Positions 1 to 64,000 of a stretch of 64,000 nucleotides of DNA are shown piece by piece. Position 1 is the first letter of the stretch. Each line of letters begins with the position of its first letter. Source of the stretch: a virus. The stretch spans positions 41,141 through 105,140 of the IMG/VR virus record IMGVR_UViG_3300010334_006426, one strand, 5' to 3'. A model generated the notes under the pieces. It saw only the letters and a program-made list of their open reading frames with translations. It ran no database searches and was not told the DNA's origin. The position numbers and the translations under genes were made by a program.

Positions 1-393
1 AATAGCATAAGCGAAAAAATTCCTTATCTGTTTATAACGGAAGGTCCAATCGATGCCTTTTTCATTGAAAATGGAATAGCTGTTGCAGGTATTAATGAAA
101 GTAGTGATTTAGTATTTACAGATAAACAAAAATCACAAATAGCTGCTTTTCCGTTGCATGAAAAAATTTGGATATTGGATAATCAGCGGAATGATAAGGC
201 TAGTAAAAAGAAGACTAACATCTTACTTAAGAAAGGTTATAAGGTTTTTATATGGCCGGAGAAAACAAAACATTTCAAAGACTTAAATGAAATGGCTATA
301 AATCTAAAGATAGATAAAGTTTCTACAAAATTTATACTTGAAAATACCTTCTCCGGTATTAAGGGTAGTTTATTATTGTCTAACCTAGATTAA
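1..393 (+). CDS. 61: DNA primase (T4 gp61-like), C-terminal part
   Basis: The 5' end lies outside the window; the frame is open from base 1. The visible residues contain a TOPRIM core: a strand ending in the acidic signature TEGPIDAFF, a strand turning at GIAVAGI, then WILDNQRND, which occupies the position of the second TOPRIM acidic cluster. T4 gp61 has the same EGPID and DNQ signatures. It would make RNA primers for lagging-strand synthesis together with the replicative helicase. The stop overlaps the end of the convergent next gene by 4 nt. The family call is fairly sure; the catalytic N-terminal zinc domain cannot be checked. Confidence 0.75.
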   Translation, partial: NSISEKIPYLFITEGPIDAFFIENGIAVAGINESSDLVFTDKQKSQIAAFPLHEKIWILDNQRNDKASKKKTNILLKKGYKVFIWPEKTKHFKDLNEMAINLKIDKVSTKFILENTFSGIKGSLLLSNLD

Positions 394-815
394 CCTTCTT
401 CACCAGAAATAAGATAACCCTTTAACGATTCATTTAGAGAGCTCAACTCCATAGCTACTCTAGCTAATCTCTTCTTCTCACTGTTAGATATTTTTTCAAA
501 CAATGTATCGCACCCTGCTGCGGCTAATTGAGACTGTACACTATTACCATCGACTCCGTTGATAAAGGCTATAAACTTTTCAACCTCCTGTATCCAGCCT
601 GCTAATGTTTTCTTTTGTGCCGCGTTATGTGCGCCTCTAACTTGGTCGACACCTTGAGGAGGTGTCTGTGCGTCCAAAGTCGCGGGATCTGTACCAGGAT
701 CTAGTTCTGCTTGCATTGCGCCAGAATCAGTTTTAATTTGTTGTTTTTCTTCGTCTGCTTCTAATATACTTAAAAATCGTCTTTCAAACAAATTGGGCTT
801 TTCAAACAAGTTCAT
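390..815 (-). CDS. hypothetical protein, late gene
   Basis: A 141-residue soluble protein I do not recognise. The N-terminus (MNLFEKPNLFERRFLSILEA) is amphipathic, residues 25-60 are polar and proline-rich and look disordered, and the C-terminal 80 residues look helical. Other genes nearby start with a similar short FEK-type helix (MSIFEKIF at 3572). The late-promoter-like box 6 nt before the start suggests late expression, so a virion or assembly role is plausible but unproven. Confidence 0.6.
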   Translation of the reverse strand: MNLFEKPNLFERRFLSILEADEEKQQIKTDSGAMQAELDPGTDPATLDAQTPPQGVDQVRGAHNAAQKKTLAGWIQEVEKFIAFINGVDGNSVQSQLAAAGCDTLFEKISNSEKKRLARVAMELSSLNESLKGYLISGEEG

Positions 816-820
816 AATAT

Positions 821-849
821 TATTTATTATTTATGGAGAAGATTAAATA
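821..849. promoter_or_regulatory. divergent pair of late-promoter-like boxes
   Basis: On the minus strand AATAAATA (821-828) lies 5 nt before the ATG at 815, with a second box CATAAATA at 828-835 in tandem. On the plus strand ATTAAATA (842-849) lies 5 nt before the ATG at 855. All resemble the T4 late consensus TATAAATA. Confidence 0.5.
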
Positions 850-854
850 TATAT

Positions 855-1226
855 ATGATTAAAAAAGTCAGTACACTCAATGAAGATTCGCAAATGCTTT
901 ATAATAAATGGGTTAGAGGTATCGCTACAAGAGAATTACAACCAGAAATAATTACATTATCTGATATAGTAAATAGATTTCGTAATAATAATAAAGCTCC
1001 TAAAAAGCTACCTTATCCTTTGGATAGTGTAGTAGACTTTTTAGGCGATATATTTGTTAAGTGTGCTGACTTAAGACGTACCTTGGCGCAAGGCGTTGTG
1101 AGCCCTTTAATTAAAGACAAAGCGTCAAAAATTAAAACAGTTAGAGATTTAAATAAAAAAATAGAGAGAATACAGCAGCAAATATTTGATTGTACTGAAG
1201 ATCTCAATAAATTACTTGAAAAGTAA
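855..1226 (+). CDS. hypothetical protein with C-terminal coiled coil
   Basis: A 123-residue basic protein. Residues 1-60 are mixed, residues 60-85 look like a helix (VVDFLGDIFVKCADLRRTLAQ), and the last 35 residues form a heptad-like segment (IKTVRDLNKKIERIQQQIF). I cannot assign a family. It is first in a run of plus-strand small genes (855-2461) and has a late-type box in front. Confidence 0.6.
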   Translation: MIKKVSTLNEDSQMLYNKWVRGIATRELQPEIITLSDIVNRFRNNNKAPKKLPYPLDSVVDFLGDIFVKCADLRRTLAQGVVSPLIKDKASKIKTVRDLNKKIERIQQQIFDCTEDLNKLLEK

Positions 1227-1249
1227 TATTTTGGTTTTAATATATATTA

Positions 1250-1681
1250 ATGGCTAAAAAGATATTACAAAGCTTTGGTCTTACCTTTTTAATTAGCGCT
1301 ATTCTTGCTTGGCCGTTGACATTTCTAGGCGTTAGCTTTATTAGTGGCGTTCTTTTTTTCAGCGCAGTTCAATTCGTAGGGTTTTATTTTTATAGAGAAA
1401 TACAAGAGCGTAAACTGCTTTTAGAGCAGCAAAATTTTATTTTAGCTAGAGAAGCCGAACTAAGTAAGCAGGGGTCAGAGGTTATATGTCCCTGTGATAG
1501 ACAGGTTAAATGCTTTGTTCCTATAAAGCTAAACGAGAGAAATGAATACGTATGCCCAGGTTGCAACAAGGATGCTAATGTTAATGTATTATTAAAAACT
1601 GTTTTGGTCACTACCCCTATAATTGAGTCTGCTGAAGATGTGATAGCAAATAATTTAAAGGAAAAAAATGGAAGTAATTAA
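1250..1681 (+). CDS. small membrane protein with zinc-ribbon-like tail
   Basis: A 143-residue protein with two hydrophobic segments (about residues 8-28 and 30-48) joined by a short turn, which suggests a hairpin membrane anchor. A charged helix follows (YREIQERKLLLEQQ). The cytoplasmic part has CPC at about 84-86, another Cys near 91, and CPGC near 105-108, a spacing compatible with a zinc ribbon. It has no lysis-gene features that would justify calling it a holin. It overlaps the next gene by 14 nt, so translation is probably coupled. The topology is inferred. Confidence 0.6.
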   Translation: MAKKILQSFGLTFLISAILAWPLTFLGVSFISGVLFFSAVQFVGFYFYREIQERKLLLEQQNFILAREAELSKQGSEVICPCDRQVKCFVPIKLNERNEYVCPGCNKDANVNVLLKTVLVTTPIIESAEDVIANNLKEKNGSN

Positions 1682-2054
1682 TGTACCTGCAAGCCAAGTA
1701 TTACCTGTATCAGGGTATGTGGCACCACCTTCTATAGCACAAGTTAAGAAAGAAGCAGAAGAATTCTTTTTTTCAAAAGGATTATTAGCACACAAAATCT
1801 ATAAAAATGCATACACTAGCTCACTCGCTGATTCACCGTCATCAGAACAGTTTATTCAAGACTTTTTTAACGTTTTAGAAAATTCAATCAAGACGCAGAT
1901 AAAAAACAACAATCAAGATGTTTCTATATCTATAAAATTAGTTTTTGATACATTGAGAAATAGTTTTAATATTTTATCCGCTCTTGGAGTAAAAATTGAT
2001 CCAATTACGTTTTTTGCCACGCTGGTAGCGTTTATTTTAAGTAAATTAAGATAG
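1668..2054 (+). CDS. hypothetical protein with hydrophobic C-terminus
   Basis: A 128-residue protein. The start is supported by AAGGA about 8 nt upstream, inside the end of the preceding gene. The N-terminus is proline-rich, the middle helical, and the last 20 residues (DPITFFATLVAFILSKLR) form a hydrophobic stretch that could be a single membrane anchor. I do not recognise the family. Together with the preceding membrane protein it could form a membrane-associated pair. Confidence 0.55.
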   Translation: MEVINVPASQVLPVSGYVAPPSIAQVKKEAEEFFFSKGLLAHKIYKNAYTSSLADSPSSEQFIQDFFNVLENSIKTQIKNNNQDVSISIKLVFDTLRNSFNILSALGVKIDPITFFATLVAFILSKLR

Positions 2055-2073
2055 TTGTTGCGTATGTTTATTT

Positions 2074-2093
2074 TTTCATCTATTATGATGAAA
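2074..2093 (+). promoter_or_regulatory. hairpin over a start codon
   Basis: TTTCATC (2074-2080) and GATGAAA (2087-2093) can pair with a 6-nt loop; the stem touches the A of the ATG at 2093. There is no Shine-Dalgarno sequence or TATAAATA box here, unlike neighbouring genes, so the stem could limit translation. Confidence 0.35.
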
Positions 2094-2461
2094 TGAGCAA
2101 TACAATCCAAATTAACTGTAAAGATAAGACCATTTCCATGAAAAAAATCGAATATGCTAGATGGCTTTGTCTTATAGAAGCAATTGATCTTGTTGAAAAA
2201 AAAGCTGAAGAACTTAAAGCGGACTTAATAGGTGATGACTTCTGGGTTAAGCCTTTAGCTTTTCAGAAGTATATAGACCACAGATTAGAGACTATGGTGA
2301 TTGATGTAGATAGAGAAGAATTTAATATACCTACTATGGTTTCTATACAATCCAACAAAGACCTTGTACCTGTTAATGTTGAAGTACAGGAAACAGAAGA
2401 TCAGTCTGAAGAAGAGTTTGAGCCTACTGAAAAAGATTTGTCTGTGCTGACTATGGTTTAA
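2093..2461 (+). CDS. hypothetical acidic-tailed protein
   Basis: A 122-residue protein: N-terminal strand-rich section (IQINCKDKTISMKK), a helix with aromatic and acidic residues (ARWLCLIEAIDLVEKKAEEL), and a strongly acidic, probably disordered tail (QETEDQSEEEFEPTEKD). No family recognised. The stop overlaps the stop of the convergent neck gene. An ATG seven codons upstream is not in frame, so this start is the only good one. Confidence 0.55.
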   Translation: MSNTIQINCKDKTISMKKIEYARWLCLIEAIDLVEKKAEELKADLIGDDFWVKPLAFQKYIDHRLETMVIDVDREEFNIPTMVSIQSNKDLVPVNVEVQETEDQSEEEFEPTEKDLSVLTMV

Positions 2462-3210
2462 TAGTAGCCGCCGTAAATTTCTGTATTGTTCACAGACATG
2501 TCAAAGATATTTTTACTGCTAAATTTATCTGAACTTTCTGGATAACTAGAAGGCCTTGGGCTATATGTAACATCGTTAGGTAGGTTTGTTGTAATAGTTC
2601 CATATCTTTCATTATCGTAGACTTGGTTGCTACCCTTTTCTTGAGGCAGATTAGGTTCAAAAGAATAGTCAAATCTCTTTGCCTTTAATAACCATACATA
2701 ATGGCCCATTAAAGGATTTATTTGTGAATTCTCTTGATCTAAACGCTCTGTAATTTCATACATCTTTCCATCACGGTCTCCTGGTCGTGAGTTTCCGTAT
2801 TCTGCTAGCTTAAATACATCACCGGCTTTAGGTTCAGCATCAGGTGGAAAAGTAGCGTAAAAAGAACTTATGTGCATGTACGCGGTACATGTTTCATCAC
2901 TCATATAGCCAAATTTACTAAGTATAAGGGCATTCTCAGATAACTGTATTGCCATAACAACATCTTTTGGATCTTCAAATCTAGAAGTAGGCTGCTCCCC
3001 ATATACGTTATCAGCAGATAATAAATTATAGCTATTTCTATAATATTTTACTTTTTGACCATACAAATCTAATTGTTCACGCCAGTAGTTGCTATATAAC
3101 TGTCTCTCACATTCATTATTATCTTTCTCTGTAAACCTTAACGTACTTGTTGTATATTTTAATGGATAGGTTCTAATGCAGTTTGTTCCGGTATATCTAT
3201 CGACACTCAT
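2458..3210 (-). CDS. 14: gp14-like neck (head completion) protein
   Basis: A 250-residue protein close in length to T4 gp14 (256 residues). It carries features I associate with the T4 neck family: an early segment YWREQLDLYGQKVKYYRN, then DNVYGEQPTSRFEDP, and a C-terminal block with a GDVF, YGNSRPGDRDGKMYEITERL and GHYVWLLKAKRFDYSFEP pattern. gp14 joins gp13 to seal the filled head before tail attachment. A gp13-like gene lies at 41846, far away and on the other strand. The start overlaps the stop of the upstream minus-strand gene. Assigned from memory of the family, so moderately sure. Confidence 0.6.
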   Translation of the reverse strand: MSVDRYTGTNCIRTYPLKYTTSTLRFTEKDNNECERQLYSNYWREQLDLYGQKVKYYRNSYNLLSADNVYGEQPTSRFEDPKDVVMAIQLSENALILSKFGYMSDETCTAYMHISSFYATFPPDAEPKAGDVFKLAEYGNSRPGDRDGKMYEITERLDQENSQINPLMGHYVWLLKAKRFDYSFEPNLPQEKGSNQVYDNERYGTITTNLPNDVTYSPRPSSYPESSDKFSSKNIFDMSVNNTEIYGGYY

Positions 3211-3572
3211 TTTTGAAGAATATAACCTCCCAGGTTGTGGTCAAACTTTAATAAAATGCCTGTATTACCTAGAGATTTTGGTGTGTTTGGGTTGACCCTA
3301 GAAATACCGTATTTAGTGCAAATTTTTTGGATTTCATCTTGAGATAAAGCCTTTCTATTTGTATTTGAAGTTCTTAAATCATTCATAGCTTGTATAGACT
3401 TTGGATCTACTTTGTGCATATCAGGAACCGTTTGCGCGTGCTTTCTGAATCCAGGATCTTTTATAACTTTACGGTGACGTTGTGTTGGCTTGAGCTCTGT
3501 TAGCGTTCCTTGATTCCAAGTTGTTATTTCCTGAATTAATATATTATTAAATATTTTTTCGAAAATACTCAC
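3207..3572 (-). CDS. hypothetical protein, late gene (GTG start)
   Basis: A 121-residue basic protein starting with GTG at 3572, 4 nt after a perfect TATAAATA box. The middle is polar and basic (RHRKVIKDPGFRKHAQ); residues 75-95 (LSQDEIQKICTKYGI) look like a small helical DNA-binding or docking segment, and the tail ends in hydrophobic strands (GILLKFDHNLGGYILQK). No family recognised. It overlaps the gp14-like gene by 4 nt, so a head-neck role by association is possible. Confidence 0.6.
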   Translation of the reverse strand: MSIFEKIFNNILIQEITTWNQGTLTELKPTQRHRKVIKDPGFRKHAQTVPDMHKVDPKSIQAMNDLRTSNTNRKALSQDEIQKICTKYGISRVNPNTPKSLGNTGILLKFDHNLGGYILQK

Positions 3573-3576
3573 ATAT

Positions 3577-3584
3577 TATTTATA
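3577..3584 (-). promoter_or_regulatory. late promoter TATAAATA
   Basis: Perfect T4 late consensus, 4 nt (ATAT) before the GTG start of the 121-residue gene and directly after the U-tract of the upstream terminator. A transcript starting here would have almost no leader. Confidence 0.65.
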
Positions 3585-3586
3585 AT

Positions 3587-3613
3587 AAAAAAGCCGTCAT
3601 AAGACGGCTTTTC
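3587..3613 (-). terminator. intrinsic terminator
   Basis: AAAAGCCGTC (3589-3598), loop ATAA, GACGGCTTTT (3603-3612): a perfect 10-bp stem. Read on the minus strand it follows the stop of the acidic protein at 3633 and is followed by a T-run. The symmetric A/T flanks could let it work in both directions. Confidence 0.85.
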
Positions 3614-3632
3614 TACTTTTATGTAAGGTTCT

Positions 3633-4559
3633 TTATTTAAAGAAATCGCCAGCCTTGTAACCTGGTGCGTTTACTTTATTGTTCTTGCCTTGTAAGGAAT
3701 GACCCTTACTATCAGGTAGAGCAGAAGGCTTACCATCCATTGTTACACCTTTGGTGTCACCGGAAGCCTTGGAGCTCTTAGCATGGCCAAGCTTACCTGG
3801 AACTTTATTGTTCTTGCCTTGTAGGGATTGACCTTTACTATCGGGAAGTTCTTCTAATTCCGTGGCTTCACCAGCAACAGCTTCTTCATCTTCATCTTCA
3901 TCTTTCTCTTTCTTGTCGGCCTTACTCTGTTCATCTTCGTCGGAGCCAGCTTCTTCAGCGCCAGCTTCTTCAGCGCCAGCTTCAGATCCTTCTACATCTT
4001 CTTTATCTTCGCCGTGTTCTTCAGAGCCACCTAGTACATCGCCGAGCATATCATGTAGCTTCTGAGCAACATCGCGAGGAAGAGTTACTGTAACATCTTC
4101 GTGTTCACCGCCAAGGTCTTCAGCTTTATCAGCCTCAGCACCCTCGGGGCCGGCTTGAATGCCTAAATCAAAGGCATCATCCTTCATTACATCTTCGTAA
4201 AGTCTATCAAAAATTGATTTGCTCATATTATTATTTATATTCGCTGGATCCTTTTTTTCAAGAGCCGTAGAAAATTTTTGTGGCTCAAAATGATTATTTT
4301 TTTTAGCAGTTTTTGGATCCACTATATCTTTACTAAACCCTTCTGCAGCCTCTGGGCCAGTATTTTTTAAAGAAAAAGCATTTTTATCACTTCCCTTAGA
4401 GGTAATTTTCTTAGTATCTATTTTTTTATCCTTAGCAGAGGCAAAAGTATTCAAAGTTTTAACAGTCTTCTCTTCAACGACATTTTGCTTTATTTCAGGG
4501 CTTTTTTTCATAGCCTCGTAAACTAACCCTATATCCTTTATACTTTTTACTCTTGTCAT
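3633..4559 (-). CDS. acidic low-complexity protein, possible prohead core or internal head protein
   Basis: A 308-residue, largely disordered protein. Residues 1-110 are Lys/Ser/Thr-rich. Residue 112 begins a second natural start (MSKSIFDRLYEDVMKDD). Residues 150-250 are extremely acidic, Glu/Asp/Ala-rich, and the C-terminus has two copies of LPDSKGxSLQGKNNKV. Very acidic, repetitive proteins occur in T4-like prohead cores and as internal head proteins, which is the basis for the suggestion; there is no specific family match. An internal TATAAATA box precedes the second start, so a 197-residue short form is likely. The gene ends in a strong terminator and its promoter is divergent from the terminase. 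Confidence 0.65.
   Translation of the reverse strand: MTRVKSIKDIGLVYEAMKKSPEIKQNVVEEKTVKTLNTFASAKDKKIDTKKITSKGSDKNAFSLKNTGPEAAEGFSKDIVDPKTAKKNNHFEPQKFSTALEKKDPANINNNMSKSIFDRLYEDVMKDDAFDLGIQAGPEGAEADKAEDLGGEHEDVTVTLPRDVAQKLHDMLGDVLGGSEEHGEDKEDVEGSEAGAEEAGAEEAGSDEDEQSKADKKEKDEDEDEEAVAGEATELEELPDSKGQSLQGKNNKVPGKLGHAKSSKASGDTKGVTMDGKPSALPDSKGHSLQGKNNKVNAPGYKAGDFFK
3673..3848 (-). repeat. two direct 47-nt repeats inside the acidic gene
   Basis: Copies at 3673-3719 and 3802-3848 differ at only a few positions and encode the repeated peptide LPDSKG(Q/H)SLQGKNNKV. This is tandem duplication within a disordered tail. Confidence 0.75.
4232..4239 (-). promoter_or_regulatory. internal late promoter TATAAATA
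   Basis: A perfect box 5 nt before the in-frame ATG at 4226 (MSKSIF). The box itself is translated as Ile-Asn-Asn-Asn within the longer protein. Confidence 0.6.
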
Positions 4560-4566
4560 ATATATG

Positions 4567-4587
4567 TATTTATATTATTAATAAATA
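4567..4587. promoter_or_regulatory. divergent late promoters for the acidic protein and terminase
   Basis: Minus strand: TATAAATA (4567-4574), 7 nt before the ATG at 4559. Plus strand: AATAAATA (4580-4587), 4 nt before the ATG at 4592. The two boxes share a 32-nt intergenic space. Confidence 0.6.
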
Positions 4588-4591
4588 AAAT

Positions 4592-6307
4592 ATGGGAGAT
4601 AAAGAAAAATATTATCTAGGCAACGAAAGGCTTCCTACTACCAGCACGAAGTTTGAGTACACCCCGGATATGATAAACGAGCTTAAAAAATGCAAAAAAA
4701 ACTTATTGCATTTTGCTGAAAACTACTTCTTTATCATTAATTTAGATAGAGGTAAAGAAAAAATTAAGCTATACTCTTGTCAAAAAAGAGTTTTAAGAAG
4801 TTTAAGAGATAGCCGTTTTATAATATTGCTATCTTCTAGACAGAGCGGCAAAACAACACAAATGACTATATATTGCCTTTGGAATGCATGCTTTAACGAT
4901 GATCAAAGAATATTAATTGTAGCTAATAAAGAGCAGACAGCAAAAAATATATTTAAAAGAATAAGAATGGCATATGAGATGTTGCCTAACTTTATAAAAC
5001 CTGGAGTAGTAGAGTATGGTCAAACTAGCATGACACTCACCAATGGTAGCAGCATAGGTATCAGTACAACCAGCAGTGATGCAGGTAGAGGCGACAGCTG
5101 CAATTGTTTAATTTTAGATGAGCTAGCCTTTATCGACAATCATATAGTTGATAAATTCTGGGAATCTGTTTACCCTATTATTAGTAGTTCTAAGAAAAGT
5201 AAAATTTTTATAGCTAGTACTCCTAATGGTACGGATAATCTTTTTTACAGATTGTTCAAGGGAGCTGAAGAAGGTGATAATAACTGGAAAGCAGAAAGAA
5301 TTGATTGGTGGGAAATACCAGGTCGTGATGAAAAGTGGAAACATGATACAATTAAAACATTAGGCAGTCTCGAGACATTTTCACAAGAATTTGGAAATGA
5401 ATTTTTGCATGGTGGTGAAAGTAGTCTCAACGAGCAACTATACAATTCCTGTTTAAGGGATTGTAGGGAGCCTGAATTTATTTTTGAAGAAGGAAAATAT
5501 TTACTGTGGGAGGAGCCTAGGGAGGGAAGACTCTATACCGTTGGTGTTGATGTTAGCGAAGGTGTAAATGAATGCGCTAGTGTAGCGCAAATTTTAGATA
5601 TTACAGATTTATCGCATGTAGAACAGGTTGCAGTTTTTCATACTCGCAACACACCACCATTTCAATTTACCTCAAAACTTTTAGATATTTTAAATCAGTG
5701 GGGAAGACCCCCGGTTTGTATAGAGAGAAATAGTTGCGGTGCTCAGGTAGTAGAGCAGTTAAAATTCACACACGGGTATGAAAATATTGTTTCATGGGGG
5801 GCTAAGGCGGGTGACAAAACAGAATTCAAAAGGGTGGGTATTCTTTCACACACAAATACAAAATACAGAGGTATTACTAATATGAGATATTGGGTAAATG
5901 AGTTAAAAGCTATAAAATTCAGAGACATTAATACATTAAAAGAATTTAAAACTTTTATAAGATACCCTAATAATACCTGGGGTGCTAGGCCAGGTGCAGA
6001 TAGCTATGATGACCGTGTTATGGCCTTGGTTTGGGCATTAATAATTTTAGAAAATGAATTATGTAGTAGATATTTTGATGTTGTAAAGCTTGATGATTGT
6101 GATAGGCCTCAAGTTTTAAAATCTCTTGATTATGGAATTAGAGGTGTAATTAGCCCCTTAAGTTTATATAGTAACGAGAAAGATTCTGGTATAAACACGG
6201 CATTACCGACTATATTTCAAGAAGACGCAGCTTCTGCTGACCTGGAGATGGACGATTTAAGAAGACAAGGCTGGTACTTGCCAGGTGAATCTTATTTTGA
6301 TAAATAA
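4592..6307 (+). CDS. 17: terminase large subunit (gp17)
   Basis: A 571-residue packaging motor and headful nuclease; T4 gp17 has 610. The ATPase domain shows Walker A SSRQSGKTT (81-89), Walker B LILDE (173-177) and the coupling motif STPNG (209-213). The RNase-H-like nuclease domain follows with D320 in GVDVSEG, E378 in CIERN and D473/D474 in YDDRVMAL, matching the acidic triad of the gp17 nuclease. It assembles on the portal and translocates DNA into proheads. All key residues are present. The stop codon overlaps the promoter box of the next gene. No portal gene (gp20) is seen in the window. Confidence 0.95.
   Translation: MGDKEKYYLGNERLPTTSTKFEYTPDMINELKKCKKNLLHFAENYFFIINLDRGKEKIKLYSCQKRVLRSLRDSRFIILLSSRQSGKTTQMTIYCLWNACFNDDQRILIVANKEQTAKNIFKRIRMAYEMLPNFIKPGVVEYGQTSMTLTNGSSIGISTTSSDAGRGDSCNCLILDELAFIDNHIVDKFWESVYPIISSSKKSKIFIASTPNGTDNLFYRLFKGAEEGDNNWKAERIDWWEIPGRDEKWKHDTIKTLGSLETFSQEFGNEFLHGGESSLNEQLYNSCLRDCREPEFIFEEGKYLLWEEPREGRLYTVGVDVSEGVNECASVAQILDITDLSHVEQVAVFHTRNTPPFQFTSKLLDILNQWGRPPVCIERNSCGAQVVEQLKFTHGYENIVSWGAKAGDKTEFKRVGILSHTNTKYRGITNMRYWVNELKAIKFRDINTLKEFKTFIRYPNNTWGARPGADSYDDRVMALVWALIILENELCSRYFDVVKLDDCDRPQVLKSLDYGIRGVISPLSLYSNEKDSGINTALPTIFQEDAASADLEMDDLRRQGWYLPGESYFDK
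6299..6306 (+). promoter_or_regulatory. late promoter-like GATAAATA
   Basis: Lies 4 nt before the ATG at 6311; the same bases encode the last residues of the terminase and part of its stop codon. Confidence 0.45.
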
Positions 6308-6310
6308 CAT

Positions 6311-6904
6311 ATGGCTACTTCTCCAAATCAGCTTCCTATTTTTCAAAGCCCTCTAAACAAACAGAGAAAAGATAAATTTATATGTGTTTTAACTATTCCA
6401 AGAATTTTGAGGGATGAGGTTAAAGATATAGCAAGAAGAAATTCTTCTATAAATTTCGATGCATTACAATTTAGTATCTTTGGTGCTGTTGCCCCGCCTA
6501 TAGAAATTCCTCCTGTAGGTATACCATATGCAGGGCAAACATTAAAGGTTACATCTTATGCGCGTCCATCATTCCCAACATTAAAGGTAGATTTTACCGT
6601 AGATAACTGGTTTAATAACTATTGGGTAATATACAAGTGGCTTGAAGTGTTTAATGATCCTAAAATAGGTATCTTTAGCCCTCAGGACAAAGAAGTTGAA
6701 TCTAGAACTGGTGAATATATGACAAATATATCTATATATGGTTTAGACGAATATAATAACAAAACAATTCAATTTGATTATATTAGATCATTTCCAACTG
6801 CCTTACAAGGCATAGAATATAATGATAGGGATGCTGACGAAATGGTATGTAGTTTTAATTTTGCTTACCATCAATTAAAGGTTTCTCTATTACCTGTAAA
6901 TTAA
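6311..6904 (+). CDS. tail-tube-fold protein between terminase and sheath
   Basis: A 197-residue protein. The core pattern (FGAVAPPIEIPPVG, YAGQTLKVTSYARP, LKVDFTVDNWFNNYWVIYKWLEV) and the late strand FNFAYHQLKVSLL resemble the gp19/gp54 tube fold, where a beta barrel forms hexameric rings. The position between gp17 and gp18 could also fit a tail completion protein (gp3 or gp15 role); sequence alone does not decide. Start at ATG 6311, supported by the 4-nt spacing to the GATAAATA box. Confidence 0.5.
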   Translation: MATSPNQLPIFQSPLNKQRKDKFICVLTIPRILRDEVKDIARRNSSINFDALQFSIFGAVAPPIEIPPVGIPYAGQTLKVTSYARPSFPTLKVDFTVDNWFNNYWVIYKWLEVFNDPKIGIFSPQDKEVESRTGEYMTNISIYGLDEYNNKTIQFDYIRSFPTALQGIEYNDRDADEMVCSFNFAYHQLKVSLLPVN

Positions 6905-6950
6905 TTTGTAGACTTTTTTTATTTTTTTTGAAAAAGTTAAACATAAGTAA

Positions 6951-6958
6951 TATAAATA
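6951..6958 (+). promoter_or_regulatory. late promoter TATAAATA of the sheath gene
   Basis: Unlike most boxes in the window this one is 48 nt before the start and leaves room for a real leader with a GGAG at 6987-6990, although that GGAG is 16 nt from the ATG at 7007. Confidence 0.6.
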
Positions 6959-7006
6959 TTAACGTATGAGTAACAATTCCCTTGCAGGAGATAATAACTA
7001 AAATAT

Positions 7007-9433
7007 ATGGCAAGAACAATTCAAAGCCCAGGAGTTGAAATTCGTGAGGTTGATCTTTCCTTAAGACCAGTAATCACACAAGGTACTAGCGTTTTTGTCG
7101 CTGGTTTCTCCAATCAAGGCCCTATCGACGAAGTTTTACAGCCAGCAAGTATTAGTGAGTTTGAACAAATCTACGGTACACCGACAAATGCTGCTGAGAG
7201 ATATTTTTATCATACAGTAAAAGCTTCCCTACAAGCCCCGGTTCAATTAAAAGTTACAAGACTACCCTATGGTGAAGCTAAGGGCGAAGGGTTTAATGCA
7301 TGGAGATATAGTGCATTAGTTTATCCTGTTATCTCTCTGACAACCGACAAAGTAGGCTTATCTTCCGTAGAATTAAGAAGTCTTAGCGGTTCTAATGCAT
7401 ATTATCTAAAATCGCCAACACATCTTGAACTTACTTTAGAACAATATCAAAATTTAATTAACAATAATATCTCTTGGGAAAATTTTGCTGGAGGTTATTT
7501 TGATTCTCCTAGTAGTATCTCTTATGAGACAATTGGTAATGCAGGTTTAGTTATTCTAAACAAATCTCAAGTTTCGAATAATAATAAATTCGAAGGCTAT
7601 TATGTTGCTATTACTGATAATGCAAATGTAAATCCTGCCACACCTTTTGACGGTATTAACGGTATTAAGTCGATTGGAGCTAATTTACCTTCAATAAACA
7701 GCTTTATAAGCGTACCTACAACAAGACTTAATTTTCCATTGACGGCAACTAAGTTTGGCGATGGTAGTAGTATTAGTGAAATCATGGAAAATGCTGCTAC
7801 ATTTGATATTTCTCCAGCCTCGTTCAGTGATACACTTACAATTGGTGTATTTAAATTGAGACAGAGTGTATTTTCTCCTGATGTTATTTCGCTGGATTAT
7901 GTTTTAGCTGAAAAATATATTGGCTCTTTAGATTACTATAGGCAAATTGCTGATCCAAATGGCGGCCCTGCAGCAGCCTTTTATATTGGTAATGTAACAG
8001 AAAGATCACCCAATATCAAGGTCTTGGTAAATCCATGGATTTCTAATCAAGGTAGAAATACCTGGCTTGGTAGTGATGGCAACCCCACAAAGACAGTAAG
8101 GGTCACTAACAAACAAGGGGCTATTCCGTTAGCATTACCTGGTTATACCGAAACCGCTAAAAGTTATATAACCCGTATTGGTGCTGCTTCTGCTATCAAT
8201 GGTACAAACTTATCCGACCTATTAACCACCACAATGGAAGGTAATAAGTTGTTCCCATTAGGCGTTTATACTGATACAGTAGTTTCTAATAAAAATATCG
8301 GTAATCTACCACAGAAGCTTGAAAGAGCTTTCGAGCTTGTTGAAAATCCTGACCTATACAATATTAATCTAGTACCCGAAGCCGGTCTAGGTACTATATT
8401 TGTAAGCGTAGCAGAGCAAGCATTTAACAACAATTTGCCTGTTTCGGCTTGCGGACCTTACCATGAAAATACACCGGTAAATAGTCTTAGCGGATTGTTC
8501 ATTACTAATAATGAGCTCTTGGGTGAAGAAGGATCGAGAATCAGATCTAATTATAATGCAGTTGCAAGTATAATGGTAAATGCTGCACAGAATCAAAGAA
8601 AAGATTTCCTTGTAATCCTGGACGCCTTGAGACATATATTTGTTCAAGGCGAAAACCACAAGGTTTTAAGCAACAAGAAGATTTATAGCCCTAATGCTGG
8701 TGTTGGAGTCGATCCTAAAGCTTCAGACTACACTCCCACGAGCTTTAGTCAGCATATCTACTGGCCATTAAGACATCAATTTAGCTTAATTGATTCTAGC
8801 TACGCTTGCAGCTACGCTACTGTTGCTCAAGTATTAGACCCATCATCTAATCGTCAAGTCTGGGTACCTTTCTCTGGGTTTGCAGCAGCCGCTATGGGTA
8901 ATACTGATGCTAACTTCCAGCCCTGGTTTGCGCCTGCTGGATTTACAAGAGGCGTTCTATTAGGAGTAAATGATTTAGGTATGTATCCTAAGCAAAAACA
9001 ACGTGATCAACTGTACAAGATAGGCCTGAACCCTGTGCCGTTCTTCCCCGTTGAAGGGTTTGTAATCTTTGGTCAGAAGACCTTGCTTAAGAAGCCAAGT
9101 GCATTTGATCGTATTAACGTACGTAGATTGTTCTTAGATCTAGAAGTTGCAACTAGAGATACCGTTAAATATTTCGTATTCGAACCAAATACACTATTTA
9201 CAAGAACACAAGTTGTAAATACACTTACACCTATATTTGATAATGCTAAGAATACAGAGGGATTATATGATTATCTAATCATTTGCGATGAGCGTAATAA
9301 TACACCCGATGTAATAGATCAAAATGAATTGAAGGTCGATATTTATCTTAAGCCAGTACGCGCTGCAGAGTTTATCTTAGTAAGCTTCTATGCAACTCGT
9401 ACCGGTCAAAACTTCCAGGAGTTACTAGCGTAA
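7007..9433 (+). CDS. 18: tail sheath protein (gp18)
   Basis: An 808-residue protein, longer than T4 gp18 (659). The N-terminus SPGVEIREVDLS followed by GTSVFVAGFSNQGP is the typical sheath opening, and the C-terminus (RINVRRLFLDLEVATRDTVKYFVFEPN, then a YDYLIICDERNN strand) is the conserved sheath core that holds neighbouring subunits. Hexamers stack around the tube and contract to drive it through the envelope. Residues about 120-400 are the variable surface insertions and account for the extra length. The gene has its own promoter and a leader, and its 3' half uses more C-ending codons than most neighbours, as expected for an abundant protein. Confidence 0.92.
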   Translation: MARTIQSPGVEIREVDLSLRPVITQGTSVFVAGFSNQGPIDEVLQPASISEFEQIYGTPTNAAERYFYHTVKASLQAPVQLKVTRLPYGEAKGEGFNAWRYSALVYPVISLTTDKVGLSSVELRSLSGSNAYYLKSPTHLELTLEQYQNLINNNISWENFAGGYFDSPSSISYETIGNAGLVILNKSQVSNNNKFEGYYVAITDNANVNPATPFDGINGIKSIGANLPSINSFISVPTTRLNFPLTATKFGDGSSISEIMENAATFDISPASFSDTLTIGVFKLRQSVFSPDVISLDYVLAEKYIGSLDYYRQIADPNGGPAAAFYIGNVTERSPNIKVLVNPWISNQGRNTWLGSDGNPTKTVRVTNKQGAIPLALPGYTETAKSYITRIGAASAINGTNLSDLLTTTMEGNKLFPLGVYTDTVVSNKNIGNLPQKLERAFELVENPDLYNINLVPEAGLGTIFVSVAEQAFNNNLPVSACGPYHENTPVNSLSGLFITNNELLGEEGSRIRSNYNAVASIMVNAAQNQRKDFLVILDALRHIFVQGENHKVLSNKKIYSPNAGVGVDPKASDYTPTSFSQHIYWPLRHQFSLIDSSYACSYATVAQVLDPSSNRQVWVPFSGFAAAAMGNTDANFQPWFAPAGFTRGVLLGVNDLGMYPKQKQRDQLYKIGLNPVPFFPVEGFVIFGQKTLLKKPSAFDRINVRRLFLDLEVATRDTVKYFVFEPNTLFTRTQVVNTLTPIFDNAKNTEGLYDYLIICDERNNTPDVIDQNELKVDIYLKPVRAAEFILVSFYATRTGQNFQELLA

Positions 9434-9444
9434 CAATAAAGGAG

Positions 9445-9452
9445 AATAAATA
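9445..9452 (+). promoter_or_regulatory. late-type box AATAAATA plus GGAG before the tube gene
   Basis: AAAGGAG (9438-9444) runs directly into AATAAATA, which ends 5 nt before the ATG at 9458. Both a ribosome site and a promoter-like box are possible, but they cannot both act on the same transcript if initiation is at the box. Confidence 0.45.
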
Positions 9453-9457
9453 ATTTT

Positions 9458-10009
9458 ATGGCAGACGTAAAACAACTTATTGCAGATTTTTACAGAGTAG
9501 CTTCCGCTAGAGACTTCCAGCGTGATATTCAATTTCGTGTATTGAGTATTACCCCTGGCGGTACAACAGTAACATTTGATGAAAATGATCTAGTATATGC
9601 AAAGGCTGCGTCGCTACCCGCGCGCTCTATTACAGCAGTAAATGCAAAATATATGGGATTAAATTTTAATCTACCAGGTGTTGCTACATATCCCGGTAGT
9701 GAAGGTTATATACTTAATTTCTATAATGATGCTAAGAATAATCTTCGCCAGAAATTTGAAGATTGGACACGTGATACCTTTAATGATGCTAACAGCACTG
9801 GTAATTACTTCACCCCAACACAATCGAGTACAATTGACTTAGTACAGCTCGATACACAAATGAACAGGGTTGCGCAATATCAACTTGTTGGTGTTAGTAT
9901 TCGCAATGTCGGTGCAATCGAATATCCAATAGGCGATGGTACAGGGCAGATTGTCAATTTCCCAGTAACTCTTGCTTATCATTACTTTACTCGTAAGCAA
10001 GTTTCTTAA
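9458..10009 (+). CDS. 19: tail tube protein (gp19)
   Basis: A 183-residue protein (T4 gp19: 163) directly after the sheath, as in T4. The core contains LPARSITAVNAKYMGLNFNLPG, then YPGSEGYILNFYNDAKNNLRQKFEDW, and a late strand LVGVSIRNVGAIEYPIG, the order of strands and helix in gp19 tubes. Hexamer rings build the conduit for DNA. A GGAG site is present upstream. Confidence 0.88.
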   Translation: MADVKQLIADFYRVASARDFQRDIQFRVLSITPGGTTVTFDENDLVYAKAASLPARSITAVNAKYMGLNFNLPGVATYPGSEGYILNFYNDAKNNLRQKFEDWTRDTFNDANSTGNYFTPTQSSTIDLVQLDTQMNRVAQYQLVGVSIRNVGAIEYPIGDGTGQIVNFPVTLAYHYFTRKQVS

Positions 10010-10026
10010 TAGAAAATTAAATTTGC

Positions 10027-10034
10027 CATAAATA
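10027..10034 (+). promoter_or_regulatory. late promoter-like CATAAATA
   Basis: Lies 5 nt before the ATG at 10040 in the short gap after the tube gene. Confidence 0.5.
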
Positions 10035-10039
10035 TTTGA

Positions 10040-10978
10040 ATGGCATTATCTAATCCAATTACCGACGCTTTTCAGGGCTTAGCATCTAATACAGTTGGTA
10101 TTGGTAGAGGAATAAACCCCTTAAGTCAGCCACAAATTACAGACATTCTCGGGTTTAATATACCTGGCGTCCCATTAATCAGTACAAGAGATTATTTCCT
10201 TCTTCAACTTCAAAGCTGGCTTACGGCTATACCGTTACAAACACAATGGATTGCAGTTATAGACAGTTTTCCATATTGCTTAAGAACTGAAATACTTCAA
10301 AATATGGAACGTTCTGATGGCGGTAAAAAAAGCTATGATATAGATCGAGCTAAAGCAATTTTAACTAGCTATCCATTTCAAAAAGTAATAGGTTGTGTAT
10401 TTGCACAAGGGGCTTTCGTACCTGGCGAGCAGCTAACAGTTAGAGACACTGCTTTAGATAATAACAGAGGATTTATACCTGGAATAGTTGCTGAAAAAAG
10501 AGTGGGATATAGCGGGTCACCTTTGAGATTAGATTTCTTAGAAACCAATACAAGTATAGTTGATTTTATCTTCAGGCCCTGGGTAATGTTAGCTAGTCAT
10601 TATGGGTTAGTCGCTAGACCAAATGATATGCCAGGCAGCAAAGATTTTTATAACGTTAAGTCAAACATAACACTTCTTTGCTATACAAGAAGCTATCAAA
10701 ACGTAAGTCAAATTCCGCGAAAAGTTTTTACTTTTTATAATGTCGTCCCCACTTTAATCAATAATTTTACATTAGACTATAAAGAAGAACCTCAACAAGC
10801 AACTGCCTATAGCGTTAATTTTACTTATACAAACTATACTATTCAAAATAGTATGTATTTCCCTATTGCGGATATCATTAAGACAGTTTCTAATGCAGCG
10901 AATGGCAGCTATTCGCCTGTTGTTTCGCCGCTACAGAATTCATCTAATTCCCCCGTCAATGTAGGTGGCTTTTTCTAA
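10040..10978 (+). CDS. 54: gp54-like baseplate tail-tube initiator
   Basis: A 312-residue protein (T4 gp54: 320). The C-terminal two thirds carry tube-fold features: SPLRLDFLETNTSIVDFIFRP, YGLVARPND, a strand LLCYTRSYQ, VPTLINNFTLDYKEE and a final SVNFTYTNYTIQ strand. gp54 starts tube polymerisation on the baseplate top. The position directly after gp19, before hub genes, fits. A gp48 role would be the main alternative, but the next-but-two gene suits gp48 better. Confidence 0.6.
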   Translation: MALSNPITDAFQGLASNTVGIGRGINPLSQPQITDILGFNIPGVPLISTRDYFLLQLQSWLTAIPLQTQWIAVIDSFPYCLRTEILQNMERSDGGKKSYDIDRAKAILTSYPFQKVIGCVFAQGAFVPGEQLTVRDTALDNNRGFIPGIVAEKRVGYSGSPLRLDFLETNTSIVDFIFRPWVMLASHYGLVARPNDMPGSKDFYNVKSNITLLCYTRSYQNVSQIPRKVFTFYNVVPTLINNFTLDYKEEPQQATAYSVNFTYTNYTIQNSMYFPIADIIKTVSNAANGSYSPVVSPLQNSSNSPVNVGGFF

Positions 10979-10997
10979 ATTTTTTGTTTAATAATAT

Positions 10998-11825
10998 ATG
11001 GAATTTTACCTAAATTGTTGGGTACCATCGTTAAGCGGTTTTTTTAAATTAAAAGAATTAAAAAACTCTCAACTATCTATTTTATCTAAATATATTTTAA
11101 ATGAAGATCATGAAGGCACTAATATGTGCTTTAATGAAATTATTAATAAAAATTTTCTAGAGATAAACCCTAATTTAAATGTTAACCGTTTTGATAAGTG
11201 GTTTATTTTAAGTTTTTTAAGAGCTACAAATATTTCTCCAATACTCTACTTACAAACTGCTAATACAGCTAACGTTCCTTGTAATATAGAGCTGTCTCTC
11301 TATGAAACGCTTACAAGATTATCAGAAATTTCACCTGTTAGTGCTATCGATGTCAAACTAGAAAATATTAATATAATACTCTATCCTAGCGAGAGTTTAT
11401 ATACAGTTGAACCTGTTGTAGATTCTGTTAAAGAACTAAAACATCTTAAAAATAATATTACTAATAGAGATGAAATTTACAAGCTTTTAGGAAGAAGAGA
11501 AAATTTGAGAAATTATTTAGCGCAGCAAATGTTATATTTTGATAGTCTTAGCAATGACTTGATAATAAAAAATGAAAACCCTGCTCTCAAGCTTACGAAT
11601 ATACCTGTAAGAGTTTTTGATAATACTTTATTCTTTTTTTTAAGATCTATCTATCTACCCTATTGCAAAGGTGTTTACGAAAAACTTTTCAGTCTTAAAA
11701 AATTAATGAATTTGAGCCTAGATGAGTATTATCAACTTACCCCGTCAGAATGCGATATTTTAATAAGCCTTTATAAGCAGGATGAATCGTCTAAAACGCA
11801 GCATAGTTACAGTCTTCAACAATAA
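10998..11825 (+). CDS. baseplate hub assembly protein (gp26/gp51-like)
   Basis: A 275-residue protein. The segment RFDKWFILSFLRATNISPILYLQ resembles the Dxx..LR signature of the T4 gp26/gp51 baseplate-hub assembly family, and the helical C-terminus (LKKLMNLSLDEYYQLTPSECDILISLYKQDE) fits the same family. These proteins help assemble the central hub and are not abundant in the virion. The order with the following tube-cap and gp53 genes supports this. Only a weak GTTTAATA box precedes the start. Confidence 0.45.
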   Translation: MEFYLNCWVPSLSGFFKLKELKNSQLSILSKYILNEDHEGTNMCFNEIINKNFLEINPNLNVNRFDKWFILSFLRATNISPILYLQTANTANVPCNIELSLYETLTRLSEISPVSAIDVKLENINIILYPSESLYTVEPVVDSVKELKHLKNNITNRDEIYKLLGRRENLRNYLAQQMLYFDSLSNDLIIKNENPALKLTNIPVRVFDNTLFFFLRSIYLPYCKGVYEKLFSLKKLMNLSLDEYYQLTPSECDILISLYKQDESSKTQHSYSLQQ

Positions 11826-11832
11826 ATTTGTC

Positions 11833-11840
11833 TATAAATA
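11833..11840 (+). promoter_or_regulatory. late promoter TATAAATA
   Basis: Perfect box, 4 nt (ATAT) before the ATG at 11845; begins 5 nt after the stop codon of the previous gene. Confidence 0.65.
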
Positions 11841-11844
11841 ATAT

Positions 11845-13779
11845 ATGGATAATACAGACAATGCAGTTGAGTCAGAACAAAATATAAAAAGTTCTGATAA
11901 TGTTACTCTATTAAACAACAAGGAAGCTGAATTTTCTGTGCCTAGCTCTACTGATGAAAATATTTACTATACGTTAGCGTCATTAGAAGCTGATAGTCTC
12001 AATCGAAAAGTTTTAAGAGATAAAGAACTATACGGCGATTTAGATAAAGCTGATGAAAAAGCTAAGACTCTTTTAGAGCAGGACATGGTATTTGATATTC
12101 CTGAAATCAAGCCTGATGAAGCCTCGTTAAATATTAGCGACACTAAAAAAGAAGATGCTTTCGCGCAGGAGCAACCTGCAAATATTGAGAGTGACAAGAG
12201 TAAAAAATCTCAAAACACTGATTCACCTGTTAAAAGCGAAAATAATCAACTTGGTTCCGCAAAAACTAAGCCCGTTGAACCATCTCAGCCTACAATAGCA
12301 TCTAAAGCAAAGCAGGAAGCAGATGAAATAAGACGTAACGCACAAATTCAAATAGAAAAAATGAAATCTGAGGTCTCGCAATCTGTAGAGCCTCCTCCAA
12401 ATATATATGATGCTCCTAAGCCAAGACAGCAGTCGTCTCAAAGTACAGTTAATAATAAGAATAAAGAAAGCAAAGAAGAGGAAGGATCTACTTTAAAGAA
12501 ATTTGAGGTACCACAATGGGCCGAAAACATTTCAAGAAAAATGCCTGTGCAACCAGAAGCTTTAAATGAAGACAGTTTGGCTGTAAGTAGGGAAGCTAGA
12601 GATATTAACCTGACTCAACCTGATAAATCATCCTCTTTAGAACCTGAGAAAAAACCGGGTCAGTCACAAGCACCTGTAAAATTATCAGAAACATTACAAT
12701 CTAAGACTGGTGATCAGCAGCCTGTTTTAGAAAGCTCTTCAACAAAAAATATTAAAAGCGACATCAATAAGACAGAAGAGATTACGGTGACAGATGGAAA
12801 AGATAAAATAGAAAAAAAACAACCTAAAGAAGAGGTTAAACCGGAAAAGCCAGTATTGAATGTACAAGACATTCAGCAAGCTAGTACACCGCAACAAAAT
12901 ACTCAAAGTAACAACTCGGTTGATTCACTTAAAAAGTTTTTAAATTTTTTGACACCGTCACAGCAAACAGAAGCAGCTGAAGTATTGAGTGAAAATAAAC
13001 CACAACAGACACAAGATAATGATATGCCACAACAGCAGCAACCTAATATAGATAATAACATAGAACAACCTACAGTTGTAGCTGGTCCAGAACCTGAAAA
13101 TAAACCTAATATTCTTGATGAACCTTTTCAAAATAAAAGACCTATAGACAATCCGCAAATTGCTGGTCAAGTTATGTCTATAATAAATTCAATCAACAAT
13201 AATACTATAAACCCTAACTTAGATCTTTTCAATTTCAAATCTTATGTTAACAAAGGTATTAAGGAAAGAGGATTGCTAAATCAAATGCCTCAAGTTAATA
13301 ATATGGAAAATCTACTTAAACAGATACCATTTCTACAGCCTCCTTTAGCAGGTAATAATGAACCTCAACAAAATAGACCTCAAGGACAGATGCCTTTTCT
13401 TGATTTTAACTCCTTTGTACCTAAGGTTGAAGAGAAGAGGCAATCTACACCAATCACTAATAATAATGACAAACTATTAACAGATATGAATATAAACTTA
13501 AATAAAATTTCGGCCACCATACAGCAATCTCAGCAGAATTTAATAAATTCATTAAATAATTTAAGCAATATTGCTAATCAAATCTTGAAAACAATACCTT
13601 CTATTTCTATATCGCAGGATAATAGCTCTGTAGCCTCCGGGGGAAATCAAAAAAATTCTGGAAGATTTTCACCCACAGAAAACTTAAATTTAATTGGTAA
13701 TTATAGAGACGATTTAGGTTTAACACCTAGAAATTATACTACTAACACCATATTTCCAGGGAATAATAGTATAGTATGA
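11845..13779 (+). CDS. disordered Gln/Asn/Pro-rich tail protein at the tape-measure position
   Basis: A 644-residue protein, low complexity through most of its length: acidic N-terminus, Lys/Glu/Pro/Ser middle (about 90-350), Gln/Asn-rich 350-520, then a heptad-like helix (about 560-600, MNINLNKISATIQQSQQNL) and a short polar tail. No known domain is seen. Its place between the hub-assembly gene and a gp48-like gene is where T4 has gp27-gp29 and its length is near T4 gp29 (590). It lacks the long hydrophobic helices usual for a tape measure, so the identification is only positional. It overlaps the next gene by 4 nt. Confidence 0.5.
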   Translation: MDNTDNAVESEQNIKSSDNVTLLNNKEAEFSVPSSTDENIYYTLASLEADSLNRKVLRDKELYGDLDKADEKAKTLLEQDMVFDIPEIKPDEASLNISDTKKEDAFAQEQPANIESDKSKKSQNTDSPVKSENNQLGSAKTKPVEPSQPTIASKAKQEADEIRRNAQIQIEKMKSEVSQSVEPPPNIYDAPKPRQQSSQSTVNNKNKESKEEEGSTLKKFEVPQWAENISRKMPVQPEALNEDSLAVSREARDINLTQPDKSSSLEPEKKPGQSQAPVKLSETLQSKTGDQQPVLESSSTKNIKSDINKTEEITVTDGKDKIEKKQPKEEVKPEKPVLNVQDIQQASTPQQNTQSNNSVDSLKKFLNFLTPSQQTEAAEVLSENKPQQTQDNDMPQQQQPNIDNNIEQPTVVAGPEPENKPNILDEPFQNKRPIDNPQIAGQVMSIINSINNNTINPNLDLFNFKSYVNKGIKERGLLNQMPQVNNMENLLKQIPFLQPPLAGNNEPQQNRPQGQMPFLDFNSFVPKVEEKRQSTPITNNNDKLLTDMNINLNKISATIQQSQQNLINSLNNLSNIANQILKTIPSISISQDNSSVASGGNQKNSGRFSPTENLNLIGNYRDDLGLTPRNYTTNTIFPGNNSIV

Positions 13780-15248
13780 ACTTATTTGCATTTGAAAAAT
13801 TTGGTTCTCCTAAACCTCAATATCAAGGAGCTCCTCGCTTAGTTCCCGTTGGCTCTATAAGCGGACCCGGGGCAAACAACATAGCCAAAGATAGTTCAAG
13901 TTACGGACTGATTGATGTTGTTAATAATTTTCAATGGACTACCTCACCAAAGTCATCTAGGATGGAAGTACCTGCTATATTTTTAAAAGAAAAAAGACTT
14001 AAGAACAATTCATTGTATGCGCAAGTAGCTTACTACGGCATGGCTCTTGGCGGTATTTTAGGCGGCGCAGCTGGCGGTCTTACGGCTTTAAATAATTCTA
14101 TCAGGCCTTTTATGACTTCTGTTTTAGGTGGGTTTGGTGCAGGTACTTTTACTCAGGTTTTAAATAACGCCTTAGGGCAGCTAACATCATATATTTCTGG
14201 TAATGCTGGCGCGGCTGAATCTGGTATTTTTAGTTCTAATATTACAAGAATAGCAGAGGGTGTAGGTGCTATAGCAGGGTGGAACGCTACACCAGAAACA
14301 ATACAAGCAGGTGTAAATGCTATTGCCTCCATATCCCAACAGTTAGGCAGATTTACTCCAGACAATTTTAATATACCTAGTCTTAATAGCGATATACTAT
14401 CACCTTATGAAGGATTGTATATTACAGAAGATACAAAATTTATTTATAATATGCCTTATTTCTCGAACGAACAGAATACTGTTAATAATATGTTTGGTGA
14501 TTTTGATGAAGTAATGGGTGAAGGTGGTATAGATCCATTAAATGCATACGGTACAGCAAAAAATGTAAGGGCTGCAGCAAATTTTGTTTCTGGTACAGTT
14601 AATTTCGATGCCCCGGGCATCTATATTGAAAAGCCAAAATTTTTCAATTTTAAAGAAACAGGCGAACAAATAAGGTTTAGTTTTCCTCTTATCAATACCG
14701 GATGGTCTACGTTTGAAGACGTGGTTCAGAATTGGCAATTAATGTACATGCTTGCCTATCAAAATCGCCCTAACAGAAGAACACGAGACTTAATTGATCC
14801 GGCAGTAATTTATGAAATTACAATACCGGGGGTAAGATTTTACCCTTACGCATACATAAGCAGCATGGCTATTAATTTTGTAGGTGCTAGAAGAAGAATG
14901 AACATAAGAGTACCTTTAGAAGGTGGTCTGGGAACTATTAACACTATTATACCTGATGCCTATGTAATTGATATAACATTTACTACTCTTGTATCTGAAA
15001 CACAGAATTTCTTGTATGCTTGCTTACATGACAAGCAAGATATCATAACAACATCAAGTTCTAGGTCGCCTTTTGATATTTTTGGTGATGATCTTTCTAA
15101 GAATTATTCAGGCGCATTAAAACAAAATCTAAATCCCAATACACAGTCGTCCGCAAATAAGCTATTGAATGCGGCAGGAGATTTTGTACCTAGAGTCATT
15201 AATACATTTAAACAATCACCATTAGATATATTAGGAGGCGGCTTGTGA
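13776..15248 (+). CDS. 48: gp48-like baseplate tail-tube cap
   Basis: A 490-residue protein (T4 gp48: 364). Residues 85-200 are Gly/Ala-rich and hydrophobic (GMALGGILGGAAGGLTALNN), an insertion that could be membrane-active or pack inside the tube. The C-terminal 200 residues have tube-like strands: IPGVRFYPYAYISSMAINFV, RRRMNIRVPLEG and IIPDAYVIDITFTTLVSE, which I associate with gp48. It would sit between the hub and gp54. Start ATG overlaps the previous stop (ATGA); GGAGG near its 3' end serves the next gene. Confidence 0.5.
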   Translation: MNLFAFEKFGSPKPQYQGAPRLVPVGSISGPGANNIAKDSSSYGLIDVVNNFQWTTSPKSSRMEVPAIFLKEKRLKNNSLYAQVAYYGMALGGILGGAAGGLTALNNSIRPFMTSVLGGFGAGTFTQVLNNALGQLTSYISGNAGAAESGIFSSNITRIAEGVGAIAGWNATPETIQAGVNAIASISQQLGRFTPDNFNIPSLNSDILSPYEGLYITEDTKFIYNMPYFSNEQNTVNNMFGDFDEVMGEGGIDPLNAYGTAKNVRAAANFVSGTVNFDAPGIYIEKPKFFNFKETGEQIRFSFPLINTGWSTFEDVVQNWQLMYMLAYQNRPNRRTRDLIDPAVIYEITIPGVRFYPYAYISSMAINFVGARRRMNIRVPLEGGLGTINTIIPDAYVIDITFTTLVSETQNFLYACLHDKQDIITTSSSRSPFDIFGDDLSKNYSGALKQNLNPNTQSSANKLLNAAGDFVPRVINTFKQSPLDILGGGL

Positions 15249-15637
15249 TTGGATTAAGTGCTTTAGGCGGGTTTAGAAAAGATATTAATCTTTTAGAAAA
15301 AATACCATCTATTAGTTATGAAAATATTTTTCGTATGTATTTGACTGAAAATACTGATAATACAAATTTCTATTATTATAATTTGCTCAATAGTGTTTAT
15401 TTTCCAGATGATATACCTAGCAGCATCTATTATGCTATTACGTTAAATAAAAGACTTCCATGGACAGCTATTAGTTATAATGAATATAGAACTACAGATT
15501 TATGGTGGCTAATTGTCTTAGCAAACAAAATACATAACCCAGTTTACTATCCCGCACCAGGTTCAACCTTAAGAATTATTAAACCTGAATATGTAAAGCT
15601 TATATTTAACGAAATAACCGCTCAAATAAAACAATAA
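15245..15637 (+). CDS. 53: gp53-like baseplate wedge protein
   Basis: A 130-residue protein. The second half (NEYRTTDLWWLIVLANKIHNP, then PGSTLRIIKPEYV) is the signature of gp53, a LysM-like small domain that ties neighbouring wedges together. T4 gp53 has 196 residues, so this is a compact version. It starts with GTG at 15245, and GGAGG at 15234-15238 is correctly spaced (6 nt), which supports the start although that sequence is also coding in the preceding gene. Confidence 0.7.
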   Translation: MIGLSALGGFRKDINLLEKIPSISYENIFRMYLTENTDNTNFYYYNLLNSVYFPDDIPSSIYYAITLNKRLPWTAISYNEYRTTDLWWLIVLANKIHNPVYYPAPGSTLRIIKPEYVKLIFNEITAQIKQ

Positions 15638-17190
15638 TGAACCCAATAGTACAAAATTTGTCCTTTTCGAGTCAAGGCGAACATGTTCAAATTGGCGACA
15701 TGCAGTATGAGTTTAATGTTCAGCTTTATAATGGCGATGGTAATTCTATAGGGATAAAATACCCTAGTATAGTAGAGCTTTGTATATCTGATTTAATTAC
15801 TACATTTGCCCCTGATGGTTATCTAATTTTTAATAATCCTTTAGATGCAATCGAGAGTGTTCAAAGCATATCAACAGATGTAAGAGGTATGCCTCAGCAG
15901 GCATTTACACCTTTCACTTTTAGAGGAGATGGTAGAGATTTTCTTGTTATAAATATAAAACCCTCTGTCAACATAGGTGACAGTGATCCACTTAATACAT
16001 CGGATGATAATGAGTACTCTTTTAGCTATGTATTTACAGTGTACGATATGCAAGATATTATAACTGATGATAGAGAAGTTAAACTAAAAAAACTTTTTCT
16101 GTGTGACTTAACTTTTCAAATTTTAAATGAAAAAAATAGCTATTTTTCTACAGCTAAAATGACAGATGGAAAAGGTAAAAGTAATACCGAGAGAAGTGCT
16201 TTTACTGGACAAGCATTAAGACAGCTACTATCAGATGTTTTATCTAAAGATACTAAGCTTAAACAATCTTTTAGTACCGAATGGGATCTTGGAAGTGAGA
16301 AAATATTTTACAGTAGCCCAGCTGGAAATAAAGCTATAGATGATTTGTATTACTTGTTAGATTATCATGTTAGTGGTAAAGAAAATGATTATTGCCCAGC
16401 ATTATTGAGAAAAAGTAGAAAAAATGTATGGGCATTAACACCGATTACTAAATTATTTCGTACCGCTTACTATAAAGGATCTTCTTCTTTTGGAGATATA
16501 GGTGGAACCGGGTTATCAGAAAATTTTATATTAGGAAAGCCTACTACTGGTGACTATGATCCGTTAAACGTTATTGAACGTAATCCTTCCTCTTCAGTAT
16601 TTGCAAATAATTTACCAGATTATTCTTATATAGAAAATTTTGAAAGTGCTAGTATATCTGCCACATCAAATACTTTAGGTGTTGCGACACATGTTGTTCA
16701 TAGCTATGACCCGGCTAATAAAACCTTTTCTATAGACTTAACAGAAAATAATATTAATAGTTCTTATAACAAATATAAAAAATATTTTGTTAATTCGCAG
16801 AAAGGTGTAATGGGGTCTTCACCTAGCCCTAATATATTTTTAAACAAAACTAAGACAGAAAATAAATCAATTCAACACGTATTTAATCCCAACACAAATC
16901 AATCTATACGATTAAATTCAGGTACTAATAAAATTATGTTAAACTCAATTTTTAATAATACTACCATTGCTTTTAAAACAAGAGGCAGTATTCTAAGAGA
17001 AGCTGGTAAATTCTTTACTTTAGAGAGACGAGACTTTGCAAATAATTCTGCTTTTGATAATAAAATGCTAGGTACATATTTCATTACTAAGGTAGATCAT
17101 GTATTTAAGAACGGTCAATATTATAACTATATAGTAGGAGTTAAGACGTATGCTGCAGAAAGCATGAACATGTCTAATGAAATTATATGA
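15637..17190 (+). CDS. gp27-like baseplate hub protein
   Basis: A 517-residue protein in the hub slot between gp53 and a helical unknown. The C-terminal 80 residues (RGSILREAGKFFTLERRD, NKMLGTYFITKVDHVF, YYNYIVGVKTY) show the hub pattern in which a tube-like beta domain ends with a rim helix and strand. The N-terminal part (QYEFNVQLYNGDG to IVELCISDLITTF) is also strand-rich. By position and this pattern it should be the trimeric hub carrying the gp5-like spike encoded at 63261. Start and stop overlap both neighbours (TAATG and ATGA). Confidence 0.6.
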   Translation: MNPIVQNLSFSSQGEHVQIGDMQYEFNVQLYNGDGNSIGIKYPSIVELCISDLITTFAPDGYLIFNNPLDAIESVQSISTDVRGMPQQAFTPFTFRGDGRDFLVINIKPSVNIGDSDPLNTSDDNEYSFSYVFTVYDMQDIITDDREVKLKKLFLCDLTFQILNEKNSYFSTAKMTDGKGKSNTERSAFTGQALRQLLSDVLSKDTKLKQSFSTEWDLGSEKIFYSSPAGNKAIDDLYYLLDYHVSGKENDYCPALLRKSRKNVWALTPITKLFRTAYYKGSSSFGDIGGTGLSENFILGKPTTGDYDPLNVIERNPSSSVFANNLPDYSYIENFESASISATSNTLGVATHVVHSYDPANKTFSIDLTENNINSSYNKYKKYFVNSQKGVMGSSPSPNIFLNKTKTENKSIQHVFNPNTNQSIRLNSGTNKIMLNSIFNNTTIAFKTRGSILREAGKFFTLERRDFANNSAFDNKMLGTYFITKVDHVFKNGQYYNYIVGVKTYAAESMNMSNEII

Positions 17191-18014
17191 GCATTACTAC
17201 AGATCCACAGCTAACACAAATAAATTTATTTTATAAGAAGGATTTCTACGAAAAAGCATCCAACTATCTTGGCGCAATACAAAGTTATTCTACTGAGCTC
17301 GGTTATGCTATAGAACATTCTAAGGCAAAAGTCGCTAATGACCCTATAACAGCGATGTCAGATTTCTACGTTAAGATGGATAATAGAATGAAAAGTATGG
17401 GAGCACAATTTACAGCGCATTGGATAAAAAATTATAATTTAACATTAGAAAAAGTAAGAAATGAAGTTGGTCTAAAAATTGGTACAGGTACTTTTTATCG
17501 CAGTTTTGGTGATAGTATTGGCAGTATAGCTAGACAAGAAACTCTTTACGATGAGAGCACCACATCAATTCAAAATAAAGCTTTTCCTGTGAGATATGGT
17601 TCTTCTATGTCGAACAAAATACACCCTCAAATACAATTACTTTATGCGGACTTTAGTAATAAACTTAATAAAATTTTTAATCAAAATTTACAAAATATAC
17701 AATCAACAGGTTCTTTGTCTACTAAATCCCATGGAGAAAATTTAGTGCCCGACGTAGAGCATTCAAAAAGAATACAGAGCATAATTGCAACGTTAAATCA
17801 AAAAATAAGGAATGAATTTAAGGAACTTTACAATGTAATACTTCTCTATTGTCAGTACAATCCTAGAGCATCAACTCAAAATATTCAATTTGTTCCAAAT
17901 TTTAACATTACAGTTAATGTAGAAGGTAACAACTTAAATCAAGATATACTCTTTAATCAATTACAAGAAGTTAAGAAAGATATTGTCACGAAGACAATAC
18001 TGGGACTAGGGTAA
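17187..18014 (+). CDS. hypothetical helical tail protein
   Basis: A 275-residue mostly helical protein. Residues 1-110 (FYEKASNYLGAIQSYSTELG, MDNRMKSMGAQFTAHWIKNY) form long amphipathic helices; the last 35 residues contain a strand segment NFNITVNVEGNNL and a closing helix. No family recognised. It is the last gene of the hub run, coupled to the hub gene by ATGA. A role in tail completion or as a hub-attached chaperone is inference. Its 3' end overlaps the convergent small terminase by 29 nt. Confidence 0.55.
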   Translation: MSITTDPQLTQINLFYKKDFYEKASNYLGAIQSYSTELGYAIEHSKAKVANDPITAMSDFYVKMDNRMKSMGAQFTAHWIKNYNLTLEKVRNEVGLKIGTGTFYRSFGDSIGSIARQETLYDESTTSIQNKAFPVRYGSSMSNKIHPQIQLLYADFSNKLNKIFNQNLQNIQSTGSLSTKSHGENLVPDVEHSKRIQSIIATLNQKIRNEFKELYNVILLYCQYNPRASTQNIQFVPNFNITVNVEGNNLNQDILFNQLQEVKKDIVTKTILGLG

Positions 18015-18468
18015 CATTTACTGCCTCTGCTTGTGCCTCTATAACTTTTGCTTCGTCCAGAATGCGCTTAAACACCTCATCTCGACTTAATAAAAGTTTT
18101 TCTTTTCTATCATCGTCTTTCAACATTTTTCTAGATTCAATTTCCATAATTTTTAAATCTTTTGCAGAGTCTTTCTTCATTTGTGTTACGTGAATATCTT
18201 TAATAATAGAAAGCGCACTCGACACAGCCTTTAATGCCTCAGATAGTGCTTCTACCTCTCGACTTTCAGGGTTATTCATTACATAATCCTTTACACCTTC
18301 AACTATTTCAAGACCTTGAGTTACTAGCTTACCAGTACTATTAAGTACAAAACTTTCTAACTTTTCCCTAGGTAGATCGAAATTATTATTGAGAAGATCC
18401 TTATTATTGTTTGTATTAACTTTTAATTGGGTTATTAAGTCGTCTACGCTAAATTCTTTTTCTGCCAT
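17986..18468 (-). CDS. 16: gp16-like terminase small subunit
   Basis: A 160-residue helical protein (T4 gp16: 164). The central block (GLEIVEGVKDYVMNNPESREVEALSEALKAVSS, written here by its parts GLEIVEGVKD, NNPESREVEA and LSEALKAVSS) is the coiled-coil oligomerisation core pattern of T4 small terminases, where a helix is broken by a Pro-Glu/Ser turn. It would form a ring that recognises concatemer DNA and stimulates gp17. In T4 it is adjacent to gene 17; here it is 12 kb away and on the opposite strand. Start chosen at ATG 18468, 4 nt after TATAAATA. Confidence 0.6.
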   Translation of the reverse strand: MAEKEFSVDDLITQLKVNTNNNKDLLNNNFDLPREKLESFVLNSTGKLVTQGLEIVEGVKDYVMNNPESREVEALSEALKAVSSALSIIKDIHVTQMKKDSAKDLKIMEIESRKMLKDDDRKEKLLLSRDEVFKRILDEAKVIEAQAEAVNVTLVPVLSS

Positions 18469-18472
18469 TCAT

Positions 18473-18480
18473 TATTTATA
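18473..18480 (-). promoter_or_regulatory. late promoter TATAAATA
   Basis: Perfect box, 4 nt before the ATG at 18468 of the small terminase. Confidence 0.65.
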
Positions 18481-18516
18481 CCTTGAAATTAATATACAAT
18501 ATATTATATTATTACT

Positions 18517-18960
18517 ATGAGTAATGTTCCTTATTCCCCTAACATGAAGTTTGAGAAAACTCATCCTAACGCACAGCTTCCTAAGAAAAATTTTCCTACA
18601 GATTCTGGCTGGGATTTATTTGCTGTCGAAAATACTGTTATCCCTGCTAATGGCAAAGCTGTTGTGCCCGTTGGACTTAAGCTGGCCTATCTTGAAGACG
18701 GGTATTGGCTGAGTGTTGAGTCTAGATCCGGCTTGAGCTTTAAAAACTCCATTTTAGCCCACCCTGGAGTTATAGATCAAAACTATAGAGGCGACCTTGG
18801 TGTGCTACTATATAATCATAGCAGCGCGGATTATAATGTTTCAGCAGGTGAGAGAATAGCCCAGCTGGTATTACACTATAATATACAAATTAATGTTGAT
18901 TGGGGTGCTATTCAACTGACGGATAGAGGCGAAAAAGGATTCGGAAGTAGCGGTAAATGA
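18517..18960 (+). CDS. dut: dUTPase
   Basis: A 147-residue trimeric dUTP pyrophosphatase that lowers dUTP and supplies dUMP for thymidylate synthesis. All five family motifs are present: SGWDLFA (30-36), ESRSGL (68-73), GVIDQNYRGDLGV (84-96, with the catalytic Asp and the Tyr that stacks uracil), GERIAQLV (111-118) and RGEKGFGSSG (137-146). Length is normal. It is not preceded by a late box; the upstream sequence is simply AT-rich, which suggests early or middle expression together with the overlapping clamp loader (ATGA). Confidence 0.95.
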   Translation: MSNVPYSPNMKFEKTHPNAQLPKKNFPTDSGWDLFAVENTVIPANGKAVVPVGLKLAYLEDGYWLSVESRSGLSFKNSILAHPGVIDQNYRGDLGVLLYNHSSADYNVSAGERIAQLVLHYNIQINVDWGAIQLTDRGEKGFGSSGK

Positions 18961-19892
18961 TAGATGTCGATAAAGTCTGGACGGAAAAATACCGTCCTGC
19001 AACATTGAATGATATAGTTTTATCAGAAAAAAATAAATCTATACTTAAAAAGTTTGTTGATCAAGATGAAATTCCTAATCTTCTTTTTTGCGGGCATGCT
19101 GGTATAGGAAAAACAACATCAGCTAAAGTGCTTATTAATATACTTGACGCAGAACATATCTACCAAAATTGCTCTGAGGTGGGGATTGATGCAGTTCGGA
19201 ATGATATAACAGGGTTTAGTAGAACAAAGAGTTTTAACGGTAAGAAGAAAATTGTTTTGCTAGATGAGATTGATGGAATGGCTTCTATAGAAGCGCAAAG
19301 ATCTCTACGTAATGTTTTGGAAGAATACGCCGGGCACTGCAGATTTATATTGACTTGTAATTACAAGCACAGAGTTATTGTACCGCTGCAAAGCAGATGC
19401 CAGTCTATTGATCTAGATCCAAATATTACTGAGGTTGCAAAGAGATGTTTCACCATCTTAAAGCAAGAGACAATTGCTGTTGACGAAGAAAATAAAAAGA
19501 GATTAGTTGGATTAATTAGAAAATATTTTCCAGATATACGCAAGTGTATCAATGAAATGCAAAAGTTTTCCACAGACGGTAAGCTCACTATACCTGATTT
19601 AAATGTTAATAGTGACTTTGCCGATAAAATAATTAAACTAGTAACTAGCAAGAAGGTTCTACAGGGTCGAAAATTTGTTATTGAGAATGAAGCTTCTTTT
19701 AACGGGGATTACCCTATTTTGATGAAAAATGTCTTTGATGAAATCTGTAAAGGTAATTATGGCTTAACAGAAAATCAAAAAAGAATGTGGCTTGTTACTA
19801 CTGGCGAATACATGTACAGATCGGCATTAGTTCTAGATCAAGAAATAAATTTTTACTGTTTATTGTTGGCGTTATCAGAGATTAGCGCTTAG
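18957..19892 (+). CDS. 44: sliding clamp loader large subunit (gp44)
   Basis: A 311-residue AAA+ ATPase; T4 gp44 has 319. Walker A GHAGIGKTT (46-54), Walker B LLDEID (101-106), sensor 1 TCN (133-135) and the SRC arginine-finger motif (146-148) are intact. The N-terminus VWTEKYRPATLNDIV is the RFC-family opening. With gp62 it loads the gp45 clamp at primer ends; neither partner is in the window. Coupled to dUTPase by ATGA. The 3' end overlaps the convergent gene by 11 nt. Confidence 0.93.
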   Translation: MIDVDKVWTEKYRPATLNDIVLSEKNKSILKKFVDQDEIPNLLFCGHAGIGKTTSAKVLINILDAEHIYQNCSEVGIDAVRNDITGFSRTKSFNGKKKIVLLDEIDGMASIEAQRSLRNVLEEYAGHCRFILTCNYKHRVIVPLQSRCQSIDLDPNITEVAKRCFTILKQETIAVDEENKKRLVGLIRKYFPDIRKCINEMQKFSTDGKLTIPDLNVNSDFADKIIKLVTSKKVLQGRKFVIENEASFNGDYPILMKNVFDEICKGNYGLTENQKRMWLVTTGEYMYRSALVLDQEINFYCLLLALSEISA

Positions 19893-20505
19893 GTAAATAC
19901 TTGGCCGTAGATTTTCCTGGATTAGGGAAATTAGGATTAACTTCTGGAGTGCGAGCATCTTTTGCAGGTGAGCTAGGTATTTGAACATTTACATTATTAA
20001 GTTTTCTATCACCTTCATTATCTTTATTATTACCTAAATCACTAGTCTGTGTTTGTCTAAAAGGGCGTAATGTTGCTTCAGCTGTTTTTTCTGCTTGCTC
20101 TAGCTTAGGGTCTATATTAACGTTACCTTCTCTTTTTAGACTATTAGGAACCGGGGCTAAATTAGGGTATGTATGTATAGGTTCTAAAAGATGTGCTGGT
20201 ACAGTAATAAATTCACGATATAAACCAGGCGCAACCTCTTGAACTATGTCAACTATGAACGATTCTGCTTCGTTTTGTATATCACCAGAGTGAATAGTGG
20301 GTCTAACTGTTTTTATGGCGCTAACACGAAGATTGAGACCGCTATCTTTGAAAGATTTGGCCTTTTGAACATAGTTTGGAGCTTGCTTCTTGAAGAAATC
20401 ATCACTAAATGCATTTTCTGTGAATTTAACTAAATCACCAGTTAGAAATCCACCTCTAGTAAACCTTTGAATAGAAGATTCATATAGCCTGACAAATTTG
20501 TTCAT
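19882..20505 (-). CDS. hypothetical structural-type protein
   Basis: A 207-residue protein. The N-terminal half (LYESSIQRFTRGGFLTGDLVKF; AESFIVDIVQEVAPGLYREFITVPAHLLEP) looks folded and small-barrel-like; the C-terminal 90 residues are polar, proline-rich and disordered. I do not recognise a named family. The perfect late promoter in front suggests a virion or assembly function. Confidence 0.6.
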   Translation of the reverse strand: MNKFVRLYESSIQRFTRGGFLTGDLVKFTENAFSDDFFKKQAPNYVQKAKSFKDSGLNLRVSAIKTVRPTIHSGDIQNEAESFIVDIVQEVAPGLYREFITVPAHLLEPIHTYPNLAPVPNSLKREGNVNIDPKLEQAEKTAEATLRPFRQTQTSDLGNNKDNEGDRKLNNVNVQIPSSPAKDARTPEVNPNFPNPGKSTAKYLPKR

Positions 20506-20511
20506 ACATAT

Positions 20512-20519
20512 TATTTATA
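20512..20519 (-). promoter_or_regulatory. late promoter TATAAATA
   Basis: Perfect box, 6 nt before the ATG at 20505. Confidence 0.6.
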
Positions 20520-20562
20520 GCTTAAAACCGTTAAATAAATACTTTTGTAACAAATATTACAC

Positions 20563-20570
20563 TATAAATA
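20563..20570 (+). promoter_or_regulatory. late promoter TATAAATA of gp25
   Basis: Perfect box, 4 nt before the ATG at 20575; forms a divergent pair with the box at 20512-20519. Confidence 0.65.
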
Positions 20571-20574
20571 TAGT

Positions 20575-21042
20575 ATGGCAGCTATTGTATTAAACTCGTT
20601 TTCGGCACCTGCTTCAGGCGCTTTATATAGAGACTTACTATTAGATCTTAAAATAAACTATACTAGAAACCTACAATTAGAAAAACATAGAGAAGTGAAG
20701 GATTTGCAAAGATCAGAAGATATAGGCGCAATTAAAAATAGCCTATTTAATTTATTTACTACTATACCTGGTCAAAAAATATTAAACCCTATTTATGGCT
20801 TAAATTTATTGCAATATTTATTTGTACCCGCGTCAACATCACAAGCTAGAATTATTGGGGAGGTAATCTTTACTGGTGTAAAAAGATTTGAACCTAGATT
20901 ATTAATTCGCAAGGTTAACGTTGAAGCTATCGAAGATCAGAATCAATATAACGTAGCAATGATAATGGATGTACCCTCTTTAAACGTTACAAATGTATCT
21001 TTAAATGGAACATTAAATGATTCGGGATTTTATTATAATTAA
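20575..21042 (+). CDS. 25: gp25-like baseplate wedge protein
   Basis: A 155-residue protein. The order of elements matches gp25 (132 residues in T4): a helix with SEDIGAIKNSLFNLFTTIPGQ, then NPIYGLNLLQYLF, then FEPRLLIRKVNVEAIED with the conserved EPR motif that contacts gp6 and sheath initiators. The extra N-terminal 40 residues and C-terminal tail are additions. It is followed 2 nt later by gp6, its direct partner in the wedge core. Confidence 0.85.
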   Translation: MAAIVLNSFSAPASGALYRDLLLDLKINYTRNLQLEKHREVKDLQRSEDIGAIKNSLFNLFTTIPGQKILNPIYGLNLLQYLFVPASTSQARIIGEVIFTGVKRFEPRLLIRKVNVEAIEDQNQYNVAMIMDVPSLNVTNVSLNGTLNDSGFYYN

Positions 21043-21044
21043 AC

Positions 21045-22919
21045 ATGAATACAGATATTACAAATAATCCATTTAGTTTGCCTATTAACGCTTATGCAGC
21101 GTTCGATGCCTCTAGTTTAAAATCGTTAATGATACAGCGCTTGAGCCAGGGTAATGTATTTACAGATCAAATTTACGAGGGTAGTAATTTTAATAGTCTA
21201 CTCGACATTATAGCTTACAGTTATAATGTTCTGTTGTTTTATCTAAACAAAACTGCTAGTGAGAGTATCTTTAGCCAGGCACAGCTGTATGAGAACATGA
21301 ATAAAATTGTAAAGTTGCTTGGGTATAATCCAATAGGCGTACAAACCAGTATTTTGAGTTTCAATACAACCGCGCCATCCAGTCTACCTAGTGGAGTTTA
21401 TACTATTCCAAGATATTCTTACTTTACAATAAACGGTATACCGTATTCATTCACCGAAGATGCAACATTTATAAAAAATAGCGATGGTGATGAAGTCTTG
21501 CAAAACTTAAGTGATTCTAGCGTCTTGTATCAAGGATTAATGACACCATATCCAAGTTATATAGCTAACGGCGCGCCCTACGAAGAATTTATATTAGCCG
21601 CAGTTGGTGATGAGGGTAATGCAGATTTAATAGACCATAATAACATACATGTTTACGTTACAACTAAGAACGGAACGTATGAACAATGGAATAGGGTAAA
21701 TAGTCTTTACTTAGAATCATCTAACAGTAAGAGTTTTGAATGTCGTCTTAATGAAAATCAAAGATATGTTATAAAATTTGGTAATAATGTTAATGGAAAA
21801 CAAATACCACAAAATAGTTTAATAACTGTCTTTTATCTTAAGAGTAGCGGTTATGCAGGGCAAATAGGGCCAAACGTTTTGGACGGTAATAGATTATTTC
21901 TTTATAATCAGCCAACATACAACAAGATTTTTAACGATATTAAAACAAATACAACTTACCTAAATGATGCTCAAGCATCTTTATTATCATTTAGTAACTC
22001 ATCTCCTAGCACAGTCTTTAACGGGTATGAAAGTACTAAAGATATACGTAACAACGCGCCTAATTTATTTAAAACACAATATAGATTAGTTACTACAACT
22101 GATACGGAACTTTATATAAAAAATAATTTTAATAATGTTATTAATGATGTAGCTGTATTGAATAATTGGGAGTATCTAGCAGAGCATGTACGTTATCTAT
22201 ACAATTTAGGGCTAAGGTCCCCTAATAATGATAGCCGTGTATTGTTTAATCAAGTTACTTTTGCCGATAGTTGTGACTTTAATAATCTATATGTTTACGT
22301 GGTTCCTAAATTGCAAAATAATAATTTTAGTACAACTCTTAGAAATAATTTTCTCAATACTGGATTAAAAGATAAAATTATAAACACTATACAGAATTTA
22401 AAAATGGCTACAACAGAGATAGTCATGATGGACCCTGTCTACATTGCAGTATCGCTGGGGGTAGCTAGTATAGATGAAATAAACAACAAAGAACTTACTA
22501 CTTCTATAGGGGATGAAACAACTATACTTGTCGGTAGATCGCCTAATAGTAGATTTTCAGAAAATGAAATAAAATCTCAAATTAATAATATAATAACTAG
22601 TTATTTTAGTGTTGAAAACTGTAAGCTAGGGCAAACTATAGATTTACTATCTTTAACATCATCAATATTATCATTAGAAGGTGTAACTTCTTTAAGAACT
22701 CAAAGAGTTGTAAATGGACAGCAAATAGTGAAAAACGGATTAAGTTTTATGGTGTTTAATCCCGTATACAGCGACTCTAACGAAGATATAAATATTATAA
22801 ATCAAAACCTTACTCTACAAAGATTTAAAATTCCATATTTGTACAAATCGGAGACAATATTTTCTAAAATTTTTGTAGTAACACCTGATACTCAGGAAAT
22901 AAGCCTAAGGGAGTATTGA
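21045..22919 (+). CDS. 6: gp6-like baseplate wedge protein
   Basis: A 624-residue protein (T4 gp6: 660). The N-terminus (SLKSLMIQRLSQGNVFTDQIYEGSN, then LLDIIAYSYNVLLFYLNKTASES) is the conserved start of gp6/J-type wedge proteins, and residues about 95-120 begin the first beta domain. The C-terminal part (ENCKLGQTIDLLSLTSSILSLEGV) is also typical. gp6 dimers make the ring that connects wedges and triggers the conformational change of the baseplate. Confidence 0.85.
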   Translation: MNTDITNNPFSLPINAYAAFDASSLKSLMIQRLSQGNVFTDQIYEGSNFNSLLDIIAYSYNVLLFYLNKTASESIFSQAQLYENMNKIVKLLGYNPIGVQTSILSFNTTAPSSLPSGVYTIPRYSYFTINGIPYSFTEDATFIKNSDGDEVLQNLSDSSVLYQGLMTPYPSYIANGAPYEEFILAAVGDEGNADLIDHNNIHVYVTTKNGTYEQWNRVNSLYLESSNSKSFECRLNENQRYVIKFGNNVNGKQIPQNSLITVFYLKSSGYAGQIGPNVLDGNRLFLYNQPTYNKIFNDIKTNTTYLNDAQASLLSFSNSSPSTVFNGYESTKDIRNNAPNLFKTQYRLVTTTDTELYIKNNFNNVINDVAVLNNWEYLAEHVRYLYNLGLRSPNNDSRVLFNQVTFADSCDFNNLYVYVVPKLQNNNFSTTLRNNFLNTGLKDKIINTIQNLKMATTEIVMMDPVYIAVSLGVASIDEINNKELTTSIGDETTILVGRSPNSRFSENEIKSQINNIITSYFSVENCKLGQTIDLLSLTSSILSLEGVTSLRTQRVVNGQQIVKNGLSFMVFNPVYSDSNEDINIINQNLTLQRFKIPYLYKSETIFSKIFVVTPDTQEISLREY

Positions 22920-22920
22920 T

Positions 22921-25900
22921 ATGCCCGGGCCTAGTGTCAGTATACTAGCTACGGTACTGGATAATAGCAATAGACCCGTTAGTAAAGGTTATACGTTATC
23001 AAACACTCCTTTCTATTTTAAGCCAATATGGGATGGGGAATCTATTAATTACAGTCAATATGAAATTATTTGGGATTTTGGAGACGGTACTACATTTTTA
23101 GGGCTAAGTGCAACCCATGTATACAAATTACCAGGAATTTACCCTGTAACAGCTACATTTTTTAATAGAACAGGTCAGGCCTTTAAAATCACCAGTACCA
23201 CCAGTTTAAGTGTTTACAACGTAATGCCTGATACTTTAATTTTTGATAGATTAACACCAACTTACAGAGAAGGTTTATATCTATTACCTGCAGGTAAAAA
23301 GAGCGAACCGCTAAAAATTTACAGATACAATAGCTGGCAAAATGATAAATTTCTATCAAAAACCAACTATACAATAAATCTTTATGCATCAGGATCTAAC
23401 AGTACATATTATTCACCAGAAGAATATTACAAAGGACGTTACTCACATTTAAGAAATTTCTTCGGCTTTATAGAAACTGAAGTTAATAATGATACATCAC
23501 AGAACAAAATTATAAATAAAACAACAACATCATCTGTTAGTGTTTACGCCATACCCAATTTTGATGAATATGGTGAAATTACTTTTGACTTTACAACAAC
23601 ACCTAATCAAAAAACAGCATTCGCCGGTACTTCAGGTAGTACGACCACAGACACAAAATACATAAGCTATATAGATCAAACACCTTCCAGCGATAAGAAA
23701 AATACCTTAATATATTTGTTTGCACATATAGATTCTACCGGTTTTGAAGACTCTTTTACCTTTAAAAACAATCTCTATACATACTTAAGTTTACCAGCTT
23801 ACAGTATTAATAATACAGCATGGCAGACTCAATACCTTAAATCTGTTTTTAATCCAGCAGAAAAAATTTCTATTACAAGCAACGGTATTACGGTAGAAGG
23901 CGATGTAGATTACATAGGCAGTCTATCAGCACAACAAGTAAACTATTTTAATATCTACCCTATTAAATGGGCTGATTCAAAAATTTCTTTTTGCTGTACT
24001 TTCAAAGATTCCTCTAATTTTACAACCAAAAATTATCCTAACATTACAAAATTTAGATTTGACGGCAAGCATCCCACCGAGGTTAATACTGTTAGCTTAA
24101 GCTTAGTAAGCTACAAAGATCAAACTTATAATACTACTAGACTATTTACTAAAGATACGGTGCAAAAAGACTATGAGAGAGTAGAAGATGCTATTTTTGA
24201 AAAAAATGACACAGTACCAGTATTTAAAAATAGTAGCTATTTTTGCGGTATGTTAAGGACTAGGACTTCCGTAAATGCAGCTGTTATTAGTGCATGCGCT
24301 TTAATACAAGATGAGCCTGTTGCAAATTTAGGTATTACCTATGGTTATGTTGGTCAACCTGGCCTAAAAAATATAAAGAAATTTAATAAAAAAATTATAA
24401 TGGATCACTGTGGTTCTGAAAACTTGCAGTTTAAAGTGCTTACGGATGAAGTTTATACTATTAACACTATTCAAGATTCTAGTGTAGGTATTTCAGTTCT
24501 TCCTCTTGGTAGCTTTAATTTAGGAGAAAATAGAATATATGTAACAGATTCTGACAATGATATGATGAAAGTTTATACACCTGAAGGATATAGTGTGGGT
24601 AATATTAATTTTAGAAATGCTTTAATTTATACAGGTTCCAATACAGTACCTATTTCAGCAAACTTGCTCGGTGATTTAGACGGTGCGACCCCAGCTAGTA
24701 TAGCTTTAAATAGCAAAGGAGATGCTTGGGTTTCTCTATATGATGCAGTTTCATGTTTTAAGTTTGATTACTCAACTTTAACTATAACCGCTTGCGCGGT
24801 ACCCCCTCTAAACAACACTTATTATGATACATCATCTTATTTTTCAACTAGCGGATTTTCCGGTGAAAACTCACTTCTTCCAGCATGTTTAGACGTTGAT
24901 AGTAGTGACAACCTTATTGTGGGTTATAGTCATCCTATTAGTGGGTTTATCATAAAATACAATAATGATGGTATTGCTAAAAAAGTAATAGCACTACCTC
25001 AATTTACTACAGTTCAGGAAATAATAGCTGATAAATTTGATAATGTGTATGCTGTAGTTAAGGATATGAGACGTGACAAACCTAATCCACATTATGTGGA
25101 TGATTTTGTATATAAATGGGATCAAGATTTAAATTTAATAAAAAATTTTCCTGTCCCTATTAAAAATATTGGAAGTGCAACTATAGATTTAAACCAAAAT
25201 CTATACGTTAACAACGGCGCATCTAAGTTTACTAGAATCACCCCTACAGGTGATTTGACTGAGATTATCTTACCGGTAAACCCGGAAACGTTTATGCAAT
25301 ATATTGGCGGTATTGCTTGTGATGAGGAAGGATTTCTATGGATTGTTCACAATCAAACAGGCAAAATGTATTTTTATCCTATCGATACATTAATACAGTT
25401 ACCGTTGTCGGGTGTATTTTGTGGCGACTTGCCCGATATTCAGCTTATAACACCTAACGGTAGCCCTGCACATTATTCCGCTGTAGGTGACTGGACAGGG
25501 GTAAGATGGATAAACAAATTCTTAAAGAAAAATACCCCAGCTCCTAGATATATTTACGGAACAAGTAATTTATTTACTATCAAAGAAGACAAGCCTGTTA
25601 TTTCAAAGATTAATGAGGATTATGACCAGGCAGCCACTTTTAAAGGATATGTTTTGCAAGAATCACTTTTAAATAAATCTCAATTTTTTGATAATTTTCT
25701 CGGTCAAATTGTCGGTGATAGCGATAGTCTACCTACCGAGCTTGGCAAAACAATTTTTGAAAAAATTGCTAATTTTACATCTAACGTTAGTGATGTAGAT
25801 AGGTGTGAGTTGGATTCGTTATTGAGTATGCACAGTCAAATGGGCAAAGACCTCCCTGTATTTGGGGCTACCTATCCGCCTAAGCTAAGAAGAGTCATGA

Positions 25901-26418
25901 ATTTACTAAGTCAAAAACAAAGTAAGCTGTTCGGTTCGCCTAATACATATAGATATGATTTTAATAACAGAGTTGACGGTAATAGTAGAAATTTAGGTGA
26001 AGAAATTGATATTATATCTGGCTATTTTATAGCTGGCGAACCTATAGTTACTTTTGAAAATTTTAGCCAAACATTTAAGCTAGTTTACAACACACTAGTA
26101 CCTGAAACTAACGGAATAGTTAGCGTAGAAGGTAGTTTATATCCATTATCCGGTATAAACTACAACTGGGGGTGGGGACTAGTTCTACCAGACGATAGTA
26201 TTCACGGACCAGAGATTGCACAATTTTATAAGTTCTATAAATACATACCATACATGCCTTTAAACGCTATAGACAGTTCGATAGACTTTAATAATATTCA
26301 AACTACTTATACCAATACTCAAAGCTCTTATAATGATTGGACAAAGTATGGAGGGATAATGGATCAAGCAATTTCAAGAGCATTATATGAAGGGTTAAAT
26401 TTATATGATAATTTCTAG
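22921..26418 (+). CDS. large baseplate-associated protein with PKD and NHL-like propeller
   Basis: A 1165-residue protein directly after gp6, where T4 has gp7 (1032 residues). Residues 25-95 form a PKD-type domain (WDFGDGTT at 51-58, HVYKLPGIYPVTATF). Residues about 530-830 contain repeated propeller-like blades (NRIYVTDSDNDMMKVYTPEG, GDAWVSLYDA, DSSDNLIVGYS, DKFDNVYAVV, DEEGFLWIVHN) resembling NHL/SMP-30 propellers. The last 270 residues are helical and end in MDQAISRALYEGLNLYDNF, probably the baseplate-binding part. A gp7 role is positional; the PKD and propeller suggest a surface or glycan-binding role. Overlaps the next gene by 14 nt. Confidence 0.6.
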   Translation: MPGPSVSILATVLDNSNRPVSKGYTLSNTPFYFKPIWDGESINYSQYEIIWDFGDGTTFLGLSATHVYKLPGIYPVTATFFNRTGQAFKITSTTSLSVYNVMPDTLIFDRLTPTYREGLYLLPAGKKSEPLKIYRYNSWQNDKFLSKTNYTINLYASGSNSTYYSPEEYYKGRYSHLRNFFGFIETEVNNDTSQNKIINKTTTSSVSVYAIPNFDEYGEITFDFTTTPNQKTAFAGTSGSTTTDTKYISYIDQTPSSDKKNTLIYLFAHIDSTGFEDSFTFKNNLYTYLSLPAYSINNTAWQTQYLKSVFNPAEKISITSNGITVEGDVDYIGSLSAQQVNYFNIYPIKWADSKISFCCTFKDSSNFTTKNYPNITKFRFDGKHPTEVNTVSLSLVSYKDQTYNTTRLFTKDTVQKDYERVEDAIFEKNDTVPVFKNSSYFCGMLRTRTSVNAAVISACALIQDEPVANLGITYGYVGQPGLKNIKKFNKKIIMDHCGSENLQFKVLTDEVYTINTIQDSSVGISVLPLGSFNLGENRIYVTDSDNDMMKVYTPEGYSVGNINFRNALIYTGSNTVPISANLLGDLDGATPASIALNSKGDAWVSLYDAVSCFKFDYSTLTITACAVPPLNNTYYDTSSYFSTSGFSGENSLLPACLDVDSSDNLIVGYSHPISGFIIKYNNDGIAKKVIALPQFTTVQEIIADKFDNVYAVVKDMRRDKPNPHYVDDFVYKWDQDLNLIKNFPVPIKNIGSATIDLNQNLYVNNGASKFTRITPTGDLTEIILPVNPETFMQYIGGIACDEEGFLWIVHNQTGKMYFYPIDTLIQLPLSGVFCGDLPDIQLITPNGSPAHYSAVGDWTGVRWINKFLKKNTPAPRYIYGTSNLFTIKEDKPVISKINEDYDQAATFKGYVLQESLLNKSQFFDNFLGQIVGDSDSLPTELGKTIFEKIANFTSNVSDVDRCELDSLLSMHSQMGKDLPVFGATYPPKLRRVMNLLSQKQSKLFGSPNTYRYDFNNRVDGNSRNLGEEIDIISGYFIAGEPIVTFENFSQTFKLVYNTLVPETNGIVSVEGSLYPLSGINYNWGWGLVLPDDSIHGPEIAQFYKFYKYIPYMPLNAIDSSIDFNNIQTTYTNTQSSYNDWTKYGGIMDQAISRALYEGLNLYDNF

Positions 26419-29400
26419 TATACTTAATAACGATTACAATGCTTTTGACAATAAAGACCCATATACGTTTTTAGAATGGTTTAAGCAAAATGATTCTGTC
26501 GATCCTGATGTAAATGTTCAATTTCTTGAATATAAAAAATATATTTTAAATTGGACAGAAAAGAAAAAATTAACAAAAATAGAGACAAAAAGCGTTATCC
26601 AGGCTAGTTACGTACAGGTTTTAAGGGAAATAGCGGTCTCTTACAGCACAGAGGAGGAAAAACGTTTTGTAACTAATGCCGATTTAAACAATCCAAGCGA
26701 TGTAGAAATAGTACTACCATTCTTTATTTACAAATTAAAGCAAATATGCCTTTACTATGCTATAGCAAGAGAAGAATTAAAAAGTAGTTTTATTGAATAT
26801 GGTTCAAGAGGTACTAGCTTTGGGGTAGAGAAAATAGTAAAAGATTTAATATTTTCTACTGCAAGGCTTGATATATCGTTTGATAATTTACCTTGCTTTT
26901 TTCCTCCTCTTTCTTCTATCGCACAAGATTTATATGTAACTGTAGAAGAAATATACGATACTACAGACAATTATTTTAATGTATCGCCTGATAATATTAG
27001 TAAAGACAGGTATAGTACAGTGCAAAATCTTTCCTCTATAAATTTAATTTTTCCGAATTTATATGTTGAATTTAAGCAAGCAGTAGTAGACGCAATCCAT
27101 CAATACCCTATTTATATAGATTCATTAAAAAACACTTTTGCAATTAACCCGCCTCTATCTGGCATCGAATTAAATTATTTAAAGAATAGAGATTTTGTAG
27201 ACTATCTTCAGTCAAATTCCACTGATACTTTAAAGTTAAATCTCTTGCGTAAATTAGCGCCAAAGTATCTAGCAAATGATTTTTATTATCTTAGTACAGG
27301 TAGTACTACTACTAATTTTGTATCCGGTTTGTTATTCTCAGTGTCGCCGCTCACAGGTGCACCTACTCTTAATTTGTTAAATAGAAATAATCCCAGTGTA
27401 GCCACGGTACCAAATACTAATGAATTATATACAGAATTAGAACTAGGTAGGTTCTTTTTACCACATCATCAAGGCGTACTGATTCACAATACACCACAAA
27501 AGACATTTAGCATTAACACGGGTGAATTACTTCCTAATACCCTTTATGCATTTCCGGATCCCAACGTTGTTGGAAGTGTATCGTATAACAGTAATATTGA
27601 TAATAATTTTCCTTTAATTTATAAAATAGATGTCTCTTGGAATAAAGTAAGTCGTAGTAATCAGTTTAAATTTGGCGATGTATTCGCAATACCTTATAAC
27701 AGCCTGTATTATGGTTATCAAAGTCGAGAGCAAGATTTAAATCTAGGGACTTCGGGTATTAGTAGAGTTCAGGATAATGTTGATTTTTGGGGTGGATTAA
27801 AAAAGAATGAATGGCTTAATGCTGATATATGGCCTGGTATAGATGTAGCAGATATTTACCCTAACCAAGATAGGCAAGAATCTTTACTGGTTAATAAAGG
27901 TACACCGGTTTATTGGGGAAGCGATATATTTAATAATGATTTTTGTCTTATTAAAGAAATTAGTCCTTTAAAAAACATTACAAATACAACCAGTCTTACT
28001 AGCCAGGGTATTATACCTGGTCAAAATACTAAAGTTACGGTTAATTCTAAACTATTAGAAGAACAATCAATTTACAATAAGAAAAATGTTCTACCTGGAG
28101 ATTTATATTTTAGAGATAATATTGTTGGTAAGACATACACCGGGTTAATGGCGTTAAGCAGCGTACTTTTGAGATATCCTAAAAAAATATATGAAAGTAT
28201 TCAATCTAAAATAGTTTATTTTGCTATCTACGGTAATACTTTTGTTTTAGAAACGGATGATATAGTTGTAGTTGATAGCTATAATTATGACTATGACAAT
28301 AATCGTATAACACCAACGACACCGCAGGGTTTATTTTTTGATAAATTTTTAACCTATAAAAATATTGAACGTTTTGCCGGGGAATGGTATTCTGAAAGAG
28401 ATGATAAACTATATCTATGCTTTTTAGTAGTAAATCCTCTTCACGGTAAATCTAGCTATAAGTCCATATACCCTAAGATATACGATATTAATCTTAGTCC
28501 TCTAGTTTCTAAGCTAATTTATCCTGATCCAGAAAAAGATATATTTTTAACGTATTCACTATCGGCTAACTCTGAAATACCATCACAAATTGATTTAAAA
28601 TTACTTGATGGTATAAGTGTAGAGTTTTTAAACAAAACTAACATATTTAACATTTCGTATCTAGGTAAGAATCTCAATAGTCTGCCATTTGTAGTAAATG
28701 AGCAAATTTATAAAAACGAGCCTTATTTTTATACTTATCAGCCCCAAATATTTCAACCATTTTATTATACTGTAGATACTAATTATTTCACTTCAAGCCT
28801 ACCTTATTTTACAAAATATATAGGATCAACGACTGGGATAGTAGGGTCTCATAATTTTATTCAAGGCCAACTCAATACCTCGCAATATAGTGCGACCGGT
28901 GTTAACTATATGTATTGCGATGGTGCACTACCTGTGCAACTAAACCTTTTAGGAACTTATATAGTTCAATTTGATTGGCAGGTTTATAGCGAAGTTACCG
29001 TGTTTATAGGATGCTCAGGTTATATAATTAGAAATACTGATTCTAATTTACTATGGAATGCCGATACCGCGACTGCAAAATATCTATTTAAACAAGACAC
29101 AGTAGGTACTATAGTTGAAAAACTGTCTACTAACGGTGTTAATACTAATATATTAAATGTAGGTCTTGAGATAACCAGGCTAACCGATGACCCCTCATTA
29201 GTAAAGTTTGTTCTTAAAAGTAATACATTGCCAGCAGAATCACAAATATGTAATACTCCTTTAGATATTTTTAGAAATCTTAATATAACACTCCTAGGCG
29301 AAGGTAGCGGCCGTATTATTACTGATCCATTTTGTATTGATTGCTCATCTAGCTGTTCAGAGCTATATCCATTAAACAGTACAGTTACTGTAATTGCTAG

Positions 29401-30901
29401 CGCTGACGACTATAGTCAGTTTGAAAATTGGATAGGAGACCCTTGTGATCTATTTAAAACTGATTGTATATTCACTGTTACAACAGCCGTAAATTTAACA
29501 GCTTATTTTAGTAAGCTTCCTATATTTGATATTATTGTGACAACTCCAGCAGGTAAAGTATATTCTCAAGATTTAAAACTTTATGCAGACGCTGGTAATG
29601 GTTCAAACGGACCAGTTACTACTAGAAACCCTTATCTTATTAATAGCTTAGTAACCCTTTCCGCATTAACACCAGTTTCTGGTTGGGCTATGTATGGTTG
29701 GGAGGGAGGCCGATGCACCGGTATTGGAGGCGATAGATGTACATTCTTTGTCAATGATAATATGAATATTAAAGCGAGATATATCAGATACTATGAATAT
29801 CCGCTTAAAATTTATGCATCTTCTTACATACGTACACAATCTGCTGCTAATGATACAATTATAATAGGTGCCGATTATGTTAATGATGGGGTACATACAA
29901 GAAATAAATTTGATATTAAGTACACTTGCAATAGCACTTGTACTTTTGTTTTTACAGGAACAAATACTTCTAGATACGGAAATACGTTTGTTACTTTATC
30001 AGCAGCGCCATCTCCCGGGAGAAAGTTAAAATATTGGACAGGTGATTCCTCTTGTGATAGTACTGAATATGTATCGCCAATAACAGATATCATTACAACT
30101 ATTCCTGTACCGGCAGTAAACATAGGAAACTACTGTACCTTAGAAATGGATAAGCCTAGATCTGTTACAGGTGTTTTTGATATTGGGTATTATACATTAA
30201 CGTTAATTATTTCTGGAGACGGATTAGGTGATATATTCACATCGCTACCTGACCCGTACTTCAGAGATAGTGTTTTAGGAGGAGATATTATAAAGTACTC
30301 TGTTTTAAGCGGTACATCTCTAACTGTAAGGTGCTCAGCATTGAGAGGTAGTACGTTCCTAAATCTTTCAAGTAGATACTGCACGCCTATTGATTCTGTA
30401 AGCACGTGCAGGGTAACTATGGATAATGACGTCACGGTAATCTCAACAATTACAGCTACAAGCTTCTATACACTTAAGATTGTCAACCCATTTACTTGCG
30501 GTGTTCAGATTACAGCATATCCAAACGGCAGATATAATCAACAAGTATGTTGCCCGCCGAATAATTTAACTGAAAAATGCGAGGCGCTGTATCCATCCTA
30601 CAGATTAATTAATGTAGAGGCTATCAACACTAGCGATAGCTGTGGCGTTGCTTATTTCTTAACAGATCAAGATATAGTTGATAATGGTGGATTAAAGGTT
30701 CAATATCAAAAGGGAGCAGGTTTATACATGTCTGTAATGAATAAGCCTGTAGGATTTGGTGAGGTATTTTCATTAATTGATGGTAGTATTAAGTTAACAC
30801 CTGGAGGTACGCCTTACAAAGCTGGTCCCGGCATTGTTATTGAGCCTAAAGCCTTTGTATCTATGACAGATAACGTGACAATAACCGCAATGCCCTTTTA
30901 A
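26405..30901 (+). CDS. giant appendage protein with Cys-rich InlB-like repeats
   Basis: A 1498-residue protein, the largest in the window. Residues 1-200 are helical (EYKKYILNWTEKKKLTKIETKS) and probably dock on the baseplate. The middle is strand-rich without recognised domains. Residues about 955-1350 contain four divergent repeats of the type GSGRI..DPFCIDCSSSC..YPLNSTVTVIASA..SQFENWIGDPC (broken here into pieces), which resemble the bacterial surface-protein InlB B-type or 'GWSGDC' repeat and carry many Cys. The C-terminus has GGTPYKAGPGIVIEP, a motif echoed in later genes. No signal peptide. A host-binding fibre or tailspike is the most likely role, but it is inference. Confidence 0.6.
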   Translation: MIISSILNNDYNAFDNKDPYTFLEWFKQNDSVDPDVNVQFLEYKKYILNWTEKKKLTKIETKSVIQASYVQVLREIAVSYSTEEEKRFVTNADLNNPSDVEIVLPFFIYKLKQICLYYAIAREELKSSFIEYGSRGTSFGVEKIVKDLIFSTARLDISFDNLPCFFPPLSSIAQDLYVTVEEIYDTTDNYFNVSPDNISKDRYSTVQNLSSINLIFPNLYVEFKQAVVDAIHQYPIYIDSLKNTFAINPPLSGIELNYLKNRDFVDYLQSNSTDTLKLNLLRKLAPKYLANDFYYLSTGSTTTNFVSGLLFSVSPLTGAPTLNLLNRNNPSVATVPNTNELYTELELGRFFLPHHQGVLIHNTPQKTFSINTGELLPNTLYAFPDPNVVGSVSYNSNIDNNFPLIYKIDVSWNKVSRSNQFKFGDVFAIPYNSLYYGYQSREQDLNLGTSGISRVQDNVDFWGGLKKNEWLNADIWPGIDVADIYPNQDRQESLLVNKGTPVYWGSDIFNNDFCLIKEISPLKNITNTTSLTSQGIIPGQNTKVTVNSKLLEEQSIYNKKNVLPGDLYFRDNIVGKTYTGLMALSSVLLRYPKKIYESIQSKIVYFAIYGNTFVLETDDIVVVDSYNYDYDNNRITPTTPQGLFFDKFLTYKNIERFAGEWYSERDDKLYLCFLVVNPLHGKSSYKSIYPKIYDINLSPLVSKLIYPDPEKDIFLTYSLSANSEIPSQIDLKLLDGISVEFLNKTNIFNISYLGKNLNSLPFVVNEQIYKNEPYFYTYQPQIFQPFYYTVDTNYFTSSLPYFTKYIGSTTGIVGSHNFIQGQLNTSQYSATGVNYMYCDGALPVQLNLLGTYIVQFDWQVYSEVTVFIGCSGYIIRNTDSNLLWNADTATAKYLFKQDTVGTIVEKLSTNGVNTNILNVGLEITRLTDDPSLVKFVLKSNTLPAESQICNTPLDIFRNLNITLLGEGSGRIITDPFCIDCSSSCSELYPLNSTVTVIASADDYSQFENWIGDPCDLFKTDCIFTVTTAVNLTAYFSKLPIFDIIVTTPAGKVYSQDLKLYADAGNGSNGPVTTRNPYLINSLVTLSALTPVSGWAMYGWEGGRCTGIGGDRCTFFVNDNMNIKARYIRYYEYPLKIYASSYIRTQSAANDTIIIGADYVNDGVHTRNKFDIKYTCNSTCTFVFTGTNTSRYGNTFVTLSAAPSPGRKLKYWTGDSSCDSTEYVSPITDIITTIPVPAVNIGNYCTLEMDKPRSVTGVFDIGYYTLTLIISGDGLGDIFTSLPDPYFRDSVLGGDIIKYSVLSGTSLTVRCSALRGSTFLNLSSRYCTPIDSVSTCRVTMDNDVTVISTITATSFYTLKIVNPFTCGVQITAYPNGRYNQQVCCPPNNLTEKCEALYPSYRLINVEAINTSDSCGVAYFLTDQDIVDNGGLKVQYQKGAGLYMSVMNKPVGFGEVFSLIDGSIKLTPGGTPYKAGPGIVIEPKAFVSMTDNVTITAMPF

Positions 30902-30904
30902 ATA
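30897..30904 (+). promoter_or_regulatory. late promoter-like TTTAAATA
   Basis: Overlaps the stop of the preceding gene and ends 4 nt (ATAT) before the ATG at 30909. Confidence 0.4.
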
Positions 30905-30908
30905 ATAT

Positions 30909-32864
30909 ATGATACAAACAACACAAAATATTGCTATTTACAATGATCAGCAGCTAGATTTATGGAGTGATATTATTGTAAGTTTCGAGTACGAGAGGTA
31001 CGCATATAATACTTCAACTACAGGTGGGTTTGCAGTAGTTTTTTTTAACAGTATAGTTGATTTACCTAGAGGTGGAGGTCCAGAATATAGCTTAGGATAT
31101 ACATCTAATACTAGAGCCGAATACTGCTCAAAAGGTGGCTATTCTGGTTTGCAAGCAGCTTTCTTAGGTATTGGATTTGATAATAAAGGATTGTTTGGCG
31201 CCGAAATAGATGGTCATAACGGTATACCTCTATCAGAATTAAACCAGGTCCCTACTATTACTGTAAGAGGCGGTGTAGCGGAAGACTATAATGTTTTAAA
31301 CACATTTAATTTAAATGGTTTGTCTGCATATTCTAATGCATCTACATTTACTATAGATCAAAGTGCGTCATCTACAGGAACTATATTTAAAAGATCAGTA
31401 AGAATTATTCTTAAAAATAATGCAACAAATTTACTTGTACAGTTAAAAAACAATCCAGATACGGAACAATTTGACACTGTTATCGATATGCAGCTTCCTG
31501 AAAAAGCTCGTACCGCCCTAAGAGTGGCTCTTACTAATACTTCTAGTAATAACATTACAAAGTTTAATGTTTTAAACTTTAATACTGCTGGCTTCCCTGG
31601 GGTTACTTCGACACAAAAATTAGATCAGTGCTCTGATGTAATAGTACAAAAGAGTTTTGGTTTAAAAAATAGCGAATTGTGTGCAGGTAATGAATATGTG
31701 ACAACTTCATTACCTAACAAAGTGGTAACATATACTACCGATACTGTTAAATATAATTTAAAAAATATAATTTACACGGGTTCAGGTATAAAAATTACTG
31801 GTTCCTCCGGTGACTATGTTGTAGGTATCTATGAAAACAAGCCTCTAGTTGCTGTATATAAGTATCTTGGAGAAAAATTAGCAAAAAATTTCTTAATAAC
31901 TACACCTGATAACGGTATTCCAACTTGGGCAGATATAGACATGAATACAGGAACGCTTGCCTTGATGACAAGATCAGTATCAGGTGTCGTGTATGTTTAC
32001 AATTATACAAGCGAATCTATGGACCAGGTAAAGATTGGTAAGTTTAATCTCTTTCAAACTATACCATATTCTCCTGCAGTGCATGGTGATTCTGGTTTTC
32101 AAGATAAATTAAAAATAAGCGGAAAAAATTTAATTATTACTGGCGGTAATGAAAAAGTACATACCTATAGAAAGGATATCTCTACTTTGTGGACTTACGG
32201 TCAAAAGTTAAGTGCTACTATTGCAGCTAATTTTATTACCGGATTTGGTGAAGAAATTGCGGTCTCTGGTGATCATCTCTTAGTAGGTGCGCCACAATCA
32301 CAAAAGCTAGCAATACCTGAGCCTACACAGGGAGAGGTATATCATTATGCTTATTCAACAATAGAAAATAAATGGAACTTAGTAATGGCACTTGGAAGTT
32401 TTTACGGTCTCAATACACCTCTAGGAACTTTTGGATCTACTATAGCTTTTGAAGATGATACTTGTGTTGTAGGTAGTCCCGGTGAAGAATATCGCATTGA
32501 TGAAAATAATTCTATAATCAATGTAGGTAGAATACATTTGTTTAGAAAATCTGCTGGTGGTGTGTTTTCACAAGGCGCTTCTATTTCACCAGAAGATAAT
32601 TACATCGAAGCAAATAGTTTCTACGGAACAAAAGTTGCAATTTATGACGGGTATGTTTTTGTTCTTTCACCTTTTACAGAGTTTTACAAAAAATCATATA
32701 TTACAGCTTACAATCTAGATTGTAAATTTAAGTTGCCTCCACCACAAATTAATATTCCTGCATGCGCGCTAATAACCTTTGACAATAGAGCATTTATCTT
32801 GGATAGTATTACAGGAACTTACATGTTATCATATTCCTGCAGAATAGGGGGCGATAACTTTTGA
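30909..32864 (+). CDS. L-type-lectin-like plus FG-GAP-like adsorption protein
   Basis: A 651-residue protein. Residues 20-225 look like a legume/L-type lectin sandwich: IIVSFEYERYAY, GGFAVVFFNSIVD, LQAAFLGIGFDNKG, then a Leu/Val-rich strand set. Residues about 430-600 contain repeated FG-GAP-like blades (GFGEEIAVSGDHLLVGAPQ, FGSTIAFEDDTCVVGSPGEE, YGTKVAIYDGYVFVLSP) of an integrin-type propeller. Both folds bind carbohydrate or ligands in other proteins, so a receptor-binding role is reasonable. It belongs to the eight-gene appendage run and its stop overlaps the next start. Confidence 0.6.
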   Translation: MIQTTQNIAIYNDQQLDLWSDIIVSFEYERYAYNTSTTGGFAVVFFNSIVDLPRGGGPEYSLGYTSNTRAEYCSKGGYSGLQAAFLGIGFDNKGLFGAEIDGHNGIPLSELNQVPTITVRGGVAEDYNVLNTFNLNGLSAYSNASTFTIDQSASSTGTIFKRSVRIILKNNATNLLVQLKNNPDTEQFDTVIDMQLPEKARTALRVALTNTSSNNITKFNVLNFNTAGFPGVTSTQKLDQCSDVIVQKSFGLKNSELCAGNEYVTTSLPNKVVTYTTDTVKYNLKNIIYTGSGIKITGSSGDYVVGIYENKPLVAVYKYLGEKLAKNFLITTPDNGIPTWADIDMNTGTLALMTRSVSGVVYVYNYTSESMDQVKIGKFNLFQTIPYSPAVHGDSGFQDKLKISGKNLIITGGNEKVHTYRKDISTLWTYGQKLSATIAANFITGFGEEIAVSGDHLLVGAPQSQKLAIPEPTQGEVYHYAYSTIENKWNLVMALGSFYGLNTPLGTFGSTIAFEDDTCVVGSPGEEYRIDENNSIINVGRIHLFRKSAGGVFSQGASISPEDNYIEANSFYGTKVAIYDGYVFVLSPFTEFYKKSYITAYNLDCKFKLPPPQINIPACALITFDNRAFILDSITGTYMLSYSCRIGGDNF

Positions 32865-33868
32865 TGAATACCTTAAATTTATCTACATCAGCTAGAATAT
32901 TAATTCCTGCAAATTCAGTAGAATTATCTTCTTACAATTATTGCAACTGGTTAGATCATCACATTTTTAAAGATACAAATCTTTCGCCAACCGGATATGA
33001 TTTTGTATATCCTCAAAGCGCTTACGGGGGTTATTTTTACCCTCGCGCAATTACCTTTGCAAAAGTGGTATCTGGCGGACCTTTTTATGATATTTGTTAT
33101 CAAGATTTTTGTACAGAAATATTTTCTATTAATTCAGTGAATTTATATTGTATTTCTACTGTAGCCTTTATATTGAGTGCGCTAGATGAGTCTAACGCAA
33201 AAATAATAAAATTAATTTACGATTTTGACGATAAAACAGATATGGTTATCAAAAACTATGACTATATTAATCCTTATACTATACCTATTAAGCAGCAAAC
33301 AGTATATCATACGTTTTACCCTAGAGATAATCTTATTACTACCTATCATCCTAAAATTTCTGCAATTTATGAGGACGGCTGCACTTCAACCATAGCCATG
33401 ACCTTGTGCTGTTTTAAATGTGGTATCATAGATGCTTATGAAAACGTAGGATTATTAGATAGCGCTCAAACTAAAGAAGTTAGGAGTATTGTGTTAACAT
33501 TGGAAGATAGAAAAAATAGACAACTATTTACAAATATGCTAGATTTAGATGCTCCTCTACCTCCTTTAACAGCAATACCTCAAGCTCCTGTGACTATACC
33601 TACGCTACCACAGCTCACTATAGTGAAAGCTACTTCAGCAAGGTTGCAATTTATTAATCCGGTAGCGGTTAATATATTCAATTACGAATATATGGAAGGA
33701 CTGGGTATTAATTTGACACCAGACTTATTAGAACTAGCCCCAGGAGATTTGATATATTCGCCGCTTTCTGGAGGCATTATTCTAATAGATGGCTCTGGTG
33801 CACCATATGATGTTGGTGACGGAATACTAATAACCCCGGGAGTAACACGAATTATTCCTATTGATTAA
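32864..33868 (+). CDS. hypothetical appendage protein
   Basis: A protein of 334 residues starting at ATG 32864 (a TTG one codon upstream is less likely); the ATG overlaps the TGA of the preceding gene. Strand-rich and Cys-containing (CFKCGIIDAYENVG region), it has a helical segment (KEVRSIVLTLEDRKNRQLF), a proline-rich linker (PPLTAIPQAPVTIPTLPQ) and the terminal SGAPYDVGDGILITPGV, similar to the end of the 1498-residue protein. No family recognised. Confidence 0.55.
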   Translation: MNTLNLSTSARILIPANSVELSSYNYCNWLDHHIFKDTNLSPTGYDFVYPQSAYGGYFYPRAITFAKVVSGGPFYDICYQDFCTEIFSINSVNLYCISTVAFILSALDESNAKIIKLIYDFDDKTDMVIKNYDYINPYTIPIKQQTVYHTFYPRDNLITTYHPKISAIYEDGCTSTIAMTLCCFKCGIIDAYENVGLLDSAQTKEVRSIVLTLEDRKNRQLFTNMLDLDAPLPPLTAIPQAPVTIPTLPQLTIVKATSARLQFINPVAVNIFNYEYMEGLGINLTPDLLELAPGDLIYSPLSGGIILIDGSGAPYDVGDGILITPGVTRIIPID

Positions 33869-33871
33869 ATA
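33864..33871 (+). promoter_or_regulatory. late promoter-like ATTAAATA
   Basis: Overlaps the stop codon of the preceding gene, 4 nt before the ATG at 33876. Confidence 0.4.
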
Positions 33872-33875
33872 ATTT

Positions 33876-36800
33876 ATGCTAGTTAGCTATTTAACAGAAA
33901 CAAATTACACGGGCCTTAGTGCACAGTACCCGTACGATGACAATATTAATTTTCAAAACATTAAGCTTGGCATCGACGGTCGACTATCTATTAATATATC
34001 TCCAGTATTCTGTGAGTTAAATGACTTTAAAAAAAATAACTACAGCTTAATGTATCTCACTAAACAGTCAAGTTTTTTAAATTTGACGGATTTTTATGCT
34101 ATTAAAGACGATACATTAACTAATACTTTAGTAGGTAAGATTTTTAGCAGTGATACTTTTTCTAGCTCTGGTGCGTATTTAAAGTTTGTTGCATCTATCG
34201 ATGATCAAGAATTTTTAGCTGTAAATTACGATCAAAGCTTTGTTATTTTAAATTATGATGATCCTCTTAACATCTTTCATTTTATTAAAAAAGATTCTAT
34301 TTTTTGTAATGTAATGTATTATTATAAGAATAATGAATACTACCTTAATTTTAACCCTGTAACATTAAATTTAAATTTTACTGTTTTATCTGCGTTTAGT
34401 GATGTGAAAGATTATACAAGAAACTTTTATTATACCTATGATGATAAGAGTAACGTATTTACTCTGCAATGTAGAATAAATGGAATAGCTTATAGAGTAA
34501 TTAGAAACTATAATACTTCACGACTGGCTTTGAGTACTATGACTGATATAGATAGATCGGATAAAAGATGCTTGTTTTACCTTTATACAGCAAATAAATT
34601 CTCTACTCCTGAGATTACAATTGACTGGGGAAGCTATCAAAAAAAGTTCAATCAAAACGATCTATTAATTGATGCAACAAGAAGTTTTTATGATACTAAA
34701 TCAAACTTTTTAATACACAGTGAGTATTTTAATTTTAATCGAACTTATCTTCCTTATGATATATTAAGTTTAAAAACTCAACTTAATTCAAAAAATTATG
34801 CAACAAGAGGAAATATTTTTCCTGACGAAGATCAAGTTACTAATAGAGATTATGTGACCATATTTAGCGGTGGAAGACAGGAAAAAGGATACGAAAAATT
34901 ACATTTACAGTATCAAACCTATACCCATCCATATGAATTTATTGCAGGCAAAACAACTTGGTTTCATACACCACAATCAATGCATCCCTATGAAAGAATG
35001 AACATTAATAATACTTCTTTAATAGACGCAGGAGCGGTAGGCGGTGATCATCCCCTTAGAAGCGATAAAGTTTTTAAAAAACTAGGCAATTATAAAAATA
35101 CTGCAAATTTCGGCAATAGCACTAGCGAGCAAACCGGACAATGGCTTTGTTCCTGGTTGTCCGCTGCCCCGGATATAAATGTAAAACCTGTCTGGGTGGA
35201 TAGATTTTTTAACCCCTCTAAGCTAACACCTTTTCAAGCTTTATCTGCATCACCCGGGTCTATTATCTACAATCCTTCTTATAACTGTTATTTAAGCGAG
35301 GGTATTTACGATGCACCGTCAAGTTTAACTTTTGAACCGGGTAACCTATATGCTTATTCTAGGCTAGGCAGAATAGATGCTCAGCAAAATATATTAGCAT
35401 TAAATGAAAGCTTGCAAATAAAAAATTTCTCTGATTACAGAAGACTAGACGGTAAAGATCTTCAAGAAGAAGTTAGGGATAATATGTCTACTTTTACTTT
35501 TGACAGTGATAGTTATAGCGTAGTGAATGTTGAAAGCTTTAAATCGGAGCTAAACGTTTTTTCAGTAGGATTTTGGGCTTACAGAGAAAACTGGTCAGAA
35601 CCATGCGGTTTTCAGTTAGGCGGTAATTATACTGACTACGGTTTAGGTATTTTTAATTACGAGTACGTTAATCCTTTATTAATGTATATATCTACTGTAA
35701 ACGGACAGAGCGTTGTAAATGCATATAACAGCAATTTAGAATTAGTTAATGTTTATAATGCCAATGGTTTAATAGTAGATAAAATTGATTATTTTGCGCG
35801 GCGAGATGTATTGAATTCATTTCATTTATTTTCCAGTCTGTCTAGCGTATATGAACTCAACTTGCAAGAAGCTATAATAGATTCTGCTAAATTGCCAAGT
35901 AGAATTAGAAGAGCAACAAATGACGACAAATACTGCTATATGCTTTTAGATGGTACACCAAACATATACAAATTAAATCTATTGACTAATGAAATATTCT
36001 TAACAGCTGCAAACTTTAATCTTAATTTAAATCAAATCATAGATCCGCCTTTAAAAGATTTTTATATATCTAATGCAACAATAGCTGTTACTAACGATAG
36101 TAAGGTTATTCTACTATCTACTTACGGAGTTACCGAGCCTAGGGTAATAAGCAATTATCTTTATTTTCTAGATGATGTTGATACACGGGGAGGTACATTA
36201 AAAGTATGGGATACTACTACTAATACCAAAGTTATTAGTTCAGTTATACCGGCAAAAAGATTCTACACATACTTTAATATTGATAAAAACTGTAATTTAT
36301 GGTGTGTTAGCGGGACAAAGATTGATATATACAAACAATATGGCTTATTAGACAGATCTATATCATTAACTAATAGCCTATCTTCCTATGGTAATTTTAG
36401 TATACTAAATGTTACTTTTACAGATAATTTTGTAGATGGTGAGCTTGTAAATGATACCTTTATAACTACTACCGGTGTTGCAAATAATACATATTACATC
36501 TCTAAGCTGGATGACCAGGGTAACGTTGTTAAGACTGTATCTTTTTATACTTCTAATTTTAAAAATATAGATCCTAGTAATCACAGCTTTTTTTACTCGC
36601 GTAATGTAGTAGAGCAAAACAAATATACATTTAAAGCTAGGCTGTATAATCAGTTTGATACGGAAGATTCTATAATACTAAATTTACCAGTTTTAAATGC
36701 CGATTTAAACCCTGGCTATCATCATTTTGCTATAACTGTAGACTGTCTTAATGGTAAGGCTAATTTATATGTAGATAATGAAGTTTATGTTTCACAAGAT

Positions 36801-37331
36801 TTTACCCCGGGTAAGTTTTTATTTGCTTCTTTATTAGAGGATAATCTTGTTGTGGGTGCTACTCCTTTCTATAACGGTGCATTGTTAGATACATTTCTAA
36901 GTAAAAAAATAGACAATAACTTCTATACAGTAAAAGATTTGAAAATACAGAATTTTTATTGGTTTAATAAAATACTTAACTATTTTGACATTAGTATGCT
37001 ATACAAAGAGAAATACGAACCAGATAATTTGTTATGGGATGTCCCTTGCGGTAGACGTAATTTTAACGAGACAATATCTAGATATTTTAGAAATAAAGTA
37101 CCTGGTGCAAAAAGTACATTAATAAATGTTTATGTAAATTCTGGTGTCTTGGACGAAAAAAGCAAAAATATTTTAGAGCCTGAATTAATACAGAGAATAT
37201 CTAAAAATATACCTAGCTATACCAAATTAAATAAATTTATATGGACTACAAATCTACCAGGTCTTACCGCCGCTTCACAACAGCCTTATTATCCTGGAAA
37301 CACTATAACAAACGCGGGGTTCAGTAGATGA
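33876..37331 (+). CDS. large appendage protein with LamG-like domains
   Basis: A 1151-residue protein, almost entirely beta. Residues about 530-600 (SVVNVESFKSELNVFSVGFWAYRENW) and 885-985 (KYTFKARLYNQFD, GYHHFAITVDCLNGKANLYVDNE, LVVGATPFYNG) have the pattern of split LamG/concanavalin sandwiches, the second with the HFAITVD..G..LYVD core. Between them lie propeller-like stretches (KVILLSTYGVTEPRV; NCNLWCVSGTKIDIYKQ). The last 100 residues are helical. Function is probably host-surface recognition or fibre support. Overlaps the next gene by ATGA. Confidence 0.55.
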   Translation: MLVSYLTETNYTGLSAQYPYDDNINFQNIKLGIDGRLSINISPVFCELNDFKKNNYSLMYLTKQSSFLNLTDFYAIKDDTLTNTLVGKIFSSDTFSSSGAYLKFVASIDDQEFLAVNYDQSFVILNYDDPLNIFHFIKKDSIFCNVMYYYKNNEYYLNFNPVTLNLNFTVLSAFSDVKDYTRNFYYTYDDKSNVFTLQCRINGIAYRVIRNYNTSRLALSTMTDIDRSDKRCLFYLYTANKFSTPEITIDWGSYQKKFNQNDLLIDATRSFYDTKSNFLIHSEYFNFNRTYLPYDILSLKTQLNSKNYATRGNIFPDEDQVTNRDYVTIFSGGRQEKGYEKLHLQYQTYTHPYEFIAGKTTWFHTPQSMHPYERMNINNTSLIDAGAVGGDHPLRSDKVFKKLGNYKNTANFGNSTSEQTGQWLCSWLSAAPDINVKPVWVDRFFNPSKLTPFQALSASPGSIIYNPSYNCYLSEGIYDAPSSLTFEPGNLYAYSRLGRIDAQQNILALNESLQIKNFSDYRRLDGKDLQEEVRDNMSTFTFDSDSYSVVNVESFKSELNVFSVGFWAYRENWSEPCGFQLGGNYTDYGLGIFNYEYVNPLLMYISTVNGQSVVNAYNSNLELVNVYNANGLIVDKIDYFARRDVLNSFHLFSSLSSVYELNLQEAIIDSAKLPSRIRRATNDDKYCYMLLDGTPNIYKLNLLTNEIFLTAANFNLNLNQIIDPPLKDFYISNATIAVTNDSKVILLSTYGVTEPRVISNYLYFLDDVDTRGGTLKVWDTTTNTKVISSVIPAKRFYTYFNIDKNCNLWCVSGTKIDIYKQYGLLDRSISLTNSLSSYGNFSILNVTFTDNFVDGELVNDTFITTTGVANNTYYISKLDDQGNVVKTVSFYTSNFKNIDPSNHSFFYSRNVVEQNKYTFKARLYNQFDTEDSIILNLPVLNADLNPGYHHFAITVDCLNGKANLYVDNEVYVSQDFTPGKFLFASLLEDNLVVGATPFYNGALLDTFLSKKIDNNFYTVKDLKIQNFYWFNKILNYFDISMLYKEKYEPDNLLWDVPCGRRNFNETISRYFRNKVPGAKSTLINVYVNSGVLDEKSKNILEPELIQRISKNIPSYTKLNKFIWTTNLPGLTAASQQPYYPGNTITNAGFSR

Positions 37332-39055
37332 AGCCAATTTCTATAGAGTTTGAAAATTCGAGATTTTTATATGATAGACATCCTTCCGACTCATTTCAAC
37401 TACCTAATTCACTAGAGTCAATCGTTATACAGCCAAACGAATTAGCTGTTGCATCAACTTTTAATTTAAAAATAAAAAAACTTTATGATAATTTTCTTTA
37501 TTTGTATGGTTTATGCTTTATGTCTGGGTTTGATTTAAACGAGAACTATAAAGGATGGTATGATGAAATTTATGGATTTAATCCAAAGAAAACTAGAGAT
37601 CCACTAGTAGCAACGTCAGGTAAAACCTCTGCCTTGAGCTCAAGTAATAAAGCTATATCATTCTATGATCCAAGCAAACCATTTTTTGTTAATACAATTT
37701 TTACAACAAATACTACGGTAGGACTAATAACATTTGAAAAAATTATAGAAGATTTAGACTATTTATATTCACCGCTAGCACTAACATTGACGCAAAACCT
37801 TGTACCCGGGTCAGCTGAATATAATAGCGTTGTTAATAGTATAGCACAAAGAAGAGAGTATATTGATAGCTACAGGGCTAATATTAGATTTACACAGACT
37901 AGTATAGATCCATTATCTGGATCTATATCTTTTGCTAAAATGGGTGGCGTTATACAGCAAAATAATGAAAACTTGTTTATTACAGATACTGTTTATAACA
38001 ATATTTACAGCTTTAATTTAAAAGATGCAGCTGGCGATGATAACATAAAGCAAAATATTCTTTTTCAAAAAAATCTAGTTGGAGGTACCGGTACTGTAGA
38101 AGATAAGATAAAATTCAACAGTCCAACTTTACTTGTTAATATTGATGATCATATCTTAGTAATAGATTCAAAAAACTCATGTTTCAAAGTTTATGATAAA
38201 AATTTAAATTGGGTATCTACAGTAACGCAGGCAGTATTTTTTAAGAAATATTCAGAAATAACAGCTGCAGCTTATCATGCAAGTTCGAGCAAATTAATTT
38301 TAGGAGCCGGTCAAGCATTGCATTTATTTAAAATTATAGATTTAGACACTATTATATTTGAAAAAACTGTAAGCATATACATATCCAATGACCCTACAGA
38401 TAAGATTATTGATTTAAAATTTGCAAACTACGAAGATAATATTTTATATGTTCTTACTACTAAAAACATAATGAAGAAATGGATTACAAAATTAGAGAAA
38501 AATATTCTATATTTTGGTACTCCGAACAACGCTGCATTACAATATTTTTGGCAAGTTTTATCACCCTATAGCAAAGATATAGATATTATGTTAATAAGAG
38601 CAGGTAATAATACGCAAAGCTTAATTCTAGTTGTTGAGGAGGGATTAAGCCTCAAGAGCCTTTTGAAACAGGATGATTTTAATGTATACTCAAGAAATGA
38701 AGTATGTCTTAATGGTGATGAATATAATTGTGCCTGGACATACAACAAAAGCTTAAAGAAACTCTTGTATAACCTAAATCTTTTAGCCTCTAATATTACA
38801 TACAGATTTTATACTAAAGAAAATGAAGTCACTAGTGCTACTTCGTTTATTTTTAAAACATATAATAATCTAATAACTGAAAGAGTTATTAAAGATACTA
38901 ACAAATATTCCAATATTTTTGTCAACGAAAATTTTCAATCCGAAGCTATTAATAGATGTTTTAATCAATTATATGATTATCAAAACTATATTTTAACCAG
39001 TCTTACAAATAATACACCATTTAATGTTGATTTGACGCCCTATAGGGTAATGTAG
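37328..39055 (+). CDS. hypothetical appendage protein with propeller-like middle
   Basis: A 575-residue protein. The N-terminal 130 residues are mixed (LKIKKLYDNFLYLYGLCFM). Residues about 195-390 have repeated strands of the type GGVIQQNNENLFITDTVYNNIYSFNL, NIDDHILVIDSKNSCFKVYDK and ASSSKLILGAGQALHLFKI, suggesting a propeller. The C-terminus is helical and polar. It resembles the 1151-residue protein in style but I see no clear paralogy. No family name can be given. Confidence 0.55.
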   Translation: MKPISIEFENSRFLYDRHPSDSFQLPNSLESIVIQPNELAVASTFNLKIKKLYDNFLYLYGLCFMSGFDLNENYKGWYDEIYGFNPKKTRDPLVATSGKTSALSSSNKAISFYDPSKPFFVNTIFTTNTTVGLITFEKIIEDLDYLYSPLALTLTQNLVPGSAEYNSVVNSIAQRREYIDSYRANIRFTQTSIDPLSGSISFAKMGGVIQQNNENLFITDTVYNNIYSFNLKDAAGDDNIKQNILFQKNLVGGTGTVEDKIKFNSPTLLVNIDDHILVIDSKNSCFKVYDKNLNWVSTVTQAVFFKKYSEITAAAYHASSSKLILGAGQALHLFKIIDLDTIIFEKTVSIYISNDPTDKIIDLKFANYEDNILYVLTTKNIMKKWITKLEKNILYFGTPNNAALQYFWQVLSPYSKDIDIMLIRAGNNTQSLILVVEEGLSLKSLLKQDDFNVYSRNEVCLNGDEYNCAWTYNKSLKKLLYNLNLLASNITYRFYTKENEVTSATSFIFKTYNNLITERVIKDTNKYSNIFVNENFQSEAINRCFNQLYDYQNYILTSLTNNTPFNVDLTPYRVM

Positions 39056-39065
39056 ACGTTTTTTT

Positions 39066-39073
39066 AATAAATA
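39066..39073 (+). promoter_or_regulatory. late-type box AATAAATA with following AGGAG
   Basis: The box is 12 nt before the ATG at 39086, with AGGAG (39077-39081) between them, giving a short leader with a real ribosome site. Confidence 0.45.
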
Positions 39074-39085
39074 TATAGGAGACTT

Positions 39086-39841
39086 ATGGCAGGATCATAC
39101 ATTTTTCATAGCAAGCTTCACAGGGCAAGTCACCATACTCTATCTGGTACTGGATTGCCTGATGCAGGCTTAGATCCAATAGCATCAAGGGATCAGCCCT
39201 TTTTGGGTGTGTTTTATAATGTTTTGCCAGATGAAAATGGTTCTCTATCAATAACTACAGATAGCATACAGTGGTGGTCAACCTATTCCACTGTAAACTC
39301 ACTTTCTAGTATATGGGCTCCAACAGCATCTGTGTATACAACTGTAAGTTCTTTTTCAGCAAATTGGTCATTAGGTTATAATGGCTATACAACTTTTAAG
39401 CCTAACAGTTCAAAATATGAAAGTGTTTACTCTACTGTGTGTGCTTTTAGTGCGCAGTGGAGTGCACCTAATATAATGTTTACTAATAAAGTTCAAGAAT
39501 ACACAGCAGCTAAAACATTTTCTGGAACTAATCTAACTTATAATCCATTAATAGGAAATGTTGTCTGGGATGTATCTGTAAATCAAATAACATTTTTAAA
39601 TTTGAATAATGATGTTACTCTTAGTGTTTTGAGCGCCAGGAAAGGCGGTGTTTATATTTTAAACATTATTCAGGATAGTATTGGCGGGCATGATATTGTG
39701 TTTGATCCTATTTTTAGATTTAATAGCACATACAATTTACAAGGTGTTATTGCAACAGACCCAAACAGTAGAACTATAATAACTTTTGTATATGACGGTA
39801 ACTTAATGTACGGTCATAGAGCAAATTACTACGTACCATGA
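39086..39841 (+). CDS. appendage/fibre protein, short paralogue
   Basis: A 251-residue protein. The N-terminus HSKLHRASHHTLSGTGLPDAGLDPIASRDQPFLG is shared, with changes, by the next gene. The middle has three W/Y repeats (STYSTVNSLSSIWAPTASVY, SVYSTVCAFSAQWSA) of the kind also seen in the minus-strand fibres. The C-terminal domain (NVVWDVSVNQITFLNL, GGVYILNIIQDSIGG, ITFVYDGNLMYGH) is a compact beta domain. Likely trimeric, as fibre proteins are, but that is inference. Confidence 0.6.
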   Translation: MAGSYIFHSKLHRASHHTLSGTGLPDAGLDPIASRDQPFLGVFYNVLPDENGSLSITTDSIQWWSTYSTVNSLSSIWAPTASVYTTVSSFSANWSLGYNGYTTFKPNSSKYESVYSTVCAFSAQWSAPNIMFTNKVQEYTAAKTFSGTNLTYNPLIGNVVWDVSVNQITFLNLNNDVTLSVLSARKGGVYILNIIQDSIGGHDIVFDPIFRFNSTYNLQGVIATDPNSRTIITFVYDGNLMYGHRANYYVP

Positions 39842-41838
39842 GTAATTTTCTATACCATAACAAATACCACAGGACCATACACCACACATTACCTACTCCA
39901 GGCATACCAGATAGTGCGACGGATCCAATAGCATCTAAAACAGACCCGTTCTTAGGGACGTTTCATAATTTTATTGATGTAATGAATTTAGATACAATAC
40001 CTATTGATGTAAGGTATTTGCTAACTTTTGATGACAATTATATTACTAATTTTAACAATTTGTCTGTTAATACTCTTGATAGTATATTTTTAAATCTAAC
40101 TGCATCAGCTTATGGTAATAGCTACGACTGGTACAGAGTCAGGACTTTAATACAAAATTTAAGCAGTGATTATAATTTGTATCCGCTTTTTAAAGACCAT
40201 GTTAATAGTTTAAGCGGTGAATGGAGCTTAGGATTTAATTTTTACACAAATTTATCCGCAACAAGCTCTAGATATGAATCTGTATATTCTTTAGTTAATT
40301 ATAATAGCGCAAGCTGGCCATTTATTGATACTACACTGAGAACAGATTTAGTACAAGAAAATACTAGAAGTAAAAATTTTGCTATGGTAAATATCTCAAC
40401 ACCAGATACAAATATTTATTGGGATCTTTCCTCGCAACAAGTAGCTTTTGTAAGTCTATCTGCAAATTCTGTATTAAAAAACATATTAAACCCTGCCACT
40501 AAGAAAAAAGGCGGTGAATATTATTTGGTTATACAGCAAGATGGCTATGGGTCAAAAATATTAACTTTTGAAAGTGATTATAAATTTTTATGCTCAGATC
40601 TTGCCCCTGTTATATCACAACGTTTTGTTTCATTTTCTAGTAAGGAAGTTTGGACTTCTGTATTTTATGGTAGCGGTTGTTGGGTAGCTGTACCCTATAA
40701 CTCTTTTAAGGCCTCTAAATCTCGAGACGGAATAACCTGGGTAGGTACTCCTTTACCCGCAGTAAGAAATTGGAGATCAATAGTATTTGGTGTTAGTGCA
40801 TGGGTAGCAGTTGCCGATTCTTCTTCGGTTGGTGCTAGGTCTATAGATAGTGGCAATCTATGGTCAAATACTTTTTTACCAACTAAAAGACAATGGACAT
40901 CTGTAGGTTTTGGTAAAAATACTTTTGTAGCTGTTGCATCAGCTTCTGATAAAGGTGCAAAATCGATTGATTTTGGTAAAACTTGGACTGAAATTACATT
41001 ACCTTATGTTTTACCGTGGAGCTCAGTAAAATATGGTGACGGGGTATGGGTTGCAGTGGCTGGTGGCGGGGTAGCCGGTGACACATTAACTGATCTTGGC
41101 GCTATTTCTTACGATAATGGTAACACTTGGGCTTCCTTCAATTTACCTAGTTCGCGTATGTGGTCTGATGTTGCTTATGGCGAGGATTACTGGGTAGCTG
41201 TAGCAAAAAATTCTAATATAGTTGCATTATCATCGAGATTAGAGGGCGATGGCTGGTTTGATCATGTTATAACTAATGCTTCAGTGAGCGGCTTTTCTTC
41301 TGTTGCACATGGTAATGATACTTTTGTTGCGACAAGCTTAGAGCCATCGCAAGCAATACTTTATTCAACAGATAGTAAAATATGGACTATTAATAATACA
41401 GTACGAAAGACTTTATTCGATGTAAATTATGGCGGGTCGAGTCTTCAAGGCAGTTTTATAGCAGTAGGCGGTGACCAAGGTAGTACAATATTTAAATCTG
41501 CAAGTAGCAGTTATACAAATTACAAAATAGATGCAATAGATACACCTATTACGGCTACAGGTGTATTAACAGCAGCATTAGGTGTAACTGTTATAAAGTT
41601 TATTTGTGACGGTATAAACTTATACGGTATTCCTAGTATTTATTACGTATCTAGAGGTCCTGTATGGACTTATTTCGCTGGACCTGGTATTATTTTAGTT
41701 TCTAACCCAACTGATTTGTTTGTTGATGAGGGGTTAATACCCGTTGGTGGCGTTACTACTGCAGGATCAGTTGTTGTAGATGAAGGATTTTCGGACGGCG
41801 GCGGAATTTTAATTTTGTCCGGTACCCCTATACCATAA
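39838..41838 (+). CDS. appendage/fibre paralogue with inserted Asp-box-like propeller
   Basis: A 666-residue paralogue of the preceding protein: same N-terminal H.H.tlp.PGIPDSATDPIASKTDPFLG motif, same W/Y repeats and the same C-terminal domain start (IYWDLSSQQVAFVSL, GGEYYLVIQQDGYG) and end (VTVIKFICDGINLYG). Between these lie about 260 extra residues with six repeats of roughly 45 residues (W.SV.YG.G.WVAVA...A.S.D.G.TW), an Asp-box/BNR-like propeller as in sialidases and photosystem assembly factors. The tail GGGILILSGTPIP is Gly/Val-rich. The inserted propeller probably presents a binding surface. Coupled to the previous gene by ATGA. Confidence 0.65.
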   Translation: MSNFLYHNKYHRTIHHTLPTPGIPDSATDPIASKTDPFLGTFHNFIDVMNLDTIPIDVRYLLTFDDNYITNFNNLSVNTLDSIFLNLTASAYGNSYDWYRVRTLIQNLSSDYNLYPLFKDHVNSLSGEWSLGFNFYTNLSATSSRYESVYSLVNYNSASWPFIDTTLRTDLVQENTRSKNFAMVNISTPDTNIYWDLSSQQVAFVSLSANSVLKNILNPATKKKGGEYYLVIQQDGYGSKILTFESDYKFLCSDLAPVISQRFVSFSSKEVWTSVFYGSGCWVAVPYNSFKASKSRDGITWVGTPLPAVRNWRSIVFGVSAWVAVADSSSVGARSIDSGNLWSNTFLPTKRQWTSVGFGKNTFVAVASASDKGAKSIDFGKTWTEITLPYVLPWSSVKYGDGVWVAVAGGGVAGDTLTDLGAISYDNGNTWASFNLPSSRMWSDVAYGEDYWVAVAKNSNIVALSSRLEGDGWFDHVITNASVSGFSSVAHGNDTFVATSLEPSQAILYSTDSKIWTINNTVRKTLFDVNYGGSSLQGSFIAVGGDQGSTIFKSASSSYTNYKIDAIDTPITATGVLTAALGVTVIKFICDGINLYGIPSIYYVSRGPVWTYFAGPGIILVSNPTDLFVDEGLIPVGGVTTAGSVVVDEGFSDGGGILILSGTPIP

Positions 41839-41841
41839 ATA
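41834..41841 (+). promoter_or_regulatory. late promoter-like CATAAATA
   Basis: Overlaps the stop of the preceding gene, 4 nt (ATAT) before the ATG at 41846. Confidence 0.5.
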
Positions 41842-41845
41842 ATAT

Positions 41846-42832
41846 ATGAATTGTAGTACTGTTGAACCTGTAAGTGCATTTTACAGCACAAATCTACAAT
41901 CCAAGATACAAAGTTATGAAAGATTAGGAGAAAGAATTTGTCGCGCACTCGGTGCTCCTCTTATTAATTTAGAAATACATGCGGATCAGTTAAATGAATT
42001 TATAAGCATAGCATGTGAAATGTTTACTAAGTATGCCGGTTATACGCAAGAGTTTTTAGTTTTTGATAGCTCCTTATATGAAGAGGGCAAAGGATTAAGA
42101 CTAGATGTACTATTTAGCTTGACCAAGGATTTTAATTTTAGAGCAAAGCTTAAGAACGTTTCTAGTGATATTAAATCTCTTTACAACGTTGGAAGAATGG
42201 TAATAGGAGATGCAGCTAATCCTTATCTATATCAAGTTTTTGATGAAACTAAACCGAATGAATTAGAGTTATTAAACAGCTACGATTATTTAATTGACGA
42301 CTATAGACGAGTGGTTGATGTTTTGGATTTTGAAGAAGGTAGTACAACAGGTGTTAATACATTATTCACGATTGAGCAGTCTTTAGCTCAGCAAACTTAT
42401 TTTAGCTATTCTCTTGGCAACTACGGGTTCGATTTAGTTAGTTGGTATGTCCTAAAGCAATGGTTAGATACGCGCGAAAAAGTTCTTGCGCTCAGAAGGG
42501 ATGTAAGGTTTGACCCACGCACACAATACTTACAATTATTTCCTGAACCAAGAAATACTAGATTTTGGGGCATTGTTACTTGTTATGTAGAAAGGCCTCT
42601 TGTAGATGTAATTAAAGAGCAATGGGTTTATCAGTATGCGCTTGCTCTTACTAAAATAGCGATAGGTACTGTTAGAGGAAAATATCAAAACACAACCTTA
42701 TTTGGTGGTGGTACAATTAATGCAGCTATATTAGAAGACGGTAAAGTGGAAAAAATTGAATTGGAGAAAAAACTTTACGAAAGTGCACCGGGTCTTGGTG
42801 ATGCACCTCCACCAGACTTTTTCGTTGGTTAA
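41846..42832 (+). CDS. 13: gp13-like neck protein
   Basis: A 328-residue protein (T4 gp13: 309). The C-terminal block EQWVYQYALALTKIAIGTVRGKY, then LFGGGTINAAILEDGK, a helix ending in LYESAPG, and PPPDFFVG matches the neck-protein pattern I know from gp13 relatives (W..YA.AL.K...G, GG...N...L, PP.F..G). gp13 binds the portal after packaging and, with gp14, makes the tail docking surface. Its neighbours gp4 and gp21 are head genes, which supports the role. Assignment from pattern memory. Confidence 0.6.
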   Translation: MNCSTVEPVSAFYSTNLQSKIQSYERLGERICRALGAPLINLEIHADQLNEFISIACEMFTKYAGYTQEFLVFDSSLYEEGKGLRLDVLFSLTKDFNFRAKLKNVSSDIKSLYNVGRMVIGDAANPYLYQVFDETKPNELELLNSYDYLIDDYRRVVDVLDFEEGSTTGVNTLFTIEQSLAQQTYFSYSLGNYGFDLVSWYVLKQWLDTREKVLALRRDVRFDPRTQYLQLFPEPRNTRFWGIVTCYVERPLVDVIKEQWVYQYALALTKIAIGTVRGKYQNTTLFGGGTINAAILEDGKVEKIELEKKLYESAPGLGDAPPPDFFVG

Positions 42833-42837
42833 ATAAA

Positions 42838-43293
42838 TTGAAACTTACTATAAAAAATAACAAATATGTACAAGGTATCTTCAAGCCTACACATATGGAA
42901 AAATATAAAGGACATGATTTACCTAGATACTTGAGTAGCTGGGAATTAAAGCTTTTTAGATGGTGTGATACTAACCCAAATGTTGTCGAATGGGGCAGTG
43001 AAAGTATTGTAATACCGTATGAGAGTCCTATCGACAAAAAAATTCATAGATATATAGTAGATGCTATAATAAAGCTAAAAACATCGGAGGGGTTGAAAAA
43101 ATATTTAATAGAGGTAAAACCTTATAAACAAACAATAGAACCGCAGAATACACCAGGTAAAATGAAGAAGACTCTACTATATGAGCAATTAACTTTTATT
43201 CAAAATAAAGCAAAGTGGGAAGCTGCTAAAAATTTTGCTAAGAAACATGGCTTCGAATTTACAATTCTTACGGAAAAAGAGCTTAGAAAATAA
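42838..43293 (+). CDS. 4: head completion nuclease (gp4)
   Basis: A 151-residue protein (T4 gp4: 150). The pattern SWELKLFRWCDTNPNVVEWGSE, IPYESPIDKKIHRYIVDAIIKL and KKYLIEVKPYKQT is the gp4 signature. D75, E92 and K94 fit a PD-(D/E)xK nuclease core. gp4 acts on packaged heads before tail joining. The start is TTG at 42838, close behind the stop of the gp13-like gene; no good ATG precedes the conserved region. Confidence 0.88.
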   Translation: MKLTIKNNKYVQGIFKPTHMEKYKGHDLPRYLSSWELKLFRWCDTNPNVVEWGSESIVIPYESPIDKKIHRYIVDAIIKLKTSEGLKKYLIEVKPYKQTIEPQNTPGKMKKTLLYEQLTFIQNKAKWEAAKNFAKKHGFEFTILTEKELRK

Positions 43294-43303
43294 ACTACTA
43301 AAT

Positions 43304-43311
43304 AATAAATA
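43304..43311 (+). promoter_or_regulatory. late-type box AATAAATA before the prohead protease
   Basis: Ends 5 nt before the ATG at 43317. Confidence 0.45.
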
Positions 43312-43316
43312 TATAC

Positions 43317-43991
43317 ATGGCCTTAAGACTATTAGTAGAAACTCCTGCTTCTGAAGATCAATACGAATACGTAATTGAGGAAAAAAGCGGTAATCAGCCC
43401 AGCACAATGTACATTAAGGGCCCATATATGCAGTGTGAAGAGGTTAACAAAAATAAAAGAATTTACGATTCTAGCGAAATGGATAAGGAGGTTAATAGGT
43501 ATATAAATGAAATGGTTAGAACTAATAGATCGATGGGGGAATTAAATCATCCTACCGCCGCTGAGGTTAACTTAGAGCGCGCCTGCCATCTTGTTACTGA
43601 ATTAAATCGCTCTGGTAATGTTTATTATGGTAAGTCTAAAGTCTTAACAACTCCAATGGGACAAATTGTACGTAGTTTAGTTAATGATGGTGTCAAAGTG
43701 GGAATGAGTTCTAGAGCGCTAGGTAAATTAGAAGAGGCAGGTAATGGGGTTAATAGAGTAAAAGAGTTTAGATTAGTGGCAGTGGATTGTGTTGCAGATC
43801 CAAGTTTTCCCAAAGCATTTGTTAATGGGATCTTAGAATCCAAACAATTTGTTGCAACCCAAGATGGTAGATTTGAAGAATATTATGATTCATTTTCAGA
43901 TAACCTACGTAATTTACCTAGAAAAGATGTAGAAGGGTATTTAAAAGAACAAATTTTGGAGTTTTTTAACAAAATAAGTAAAGTACTATGA
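43317..43991 (+). CDS. 21: prohead maturation protease (gp21)
   Basis: A 224-residue serine protease of the herpesvirus-assemblin-like fold (T4 gp21: 212). Catalytic residues are visible as H78 in GELNHP, S131 or S132 in VGMSSRAL and D161 in VADPSF. It cleaves scaffold, core and capsid proteins after prohead assembly, usually after a Glu. The MCP has a fitting site at E60. Coupled by ATGA to the next small gene. Confidence 0.92.
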   Translation: MALRLLVETPASEDQYEYVIEEKSGNQPSTMYIKGPYMQCEEVNKNKRIYDSSEMDKEVNRYINEMVRTNRSMGELNHPTAAEVNLERACHLVTELNRSGNVYYGKSKVLTTPMGQIVRSLVNDGVKVGMSSRALGKLEEAGNGVNRVKEFRLVAVDCVADPSFPKAFVNGILESKQFVATQDGRFEEYYDSFSDNLRNLPRKDVEGYLKEQILEFFNKISKVL

Positions 43992-44338
43992 GTATGTCTC
44001 CGATAGCTGTTGTAGCTAGAATAGCTACTGAACCTGTAGAAAAGAGTTTAGATCAGAAATTGGCTAATAAAATAAAAGATGAAGTAGTTACTAAATCTGA
44101 AGAATGTTATGAAGACGAGACTGGTAATGTAAGAATGTGTAAAAAATGTGAGCAAAAATCCAGGAATTTTGTAGGTAACTATAATAAATATAATATGCAA
44201 GAAAGAGTAAATTTAGTCAATTTTTTAAAGCAATTAAATGAAAAAAATTATGCCGAGGCACATAAATATTTAAAGAAAGTTATGGAATCTAAACTCGCAA
44301 ATCGTATTGCTAAGAACAAGAATGTGAGGTTGTTCTAA
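43988..44338 (+). CDS. small head-module protein, possible prohead core
   Basis: A 116-residue Lys/Glu/Asn-rich helical protein between protease and scaffold. Two Cys pairs (CYEDETGNVRMCKKC) could bind a metal. The C-terminal helix (LANRIAKNKNVRLF) is basic. T4 has small core proteins (gp67, gp68) upstream of gp21; this position is different, and no sequence match is claimed. Confidence 0.55.
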   Translation: MSMSPIAVVARIATEPVEKSLDQKLANKIKDEVVTKSEECYEDETGNVRMCKKCEQKSRNFVGNYNKYNMQERVNLVNFLKQLNEKNYAEAHKYLKKVMESKLANRIAKNKNVRLF

Positions 44339-44339
44339 T

Positions 44340-45215
44340 ATGGCTAAGGATATCAAAGCAATTTTAAAGGAAGCAACCCAAGATCTTCTCTCTGAGGAAG
44401 TTCTTAAGGAGATAGAAAATGCTTTTAATACGGCTATCAGTGAAAAAGTCCAAATTCACGTGACAAAAGCTCTTACGGAACAAGATGAAGATTATAGTAA
44501 AAAGCTAGAGCATCTACTAGCCGCTATTGATGCTGATCATACATCTAAACTAGAAAAAGTTGTTGAAGCTATTGATTCAAATCATTCTGAAAAATTAAAA
44601 GCTATCGTTTCAAAGTATAGTGATGCTCTCAATAAAGAGGCTAAATCATTCAAGAATTCTACAATCGATAATATTAGCACTTATCTAGAAGCTTATCTAG
44701 ATGAGGTTATTCCTGCTAGTGAAGTTAAGGATGCAGTTAAGAATCGTAAGGCTCTAGAAGTTCTAGACCAACTGAGATCAATTTTGGGCATTGATGCTGC
44801 CCTAGCGAAAGAAAGTATTCGCGAAGCCATTAGAGATGGAAAGCGTCAAATACAAGAAGCTTCTGAGAAGCTTGAAGCCGCTAATAAAGAATTAGCTAAG
44901 ACAAAAGCAGAACTTGCCGCTAGATCCGCTGAACTTACTCTTGAGAAAAAGACAGTTGGCTTAGCAACTCGCAAGAAGGATTATATCAATAAGGTAATGA
45001 AGAATAAGGATTCGCAATTCATTACTGAAAATATTGATTATGCTTTAAGCTTATTTGATAAGACAGAAAAAGAGCGGCTTCAAAACATTAAAGAGGAAGC
45101 AGTACAGGAGGCAACGGCAGCTAGGGTTGACCGTCCTGTAATTGAGGAAAGCACGGAAACATCTGTAACAGAAGTTCAGATGAACCCTTACCTCAAAGAG
45201 CTTTCTAAATACTAA
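44340..45215 (+). CDS. 22: prohead core scaffold (gp22)
   Basis: A 291-residue, nearly all-helical acidic protein (T4 gp22: 269) immediately upstream of the capsid gene. Residues 60-110 have repeated short helices (KLEHLLAAIDADHTSKLEKVVEAIDSNHSEKL in pieces), and 165-215 form a coiled coil. The C-terminus after about residue 255 (EESTETSVTEV) is acidic, with Glu sites for gp21 cleavage. It fills the prohead and is degraded during maturation. Starts 1 nt after the previous stop. Confidence 0.85.
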   Translation: MAKDIKAILKEATQDLLSEEVLKEIENAFNTAISEKVQIHVTKALTEQDEDYSKKLEHLLAAIDADHTSKLEKVVEAIDSNHSEKLKAIVSKYSDALNKEAKSFKNSTIDNISTYLEAYLDEVIPASEVKDAVKNRKALEVLDQLRSILGIDAALAKESIREAIRDGKRQIQEASEKLEAANKELAKTKAELAARSAELTLEKKTVGLATRKKDYINKVMKNKDSQFITENIDYALSLFDKTEKERLQNIKEEAVQEATAARVDRPVIEESTETSVTEVQMNPYLKELSKY

Positions 45216-45246
45216 TTTTAAAGAGGCTATTGCCTGAATATATAAT

Positions 45247-45263
45247 GTAGAAATTTTTTCTAC
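45247..45263 (+). promoter_or_regulatory. hairpin in the capsid gene leader
   Basis: GTAGAAA (45247-45253), TTT, TTTCTAC (45257-45263): a 7-bp stem 15 nt before the strong AAGGAG site (45277-45282). It could stabilise the mRNA 5' end or help keep the ribosome site open. ATATATAATG lies just upstream. Confidence 0.4.
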
Positions 45264-45291
45264 AGGTCGAAATATTAAGGAGAACAAATAC

Positions 45292-46761
45292 ATGAAATCA
45301 ATCAGACCTACACAGTCTTACATTGATGAGACTCGCGCTCAAGCGTTGCTCGAAAAGTGGAAACCAGTTCTAGATTATACCTCTGATAACGTTAAGGCTA
45401 TCAATGACGATCATACTCGTTTGAATACTGCCATGCTCTTGGAAAACCAAGAAGCCTGGTGTGTTAACGAGGCGAACGTTGCTGGTGGTACTTCCAGCGT
45501 TTTCGGTGGCGTTAATGCCGGTGCCTACGGTGGCGTCGGTGGTAACGTTCCAGGAGGTGGATCTGACTGGTACGCTTCTGGCGATGCCCGTTTGCCCAAG
45601 ATTCTCATTCCAATGATTCGTCGTACGTTCCCTGAGTTAATCACCAATGAAATCGTCGGCGTACAGCCCATGGGTGGTCCAGTTGGACTTGCCTTTGCTC
45701 TACGCTACAAGTATGCAGCTAATGCTCTTGGTTATGATGCAGCTGGCACAGGCCTTGATGCTTCCCTCGGAAGTAATCTAAGCAACCCTCAAGCCGCTGC
45801 TAATGGCAAAGAGCTTGGTTATCAGTACCTTGACACTCGCTACACTGGCACATCCAGCGCTCGCCTCTCCGGCGGCGACGGGGTAGCTGCCAGTCTGTTC
45901 CCATTCGTGGGGGCAGATACAGGCGTTGCACAGCTTCTAAGCAATTTCGAATTGACGAGTAAAATTCCTCAAATCGAAGTTAGCTTTGAAAAGACAGCTG
46001 TCGAGGCTGGTACACGCAGATTAGCCGCACGCTGGTCGGTTGAACTCGAACAGGATCTAAAGAACATGAACGGTATTGATATCGATACTGAGCTCACAAA
46101 CGCTATGTCTTATGAGCTACAGGCCGAAATCGACCGTGAAATGATTGTTCGTATGATCCAAGTCTCTCTCAACGCTGGTCTCGGCACAGGCTACTCCGTA
46201 TGGAGCCCTGCTTCCGCAGACGGTCGTTGGTTGGTAGAGCGCAATCGCGACTTCTATCAGAGACTAATTATCGAGGCCAATCGTATCGCGGTCCGTAATC
46301 GTCGTGGTGCTGCCAACTTTATTGTTGCCACACCTCGCGTTTGCGCGATCCTCGAGATGCTACCTGAGTTTCAATGGGTACCAGTTCAAGGCAATGTCAA
46401 CACTCAACCTGTTGGCGTAGCTAAGGTTGGTAACCTTGGTGGCAGATTCAACGTTTATCGTGACACACGCACAGAAGCCCAATTTGAGGGTGGTCAGCGT
46501 CTAGGTCAGAAGCGCGTTGAGTATGCTCTACTCGGGTACAAGGGTCCAGAGTTTTATGACACTGGTATCATCTACTGCCCTTACATCCCTGTAATGGTAC
46601 AGAGAACCATTGGTCCTAATGACTTCTCACCCCGTGTTGGCTTGCTAACACGTTACGGTGTTGTTGACAATATCTTTGGTGCTAATCTCTATTATCACAC
46701 AATCCTATTGTCCGGACTTGGCGAAGCGTTTACACCTGCTGGTGCTAACGTTTACTTCTAA
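45292..46761 (+). CDS. 23: major capsid protein (gp23)
   Basis: A 489-residue HK97-fold capsid protein (T4 gp23: 521). The N-terminal 60 residues are a delta-type helical domain (ETRAQALLEKWKPVLDY, LNTAMLLENQEAWCVNE), with a predicted gp21 cleavage at E60/A61 comparable to E65 in T4. The P-domain and A-domain segments (LAARWSVELEQDLKNMNGIDID, LSYELQAEIDREM-like, GYKGPEFYDTGIIYCPYIP) are characteristic. It uses markedly more G/C-ending codons than its neighbours (50% G+C in 45901-45960), as expected for the most abundant protein. AAGGAG is 9 nt before the ATG, and a strong terminator follows. Confidence 0.95.
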   Translation: MKSIRPTQSYIDETRAQALLEKWKPVLDYTSDNVKAINDDHTRLNTAMLLENQEAWCVNEANVAGGTSSVFGGVNAGAYGGVGGNVPGGGSDWYASGDARLPKILIPMIRRTFPELITNEIVGVQPMGGPVGLAFALRYKYAANALGYDAAGTGLDASLGSNLSNPQAAANGKELGYQYLDTRYTGTSSARLSGGDGVAASLFPFVGADTGVAQLLSNFELTSKIPQIEVSFEKTAVEAGTRRLAARWSVELEQDLKNMNGIDIDTELTNAMSYELQAEIDREMIVRMIQVSLNAGLGTGYSVWSPASADGRWLVERNRDFYQRLIIEANRIAVRNRRGAANFIVATPRVCAILEMLPEFQWVPVQGNVNTQPVGVAKVGNLGGRFNVYRDTRTEAQFEGGQRLGQKRVEYALLGYKGPEFYDTGIIYCPYIPVMVQRTIGPNDFSPRVGLLTRYGVVDNIFGANLYYHTILLSGLGEAFTPAGANVYF

Positions 46762-46810
46762 GCGAATCTAAAAAGAAAACTTTCACCTGGTACGTCCCAG
46801 GATATTTTAA

Positions 46811-46842
46811 AGAGGGGTCACTTAGTGGCCCCTCTTTTTTTT
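46811..46842 (+). terminator. strong intrinsic terminator after the capsid gene
   Basis: AGAGGGGTCAC (46811-46821), TTA loop, GTGGCCCCTCT (46825-46835): an 11-bp stem with one G-T pair, followed by eight T. It ends the head operon 50 nt after the MCP stop. Confidence 0.92.
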
Positions 46843-46873
46843 GTATTAATATATAAAAAAATCTGAATAGTTT

Positions 46874-47455
46874 TTAAATGAGGTTACCCACAACTAAAAC
46901 TCTACCTGATAACCTCGTATAAGCATTTGTTCCGGTAGAGTCTACTCTAAACCATAATTTATTTTGCGGAGATGCATTATTTCCATTTACAATTTGTTTT
47001 CCATTTGAAGCTGCAACGCTGCCACTCTCTCTATAATATCTACCCGGTGTAATTAAATTAGAGGGAGCTGTTAATGTAAGCTGATTTGTAACCTGGTTTA
47101 TTGCATCTGTGTTTGTATCATGCCTATATATTCTAAATGTTGGCAAGCTTGTGTCACTACTAACATTACCTCCAGAAACACCATCTATAATAATAATAAA
47201 ACCATTAGCTATAAATGTTTTACCTGCAGGAACTGTATATACTAACTGAGCAGATGAAGTATTAAGAAAATTAATTGCGCTTAAAGTTGTTACCCCTACA
47301 GCTATTGTACTAGAAATTGTTGTGGCTGGGTCAGGTATAATACTTGATATAGCTTTAACTGTTGTATATACACTGTTCCAATTAGCACTATTAGCTTTAA
47401 CTGTTGTGTTAACACTAACCAATTCTGGTAAGTATGTAAAATAGGGATTAATCAT
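46874..47455 (-). CDS. small fibre/appendage protein
   Basis: A 193-residue protein. The N-terminus has the W/Y repeat of the fibre proteins (VNTTVKANSANWNSVYTTVKA); residues 70-193 form a beta domain (AQLVYTVPAGKTFIANGFIII, LPTFRIYRHDT, LWFRVDSTGTNAYTRLSGRVLVVG), like a fibre tip or head-decoration domain. It is last in a row of four minus-strand fibre genes. It could be a trimeric tip or an attachment protein. It has no late-type box; a 101-nt element with inverted ends lies just upstream. Confidence 0.6.
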   Translation of the reverse strand: MINPYFTYLPELVSVNTTVKANSANWNSVYTTVKAISSIIPDPATTISSTIAVGVTTLSAINFLNTSSAQLVYTVPAGKTFIANGFIIIIDGVSGGNVSSDTSLPTFRIYRHDTNTDAINQVTNQLTLTAPSNLITPGRYYRESGSVAASNGKQIVNGNNASPQNKLWFRVDSTGTNAYTRLSGRVLVVGNLI

Positions 47456-47467
47456 AAATTACAAGGA

Positions 47468-47568
47468 AATTTGGGGACGCCCCTCATCACGCAACTACCC
47501 TTAGGTAGATCATTTCGATTGGAATGTCTGCTTACAGCCATTTTTGTACCCGGGACTGTCCCCAAATT
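47468..47568. repeat. REP/MITE-like element with 11-bp inverted ends
   Basis: AATTTGGGGAC (47468-47478) and GTCCCCAAATT (47558-47568) are perfect inverted ends. Inside are GGGGACGCCCC (47473-47483), CTACC-CTTA-GGTAG (47495-47508) and GGGACTGTCCC (47552-47562, odd palindrome). It sits in the 145-nt gap between two fibre genes and has no ORF. The TTTGGGGAC...GTCCCCAAA ends are like those of REP elements mobilised by IS200/RAYT-type transposases. A structured mRNA or terminator is the alternative. Confidence 0.5.
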
Positions 47569-47600
47569 GCCTCCTTTCTTTATGTTCATACTTAATTTAT

Positions 47601-50156
47601 TCATACAAATTTACAAATAAACACTTTTTTATAATAAGTGTTCCAATCAGCTTCACTTGTAGTGAGATCTACAACAGGCGTTTTAGCTACACTACTAGCG
47701 TAATGGTTTGTTTTAAATGGCCAGCGAAGATTAGAGATACGAATTGTAGGAGAAAGTGGACCGCTTACTATTTCACCCCTTCCATTATTACTACTAGGTA
47801 ACCATGCAATATATCTAAAAGCAACATACATCGGCTTATATCTAGCAGAGTAACCAATACGTTTCCCGGCACCATCTTTTAATAGCATAAACGGTGCAAT
47901 AACATTTAAGTATTTGTTGCTTAGACTGGGATCAAGAGGATCATTACAATAACCAATTTCGGCTTCTCTGAAGCGACCGTTTAGGCAAGAGGTTAAATCG
48001 ATTACTTGTTTGGAGGTGCTTACAGGGAGTTGATTATACCGCAATACATTAGGAATAAAATGAGGATATAAACCTCCATGTGCAGGTCTGTATTCAGGTT
48101 CACTTCCACTTCTTTGCCAGAAATTAGCTCCCCATGGTTTAGAGCCTGAATCAGAACTAATAGGAACCGAAAAACCGACTTTGTGCGTTAAGCCTAATCC
48201 GTATCTATTTTTTACTTTGCTCTTTTTAAACATAACCATTTCAATAAAAATTTGATAAGCATTTAATGTCTCTTGTGTAAAATCATTTACAACAAGTTTT
48301 GGTGATTTGTTGATAGTTATGTTACCTCCATATCTTAATGTATTAATATGTTGATGGTTGTTACTTCTACCGGTAAGATATTGTACATCTGTTGTACCTG
48401 CTAATAATATTTTTGGTACCGGTAATTGCGGGGCGCTTAGTGTACTAATATTTGTGTAAGCGGAATTCCATTGATCACTATTACCACCTAATACTGTAAT
48501 AACACCATTACTGCTAATAGCCCCATTAGGAAATATTGTGGTACCATCTCTGCCAAATATCCATTCATGAAGACTATTCGGCCAATTTGTGCCAATATAG
48601 ATATCATTGTTATTGCCTATCTGTACATACTGTTCACCATCTGCGCTGGCAAGTCCCCCCCAATCCCCTGCAGGTGCTACAAACCAACTGCTGCCATCTT
48701 GAATCTGTCCTGGATAGCCTTTGGATATTTTACTACCAGTTGGAAATGTTAGATTGCCATCTGTGCCAAATGTCCAAGAATTATTATTTGAGGCAAGTCT
48801 TATGCCATCTGTTCCTTGCACACCAGGGGTATAATTTTTTGCACGAATGGTGACTGGAGCTCCAGTGGGGTTTGCAGGCCAAGAGCCTGTAAAATCCCAT
48901 CGTGCCCCAGGAGAAGCTGTGCCTGCCGCACTGGCAATAGTGGCGACCAACCCACCATTGAATACAATTTCATAGTCTGTGGGGTTCGCCTGGATTGCTG
49001 GTCCCCAGGCAGGGTTGCCTAATCCTGCATTAAAAGTATTAAGACCAACTGAAGTTTGCCCTGCATAATTAAATAAACCGTTAATTTCAAAACCTACTTG
49101 AGCAACTGAAGCGGTATCTGCTAAGGTACCACTGCCAGGGAAAATCAGCGTACCGTTGCTACTCAGTACCACTTGATAAGAACCATTGATTAATCTATCC
49201 GTCAGACCGCCACCACTAAATATATTTAACAAATCAACACCACCAGACAAGTAGCTACCATTTACATTCAAATTACCATTCATAGTACCACCATTGGCAT
49301 ATTGAACAGCAACAGATCCTCCACCACCACCCAAATCTAATATTTTTCTTGCATAGTTTTTAGCATCTTGAAGAGAAGTATTAACAGTTGTAGTTACATA
49401 TGTTTTAATTTCCTCTTTTATGAACTCTAAATCACTGTTTTTTTCTACAAGCTCTTGTATTTTTATGTCAATATTAGCCGCACTATCAAAATCTTCTTTA
49501 AGCTTTTTTGCTACATATTCGTTTAAGTCTTTTTGAGAGGTTTTCTTAAATTCAACAATTAGTTTATTCTTATAAACTTCTAATTCAGGTTTAATCTGCT
49601 CGTAAATTTCTTTGGTAATAGTAGAGGCTTTTTCTAGAACAATTTGAGCCTTCTTTTTTTCTATTTCAAAATTCTTTTTTTCTTGTTTTAATTGCTCTCT
49701 TTGTTCAAATATTTGTCTTTCTAGTTCTAACGCCTTCTGCACAGCTTCAGTATTATTATACATTTCTGGTAGCTGTGCTTCAGCTATTTCTGATACTACA
49801 TTTTGTGTTTCCTCTATAATCTCTGCTAGTTGCTGTGGTAGTTCAACGTGAGTTTTATTTGTTAATATGTTAAGATTAATTGTAGAGTGTGGTGTCTTAA
49901 TTTTTTCATTAACAACAATTTTAAATCGTACATCTCTATAACATGTACCGTCGTCTAAAGTAACATCAGCAACAACATACTTGTCTTCACCCTCCGTAAC
50001 ATATTCCAATATAACTTCTCTGGTTTTTGTTACAAACGTGCCTACATTAAACAAATAGTCCGAAAATGACTTACAGTATATAACGTTTTCAGACTCATTA
50101 CTTTCCAGCAATACAAACGGTATCTTATTATTTAAAAATACGTTATACAAGTTCAC
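47601..50156 (-). CDS. tail fibre protein with coiled-coil stalk
   Basis: An 851-residue protein starting with GTG at 50156 (box AATAAATA 4 nt before). Residues 1-105 form a small beta domain (CYRDVRFKIVVNEKIK). Residues about 130-275 are a long coiled coil. At about 280 comes the module LDLGGGGGSVAVQYANGG, then NGNLNVNGSYLSGG, shared with the 1192-residue fibre. Residues 320-580 are repetitive beta (TFGTDGNLTFPTGS type, typical of fibre shafts), and the C-terminal 220 residues are a distinct folded tip with many aromatic residues. It is probably a long trimeric tail fibre. Confidence 0.7.
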   Translation of the reverse strand: MNLYNVFLNNKIPFVLLESNESENVIYCKSFSDYLFNVGTFVTKTREVILEYVTEGEDKYVVADVTLDDGTCYRDVRFKIVVNEKIKTPHSTINLNILTNKTHVELPQQLAEIIEETQNVVSEIAEAQLPEMYNNTEAVQKALELERQIFEQREQLKQEKKNFEIEKKKAQIVLEKASTITKEIYEQIKPELEVYKNKLIVEFKKTSQKDLNEYVAKKLKEDFDSAANIDIKIQELVEKNSDLEFIKEEIKTYVTTTVNTSLQDAKNYARKILDLGGGGGSVAVQYANGGTMNGNLNVNGSYLSGGVDLLNIFSGGGLTDRLINGSYQVVLSSNGTLIFPGSGTLADTASVAQVGFEINGLFNYAGQTSVGLNTFNAGLGNPAWGPAIQANPTDYEIVFNGGLVATIASAAGTASPGARWDFTGSWPANPTGAPVTIRAKNYTPGVQGTDGIRLASNNNSWTFGTDGNLTFPTGSKISKGYPGQIQDGSSWFVAPAGDWGGLASADGEQYVQIGNNNDIYIGTNWPNSLHEWIFGRDGTTIFPNGAISSNGVITVLGGNSDQWNSAYTNISTLSAPQLPVPKILLAGTTDVQYLTGRSNNHQHINTLRYGGNITINKSPKLVVNDFTQETLNAYQIFIEMVMFKKSKVKNRYGLGLTHKVGFSVPISSDSGSKPWGANFWQRSGSEPEYRPAHGGLYPHFIPNVLRYNQLPVSTSKQVIDLTSCLNGRFREAEIGYCNDPLDPSLSNKYLNVIAPFMLLKDGAGKRIGYSARYKPMYVAFRYIAWLPSSNNGRGEIVSGPLSPTIRISNLRWPFKTNHYASSVAKTPVVDLTTSEADWNTYYKKVFICKFV
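49247..49345 (-). repeat. shared fibre module, copy 1
   Basis: This stretch and 54812-54910 encode near-identical peptides around GGGGGSVAVQYANGG and share most bases. It is a duplicated or exchanged module between two fibre genes. Confidence 0.65.
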
Positions 50157-50192
50157 TGTTTATTTATTGTATGTAATATAGGATCAATAAGG

Positions 50193-51860
50193 TTAACTAT
50201 TATATGCTGCTATCTGTTGACCCACTACCTCTGTAGTAGCAACATTTCTTAAACGATACCCTATAGTTCCTGATAAACTAGAAGCAGTAAGAGTATTATT
50301 GTTTGTTTGCCAGACAGCATCAGGAGTTAATACTGCCGTACCTGTAGTATTATCCACTGCTACACCAAAAGAAACATTGCTTGCAGAAGGAACAGATAAT
50401 GTACCTGTTAAGTTGCCTGCAGCATAACTCACGCCAGACCGTACACTGCTAGCAGGGGGATAGAATGTGGAGCTCACAGGATCTACCAGTGTTCTCTTGT
50501 TTGCATTGTATACATAGAAAACAGCTTGATTGGTAGGGACAGAAGAAAGAAAAACGTTTCCTGTAGTAGGAGATGCACCTCTGTCTCCATATTCTATTTC
50601 TTGCACATAAGTAAATGAGGACTGAGCACCGTTTACACCAGCTTGCAATGTTATACCAGAAGATCCAATACCAAAAGCATTAGCTTTGGCACGTTTCACA
50701 TACATGATGCCGGTACTGGTGTTAGATGCTCCAATGCCCAGAGGACCACCATAAGCATTACCATTAATTAAAACTGTGCCGGTGCTGGTATTTTGTACCC
50801 CATTACCGGAACCAGTAGAACCACCATATGCATCACCATTAATAATCACTGTGCCAGAACTACTATTTTGTATGCCCTGAAACGCACTTCCGGAAACATT
50901 TCCTAAAATAGTAACAGTACCGCCGCCTGAATTGGTAACTGCGTTTGCAGCATTAGAAGCTAATAAATTACCTGTGATAGCTATTATTCCTGTAGATGTC
51001 TGTGAAATTACCGGGCCAGAAGCTGCTGTAGCTGTAATATTGCTCAAAATATTAATTGTGCCACTAGAAGCATTGGTCACTGCACTCTGTCCTCCTGTGG
51101 GAACAAAATTACCACTCAAAAAAACAACACCAGTTCCACTGTGTGTAAGACCAGTATTGTTCCCTCCAGTACCGCCTGTTATGGTTCCATAAACATTCAC
51201 TGAACCTGAGCCAGTGTTGTTTACTCCAAATACATTTGCACTGCCAGTGCCACCAGTAACATTGCCTGTAATGGCCAGGGTGCCTGAACTAGCAAATTCA
51301 ATGCCTCTGGATGCAGTAGAACCTGTGGCATTTCCAATCAAATTTAGATTGCCGCTATTTAAACTGGCAGCCACAGAACTGCTGCTAGCTGCTATGTTGC
51401 CTGAAACGTTAATGGTTCCAGTGGTTAATCCTGGTGTATATATTCCAAAGCTATTAGATGCAGACCCTCCATTGACATTGCCAGTCAGAGATATGGTTCC
51501 ATTAGAAACATTGTTCAAACCAAAGCTAGTAGCATTGGCTGTTCCTCCAGTTACATTACCCACTACAAATGCATTAGTTCCAGCAGTTCCGGTAAATGCT
51601 ACACATGCTGTAGTCGTGGATCCAGTGGACCCTGCAAATATGTTTCCTGATAAAGTAATATTAGGTTGTATGTAAAACACGCCTCCTGCTGTTGCACTTC
51701 CTGTGGTATCATTTCTTAGCTCAGTCACAGTAGTGTTAATATTAATATAAATTATCTTGTTATTAGCCACAGCTACATCAGCAGAACCTGGCACTACACC
51801 ACCTGTCCAAGTGGCTGTACTGTTGAAATTACCATTTGCTGCTGCTAAAATTGTGGCCAT
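50193..51860 (-). CDS. beta-solenoid adhesin-like fibre protein
   Basis: A 555-residue Gly/Asn/Ser/Thr-rich protein. The opening AANGNFNSTATWTGGVVPGSADV is the start seen in many phage and bacterial beta-helix surface proteins. Residues about 60-390 consist of some 15 short repeats of roughly 20-22 residues (TGNVTGGTGSANVFGVNNTGSG type), a solenoid. The C-terminal 130 residues (VFYVYNANKRTLVD, ending in YRLRNVATTEVVGQQIAAY) are a capping domain. It is richer in G+C than the surroundings (52% in 51241-51300), suggesting transfer. It may be a fibre or a head/tail adhesin. Confidence 0.65.
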   Translation of the reverse strand: MATILAAANGNFNSTATWTGGVVPGSADVAVANNKIIYININTTVTELRNDTTGSATAGGVFYIQPNITLSGNIFAGSTGSTTTACVAFTGTAGTNAFVVGNVTGGTANATSFGLNNVSNGTISLTGNVNGGSASNSFGIYTPGLTTGTINVSGNIAASSSSVAASLNSGNLNLIGNATGSTASRGIEFASSGTLAITGNVTGGTGSANVFGVNNTGSGSVNVYGTITGGTGGNNTGLTHSGTGVVFLSGNFVPTGGQSAVTNASSGTINILSNITATAASGPVISQTSTGIIAITGNLLASNAANAVTNSGGGTVTILGNVSGSAFQGIQNSSSGTVIINGDAYGGSTGSGNGVQNTSTGTVLINGNAYGGPLGIGASNTSTGIMYVKRAKANAFGIGSSGITLQAGVNGAQSSFTYVQEIEYGDRGASPTTGNVFLSSVPTNQAVFYVYNANKRTLVDPVSSTFYPPASSVRSGVSYAAGNLTGTLSVPSASNVSFGVAVDNTTGTAVLTPDAVWQTNNNTLTASSLSGTIGYRLRNVATTEVVGQQIAAYNS

Positions 51861-51871
51861 ATATAAATTTA

Positions 51872-54800
51872 TTAATAAGTGTAAGAATATCTATTGTTCC
51901 AAATGGCATTTGTTATGGTGCCACTGCTTAATAATGTACCAGCTGTACTAAAGTATAATCTTTTGATAGTCCAGACACTTTGACTGGTAGTTGATCCAGG
52001 CACTGCATAACCAAGGTAATTGTAACTGTTTGGTTCCACAACAACAATATCAAACTGCCTGGTAGTGCCTAGATAGGTAGCACTATTAGTTACCAGGTTG
52101 GTATAGGAATTTTCATATTTTCCACTATTGGCACTGAATGCATTGTAAGTGTTATTCCAATTAGCTGAAAGTACAGGTATTTGACCCAAATTTACATCAG
52201 TTCCACTTAACAAGTATGCTGCACTGTTAGTAACCAGATTGGTGTAGGCATTGGTCCAGAATGCGCTGTTAGTATTGGTAGTGGTATAAGCACTATTACC
52301 TCCTACCCATCCAGCAGTCAAATTCTTAATATCTGTACCTTGGTAATCCCAAGTGGTAGCAGAATTTGTATTAACTGTGGTATACACAGAATTCCATAAA
52401 CCAGATGCAGCTGCTAACAAACTGATATCCACAGCAGACAGATAAGCTGCACTATTACTTGTTAGATTGGTATATGCTTCAGACCATTTAGCACTGTTAG
52501 TATTGGTTGCGGTATAATTGCTGTTCCAATCATTGCTATTGCCTCCTTTAGCGGTAATTGTACTGTTGCTACTAATGGCACCATTCACAGTTAATTCAGC
52601 ACCTGGATAACTTTCATTGATACCTACTTTTGCAAGTGTACCGGGTGTAGGTGCGTTCCCTACATGCAATACCTCAATACCGTCTTGATCATAAAATCTG
52701 GCTATATCAAAATTACCGGGCGATTGGCTTACATATAAAGCAGGTCCTGGACCATTATTAACAACACTCAAAGCGCTGGTAGTAGTAAAGATAGTATTTC
52801 GAAATGTGCTGGAACCTAGAGCAGTTAAATTGCCATTGATGGTAACATTTCGACCGAATGTGGTGTCTTGATTATTATAAACAATATAAGGGCTGCTTAG
52901 TAATAGTGTACCATTATCATCTGGTAAATTATAGGTACGATTAGTTGTAAGCGAATCAGGAAGAGCTTGAAATGTACCTGTATAAAAACTTCCTATTTCT
53001 GCAATAGCAATATCGGTATTAAATGTGCAAAAATTTAAATTAGCCCCCGTCGCATCCACAGACCCTGTTATATTTAATGCACGAACGGATACCCCATCAA
53101 ATTCAACAGTATCCGTTGAATTAAGGCTTTGGGAACTTACATTTTGATAAGCGGTATTCCATTGAATGCTATCCCCACCTGTTACTTTAACATTTCCATT
53201 AACTTCTAATTTTTCTGCAGGTGTTGTGGTTCCTATACCTACATTACCATTTGAATTAAGTATTCTTAAAGTTTCAATCCAGCTATTTCCATCCCATTTT
53301 GAAAATATAAAATCATCAGTTATAGAATTTCCAGGTGTTGCCGATCCAAAAGCTGAAGCTTTTGAAGGGCCATTATCTTTCCATATCTCAACTGCACCTG
53401 AACCACCTATAATAGTTAGAGGAGTTTGACTTCCAGTACCTACTACTTGCATTCTGTGAGCACCATTGGTGACGTAATTACCTTGCTGCTGACCAACAAC
53501 TAACTTATCTGTTGTTACGAAATCTGAATTTAATGCAGGGGTAATTATTGTATTCGTTGCAGTAAGATTATTAACGTATGTGAAGTTAGATTGAGTTGCA
53601 TTAATGTTACTACCTAAAATAAACGCATTATCTGCACTAAGTGTATTATTAGTACCTCCAAGTATAGAAGAGTATTGACCGTCAGTTACAGTAAAATCAC
53701 CTAACGTAGGTTTTATTGCGCTAACCGGTCTTGTATATTCTATTTGAGGATCTAAAGGTAAATTATACTTTTGAGAAAGATAAACTTCTATTTGTTGTCT
53801 TTTACTTTTATCTAATACACGATCAAACGCAATAAGCTCAAAAAGATATCCGGTATAAGGACTACCGTTAATAAAAGGTTGAGGATTCGGTCCATCATTT
53901 CTTAAATTACTATTTCCAATGATTATCTGTGAACCTGTATTATAAAACCCGCCAAGCCCGGACCAACTGCCGTCAGGAAGACCATTGAGAAAATGATTAA
54001 CAAATGTACCATCTGAAGTTATTGATCTTATATATGGAGCACCTATTTGCGATAAGGTGTTTGTCCACCTAAAATATCCTCCCACATAACTACCGCTTCC
54101 ATCAATATTACTACCCTGATAACTATTCCGATCTATATAAAAGTTTATACCGGTATCATTTGAATATAAGTATAGAGGAAACGCAGCATTACCATTAAAT
54201 ATTGCTGTTTTAATATAAACAGCAAAAAAAGTCTGACCTACAAAAGTATTATTATTATATAAGCCTACCTTTCCCTCTCTATCAGCAGTATCAAATTTAA
54301 CATACGGTATACCCCCTAAAACATTACCATCTTGTCCATAGGAAATATCGGAGGTTTCAACATCAGGTAGAAATATAAGACTATTTGGTCCTTTGTCTTG
54401 CCAGGATACTATGTTACTACCATTTGTTGTTATAGTTCCTGAATCAGTTGCATCAAGCCATAACTGTAGTCCATCAAAATTATCAGGAGAGAGAGGGCCT
54501 GGATATGGTTTTACAAAAGGCGTTGAGGGTTCTATTACTAACTCATAGGCTTGACTTGATAATTTTGAGAAAGCTGTAATATCTATAAACGCACTGCTTA
54601 GTGCAGATAAACTAACTGTATTACCGTTAGATATAGATAATTCAGCATTATTTTCATCAAACGATAAATTTTGAATACCGGTACTCCATGTACCGGAATA
54701 TGTTTGTACAGTAGTATAAGTTGAATTCCAATTACCACTATTAGCATGGACTAATGCGTTAACAGCAGGATCACCTGAGCCGCCACCACCTGTACCAAAG

Positions 54801-55450
54801 TAGTTAGATATGTCTCTGCCTCCAGAAAGAATGTGACCGTTCACATTCAGATCTCCATTCATGACCCCGCCATTGGCATATTGCACTGCAACTGAACCAC
54901 CACCTCCACCTAGATCTAGTATTCTACGGGAATAATCTTTAACGGTCTTATCAACATACTCCTTTAATTCTTTTAATGTTGTACTTGCTTCTTGTTGTTG
55001 CTTGGCTGTGCCTGTATCTTTTATTTTTTCTAGCTCATTAATATAGCTTGTAACCTGTTCATCTTCAGATTTATTTTTATTCTGTATTTCTATTTTTGGT
55101 TTTTCTGGGCTCAATGCCTTGTCTTTAGCTTTTTCTATAGCTGCTCTAATCTTTTCACCTAAATTGCGTGTTGATTTTTCATCTGTATCATCTCTAGGCT
55201 CGATAGTTTTACTGCTATCTTGAATAACTTCCTCTATTACCTGTATATCTTCTTTTTTAGGAAGCTTCTCTGTAATCGTACTCCCAATCTTTTGAAGAAA
55301 ATCTGTAAATGGATCTTTTTGCTCATCAACAATTTCTGCGCCAGAGACGGATGCATATACCGCTTCCATGATATTCTTATGTTCCTTAGTTACTTTAATC
55401 TTTTCGGCAAGATTACCTAGGAAGTCAGATAATGGGTCTTGTTCAAACAC
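51872..55450 (-). CDS. long tail fibre protein
   Basis: A 1192-residue protein with GTG start (55450). Residues 1-180 are helical and charged (a baseplate- or connector-binding domain with coiled coil). At about 185 is the LDLGGGGGSVAVQYANGG module. Residues about 285-580 hold a LamG-like sandwich (FDGLQLWLDATDSG, SWQDKGPNS, FFAVYIKTA) and a sequence on plotting LSQKYNLPLD. Then come a shaft of ILGSNINATQSN and NVGIGTTTPAEKLEVNG repeats (the latter typical of phage fibre and chaperone-like domains), and finally 10 or so W/Y repeats (NSAFWTNAYTNLVTNSAAYL). The C-terminal tip is about 60 residues. Confidence 0.7.
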   Translation of the reverse strand: MFEQDPLSDFLGNLAEKIKVTKEHKNIMEAVYASVSGAEIVDEQKDPFTDFLQKIGSTITEKLPKKEDIQVIEEVIQDSSKTIEPRDDTDEKSTRNLGEKIRAAIEKAKDKALSPEKPKIEIQNKNKSEDEQVTSYINELEKIKDTGTAKQQQEASTTLKELKEYVDKTVKDYSRRILDLGGGGGSVAVQYANGGVMNGDLNVNGHILSGGRDISNYFGTGGGGSGDPAVNALVHANSGNWNSTYTTVQTYSGTWSTGIQNLSFDENNAELSISNGNTVSLSALSSAFIDITAFSKLSSQAYELVIEPSTPFVKPYPGPLSPDNFDGLQLWLDATDSGTITTNGSNIVSWQDKGPNSLIFLPDVETSDISYGQDGNVLGGIPYVKFDTADREGKVGLYNNNTFVGQTFFAVYIKTAIFNGNAAFPLYLYSNDTGINFYIDRNSYQGSNIDGSGSYVGGYFRWTNTLSQIGAPYIRSITSDGTFVNHFLNGLPDGSWSGLGGFYNTGSQIIIGNSNLRNDGPNPQPFINGSPYTGYLFELIAFDRVLDKSKRQQIEVYLSQKYNLPLDPQIEYTRPVSAIKPTLGDFTVTDGQYSSILGGTNNTLSADNAFILGSNINATQSNFTYVNNLTATNTIITPALNSDFVTTDKLVVGQQQGNYVTNGAHRMQVVGTGSQTPLTIIGGSGAVEIWKDNGPSKASAFGSATPGNSITDDFIFSKWDGNSWIETLRILNSNGNVGIGTTTPAEKLEVNGNVKVTGGDSIQWNTAYQNVSSQSLNSTDTVEFDGVSVRALNITGSVDATGANLNFCTFNTDIAIAEIGSFYTGTFQALPDSLTTNRTYNLPDDNGTLLLSSPYIVYNNQDTTFGRNVTINGNLTALGSSTFRNTIFTTTSALSVVNNGPGPALYVSQSPGNFDIARFYDQDGIEVLHVGNAPTPGTLAKVGINESYPGAELTVNGAISSNSTITAKGGNSNDWNSNYTATNTNSAKWSEAYTNLTSNSAAYLSAVDISLLAAASGLWNSVYTTVNTNSATTWDYQGTDIKNLTAGWVGGNSAYTTTNTNSAFWTNAYTNLVTNSAAYLLSGTDVNLGQIPVLSANWNNTYNAFSANSGKYENSYTNLVTNSATYLGTTRQFDIVVVEPNSYNYLGYAVPGSTTSQSVWTIKRLYFSTAGTLLSSGTITNAIWNNRYSYTY
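54812..54910 (-). repeat. shared fibre module, copy 2
   Basis: Matches 49247-49345 at most positions; encodes the VAVQYANGGVMNGDLNVNG stretch of the long fibre. Confidence 0.65.
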
Positions 55451-55454
55451 AAGT

Positions 55455-55478
55455 TATTTAATGAATTTGCTATAAATA
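55455..55478. promoter_or_regulatory. divergent late promoters
   Basis: Minus: ATTAAATA (55455-55462), 4 nt before the GTG at 55450. Plus: TATAAATA (55471-55478), 5 nt before the ATG at 55484. Only 8 nt separate the two boxes. Confidence 0.55.
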
Positions 55479-55483
55479 ACCAT

Positions 55484-55849
55484 ATGCATGAAGTTGTAAG
55501 AGATTTGTTACAAATGCAAAATCAAATACGTATTTTTCATTGGCAGACAAAAAAATACTCCGCGCATAAAGCGCTCGGCAAAGCCTATAGTGGCTTGGAT
55601 GATTTAATAGATACTTTTGTCGAGACAGCGCTAGGTAGAAAAGAAGCCAGCTTTACTAATGGTAATATTGATATTAAGCTTTTTGATATTAATGAGCTAT
55701 GCCCATGCACTGCATTAGAGACTTATAAGACTTATTTAACAGAAATAACCCAAAAGCTTAGTCCTGATATAGACACAGATCTTTTAAATATACGTGATGA
55801 AATGCTTGGTCTATTAAATCAAACCTGCTATCTTTTGAAGCTAGAATAA
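55484..55849 (+). CDS. small ferritin/Dps-like or DUF5856-like protein
   Basis: A 121-residue helical protein. The start at 55484 is chosen because TATAAATA ends 5 nt before it; an ATG at 55439 in frame would place the promoter inside the gene. The segment IRIFHWQTKKYSAHKALGKAYSGLDDLIDTFVE has the His-Trp/His spacing of Dps and ferritin-like helical bundles (HW...s.H...g..y..ld...d...E). Conserved metal ligands cannot be fully checked. It may bind DNA or metal; it stands alone on the plus strand. DUF5856 is a family name I recall for such phage proteins, not a verified match. Confidence 0.6.
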   Translation: MHEVVRDLLQMQNQIRIFHWQTKKYSAHKALGKAYSGLDDLIDTFVETALGRKEASFTNGNIDIKLFDINELCPCTALETYKTYLTEITQKLSPDIDTDLLNIRDEMLGLLNQTCYLLKLE

Positions 55850-56770
55850 TTACTGTCTAACAGTCTTAGTAAAGTACTTCCACTTGTCCCACATGGCCCA
55901 ATTCTCTTTCAATAACTCTTGGCTGCTGGCCCGGATAGGATTAATGTCAATGCCACCGCGTCTCACATACAGACACGATACCATCAATTCTTCTGGCTTA
56001 ACCAGATCATACAACCGCTTATAGATGGTCTCGCAAATCTCTTCATGGAAGTGACATTCATCTCTGAACGAAACAATGTACTGCAATAAAGAGGTTTGAT
56101 TGAGCTCGTAAGGTCCTTTGTAATGAATATAAACATCCCCCCAGTCCGGTTGAGATGTGACCCTGCAATTACTCTTTAACAGTGCTGAATGAAAGCGCTG
56201 CACTTTATTTGAGTCACCTTCCAACCAACCCAATAAATTTGGATCTTCTTTGTATCCTCTTGCCTTGATTGTCGTGACATCAATATTATTTTCAAGTGTA
56301 GGGTATGAGCTAGTAGGAAATAGAGATGGATAATGCATTGCATCATCAATTGCTTTTGTGAGTCTGACACACACCCTAACTTCAGTTTCAAGCAATTTGG
56401 AAAGATCATTCTCCATCACAGCTTCAAGCTGTTGCAACACACTGATAATATTGCCTTGATACTTCTCCATATTAAACGAATTCATGTAGAGCTTGATGGA
56501 CTTGGACTCAACAATATACTTGTTTGTGGCTGGGTACACAACTTTAGCTATGGCCGCAATTGGCATGCCTTCACTTGTTAAGCAAGACACTTCATAAGCA
56601 TTCCACACATCATAGCCACAGAAGGGAAGATTCTCATCACTAATACCCAGATGCTTTCTGTTGTTAGCTCTAGGCTCACGGACTAAAAGCGAGGGGTCAT
56701 AGGTACACTTGTACCCAGTTATTTTACCAAGATGCTTTGATATGTTACTATTGTCTAATTCCGTATTCAT
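55850..56770 (-). CDS. queF: bimodular 7-cyano-7-deazaguanine reductase (QueF)
   Basis: A 306-residue QueF of the long E. coli type (282 residues there), which reduces preQ0 to preQ1 with NADPH. Visible: TYDPSLLVREPRANNR near 23-38, the QueF motif VESKSIKLYMNSFN (87-100), catalytic C202 in LLKSNCRVTSQPDWGDV with D209, H242/E243 in HFHEEICE, and the RRGGIDINP segment (270-278). All key residues are intact. It is last in the minus-strand cluster, overlapping the kinase by 23 nt. It is clearly richer in G+C (53% in 55921-55980) than upstream genes (35% in 58441-58500), which suggests a recent gain from a bacterium. Confidence 0.93.
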   Translation of the reverse strand: MNTELDNSNISKHLGKITGYKCTYDPSLLVREPRANNRKHLGISDENLPFCGYDVWNAYEVSCLTSEGMPIAAIAKVVYPATNKYIVESKSIKLYMNSFNMEKYQGNIISVLQQLEAVMENDLSKLLETEVRVCVRLTKAIDDAMHYPSLFPTSSYPTLENNIDVTTIKARGYKEDPNLLGWLEGDSNKVQRFHSALLKSNCRVTSQPDWGDVYIHYKGPYELNQTSLLQYIVSFRDECHFHEEICETIYKRLYDLVKPEELMVSCLYVRRGGIDINPIRASSQELLKENWAMWDKWKYFTKTVRQ

Positions 56771-57329
56771 TAAGTTTTATTTTAATTGCTTCCATGCGTT
56801 CTTCCACTGTTCCCCTTAAAACAGTTATCTTTCCTTTTAATCTCTCATCTGACAACCAAAAATTCTCGTACAAATCAATAATTGCATCTCTAAACTTTTT
56901 ATCGGTACTTCTCTCACCATCATCCACCAACGAAACATCATGTGGACTTGGATAGAAGATATGATCATACTTTTTAATATAATTTGTATAATACAGTAGA
57001 CCCAAGCTATTAGATACAGGAAAATCATTTAACTTATCTCTAGCAAAATAACTTGTATACACCATTCCATCCATCAAACAGCGATCATGCAATATGCCTT
57101 GAAAATTAAATCCTTTATAGTTGTAAAATAAATTCTCAAACTCTTTATTGAGAATTAATGTTTGCGTCACATCATTAGCACCTTCCTCATTTATATCGCA
57201 ATTATGCCAACGCTTAATTAACCTAGTTACTTCATCAATATAGCATAGCTTAGAACCATAATACTCTTTGCACTTCTTTAAAAGAGTAGTCTTACCCGAA
57301 CACTGAGGACCTGTAAACGTAAAAATCAT
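56748..57329 (-). CDS. P-loop kinase, AAA_28/NadR-like
   Basis: A 193-residue protein. Walker A GPQCSGKTTLL (7-17). The DRCLMDGMVY segment (about residues 82-91) fits the substrate-binding Asp-Arg pair of NadR-type ribosylnicotinamide kinases and deoxynucleoside kinases, and KITVLRGTVEERMEAI is the end of the fold. It should phosphorylate a nucleoside, nucleotide or a related small molecule; the substrate is not visible. TATAAT lies 6 nt before the start. A role in base-modification supply is inference from context. Confidence 0.75.
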   Translation of the reverse strand: MIFTFTGPQCSGKTTLLKKCKEYYGSKLCYIDEVTRLIKRWHNCDINEEGANDVTQTLILNKEFENLFYNYKGFNFQGILHDRCLMDGMVYTSYFARDKLNDFPVSNSLGLLYYTNYIKKYDHIFYPSPHDVSLVDDGERSTDKKFRDAIIDLYENFWLSDERLKGKITVLRGTVEERMEAIKIKLNEYGIRQ

Positions 57330-57364
57330 AACACAATTATACTAGACAAATTAAAAAAATAAAG

Positions 57365-57508
57365 CTATTTCTTAAAAATCTCACTAATTTTTCTCTTAAT
57401 AATTTCTAGCCATGTTTCTTCGATAAAGTCTAGCTCATCAATAGGATATCCCTTGAGTGGATGATTGTCATCATCTACCCAGGTGTGCTTGGTACGGGGT
57501 TGTTTCAT
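57365..57508 (-). CDS. 47-residue small protein
   Basis: An open frame of 47 codons whose ATG overlaps the TGA stop of the Nmad1-like gene (ATGA), so it is very probably translated by coupling. The product begins MKQPRTKHTWVDDDNHPLKG, then has a proline and an amphipathic helix (DELDFIEETWLEIIKRKISEIF). It is too short to name a family. Confidence 0.55.
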   Translation of the reverse strand: MKQPRTKHTWVDDDNHPLKGYPIDELDFIEETWLEIIKRKISEIFKK

Positions 57509-57852
57509 TTGCACCATTTCTTTCTCTTGACTATTTCAGCTATTATACAGTATACCGCGGTATCACTAAACGCATCAAAAATCGGCTCATTTGCAGTTTC
57601 AAACGTTTTCTTTCTCAATACCATATTGATTAATCTCTGAATCTTGTCATTGAGTCGCACCACGATAGCAGAAATAGATGCAACAATATCCTCTTCTCTA
57701 TGTAGGTCAGATCCTAAGCTAATATTGTGCGGCCCGTAATCATTTTGCTTTTTACAGAAAATATTGTATTGTTCACTCTGAATTTTCTTAAATTCTTTGC
57801 ACGTTTCAGGGTACGTAGTTTCAACTAGCTTGATGAGATCTTCAGGATTCAC
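57505..57852 (-). CDS. DUF1599/Nmad1-like small protein
   Basis: A 115-residue helical protein, GTG start at 57852. The pattern KKQNDYGPHNISLG, then VRLNDKIQRLINMV and ANEPIFDAFSDTAVYCIIA is that of the DUF1599 family, which I recall as nucleotide-modification-associated domain 1 (Nmad1), found near DNA hypermodification genes. The alternating Asp/Asn and DK..R motifs resemble an all-alpha NTP-binding fold. Its start lies inside the end of the formyltransferase (11 nt). Family name from memory. Confidence 0.6.
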   Translation of the reverse strand: MNPEDLIKLVETTYPETCKEFKKIQSEQYNIFCKKQNDYGPHNISLGSDLHREEDIVASISAIVVRLNDKIQRLINMVLRKKTFETANEPIFDAFSDTAVYCIIAEIVKRKKWCK

Positions 57853-58426
57853 TTTGAATTATATTATAATCGGTTAGAAAGTTTTTCCAGGTATTAAATG
57901 CACAATCGTGTAATGAGCAGTATACCTCAGTTAGGGTCAAACCTTCGATTCCTATTTCACCACTAGCTACAATTTCACCATCGTCAACGCCCGGGGTAAC
58001 CTTATGAATAACGCAACCCGCGTTCTTATAGCCTCTCGTAAAGGCTCTTTCTTGTGGATTGAATCCTTTTAATTCAGGATGTTTACTAATAAGACCAGGA
58101 TGAAGATTATATATTTCGTAGTTGTTACATATTTCTTCCGGAATAATTCTTAAGTACCCATGTAATGTAATGATAGGATTACTAAATCTAGTCAATATAT
58201 TTTTATATTCTTCCAATGTTGGTTTCTGAGATATATTATATAGAAAGATAGAATTTAATTTATGTTCTCTAAACTTAATATTATTGATAAGATCGCTATT
58301 AGTTGTATCATGATTTTGTTTGTTTGATATAATTGCGTCGGGGTATTTTCCGAAAGCATTTGAAAGATTATAAATCTCCGTGCCTGTTTGAGAGAAGAAA
58401 GTAACCCAGGGTCTACTATTGCTCAT
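57842..58426 (-). CDS. PurN-like formyltransferase (candidate preQ1 formyltransferase, DpdN-like)
   Basis: A 194-residue protein of the 10-formyltetrahydrofolate-dependent transferase fold (E. coli PurN: 212). Seen: ITLHGYLRIIPEE, EIYNLHPGLISKHPELKG (Asn and His of the catalytic site), CVIHKVTPGVDDGEIV (catalytic Asp). The N-terminal phosphate-binding loop of PurN is not obvious (TFFSQTGTEI), so GAR is an unlikely substrate. In phages with 7-deazaguanines a formyltransferase named DpdN has been proposed to formylate dPreQ1; the neighbourhood of QueF and DpdA fits. Overlaps both neighbours by 11 nt. A second, decayed 3' end lies at 59990-60059. Confidence 0.75.
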   Translation of the reverse strand: MSNSRPWVTFFSQTGTEIYNLSNAFGKYPDAIISNKQNHDTTNSDLINNIKFREHKLNSIFLYNISQKPTLEEYKNILTRFSNPIITLHGYLRIIPEEICNNYEIYNLHPGLISKHPELKGFNPQERAFTRGYKNAGCVIHKVTPGVDDGEIVASGEIGIEGLTLTEVYCSLHDCAFNTWKNFLTDYNIIQSES

Positions 58427-60056
58427 AAATGTATTTTTTGTGCCAGCTGTAAAAGCTAGGTGCTAAATTTGATGATAGCATGCTTTTATCGTGAATATAT
58501 TTAAAAGTATTTTTCGCTAAAGCCAGTTTTCTTGAATCTATAGAAAAGCTGGATGACCAGTCAGAGACATTTCTCTCATAATGTAAAGCTAAATTAAGCC
58601 AAAGATAATCAGGAAAAATACTAAACCCATTAATATTATTCTCTATACAATTAAATTTACTGTAATATTGATTTCTTACATTTTGTAGCATACTTTCAGT
58701 AAAGCCATTTTTTTGTTCAGTCCAAAAACTAGTATCATCTCGTTGAGTAAATTTATAGACAGCGGTAAGATACTGATAGATAGAATCATATAAAATTGTT
58801 GTTGAATTGTTATACTCCTCGAGAAGAGCCTTCAATGGTGTTCCTTTATTTTCTTTTTGAATAAAAAATGCAATTTTTTTAGCTGCAGATACAGACAGAT
58901 ACAATGCATTTGAAAGAAGAGGTTCAAGAAATCCCGTAGATATACCTGCGGATACTATGTTTCTTACTGCTGCTACTTTGTATCTCCCTGGAACAAAATT
59001 AATTAACCTAGGTTGTTGTATCCATGTCTCCTCCGGAATACTAAGTTTCAACTCATTAAAAGCCTCTTCATCGCTAACATGCTTACTACTAAACAAATAC
59101 CCGTTACCTAGGCGACTAAAAAGAGCGATTTCAAATCTCCAACCATAGTTCATAGCAATGGAGCGTGTATATGCTGTCATTTGAGTTTCTTTTTCTGTAT
59201 AATTGCTATTAACCAACCAAGCCTTGTCGACAGGAATATATGTAAAATTTTCCCATTCTACATCTGTATGTTTGAATAAAGTTCTAGCAAAACCACTAGA
59301 ATCAATATACAGATCAGCTGTAAATAATTCTCCTGTCGAGGTCTTAACACCTAAACATTCATTATTTCTTATTACAGGTATAATTTCTTCTTCAACTATA
59401 TTAATGCCTAATTCTATTGCTGTTTCCTTTAAAACGGAAGTAATTTTATTAGCATCTGTATGGTAGGCCCAGGACCATAGACTATTGGCTAAATATCTAT
59501 CACCGTCAAAAGGACATTTATTTTTTTCTAAAAATCCGAAATGTTCATTTATATACGGATTAACGTCATTAGATATTTCTTTTTTCTTATATAATTCTAA
59601 TACATAGTCGGTAAATCTATCTTTATCGTTTAAAACAGATCTATAGCTACTGTTGTTATTTTGATAGAAATAACCGTTAAGTAAGTCGCTACCGTGTAGG
59701 TTATAAGAAAATCCAATATAGGTATACTCACCTTTATTTTTATAAAAATTTTCTAGCTTATTGGCAAATTTAAATACGCTATCCGTCTTACGCATAAATT
59801 CAGTTTGATTATATCCAAGTAATGCGGTATAGAAAGTGGCCACCTGTGGCACCGTACTTTCACCCACACCGAGTGTAGGGATATTTTTACTATGAAAAAT
59901 ACTTACCTCTACGGATGGATTGAATTTTTTAATCGCTACGGCTACAGAGTAGCCTGCATTACCGCCTCCTACAACAATAACCTTTTTTATCATCGTCTAG
60001 TTATATTATAATCGGTTAAAAGGTTTTTCCAGGTATTAAAGTAATGAGCTGTACAC
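57859..60056. repeat. direct repeat pair flanking the flavoprotein and formyltransferase genes
   Basis: 57859-57925 and 60001-60056 match over TTATATTATAATCGGTTA, the following TTTTTCCAGGTATTAAA, then after an 11-nt gap TAATGAGCxGTAxAC. Only a few substitutions. The repeats bracket a 2-kb cassette. Confidence 0.75.
58416..59993 (-). CDS. flavin-dependent-halogenase-like flavoprotein with altered motifs
   Basis: A 525-residue FAD enzyme similar in length and layout to tryptophan halogenases. Present: FAD site GGGNAG (9-14), GVGESTVP (42-49), VFKF with K75 at the position of the essential Lys79 of PrnA, YHTDA (177-181), DSSGF (231-235), RLGNGYLFSS (294-303). Altered: WxWxIP is WRFEIA (285-290), and the EPLEST motif with the catalytic Glu346 is EPLLSN (357-362), so Leu360 replaces the Glu. 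This makes a classical tryptophan halogenase unlikely; another flavin oxidation or a different halogenation is possible. VirX1 of a cyanophage is a precedent for a viral member. Starts inside the formyltransferase-like remnant (ATGA). Confidence 0.8.
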   Translation of the reverse strand: MIKKVIVVGGGNAGYSVAVAIKKFNPSVEVSIFHSKNIPTLGVGESTVPQVATFYTALLGYNQTEFMRKTDSVFKFANKLENFYKNKGEYTYIGFSYNLHGSDLLNGYFYQNNNSSYRSVLNDKDRFTDYVLELYKKKEISNDVNPYINEHFGFLEKNKCPFDGDRYLANSLWSWAYHTDANKITSVLKETAIELGINIVEEEIIPVIRNNECLGVKTSTGELFTADLYIDSSGFARTLFKHTDVEWENFTYIPVDKAWLVNSNYTEKETQMTAYTRSIAMNYGWRFEIALFSRLGNGYLFSSKHVSDEEAFNELKLSIPEETWIQQPRLINFVPGRYKVAAVRNIVSAGISTGFLEPLLSNALYLSVSAAKKIAFFIQKENKGTPLKALLEEYNNSTTILYDSIYQYLTAVYKFTQRDDTSFWTEQKNGFTESMLQNVRNQYYSKFNCIENNINGFSIFPDYLWLNLALHYERNVSDWSSSFSIDSRKLALAKNTFKYIHDKSMLSSNLAPSFYSWHKKYIYEQ

Positions 60057-60059
60057 TTG
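59990..60059 (-). pseudogene. remnant of a formyltransferase 3' end
   Basis: Between the synthetase stop and the flavoprotein start. Read on the minus strand it gives HYFNTWKNLLTDYNITRR then TGA, against AFNTWKNFLTDYNIIQSES in the intact formyltransferase. An 11-nt deletion shifts the frame before the match. It has no start of its own. It is a scar of duplication or exchange. Confidence 0.8.
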
Positions 60060-60061
60060 TC

Positions 60062-61339
60062 TTAGACACGGAACCCTTTCTTTTCATTTTCCTTATAAGG
60101 AAAATTATTTTGTATAAGGTACTCTCTTAGCGGTGCTTTGTAAAAGTTATTTTTTAACTCTGGCTTTAGCCATAAGAATTCTTGTACTAATTGTTTATCT
60201 AGGTAGGGGTAGCGCGCTTCAATACCTAAACAGCCTATAATATATTCATCCTTAGTTAAGTATTGTCTCATTGTACCATTAAAAAAGTTTTTCCATGGAA
60301 AGATGTTATTTAAATTTTCTGGAAATTTTCCCTGAAAGCAAGAAGATTTATCTTGGTCATAATTACCTCTTACAAAGTAATCCCCTATAATTTCATCACA
60401 CCCTGTACCAGAGAAAAAGATCTTACATCCGTCGTTTTTTGCGCGAATTCCAATATGCATTAGCGGAATAGACGACCGATCTTCTAGGTAGCCATATTCC
60501 GTGTTAATGTCTAATTCGCAATATTTTTGAAAATGAGACAGAACATATAGATTATTTTCACCGCTATAATCGATTAGTTCAGTCTTTTTTAATAAATTGC
60601 TCCGATCATTAATCACCTGTATGTTTTCATTGTTTAGTATACTATATGCAGTAAAAGGTTTATTGGTATTATGTAATTCACAGGCTATACAGCCACTATC
60701 ATACCCACTACTTAAACCAATAAAAATTTTCTTATCTGTTAGTGATCGCTTCTGTATAGCATTTTTAAATGCATTTATCCAATCCGTATACGTGTTTTTA
60801 TATTGATTTAAATCAAACTTAATATTGATATATTTTGTTAATGCATTAGTTTTAATATTGTAAACTAGTGTTGTATTTGGTGCTTGTGGATCGATGCAAT
60901 TAATATCACACTTTATTAGTGCGCTCTTATAAGTTGCAACGTGAAAACCGTCTTCTACTGAAACCCAGAGAGGCTTTGTTTTAAACGGGTCTGTAGTTAC
61001 TATTATTCGTTGTTCTTTATTATCAATCAATACAATCGCGTATTCGCCATCTAGATATTTTGCAAATGTAATACCGTGCTTCTTATATGTGTCTATAATA
61101 AAACTCGCTTCATTGCTACCTGAATAGTTATATATTTCTCCATTAAAGAGCACGTCAATACCGTCAGCACTATACGGCTGTATACAATTACCTGCAATAT
61201 CTAGACGGTTATGAATAAAGGTGCCGATTTTTGAATGATGTATACGGGTATCATCTGGACCTCTAAATTGCAAGAGATTGTTAGCTGCTTCTATTTCTTT
61301 TATTGTTAGTTGTCGGGTTGTAAATAAAATACTACACAT
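60062..61339 (-). CDS. asparagine-synthetase-like amidotransferase, C-terminally truncated
   Basis: A 425-residue protein; E. coli AsnB has 554. Glutaminase domain: nucleophile C2, RGPDD (26-30), NGEIYNY (66-72), DGEYA (97-101). Synthetase domain: PP-loop LSSGYDSG (209-216), SGTGCDE (310-316), EARYPYLD (374-381), KAPLREYL (401-408). It ends at KKGFRV, where AsnB continues for more than 100 residues, and the formyltransferase remnant begins at once. It would use glutamine nitrogen to amidate an activated carboxylate or similar group. Gat-QueC, the amidotransferase-QueC fusion that makes archaeosine in some phages, is an alternative, but the AsnB signatures argue for the AsnB family. An AGGA lies 11 nt before the ATG. 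Confidence 0.8.
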   Translation of the reverse strand: MCSILFTTRQLTIKEIEAANNLLQFRGPDDTRIHHSKIGTFIHNRLDIAGNCIQPYSADGIDVLFNGEIYNYSGSNEASFIIDTYKKHGITFAKYLDGEYAIVLIDNKEQRIIVTTDPFKTKPLWVSVEDGFHVATYKSALIKCDINCIDPQAPNTTLVYNIKTNALTKYINIKFDLNQYKNTYTDWINAFKNAIQKRSLTDKKIFIGLSSGYDSGCIACELHNTNKPFTAYSILNNENIQVINDRSNLLKKTELIDYSGENNLYVLSHFQKYCELDINTEYGYLEDRSSIPLMHIGIRAKNDGCKIFFSGTGCDEIIGDYFVRGNYDQDKSSCFQGKFPENLNNIFPWKNFFNGTMRQYLTKDEYIIGCLGIEARYPYLDKQLVQEFLWLKPELKNNFYKAPLREYLIQNNFPYKENEKKGFRV

Positions 61340-61370
61340 AAACTGAAAATCCTGACAATAACTTTTTTTA

Positions 61371-62183
61371 TCAACGTCTAATTATATGCTTAAACATTTT
61401 AACATTATAATTAACCAAATCTAATTGCTCTGGTGTAACTTGATGTTCTATAAGATCTGCAAGCTTTGTTGACGGCTTTGTATCTAACCCGTAATCAGCA
61501 TCATACCTTAATCCATGGATAGCAGCAACAATTGGATTGCTAGTATCGCAAGAAACAATATTGTAAATATTTCTATCGATATAATATCGAAATTCTTTAG
61601 CAAGCGAACACCCTAATAGGTGATGCGGCTTATCCCATCTCCATACACCATTATTTATTAAATCAGAAATAAAGCGTTGACGACCTGAACACCAGCGCTC
61701 TAGATGATGCCATCCTTGCCCTGTGACTTGATAATAACTAAAATCAAAACTGATAGCAATCATATCAGCATTTTCAGCCATAAACTTATAGCACTCTCTT
61801 AATTCTTGCCAATTTTTACCCTGTACTGCACCTATTGCTTTTGTTTGAAAAGTGTTTTTTAATTCAGATTTCATCAATTCAAATGCTTTATAGCTTTCAA
61901 CTGTTCTGTGCATATCTTCCAGAACATCCGGTACTATAAACATATTAGGCTTTAATTCTTTTGCAGCATCAAAAAATTGACTTGGGTCAAAAGCCTTACC
62001 TAGCTCGAATATAGAATTATCCAGGAGTACCTCCCTATCATAAACACTTCTCGCTGACATAAAGAAATCCTTATACGCTTTATGTTGACTTAGTAAATGT
62101 ACTAGACAATAATCAAAATCATTATATTGTCTAGATAGCTCTAATAAGACTAAGGGAGATTCATGAGATACCTTCATCTTCAT
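61371..62183 (-). CDS. dpdA: DpdA-like guanine transglycosylase (TGT family)
   Basis: A 270-residue protein (start taken at ATG 62183; an in-frame TTG at 62210 adds nine residues). It carries the TGT barrel signatures in changed form: LLDNSIFELG (53-62, position of DSGGFQ), VPDVL (84-88), AVQGKN (119-124, position of the VQGG loop), HHLLG (187-191) and CDTSNP (212-217, position of the catalytic Asp). There is no CxCxxC zinc site, as in phage DpdA. DpdA exchanges guanine in DNA for a 7-deazaguanine. It is first in the operon-like cluster. TATTATAAT abuts the ATG. Confidence 0.8.
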   Translation of the reverse strand: MKMKVSHESPLVLLELSRQYNDFDYCLVHLLSQHKAYKDFFMSARSVYDREVLLDNSIFELGKAFDPSQFFDAAKELKPNMFIVPDVLEDMHRTVESYKAFELMKSELKNTFQTKAIGAVQGKNWQELRECYKFMAENADMIAISFDFSYYQVTGQGWHHLERWCSGRQRFISDLINNGVWRWDKPHHLLGCSLAKEFRYYIDRNIYNIVSCDTSNPIVAAIHGLRYDADYGLDTKPSTKLADLIEHQVTPEQLDLVNYNVKMFKHIIRR

Positions 62184-62217
62184 ATTATAATACCTAGTTT
62201 GAGAAATCAAAGACTCA

Positions 62218-62225
62218 ATTAAATA
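62218..62225 (+). promoter_or_regulatory. late promoter-like ATTAAATA
   Basis: Lies 4 nt (ATAT) before the GTG at 62230 and divergent from the base-modification cluster. Confidence 0.45.
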
Positions 62226-62229
62226 ATAT

Positions 62230-63264
62230 GTGTATTACGACGCTATTTCAATAGATAGTATAAAATCCTTAGATTCTGATGCTATTGGTGCCTTGACTAA
62301 TGTACCTTCGATTAATACTCCTGCTAATTCCTTATTACCTCAGAATTTCACTATTTTAAATTCTAGTCAGCAAATACTACCGTTAAGTCCAAAGAGCTTA
62401 AATTACAATATAGAACAGTCTATTCCTGATTTTAAGTCCTTAGTATCTGGGGATGTTAGTGATACATTTAATAATGCTATTGGTAATAAAATAGGCGGTG
62501 TTGATTTTAATAGCTCCATGGAGTCTTTAGACGGGGCACTGCAAAATATACAAAATAAATTTTCTATTGAATCGGCGCAGCAAATGCTATCAATTACAAA
62601 CAATAATAATTCAGTAGAATCTTTGGGGGCTATAAACCAATCGTATAAATCTGTTCTGGATAATGCTTCTAATTTATCACCCAAGGGTATACGGGACTTA
62701 TCAAACCCAGAAACATTAAGTCAAAAGATTCAAGACACAACATCTAATGCAGTACAGAATGCTCGTAAGGAAGTAATCAATCAAGTGAGTACGTTTTCAC
62801 AAGATAAGGAATTTAATCAATCTAGTCAAGGTAATTTACAGCAATTAAGCTCACCCAACTTTAGCGGGGATAATAAGAGCGGGTTTGAAGTTTTTGCAAG
62901 GTTAACTGTATACTGGGCACAAGGTTCAGGAACAGATAAGGACTCTGCGGCAAAAAGAAGCTCTACCGGAAGACAATTGTCACAAGGCATAAGTGCTGCG
63001 GTTGATCCTTCCATTATACCGTATCTAAGTAGATTAGAAATACCTGGTGTAGGGACTAGATTCGCAACTGACACGGGCGGGGCGGTTAAAGCCCGTGTTG
63101 CTAGTTCTGGTAGATTGCCTATTATTGATATTTTCTTTGACAAAAAAGACGAAGCTCTTGCTTTTGCAAAGACTTTAAAGGATGAAGTGCCGGTTAAAGT
63201 TTATCCACCTTCTAGTAAATATACATACGTAAAGAACTCATCACCAACCTATGGAGTTGCATGA
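62230..63264 (+). CDS. tail-associated protein with 3D (MltA-like) domain
   Basis: A 344-residue protein, GTG start. The N-terminal 220 residues are Ser/Asn-rich with amphipathic helices and look like a tether. Residues 222-325 fit a 3D/double-psi barrel: EVFARLTVYWAQGSG, ISAAVDPSIIPYLSRLEI, FATDTGGAVKAR and IDIFFDKKDEALAFA, the Asp pattern of MltA-type peptidoglycan lytic transglycosylases. It is coupled to the gp5-like hub gene and may digest or bind peptidoglycan during injection, the job that T4 gives to the gp5 lysozyme domain. Confidence 0.7.
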   Translation: MYYDAISIDSIKSLDSDAIGALTNVPSINTPANSLLPQNFTILNSSQQILPLSPKSLNYNIEQSIPDFKSLVSGDVSDTFNNAIGNKIGGVDFNSSMESLDGALQNIQNKFSIESAQQMLSITNNNNSVESLGAINQSYKSVLDNASNLSPKGIRDLSNPETLSQKIQDTTSNAVQNARKEVINQVSTFSQDKEFNQSSQGNLQQLSSPNFSGDNKSGFEVFARLTVYWAQGSGTDKDSAAKRSSTGRQLSQGISAAVDPSIIPYLSRLEIPGVGTRFATDTGGAVKARVASSGRLPIIDIFFDKKDEALAFAKTLKDEVPVKVYPPSSKYTYVKNSSPTYGVA

Positions 63265-64000
63265 CAGATAGTAAAAAACATCTAGGAAATTATCTCGGTA
63301 TAGTGATAGCAAATGACGACCCGCTCAAAAAAGGCCGGGTTAAAATTTTTATACCTCATCTCTCTCCCGATGTGTACAATAATTGGAATAATACGTCTAA
63401 AGATAAAAAATTTAAATTTCTAGGTAAAAATATTGATAGCCCTATTGATGATATTATAGATGATTTAAAAGCTATTCTACCATGGGCGGAGTGTGCATCA
63501 CCGTTAGCAGGTGAAGTTTCTTCTGGTAGATACAACAGTTCAGATCAAAAAAGTACTATCAGTGATAGCAGTGATTACAGCTCAGCAATTCCTGTAAAAG
63601 ATTTTAAAGCAACAAAATACAGTCAAAATAATGATGGTATAGGCGAAAAACCTGCAAATATATTAGAAAAATATGATTTTTCTTTAAAGGATGCATTCAC
63701 ATCCCCTGGTTCCTCTGGTGTTAATAAAGCAAACGTTTATGGTCAAAATTATAGACCTGCCTCATATAGTAACAAAGCTAAAGGGTCTTTCTCTATCCCG
63801 CCTGTAGGTTCACACCTGTGGGTGTTTTTTATGGAGGGTAATTCAATGTACCCTGTGTATTTTGCTGCAAGTCACGGCGCGAATGAGTGGCAAGGAGTAT
63901 ATGAAATAACGGATTACCCTGGAGCATTTGAAAATAATAAACCTACTGAATCTAAGGACCATAACGTAGAAATTTATAGAAACAAGTATCTTGTTAATCA
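63261..64000 (+). CDS. 5: gp5-like baseplate hub/spike protein, N-terminal part
   Basis: The gene runs off the window. The visible 246 residues start MTDSKKHLGNYLGIVIANDD, then GRVKIFIPHLSPD, LPWAECASPLAG, and after a polar insertion GSFSIPPVGSHLWVFFMEGN, PVYFAASHG. This is the OB fold of T4 gp5/VgrG hubs, with an insertion of about 100 residues between strands. The lysozyme and spike parts, if any, lie beyond the window. ATG overlaps the previous stop. Confidence 0.75.
   Translation, partial: MTDSKKHLGNYLGIVIANDDPLKKGRVKIFIPHLSPDVYNNWNNTSKDKKFKFLGKNIDSPIDDIIDDLKAILPWAECASPLAGEVSSGRYNSSDQKSTISDSSDYSSAIPVKDFKATKYSQNNDGIGEKPANILEKYDFSLKDAFTSPGSSGVNKANVYGQNYRPASYSNKAKGSFSIPPVGSHLWVFFMEGNSMYPVYFAASHGANEWQGVYEITDYPGAFENNKPTESKDHNVEIYRNKYLVN

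Follow-up and report, generated by a model that had tools for sequence, protein, structure and literature searches.

Which base does this operon place in the DNA of the virus that carries it, and which of its genes take part? The operon occupies positions 55850-62183 of the window, the 64,000-nt stretch analysed here, which corresponds to positions 41,141-105,140 of record IMGVR_UViG_3300010334_006426. The source is an uncultured T4-like virus of bacteria, and its record is a 105-kb contig that may be a fragment. An earlier note on this DNA had described a cluster of eight minus-strand genes and proposed that they turn G into preQ1 or formyl-preQ1, with an amidotransferase and a flavoprotein that may add further chemistry.

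Operon layout and proposed pathway

Comparison of the open reading frames with Pfam, PHROG and NCBIfam profiles confirmed the eight-gene cluster (Table 1). All the genes listed earlier were recovered, and the small ORF encodes 50 residues, not 47. Four junctions overlap, by 11, 11, 13 and 23 nt, while gaps of 31 and 68 nt separate DpdA from the AsnB-like gene and the latter from the flavoprotein gene. A megablast search of 24 kb against phages gave no match. Since the core gene order recurs in ~80 other viral contigs, the operon is not a chance arrangement.

Table 1. Genes of the operon, with positions in the window and supporting matches
Gene product	Length (aa)	Position	Strand	Match
DpdA (DpdA3-like guanine transglycosylase)	270	61371..62183	-	phrog_19058 2e-53
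AsnB-like amidotransferase, probable passenger	425	60062..61339	-	PF00733 1e-12, PF13537 1e-10
Trp_halogenase-family flavoprotein, probable passenger	525	58416..59993	-	PF04820 5e-79; RebH 8e-43
PurN-type N10-formyl-THF formyltransferase (FormT; candidate DpdN)	194	57842..58426	-	PF00551 1e-15
Nmad1/DUF1599-like small helical protein	115	57505..57852	-	phrog_1485 7e-14; weak
Small ORF	50	57365..57517	-	conserved in L007, L008, L053
P-loop nucleoside/nucleotide kinase-like (AAA_28)	193	56748..57329	-	PF13521 2e-11, phrog_2107 1e-23
QueF, preQ0 nitrile reductase	306	55850..56770	-	QueF_N 3e-34, TIGR03138 9e-79

We think it likely that the operon carries out insertion and capping, one half of a complete phage pathway made up of preQ0 genes, QueF, a DpdA3-type exchange, capping by FormT and nucleotide-pool genes, and that it does not need the AsnB-like and flavoprotein genes. 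FolE, QueD, QueE and QueC would supply preQ0, which QueF would convert to preQ1. The transglycosylase would then exchange guanine for preQ1 in the virus DNA, probably at every or almost every G, as in Campylobacter Firehammervirus CP220, and FormT would add a formyl to the aminomethyl group, yielding formyl-dPreQ1. The kinase, the Nmad1-like protein and a GMP reductase may manage the pool of guanine nucleotides. The AsnB-like and flavoprotein genes would be recent passengers, without which the modification would proceed. The substrates, the order of the steps, the extent of replacement and the passenger status of these two genes are what we infer from the gene identities, catalytic residues and conservation described below.

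The transglycosylase

The window DpdA is 45% identical to that of CP220 over 91% of the query (E 3e-49) and 41% identical to that of Flavobacterium phage vB_FspM_immuto (NC_055915; hereafter immuto). A phmmer search against the PDB gave no match. Its AF2 model has a pLDDT of 87, and all 12 PDB fold matches at E ≤ 0.001 were TGTs, DpdA 7ui4 or Cap10. The fold search therefore supports membership of the TGT/DpdA superfamily, on which the earlier note had made its reading depend. The two catalytic Asp residues and the base-binding VQG and G..LA motifs of this superfamily are present: D55 (LDNSIFE), Q121 (VQG), G191/L194/A195 and D213 (CDTSNP), paired with TGT positions by motif order rather than superposition, are invariant across 14 homologues, as is D86.

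The CxCxxC zinc site of tRNA TGTs is absent from the window DpdA. It is also missing from 9g DpdA and the Dp-1 enzyme, and so does not define phage DpdA. A small-molecule substrate had seemed one possible meaning of the lost zinc motif, an idea that we dropped because classical phage DpdAs lack the motif too. By its close relation to CP220 DpdA, the window enzyme is DpdA3-like, and the formyltransferase is a candidate DpdN; both names reportedly come from work by Cui in 2023.

The two kinds of known DNA system to which the enzyme can be compared differ in how much G they replace. In CP220 and CPt10, 100% of dG is replaced by dADG (PMC8306585; also PMC10273834). CP220 also shares a kinase adjacent to DpdA (34% identity) with the window, although its base is not a preQ1 derivative and no FormT lies beside its DpdA. 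The DpdA/DpdA2 phages 9g, Dp-1 and nt-1 (Hutinet 2019) combine a preQ0 pathway with a TGT-superfamily DNA enzyme, and in Dp-1 a QueF-type protein gives dPreQ1 (PMC6884629). Unlike in CP220, replacement is partial in Dp-1 (1.7% of Gs) and nt-1 (at most ~0.1% per derivative), and 9g and Dp-1 have no kinase beside dpdA.

QueF and the supply of preQ0

The window QueF contains the QueF_N and QueF domains and matches V. cholerae QueF (3bp1, 5e-50), and its C202/D209/H242/E243 and ESKSxKLY motif are kept in 94 homologues. With domains and active-site residues intact, the original call holds. The protein scores 265 bits, below the 293-bit equivalog cut-off of TIGR03138, and on its sequence we regard it as a divergent phage member, strictly to be named 'QueF-like'; phage QueF and QueF-L are difficult to distinguish by sequence (PMC6884629).

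FolE, QueD, QueE and QueC are absent from the window, as had been stated, and a check of the rest of the record found all four on the same 105-kb contig. The suggestion that preQ0 may come from the host is thus unnecessary.

The formyltransferase and the final base

FormT has a Formyl_trans_N domain whose N-H-D triad (N107/H109/D148) reaches at least 95% conservation across 82 homologues, and it is 46% identical to immuto gp204. Profile searches, proposed earlier as a check, and homology searches back the identities of DpdA, QueF and the formyltransferase.

A census of 80 distinct DpdA loci, all of which have QueF by selection, contained the kinase in 80, FormT in 62, the Nmad1-like gene in 43, DUF5664 in 12, the flavoprotein in 1 and the AsnB-like gene in 0. 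From the conserved core, DpdA-FormT-(GMP reductase)-Nmad1-kinase-QueF, genome-wide preQ1 or formyl-preQ1 is predicted. The position of FormT in the operon suggests that it probably formylates (d)preQ1. Superfamily membership of DpdA, an intact QueF and FormT inside the operon all support the reading of dG to dPreQ1 or formyl-dPreQ1.

It is improbable, in our judgement, that dPreQ1 is the final base and that FormT acts elsewhere, for example on a sugar or nucleotide precursor. PurN-type folds do also formylate sugars, and 18 of the 80 operons consist of DpdA-kinase-QueF only, but FormT directly follows DpdA in nearly all of the 62 operons that carry it and lies close to DpdA in immuto. We give very little credence to a role in raising queuosine in host tRNA in place of DNA modification: QueF and the preQ0 genes also feed tRNA queuosine, yet the DpdA relative in CP220 belongs to a phage with modified DNA, no formyltransferase is known to act in Q, and none of QueA, QueG and QueH was noticed among the genes looked at.

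The AsnB-like and flavoprotein genes

In the earlier note, the amidotransferase and the flavoprotein were suggested to introduce an amide, or to oxidise or halogenate the pyrrole, giving an undescribed base. Both genes lie inside the operon in the direction of the others. The flavoprotein gene overlaps FormT by 11 nt, a slot that is kept by the 66%-identical copy in the sister operon L008, and K75 of the protein aligns with RebH K79, so that the active-site Lys of halogenases is retained. Even so, the proposal now looks unlikely. The AsnB-like gene was seen in the window operon only, the flavoprotein gene has its one sister-operon counterpart in L008, and among 17 related contigs and phage genomes the flavoprotein family occurs only in the window contig and L008. 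A scan of genome contigs with the flavoprotein alignment found no relative. The flavoprotein shares long homology, the FAD motif and the Lys79 counterpart with the flavin-dependent tryptophan halogenases RebH, PrnA and VirX1, but both it and the L008 copy have EPLLS for EPLES, which changes the catalytic Glu to Leu, and GWRFEIA for GWxWxIP, which loses WxWxIP. With these motifs lost, halogenation was rejected as the default.

The AsnB-like protein retains Cys2 and the PP-loop and scores 129.6 bits against TIGR01536 (asparagine synthase), below the cut-off of 267.1. Its homologues (30-73% identical) lie mostly in glycan clusters, and on two contigs an AsnB with 73% identity is found ~20 kb from a DpdA operon. 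Halogenase-family genes of one cyanophage and one pelagiphage adjoin tail-fibre, 2OG-oxygenase or terminase genes. The GC and GC3 of the AsnB-like and flavoprotein genes are similar to those of DpdA and FormT, so the case for passengers rests on synteny and motif loss; on these grounds, both genes probably derive from phage glycan/tail-fibre cargo. The flavoprotein is probably co-transcribed with FormT, and the overlap and shared slot could mean that it has been recruited into the operon.

The kinase and the putative nucleotide-pool genes

The kinase and Nmad1 slots are the conserved and the most informative parts of the operon, a point that the earlier note overlooked. In the kinase, the P-loop, the DR(C) motif and D137/R140/R147 are conserved. 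Beyond the 80 operons, a P-loop kinase-like gene adjoins or lies near DpdA in CP220, immuto, phiST, MA9V-3, BSP7 and Youna2, and no such gene lies closer than 2.5 kb to any of six classical DpdAs (9g, Dp-1, AL-2, a Stenotrophomonas phage, Hilltopfarm and PaMx25). Immuto is the closest parallel, with FolE, QueD, QueE and QueC and with DpdA, FormT, kinase (28-29% identity) and QueF (47%) in the window's order. It differs in lacking the AsnB-like, flavoprotein, Nmad1 and GMP reductase genes and in having a PRA-PH pyrophosphohydrolase two genes before DpdA, plus a phosphoribosyltransferase.

In several lineages, kinase and DpdA are often accompanied by a nucleotide pyrophosphatase (DUF5664, MazG or PRA-PH), of a family that differs between lineages. 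In a sister clade, the slot of the Nmad1-like gene is held by a DUF5664 dATP/dGTP diphosphohydrolase (PF18909, 73-74 bits against a gathering threshold of 27). The Nmad1-like protein itself was compared with DUF5664, MazG and PRA-PH by fold, PDB profile and hhalign; hhalign gave a probability of 1.8% for the DUF5664 set, and the fold search gave no significant match. Its match to DUF1599 is weak (13.7 bits against a gathering threshold of 25), as are those of 11 of 15 homologues (best E 0.002). The GMP reductase (GuaC), which lies inside the operon in many relatives, is encoded elsewhere on the window's contig (NF003966, 357 bits against a cut-off of 344; the TIGR01306 cut-off was not reached). 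We rejected co-occurrence of FormT and pyrophosphatase as a functional link; it comprises only two independent pairs on the DpdA tree, and so clade membership can explain it.

Replacement before or after replication

Guanine might instead be swapped before replication, a course to which we give appreciable weight while holding it the less probable one. A pyrophosphatase (DUF5664, MazG, PRA-PH or possibly Nmad1) would turn dGTP into dGMP, DpdA3 would exchange the base of this dGMP to make d(preQ1)MP, on which FormT may act, the kinase and host NDK would form the triphosphate, and the polymerase would insert it. The core is that of our preferred explanation, and what differs is the molecule on which DpdA acts. 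The distribution of the kinase and the different pyrophosphatase families accompanying DpdA speak for it, as does an inorganic pyrophosphatase in the locus L089; destroying dGTP would be of little use if dG had to be polymerised first. Polymers, however, are the substrates of known DpdA and TGT enzymes, and 18 operons have the kinase without a pyrophosphatase, Nmad1 being only a candidate for that role. Infected cells reportedly showed no dADG phosphates in work by Crippen in 2019, and Cui in 2023 is said to argue for post-replicative insertion.

Precedents exist in the nucleotide pool. MazZ converts dGTP to dGMP (PMC8342488), and in Z-DNA phages DUF5664 hydrolyses dATP and dGTP while DmtZ swaps the base on dAMP (PMC12884076), although in phage Wayne the DUF5664 enzyme has a tenfold preference for dATP over dGTP (PMC12884076). 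The Z-DNA cassettes (MazZ/DUF5664/DmtZ/PurZ) thus tie a DUF5664 pyrophosphatase to complete base replacement, but their target is adenine and they have no TGT-fold enzyme. By analogy, the kinase and pyrophosphatase beside DpdA resemble Z- and T4-type nucleotide-pool cassettes, and the swap could take place on free nucleotides rather than finished DNA. With much the same weight, DpdA3-type enzymes might be deoxynucleotide transglycosylases that work together with a dedicated kinase and a dGTP pyrophosphatase to yield a 7-deazaguanine dNTP; complete replacement would then be pre-replicative, as for Z-DNA and for hmC in T4, whereas DpdA is assumed to edit DNA post-replicatively.

With a kinase in every operon of the family and often a dNTP pyrophosphatase, DpdA3-type enzymes make the question of before or after replication answerable with purified enzymes and isolated phages such as immuto and BSP7. 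Phage DNA in which a large 7-deazaguanine takes the place of every G is shielded from restriction enzymes, and replacement before replication, if true, would offer a possible route to polymerase-made deazaguanine DNA.

Operon layout and enzyme identity

The window's phage probably encodes a phage-complete predicted system for preQ1 or formyl-preQ1 modification of its DNA, with the AsnB-like and flavoprotein genes as passengers. All eight operon genes described in the earlier note were found where it placed them. Genes overlap at four junctions, by 11, 11, 13 and 23 nt (the note gave 4-23 nt for five of the genes), gaps of 31 and 68 nt flank the AsnB-like gene, and the small ORF has 50 codons, not 47. 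The virus record is 105,140 bases long and may itself be a fragment; the window covers its bases 41141-105140. The formyltransferase, FormT, is a candidate DpdN, a name that, like DpdA3, reportedly comes from Cui et al. 2023.

By sequence, DpdA matched only unnamed PHROGs (phrog_19058); tblastn paired it with a protein of Flavobacterium phage immuto annotated as a DNA guanine transglycosylase (41%) and, in Campylobacter phage CP220, with one annotated as hypothetical (45%). An AlphaFold model built from 14 homologues (pLDDT 87) matched tRNA-guanine transglycosylases first, then the DNA preQ0 insertase DpdA (7ui4) and Cap10. Because all 12 fold matches at E<=0.001 fell within the TGT/DpdA superfamily, and the homologue alignment shows no variation in the motifs equivalent to the catalytic aspartates and base pocket of TGTs, the protein can be placed in that superfamily, on which the earlier note had staked its reading. 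The DNA of CP220 and CPt10 carries dADG in place of 100% of dG (PMC8306585), making large-scale guanine replacement a natural prediction for the window phage.

QueF aligns with V. cholerae QueF along its length and keeps the catalytic Cys/Asp/His/Glu and ESK motif across 94 relatives. Its score falls short of the NCBIfam cut-off; sequence is a poor guide for telling QueF from QueF-L, and a QueF-type protein of Dp-1 yields dPreQ1 (Hutinet 2019, PMC6884629). The N-H-D triad of FormT is kept in 82 relatives. FolE, QueD, QueE and QueC do lie outside the window, as had been stated; since all four are on its contig, preQ0 from the host, proposed as one option, is not required. Longer related contigs also carry QueC and QueD. 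A stand-alone class II glutamine amidotransferase beside QueC may supply it with ammonia or alter the product, and such a domain occurs near QueC in three relatives.

Census of related operons

Two scans of viral contigs gave about 100 loci; identical DpdAs were removed, and 80 loci reach QueF, the end point of the count, whose 80/80 is thus by construction. A kinase lies between DpdA and QueF in all 80 operons, FormT is present in 62, Nmad1 in 43 and a DUF5664 gene in 12. Locus L025, not counted among the 12, also has a DUF5664 gene, masked by an overlapping ORF, and L119 was placed with the DUF5664 group in the tree on the basis of near-identical neighbours. Minimal DpdA-kinase-QueF operons without a formyltransferase (L086, L087, L090-L092, L094 and others) are predicted to give plain dPreQ1 DNA. 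GMP reductase lies inside the operon in 17 of the 80 and elsewhere on most long related contigs; that of the window's contig (NF003966, above cut-off) is outside the operon.

AsnB occurs in none of the 80 sister operons and the flavoprotein in one (L008). On each of two contigs an AsnB of 73% identity has glycosyltransferase-like genes around it and a DpdA operon about 20 kb away. Other DpdA relatives have more distant AsnBs; the three neighbourhoods read out, like that in cyanophage S-SCSM1, are glycan or radical-SAM clusters. Phage relatives of the flavoprotein adjoin tail fibres, 2OG oxygenases or terminase genes. The two operon copies of the flavoprotein, in the window and in L008, both retain the halogenase Lys, have Leu for the catalytic Glu and lack the WxWxIP motif. 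The near-absence from sister operons, the glycan and tail-fibre relatives and the lost motifs make the extra base chemistry once proposed for this pair less likely. One-off insertions also occur in sister operons (radical-SAM in L048 and L059, inorganic pyrophosphatase in L089), and the simplest reading is that an operon adjoining tail-fibre genes picks up cargo.

Kinases, pyrophosphatases and the timing of replacement

The window group, CP220, MA9V-3, BSP7 and Youna2 have a P-loop kinase next to their DpdA3-type genes. In immuto the kinase comes two genes further downstream, and in phiST the kinase-like gene is of the AAA_18 family and its P-loop (GEICSGKD) is degenerate. No kinase was found near the DpdA3-like match of Rhizobium phage RHph_I1_18, or within 2.5 kb of DpdA at the six classical loci (9g, Dp-1, AL-2, Stenotrophomonas phage, Hilltopfarm, PaMx25). 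Nucleotide pyrophosphatases near DpdA come from different families: DUF5664 in the marine clade, PRA-PH in immuto and MazG in phiST. DutZ, a dUTPase-like protein of Z phages, hydrolyses dATP and dGTP.

DpdA3-type genes are thus associated with kinases and pyrophosphatases, and the mechanism we infer behind this would run from dGTP to dGMP, base exchange and then the kinase, replacing guanine before replication. MazZ, which makes dGMP from dGTP (PMC8342488), is a precedent for the opening step. However, 18 operons are without any pyrophosphatase, and that activity is only putative for Nmad1. Published DpdA work reportedly favours insertion into DNA, which counts against pre-replicative replacement. 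The conserved module makes the timing of replacement testable.

Coordinates of additional features in the window's contig (G000) and related loci
Feature	Coordinates	Remark
GMP reductase	G000 2916-3881 (L002)	Adjoins glycosyltransferase-like genes
Second small P-loop protein, kinase type	G000 5280-5975 (L002)	Elsewhere in genome; no NCBIfam match
Class II glutamine amidotransferase	G000 31946-32620 (= L003 11946-12620)	Immediately after QueC
Radical-SAM-like gene	L048 11446-12765	Between kinase and QueF; type resembles those of phage glycan clusters
Radical-SAM-like gene	L059 10566-11891	As for L048
Inorganic pyrophosphatase	L089 10230-10742	Between kinase and QueF
DpdA3-like match (RHph_I1_18)	L135 4941-6209	Inside protein annotated DUF3310; dUTPase-like gene follows
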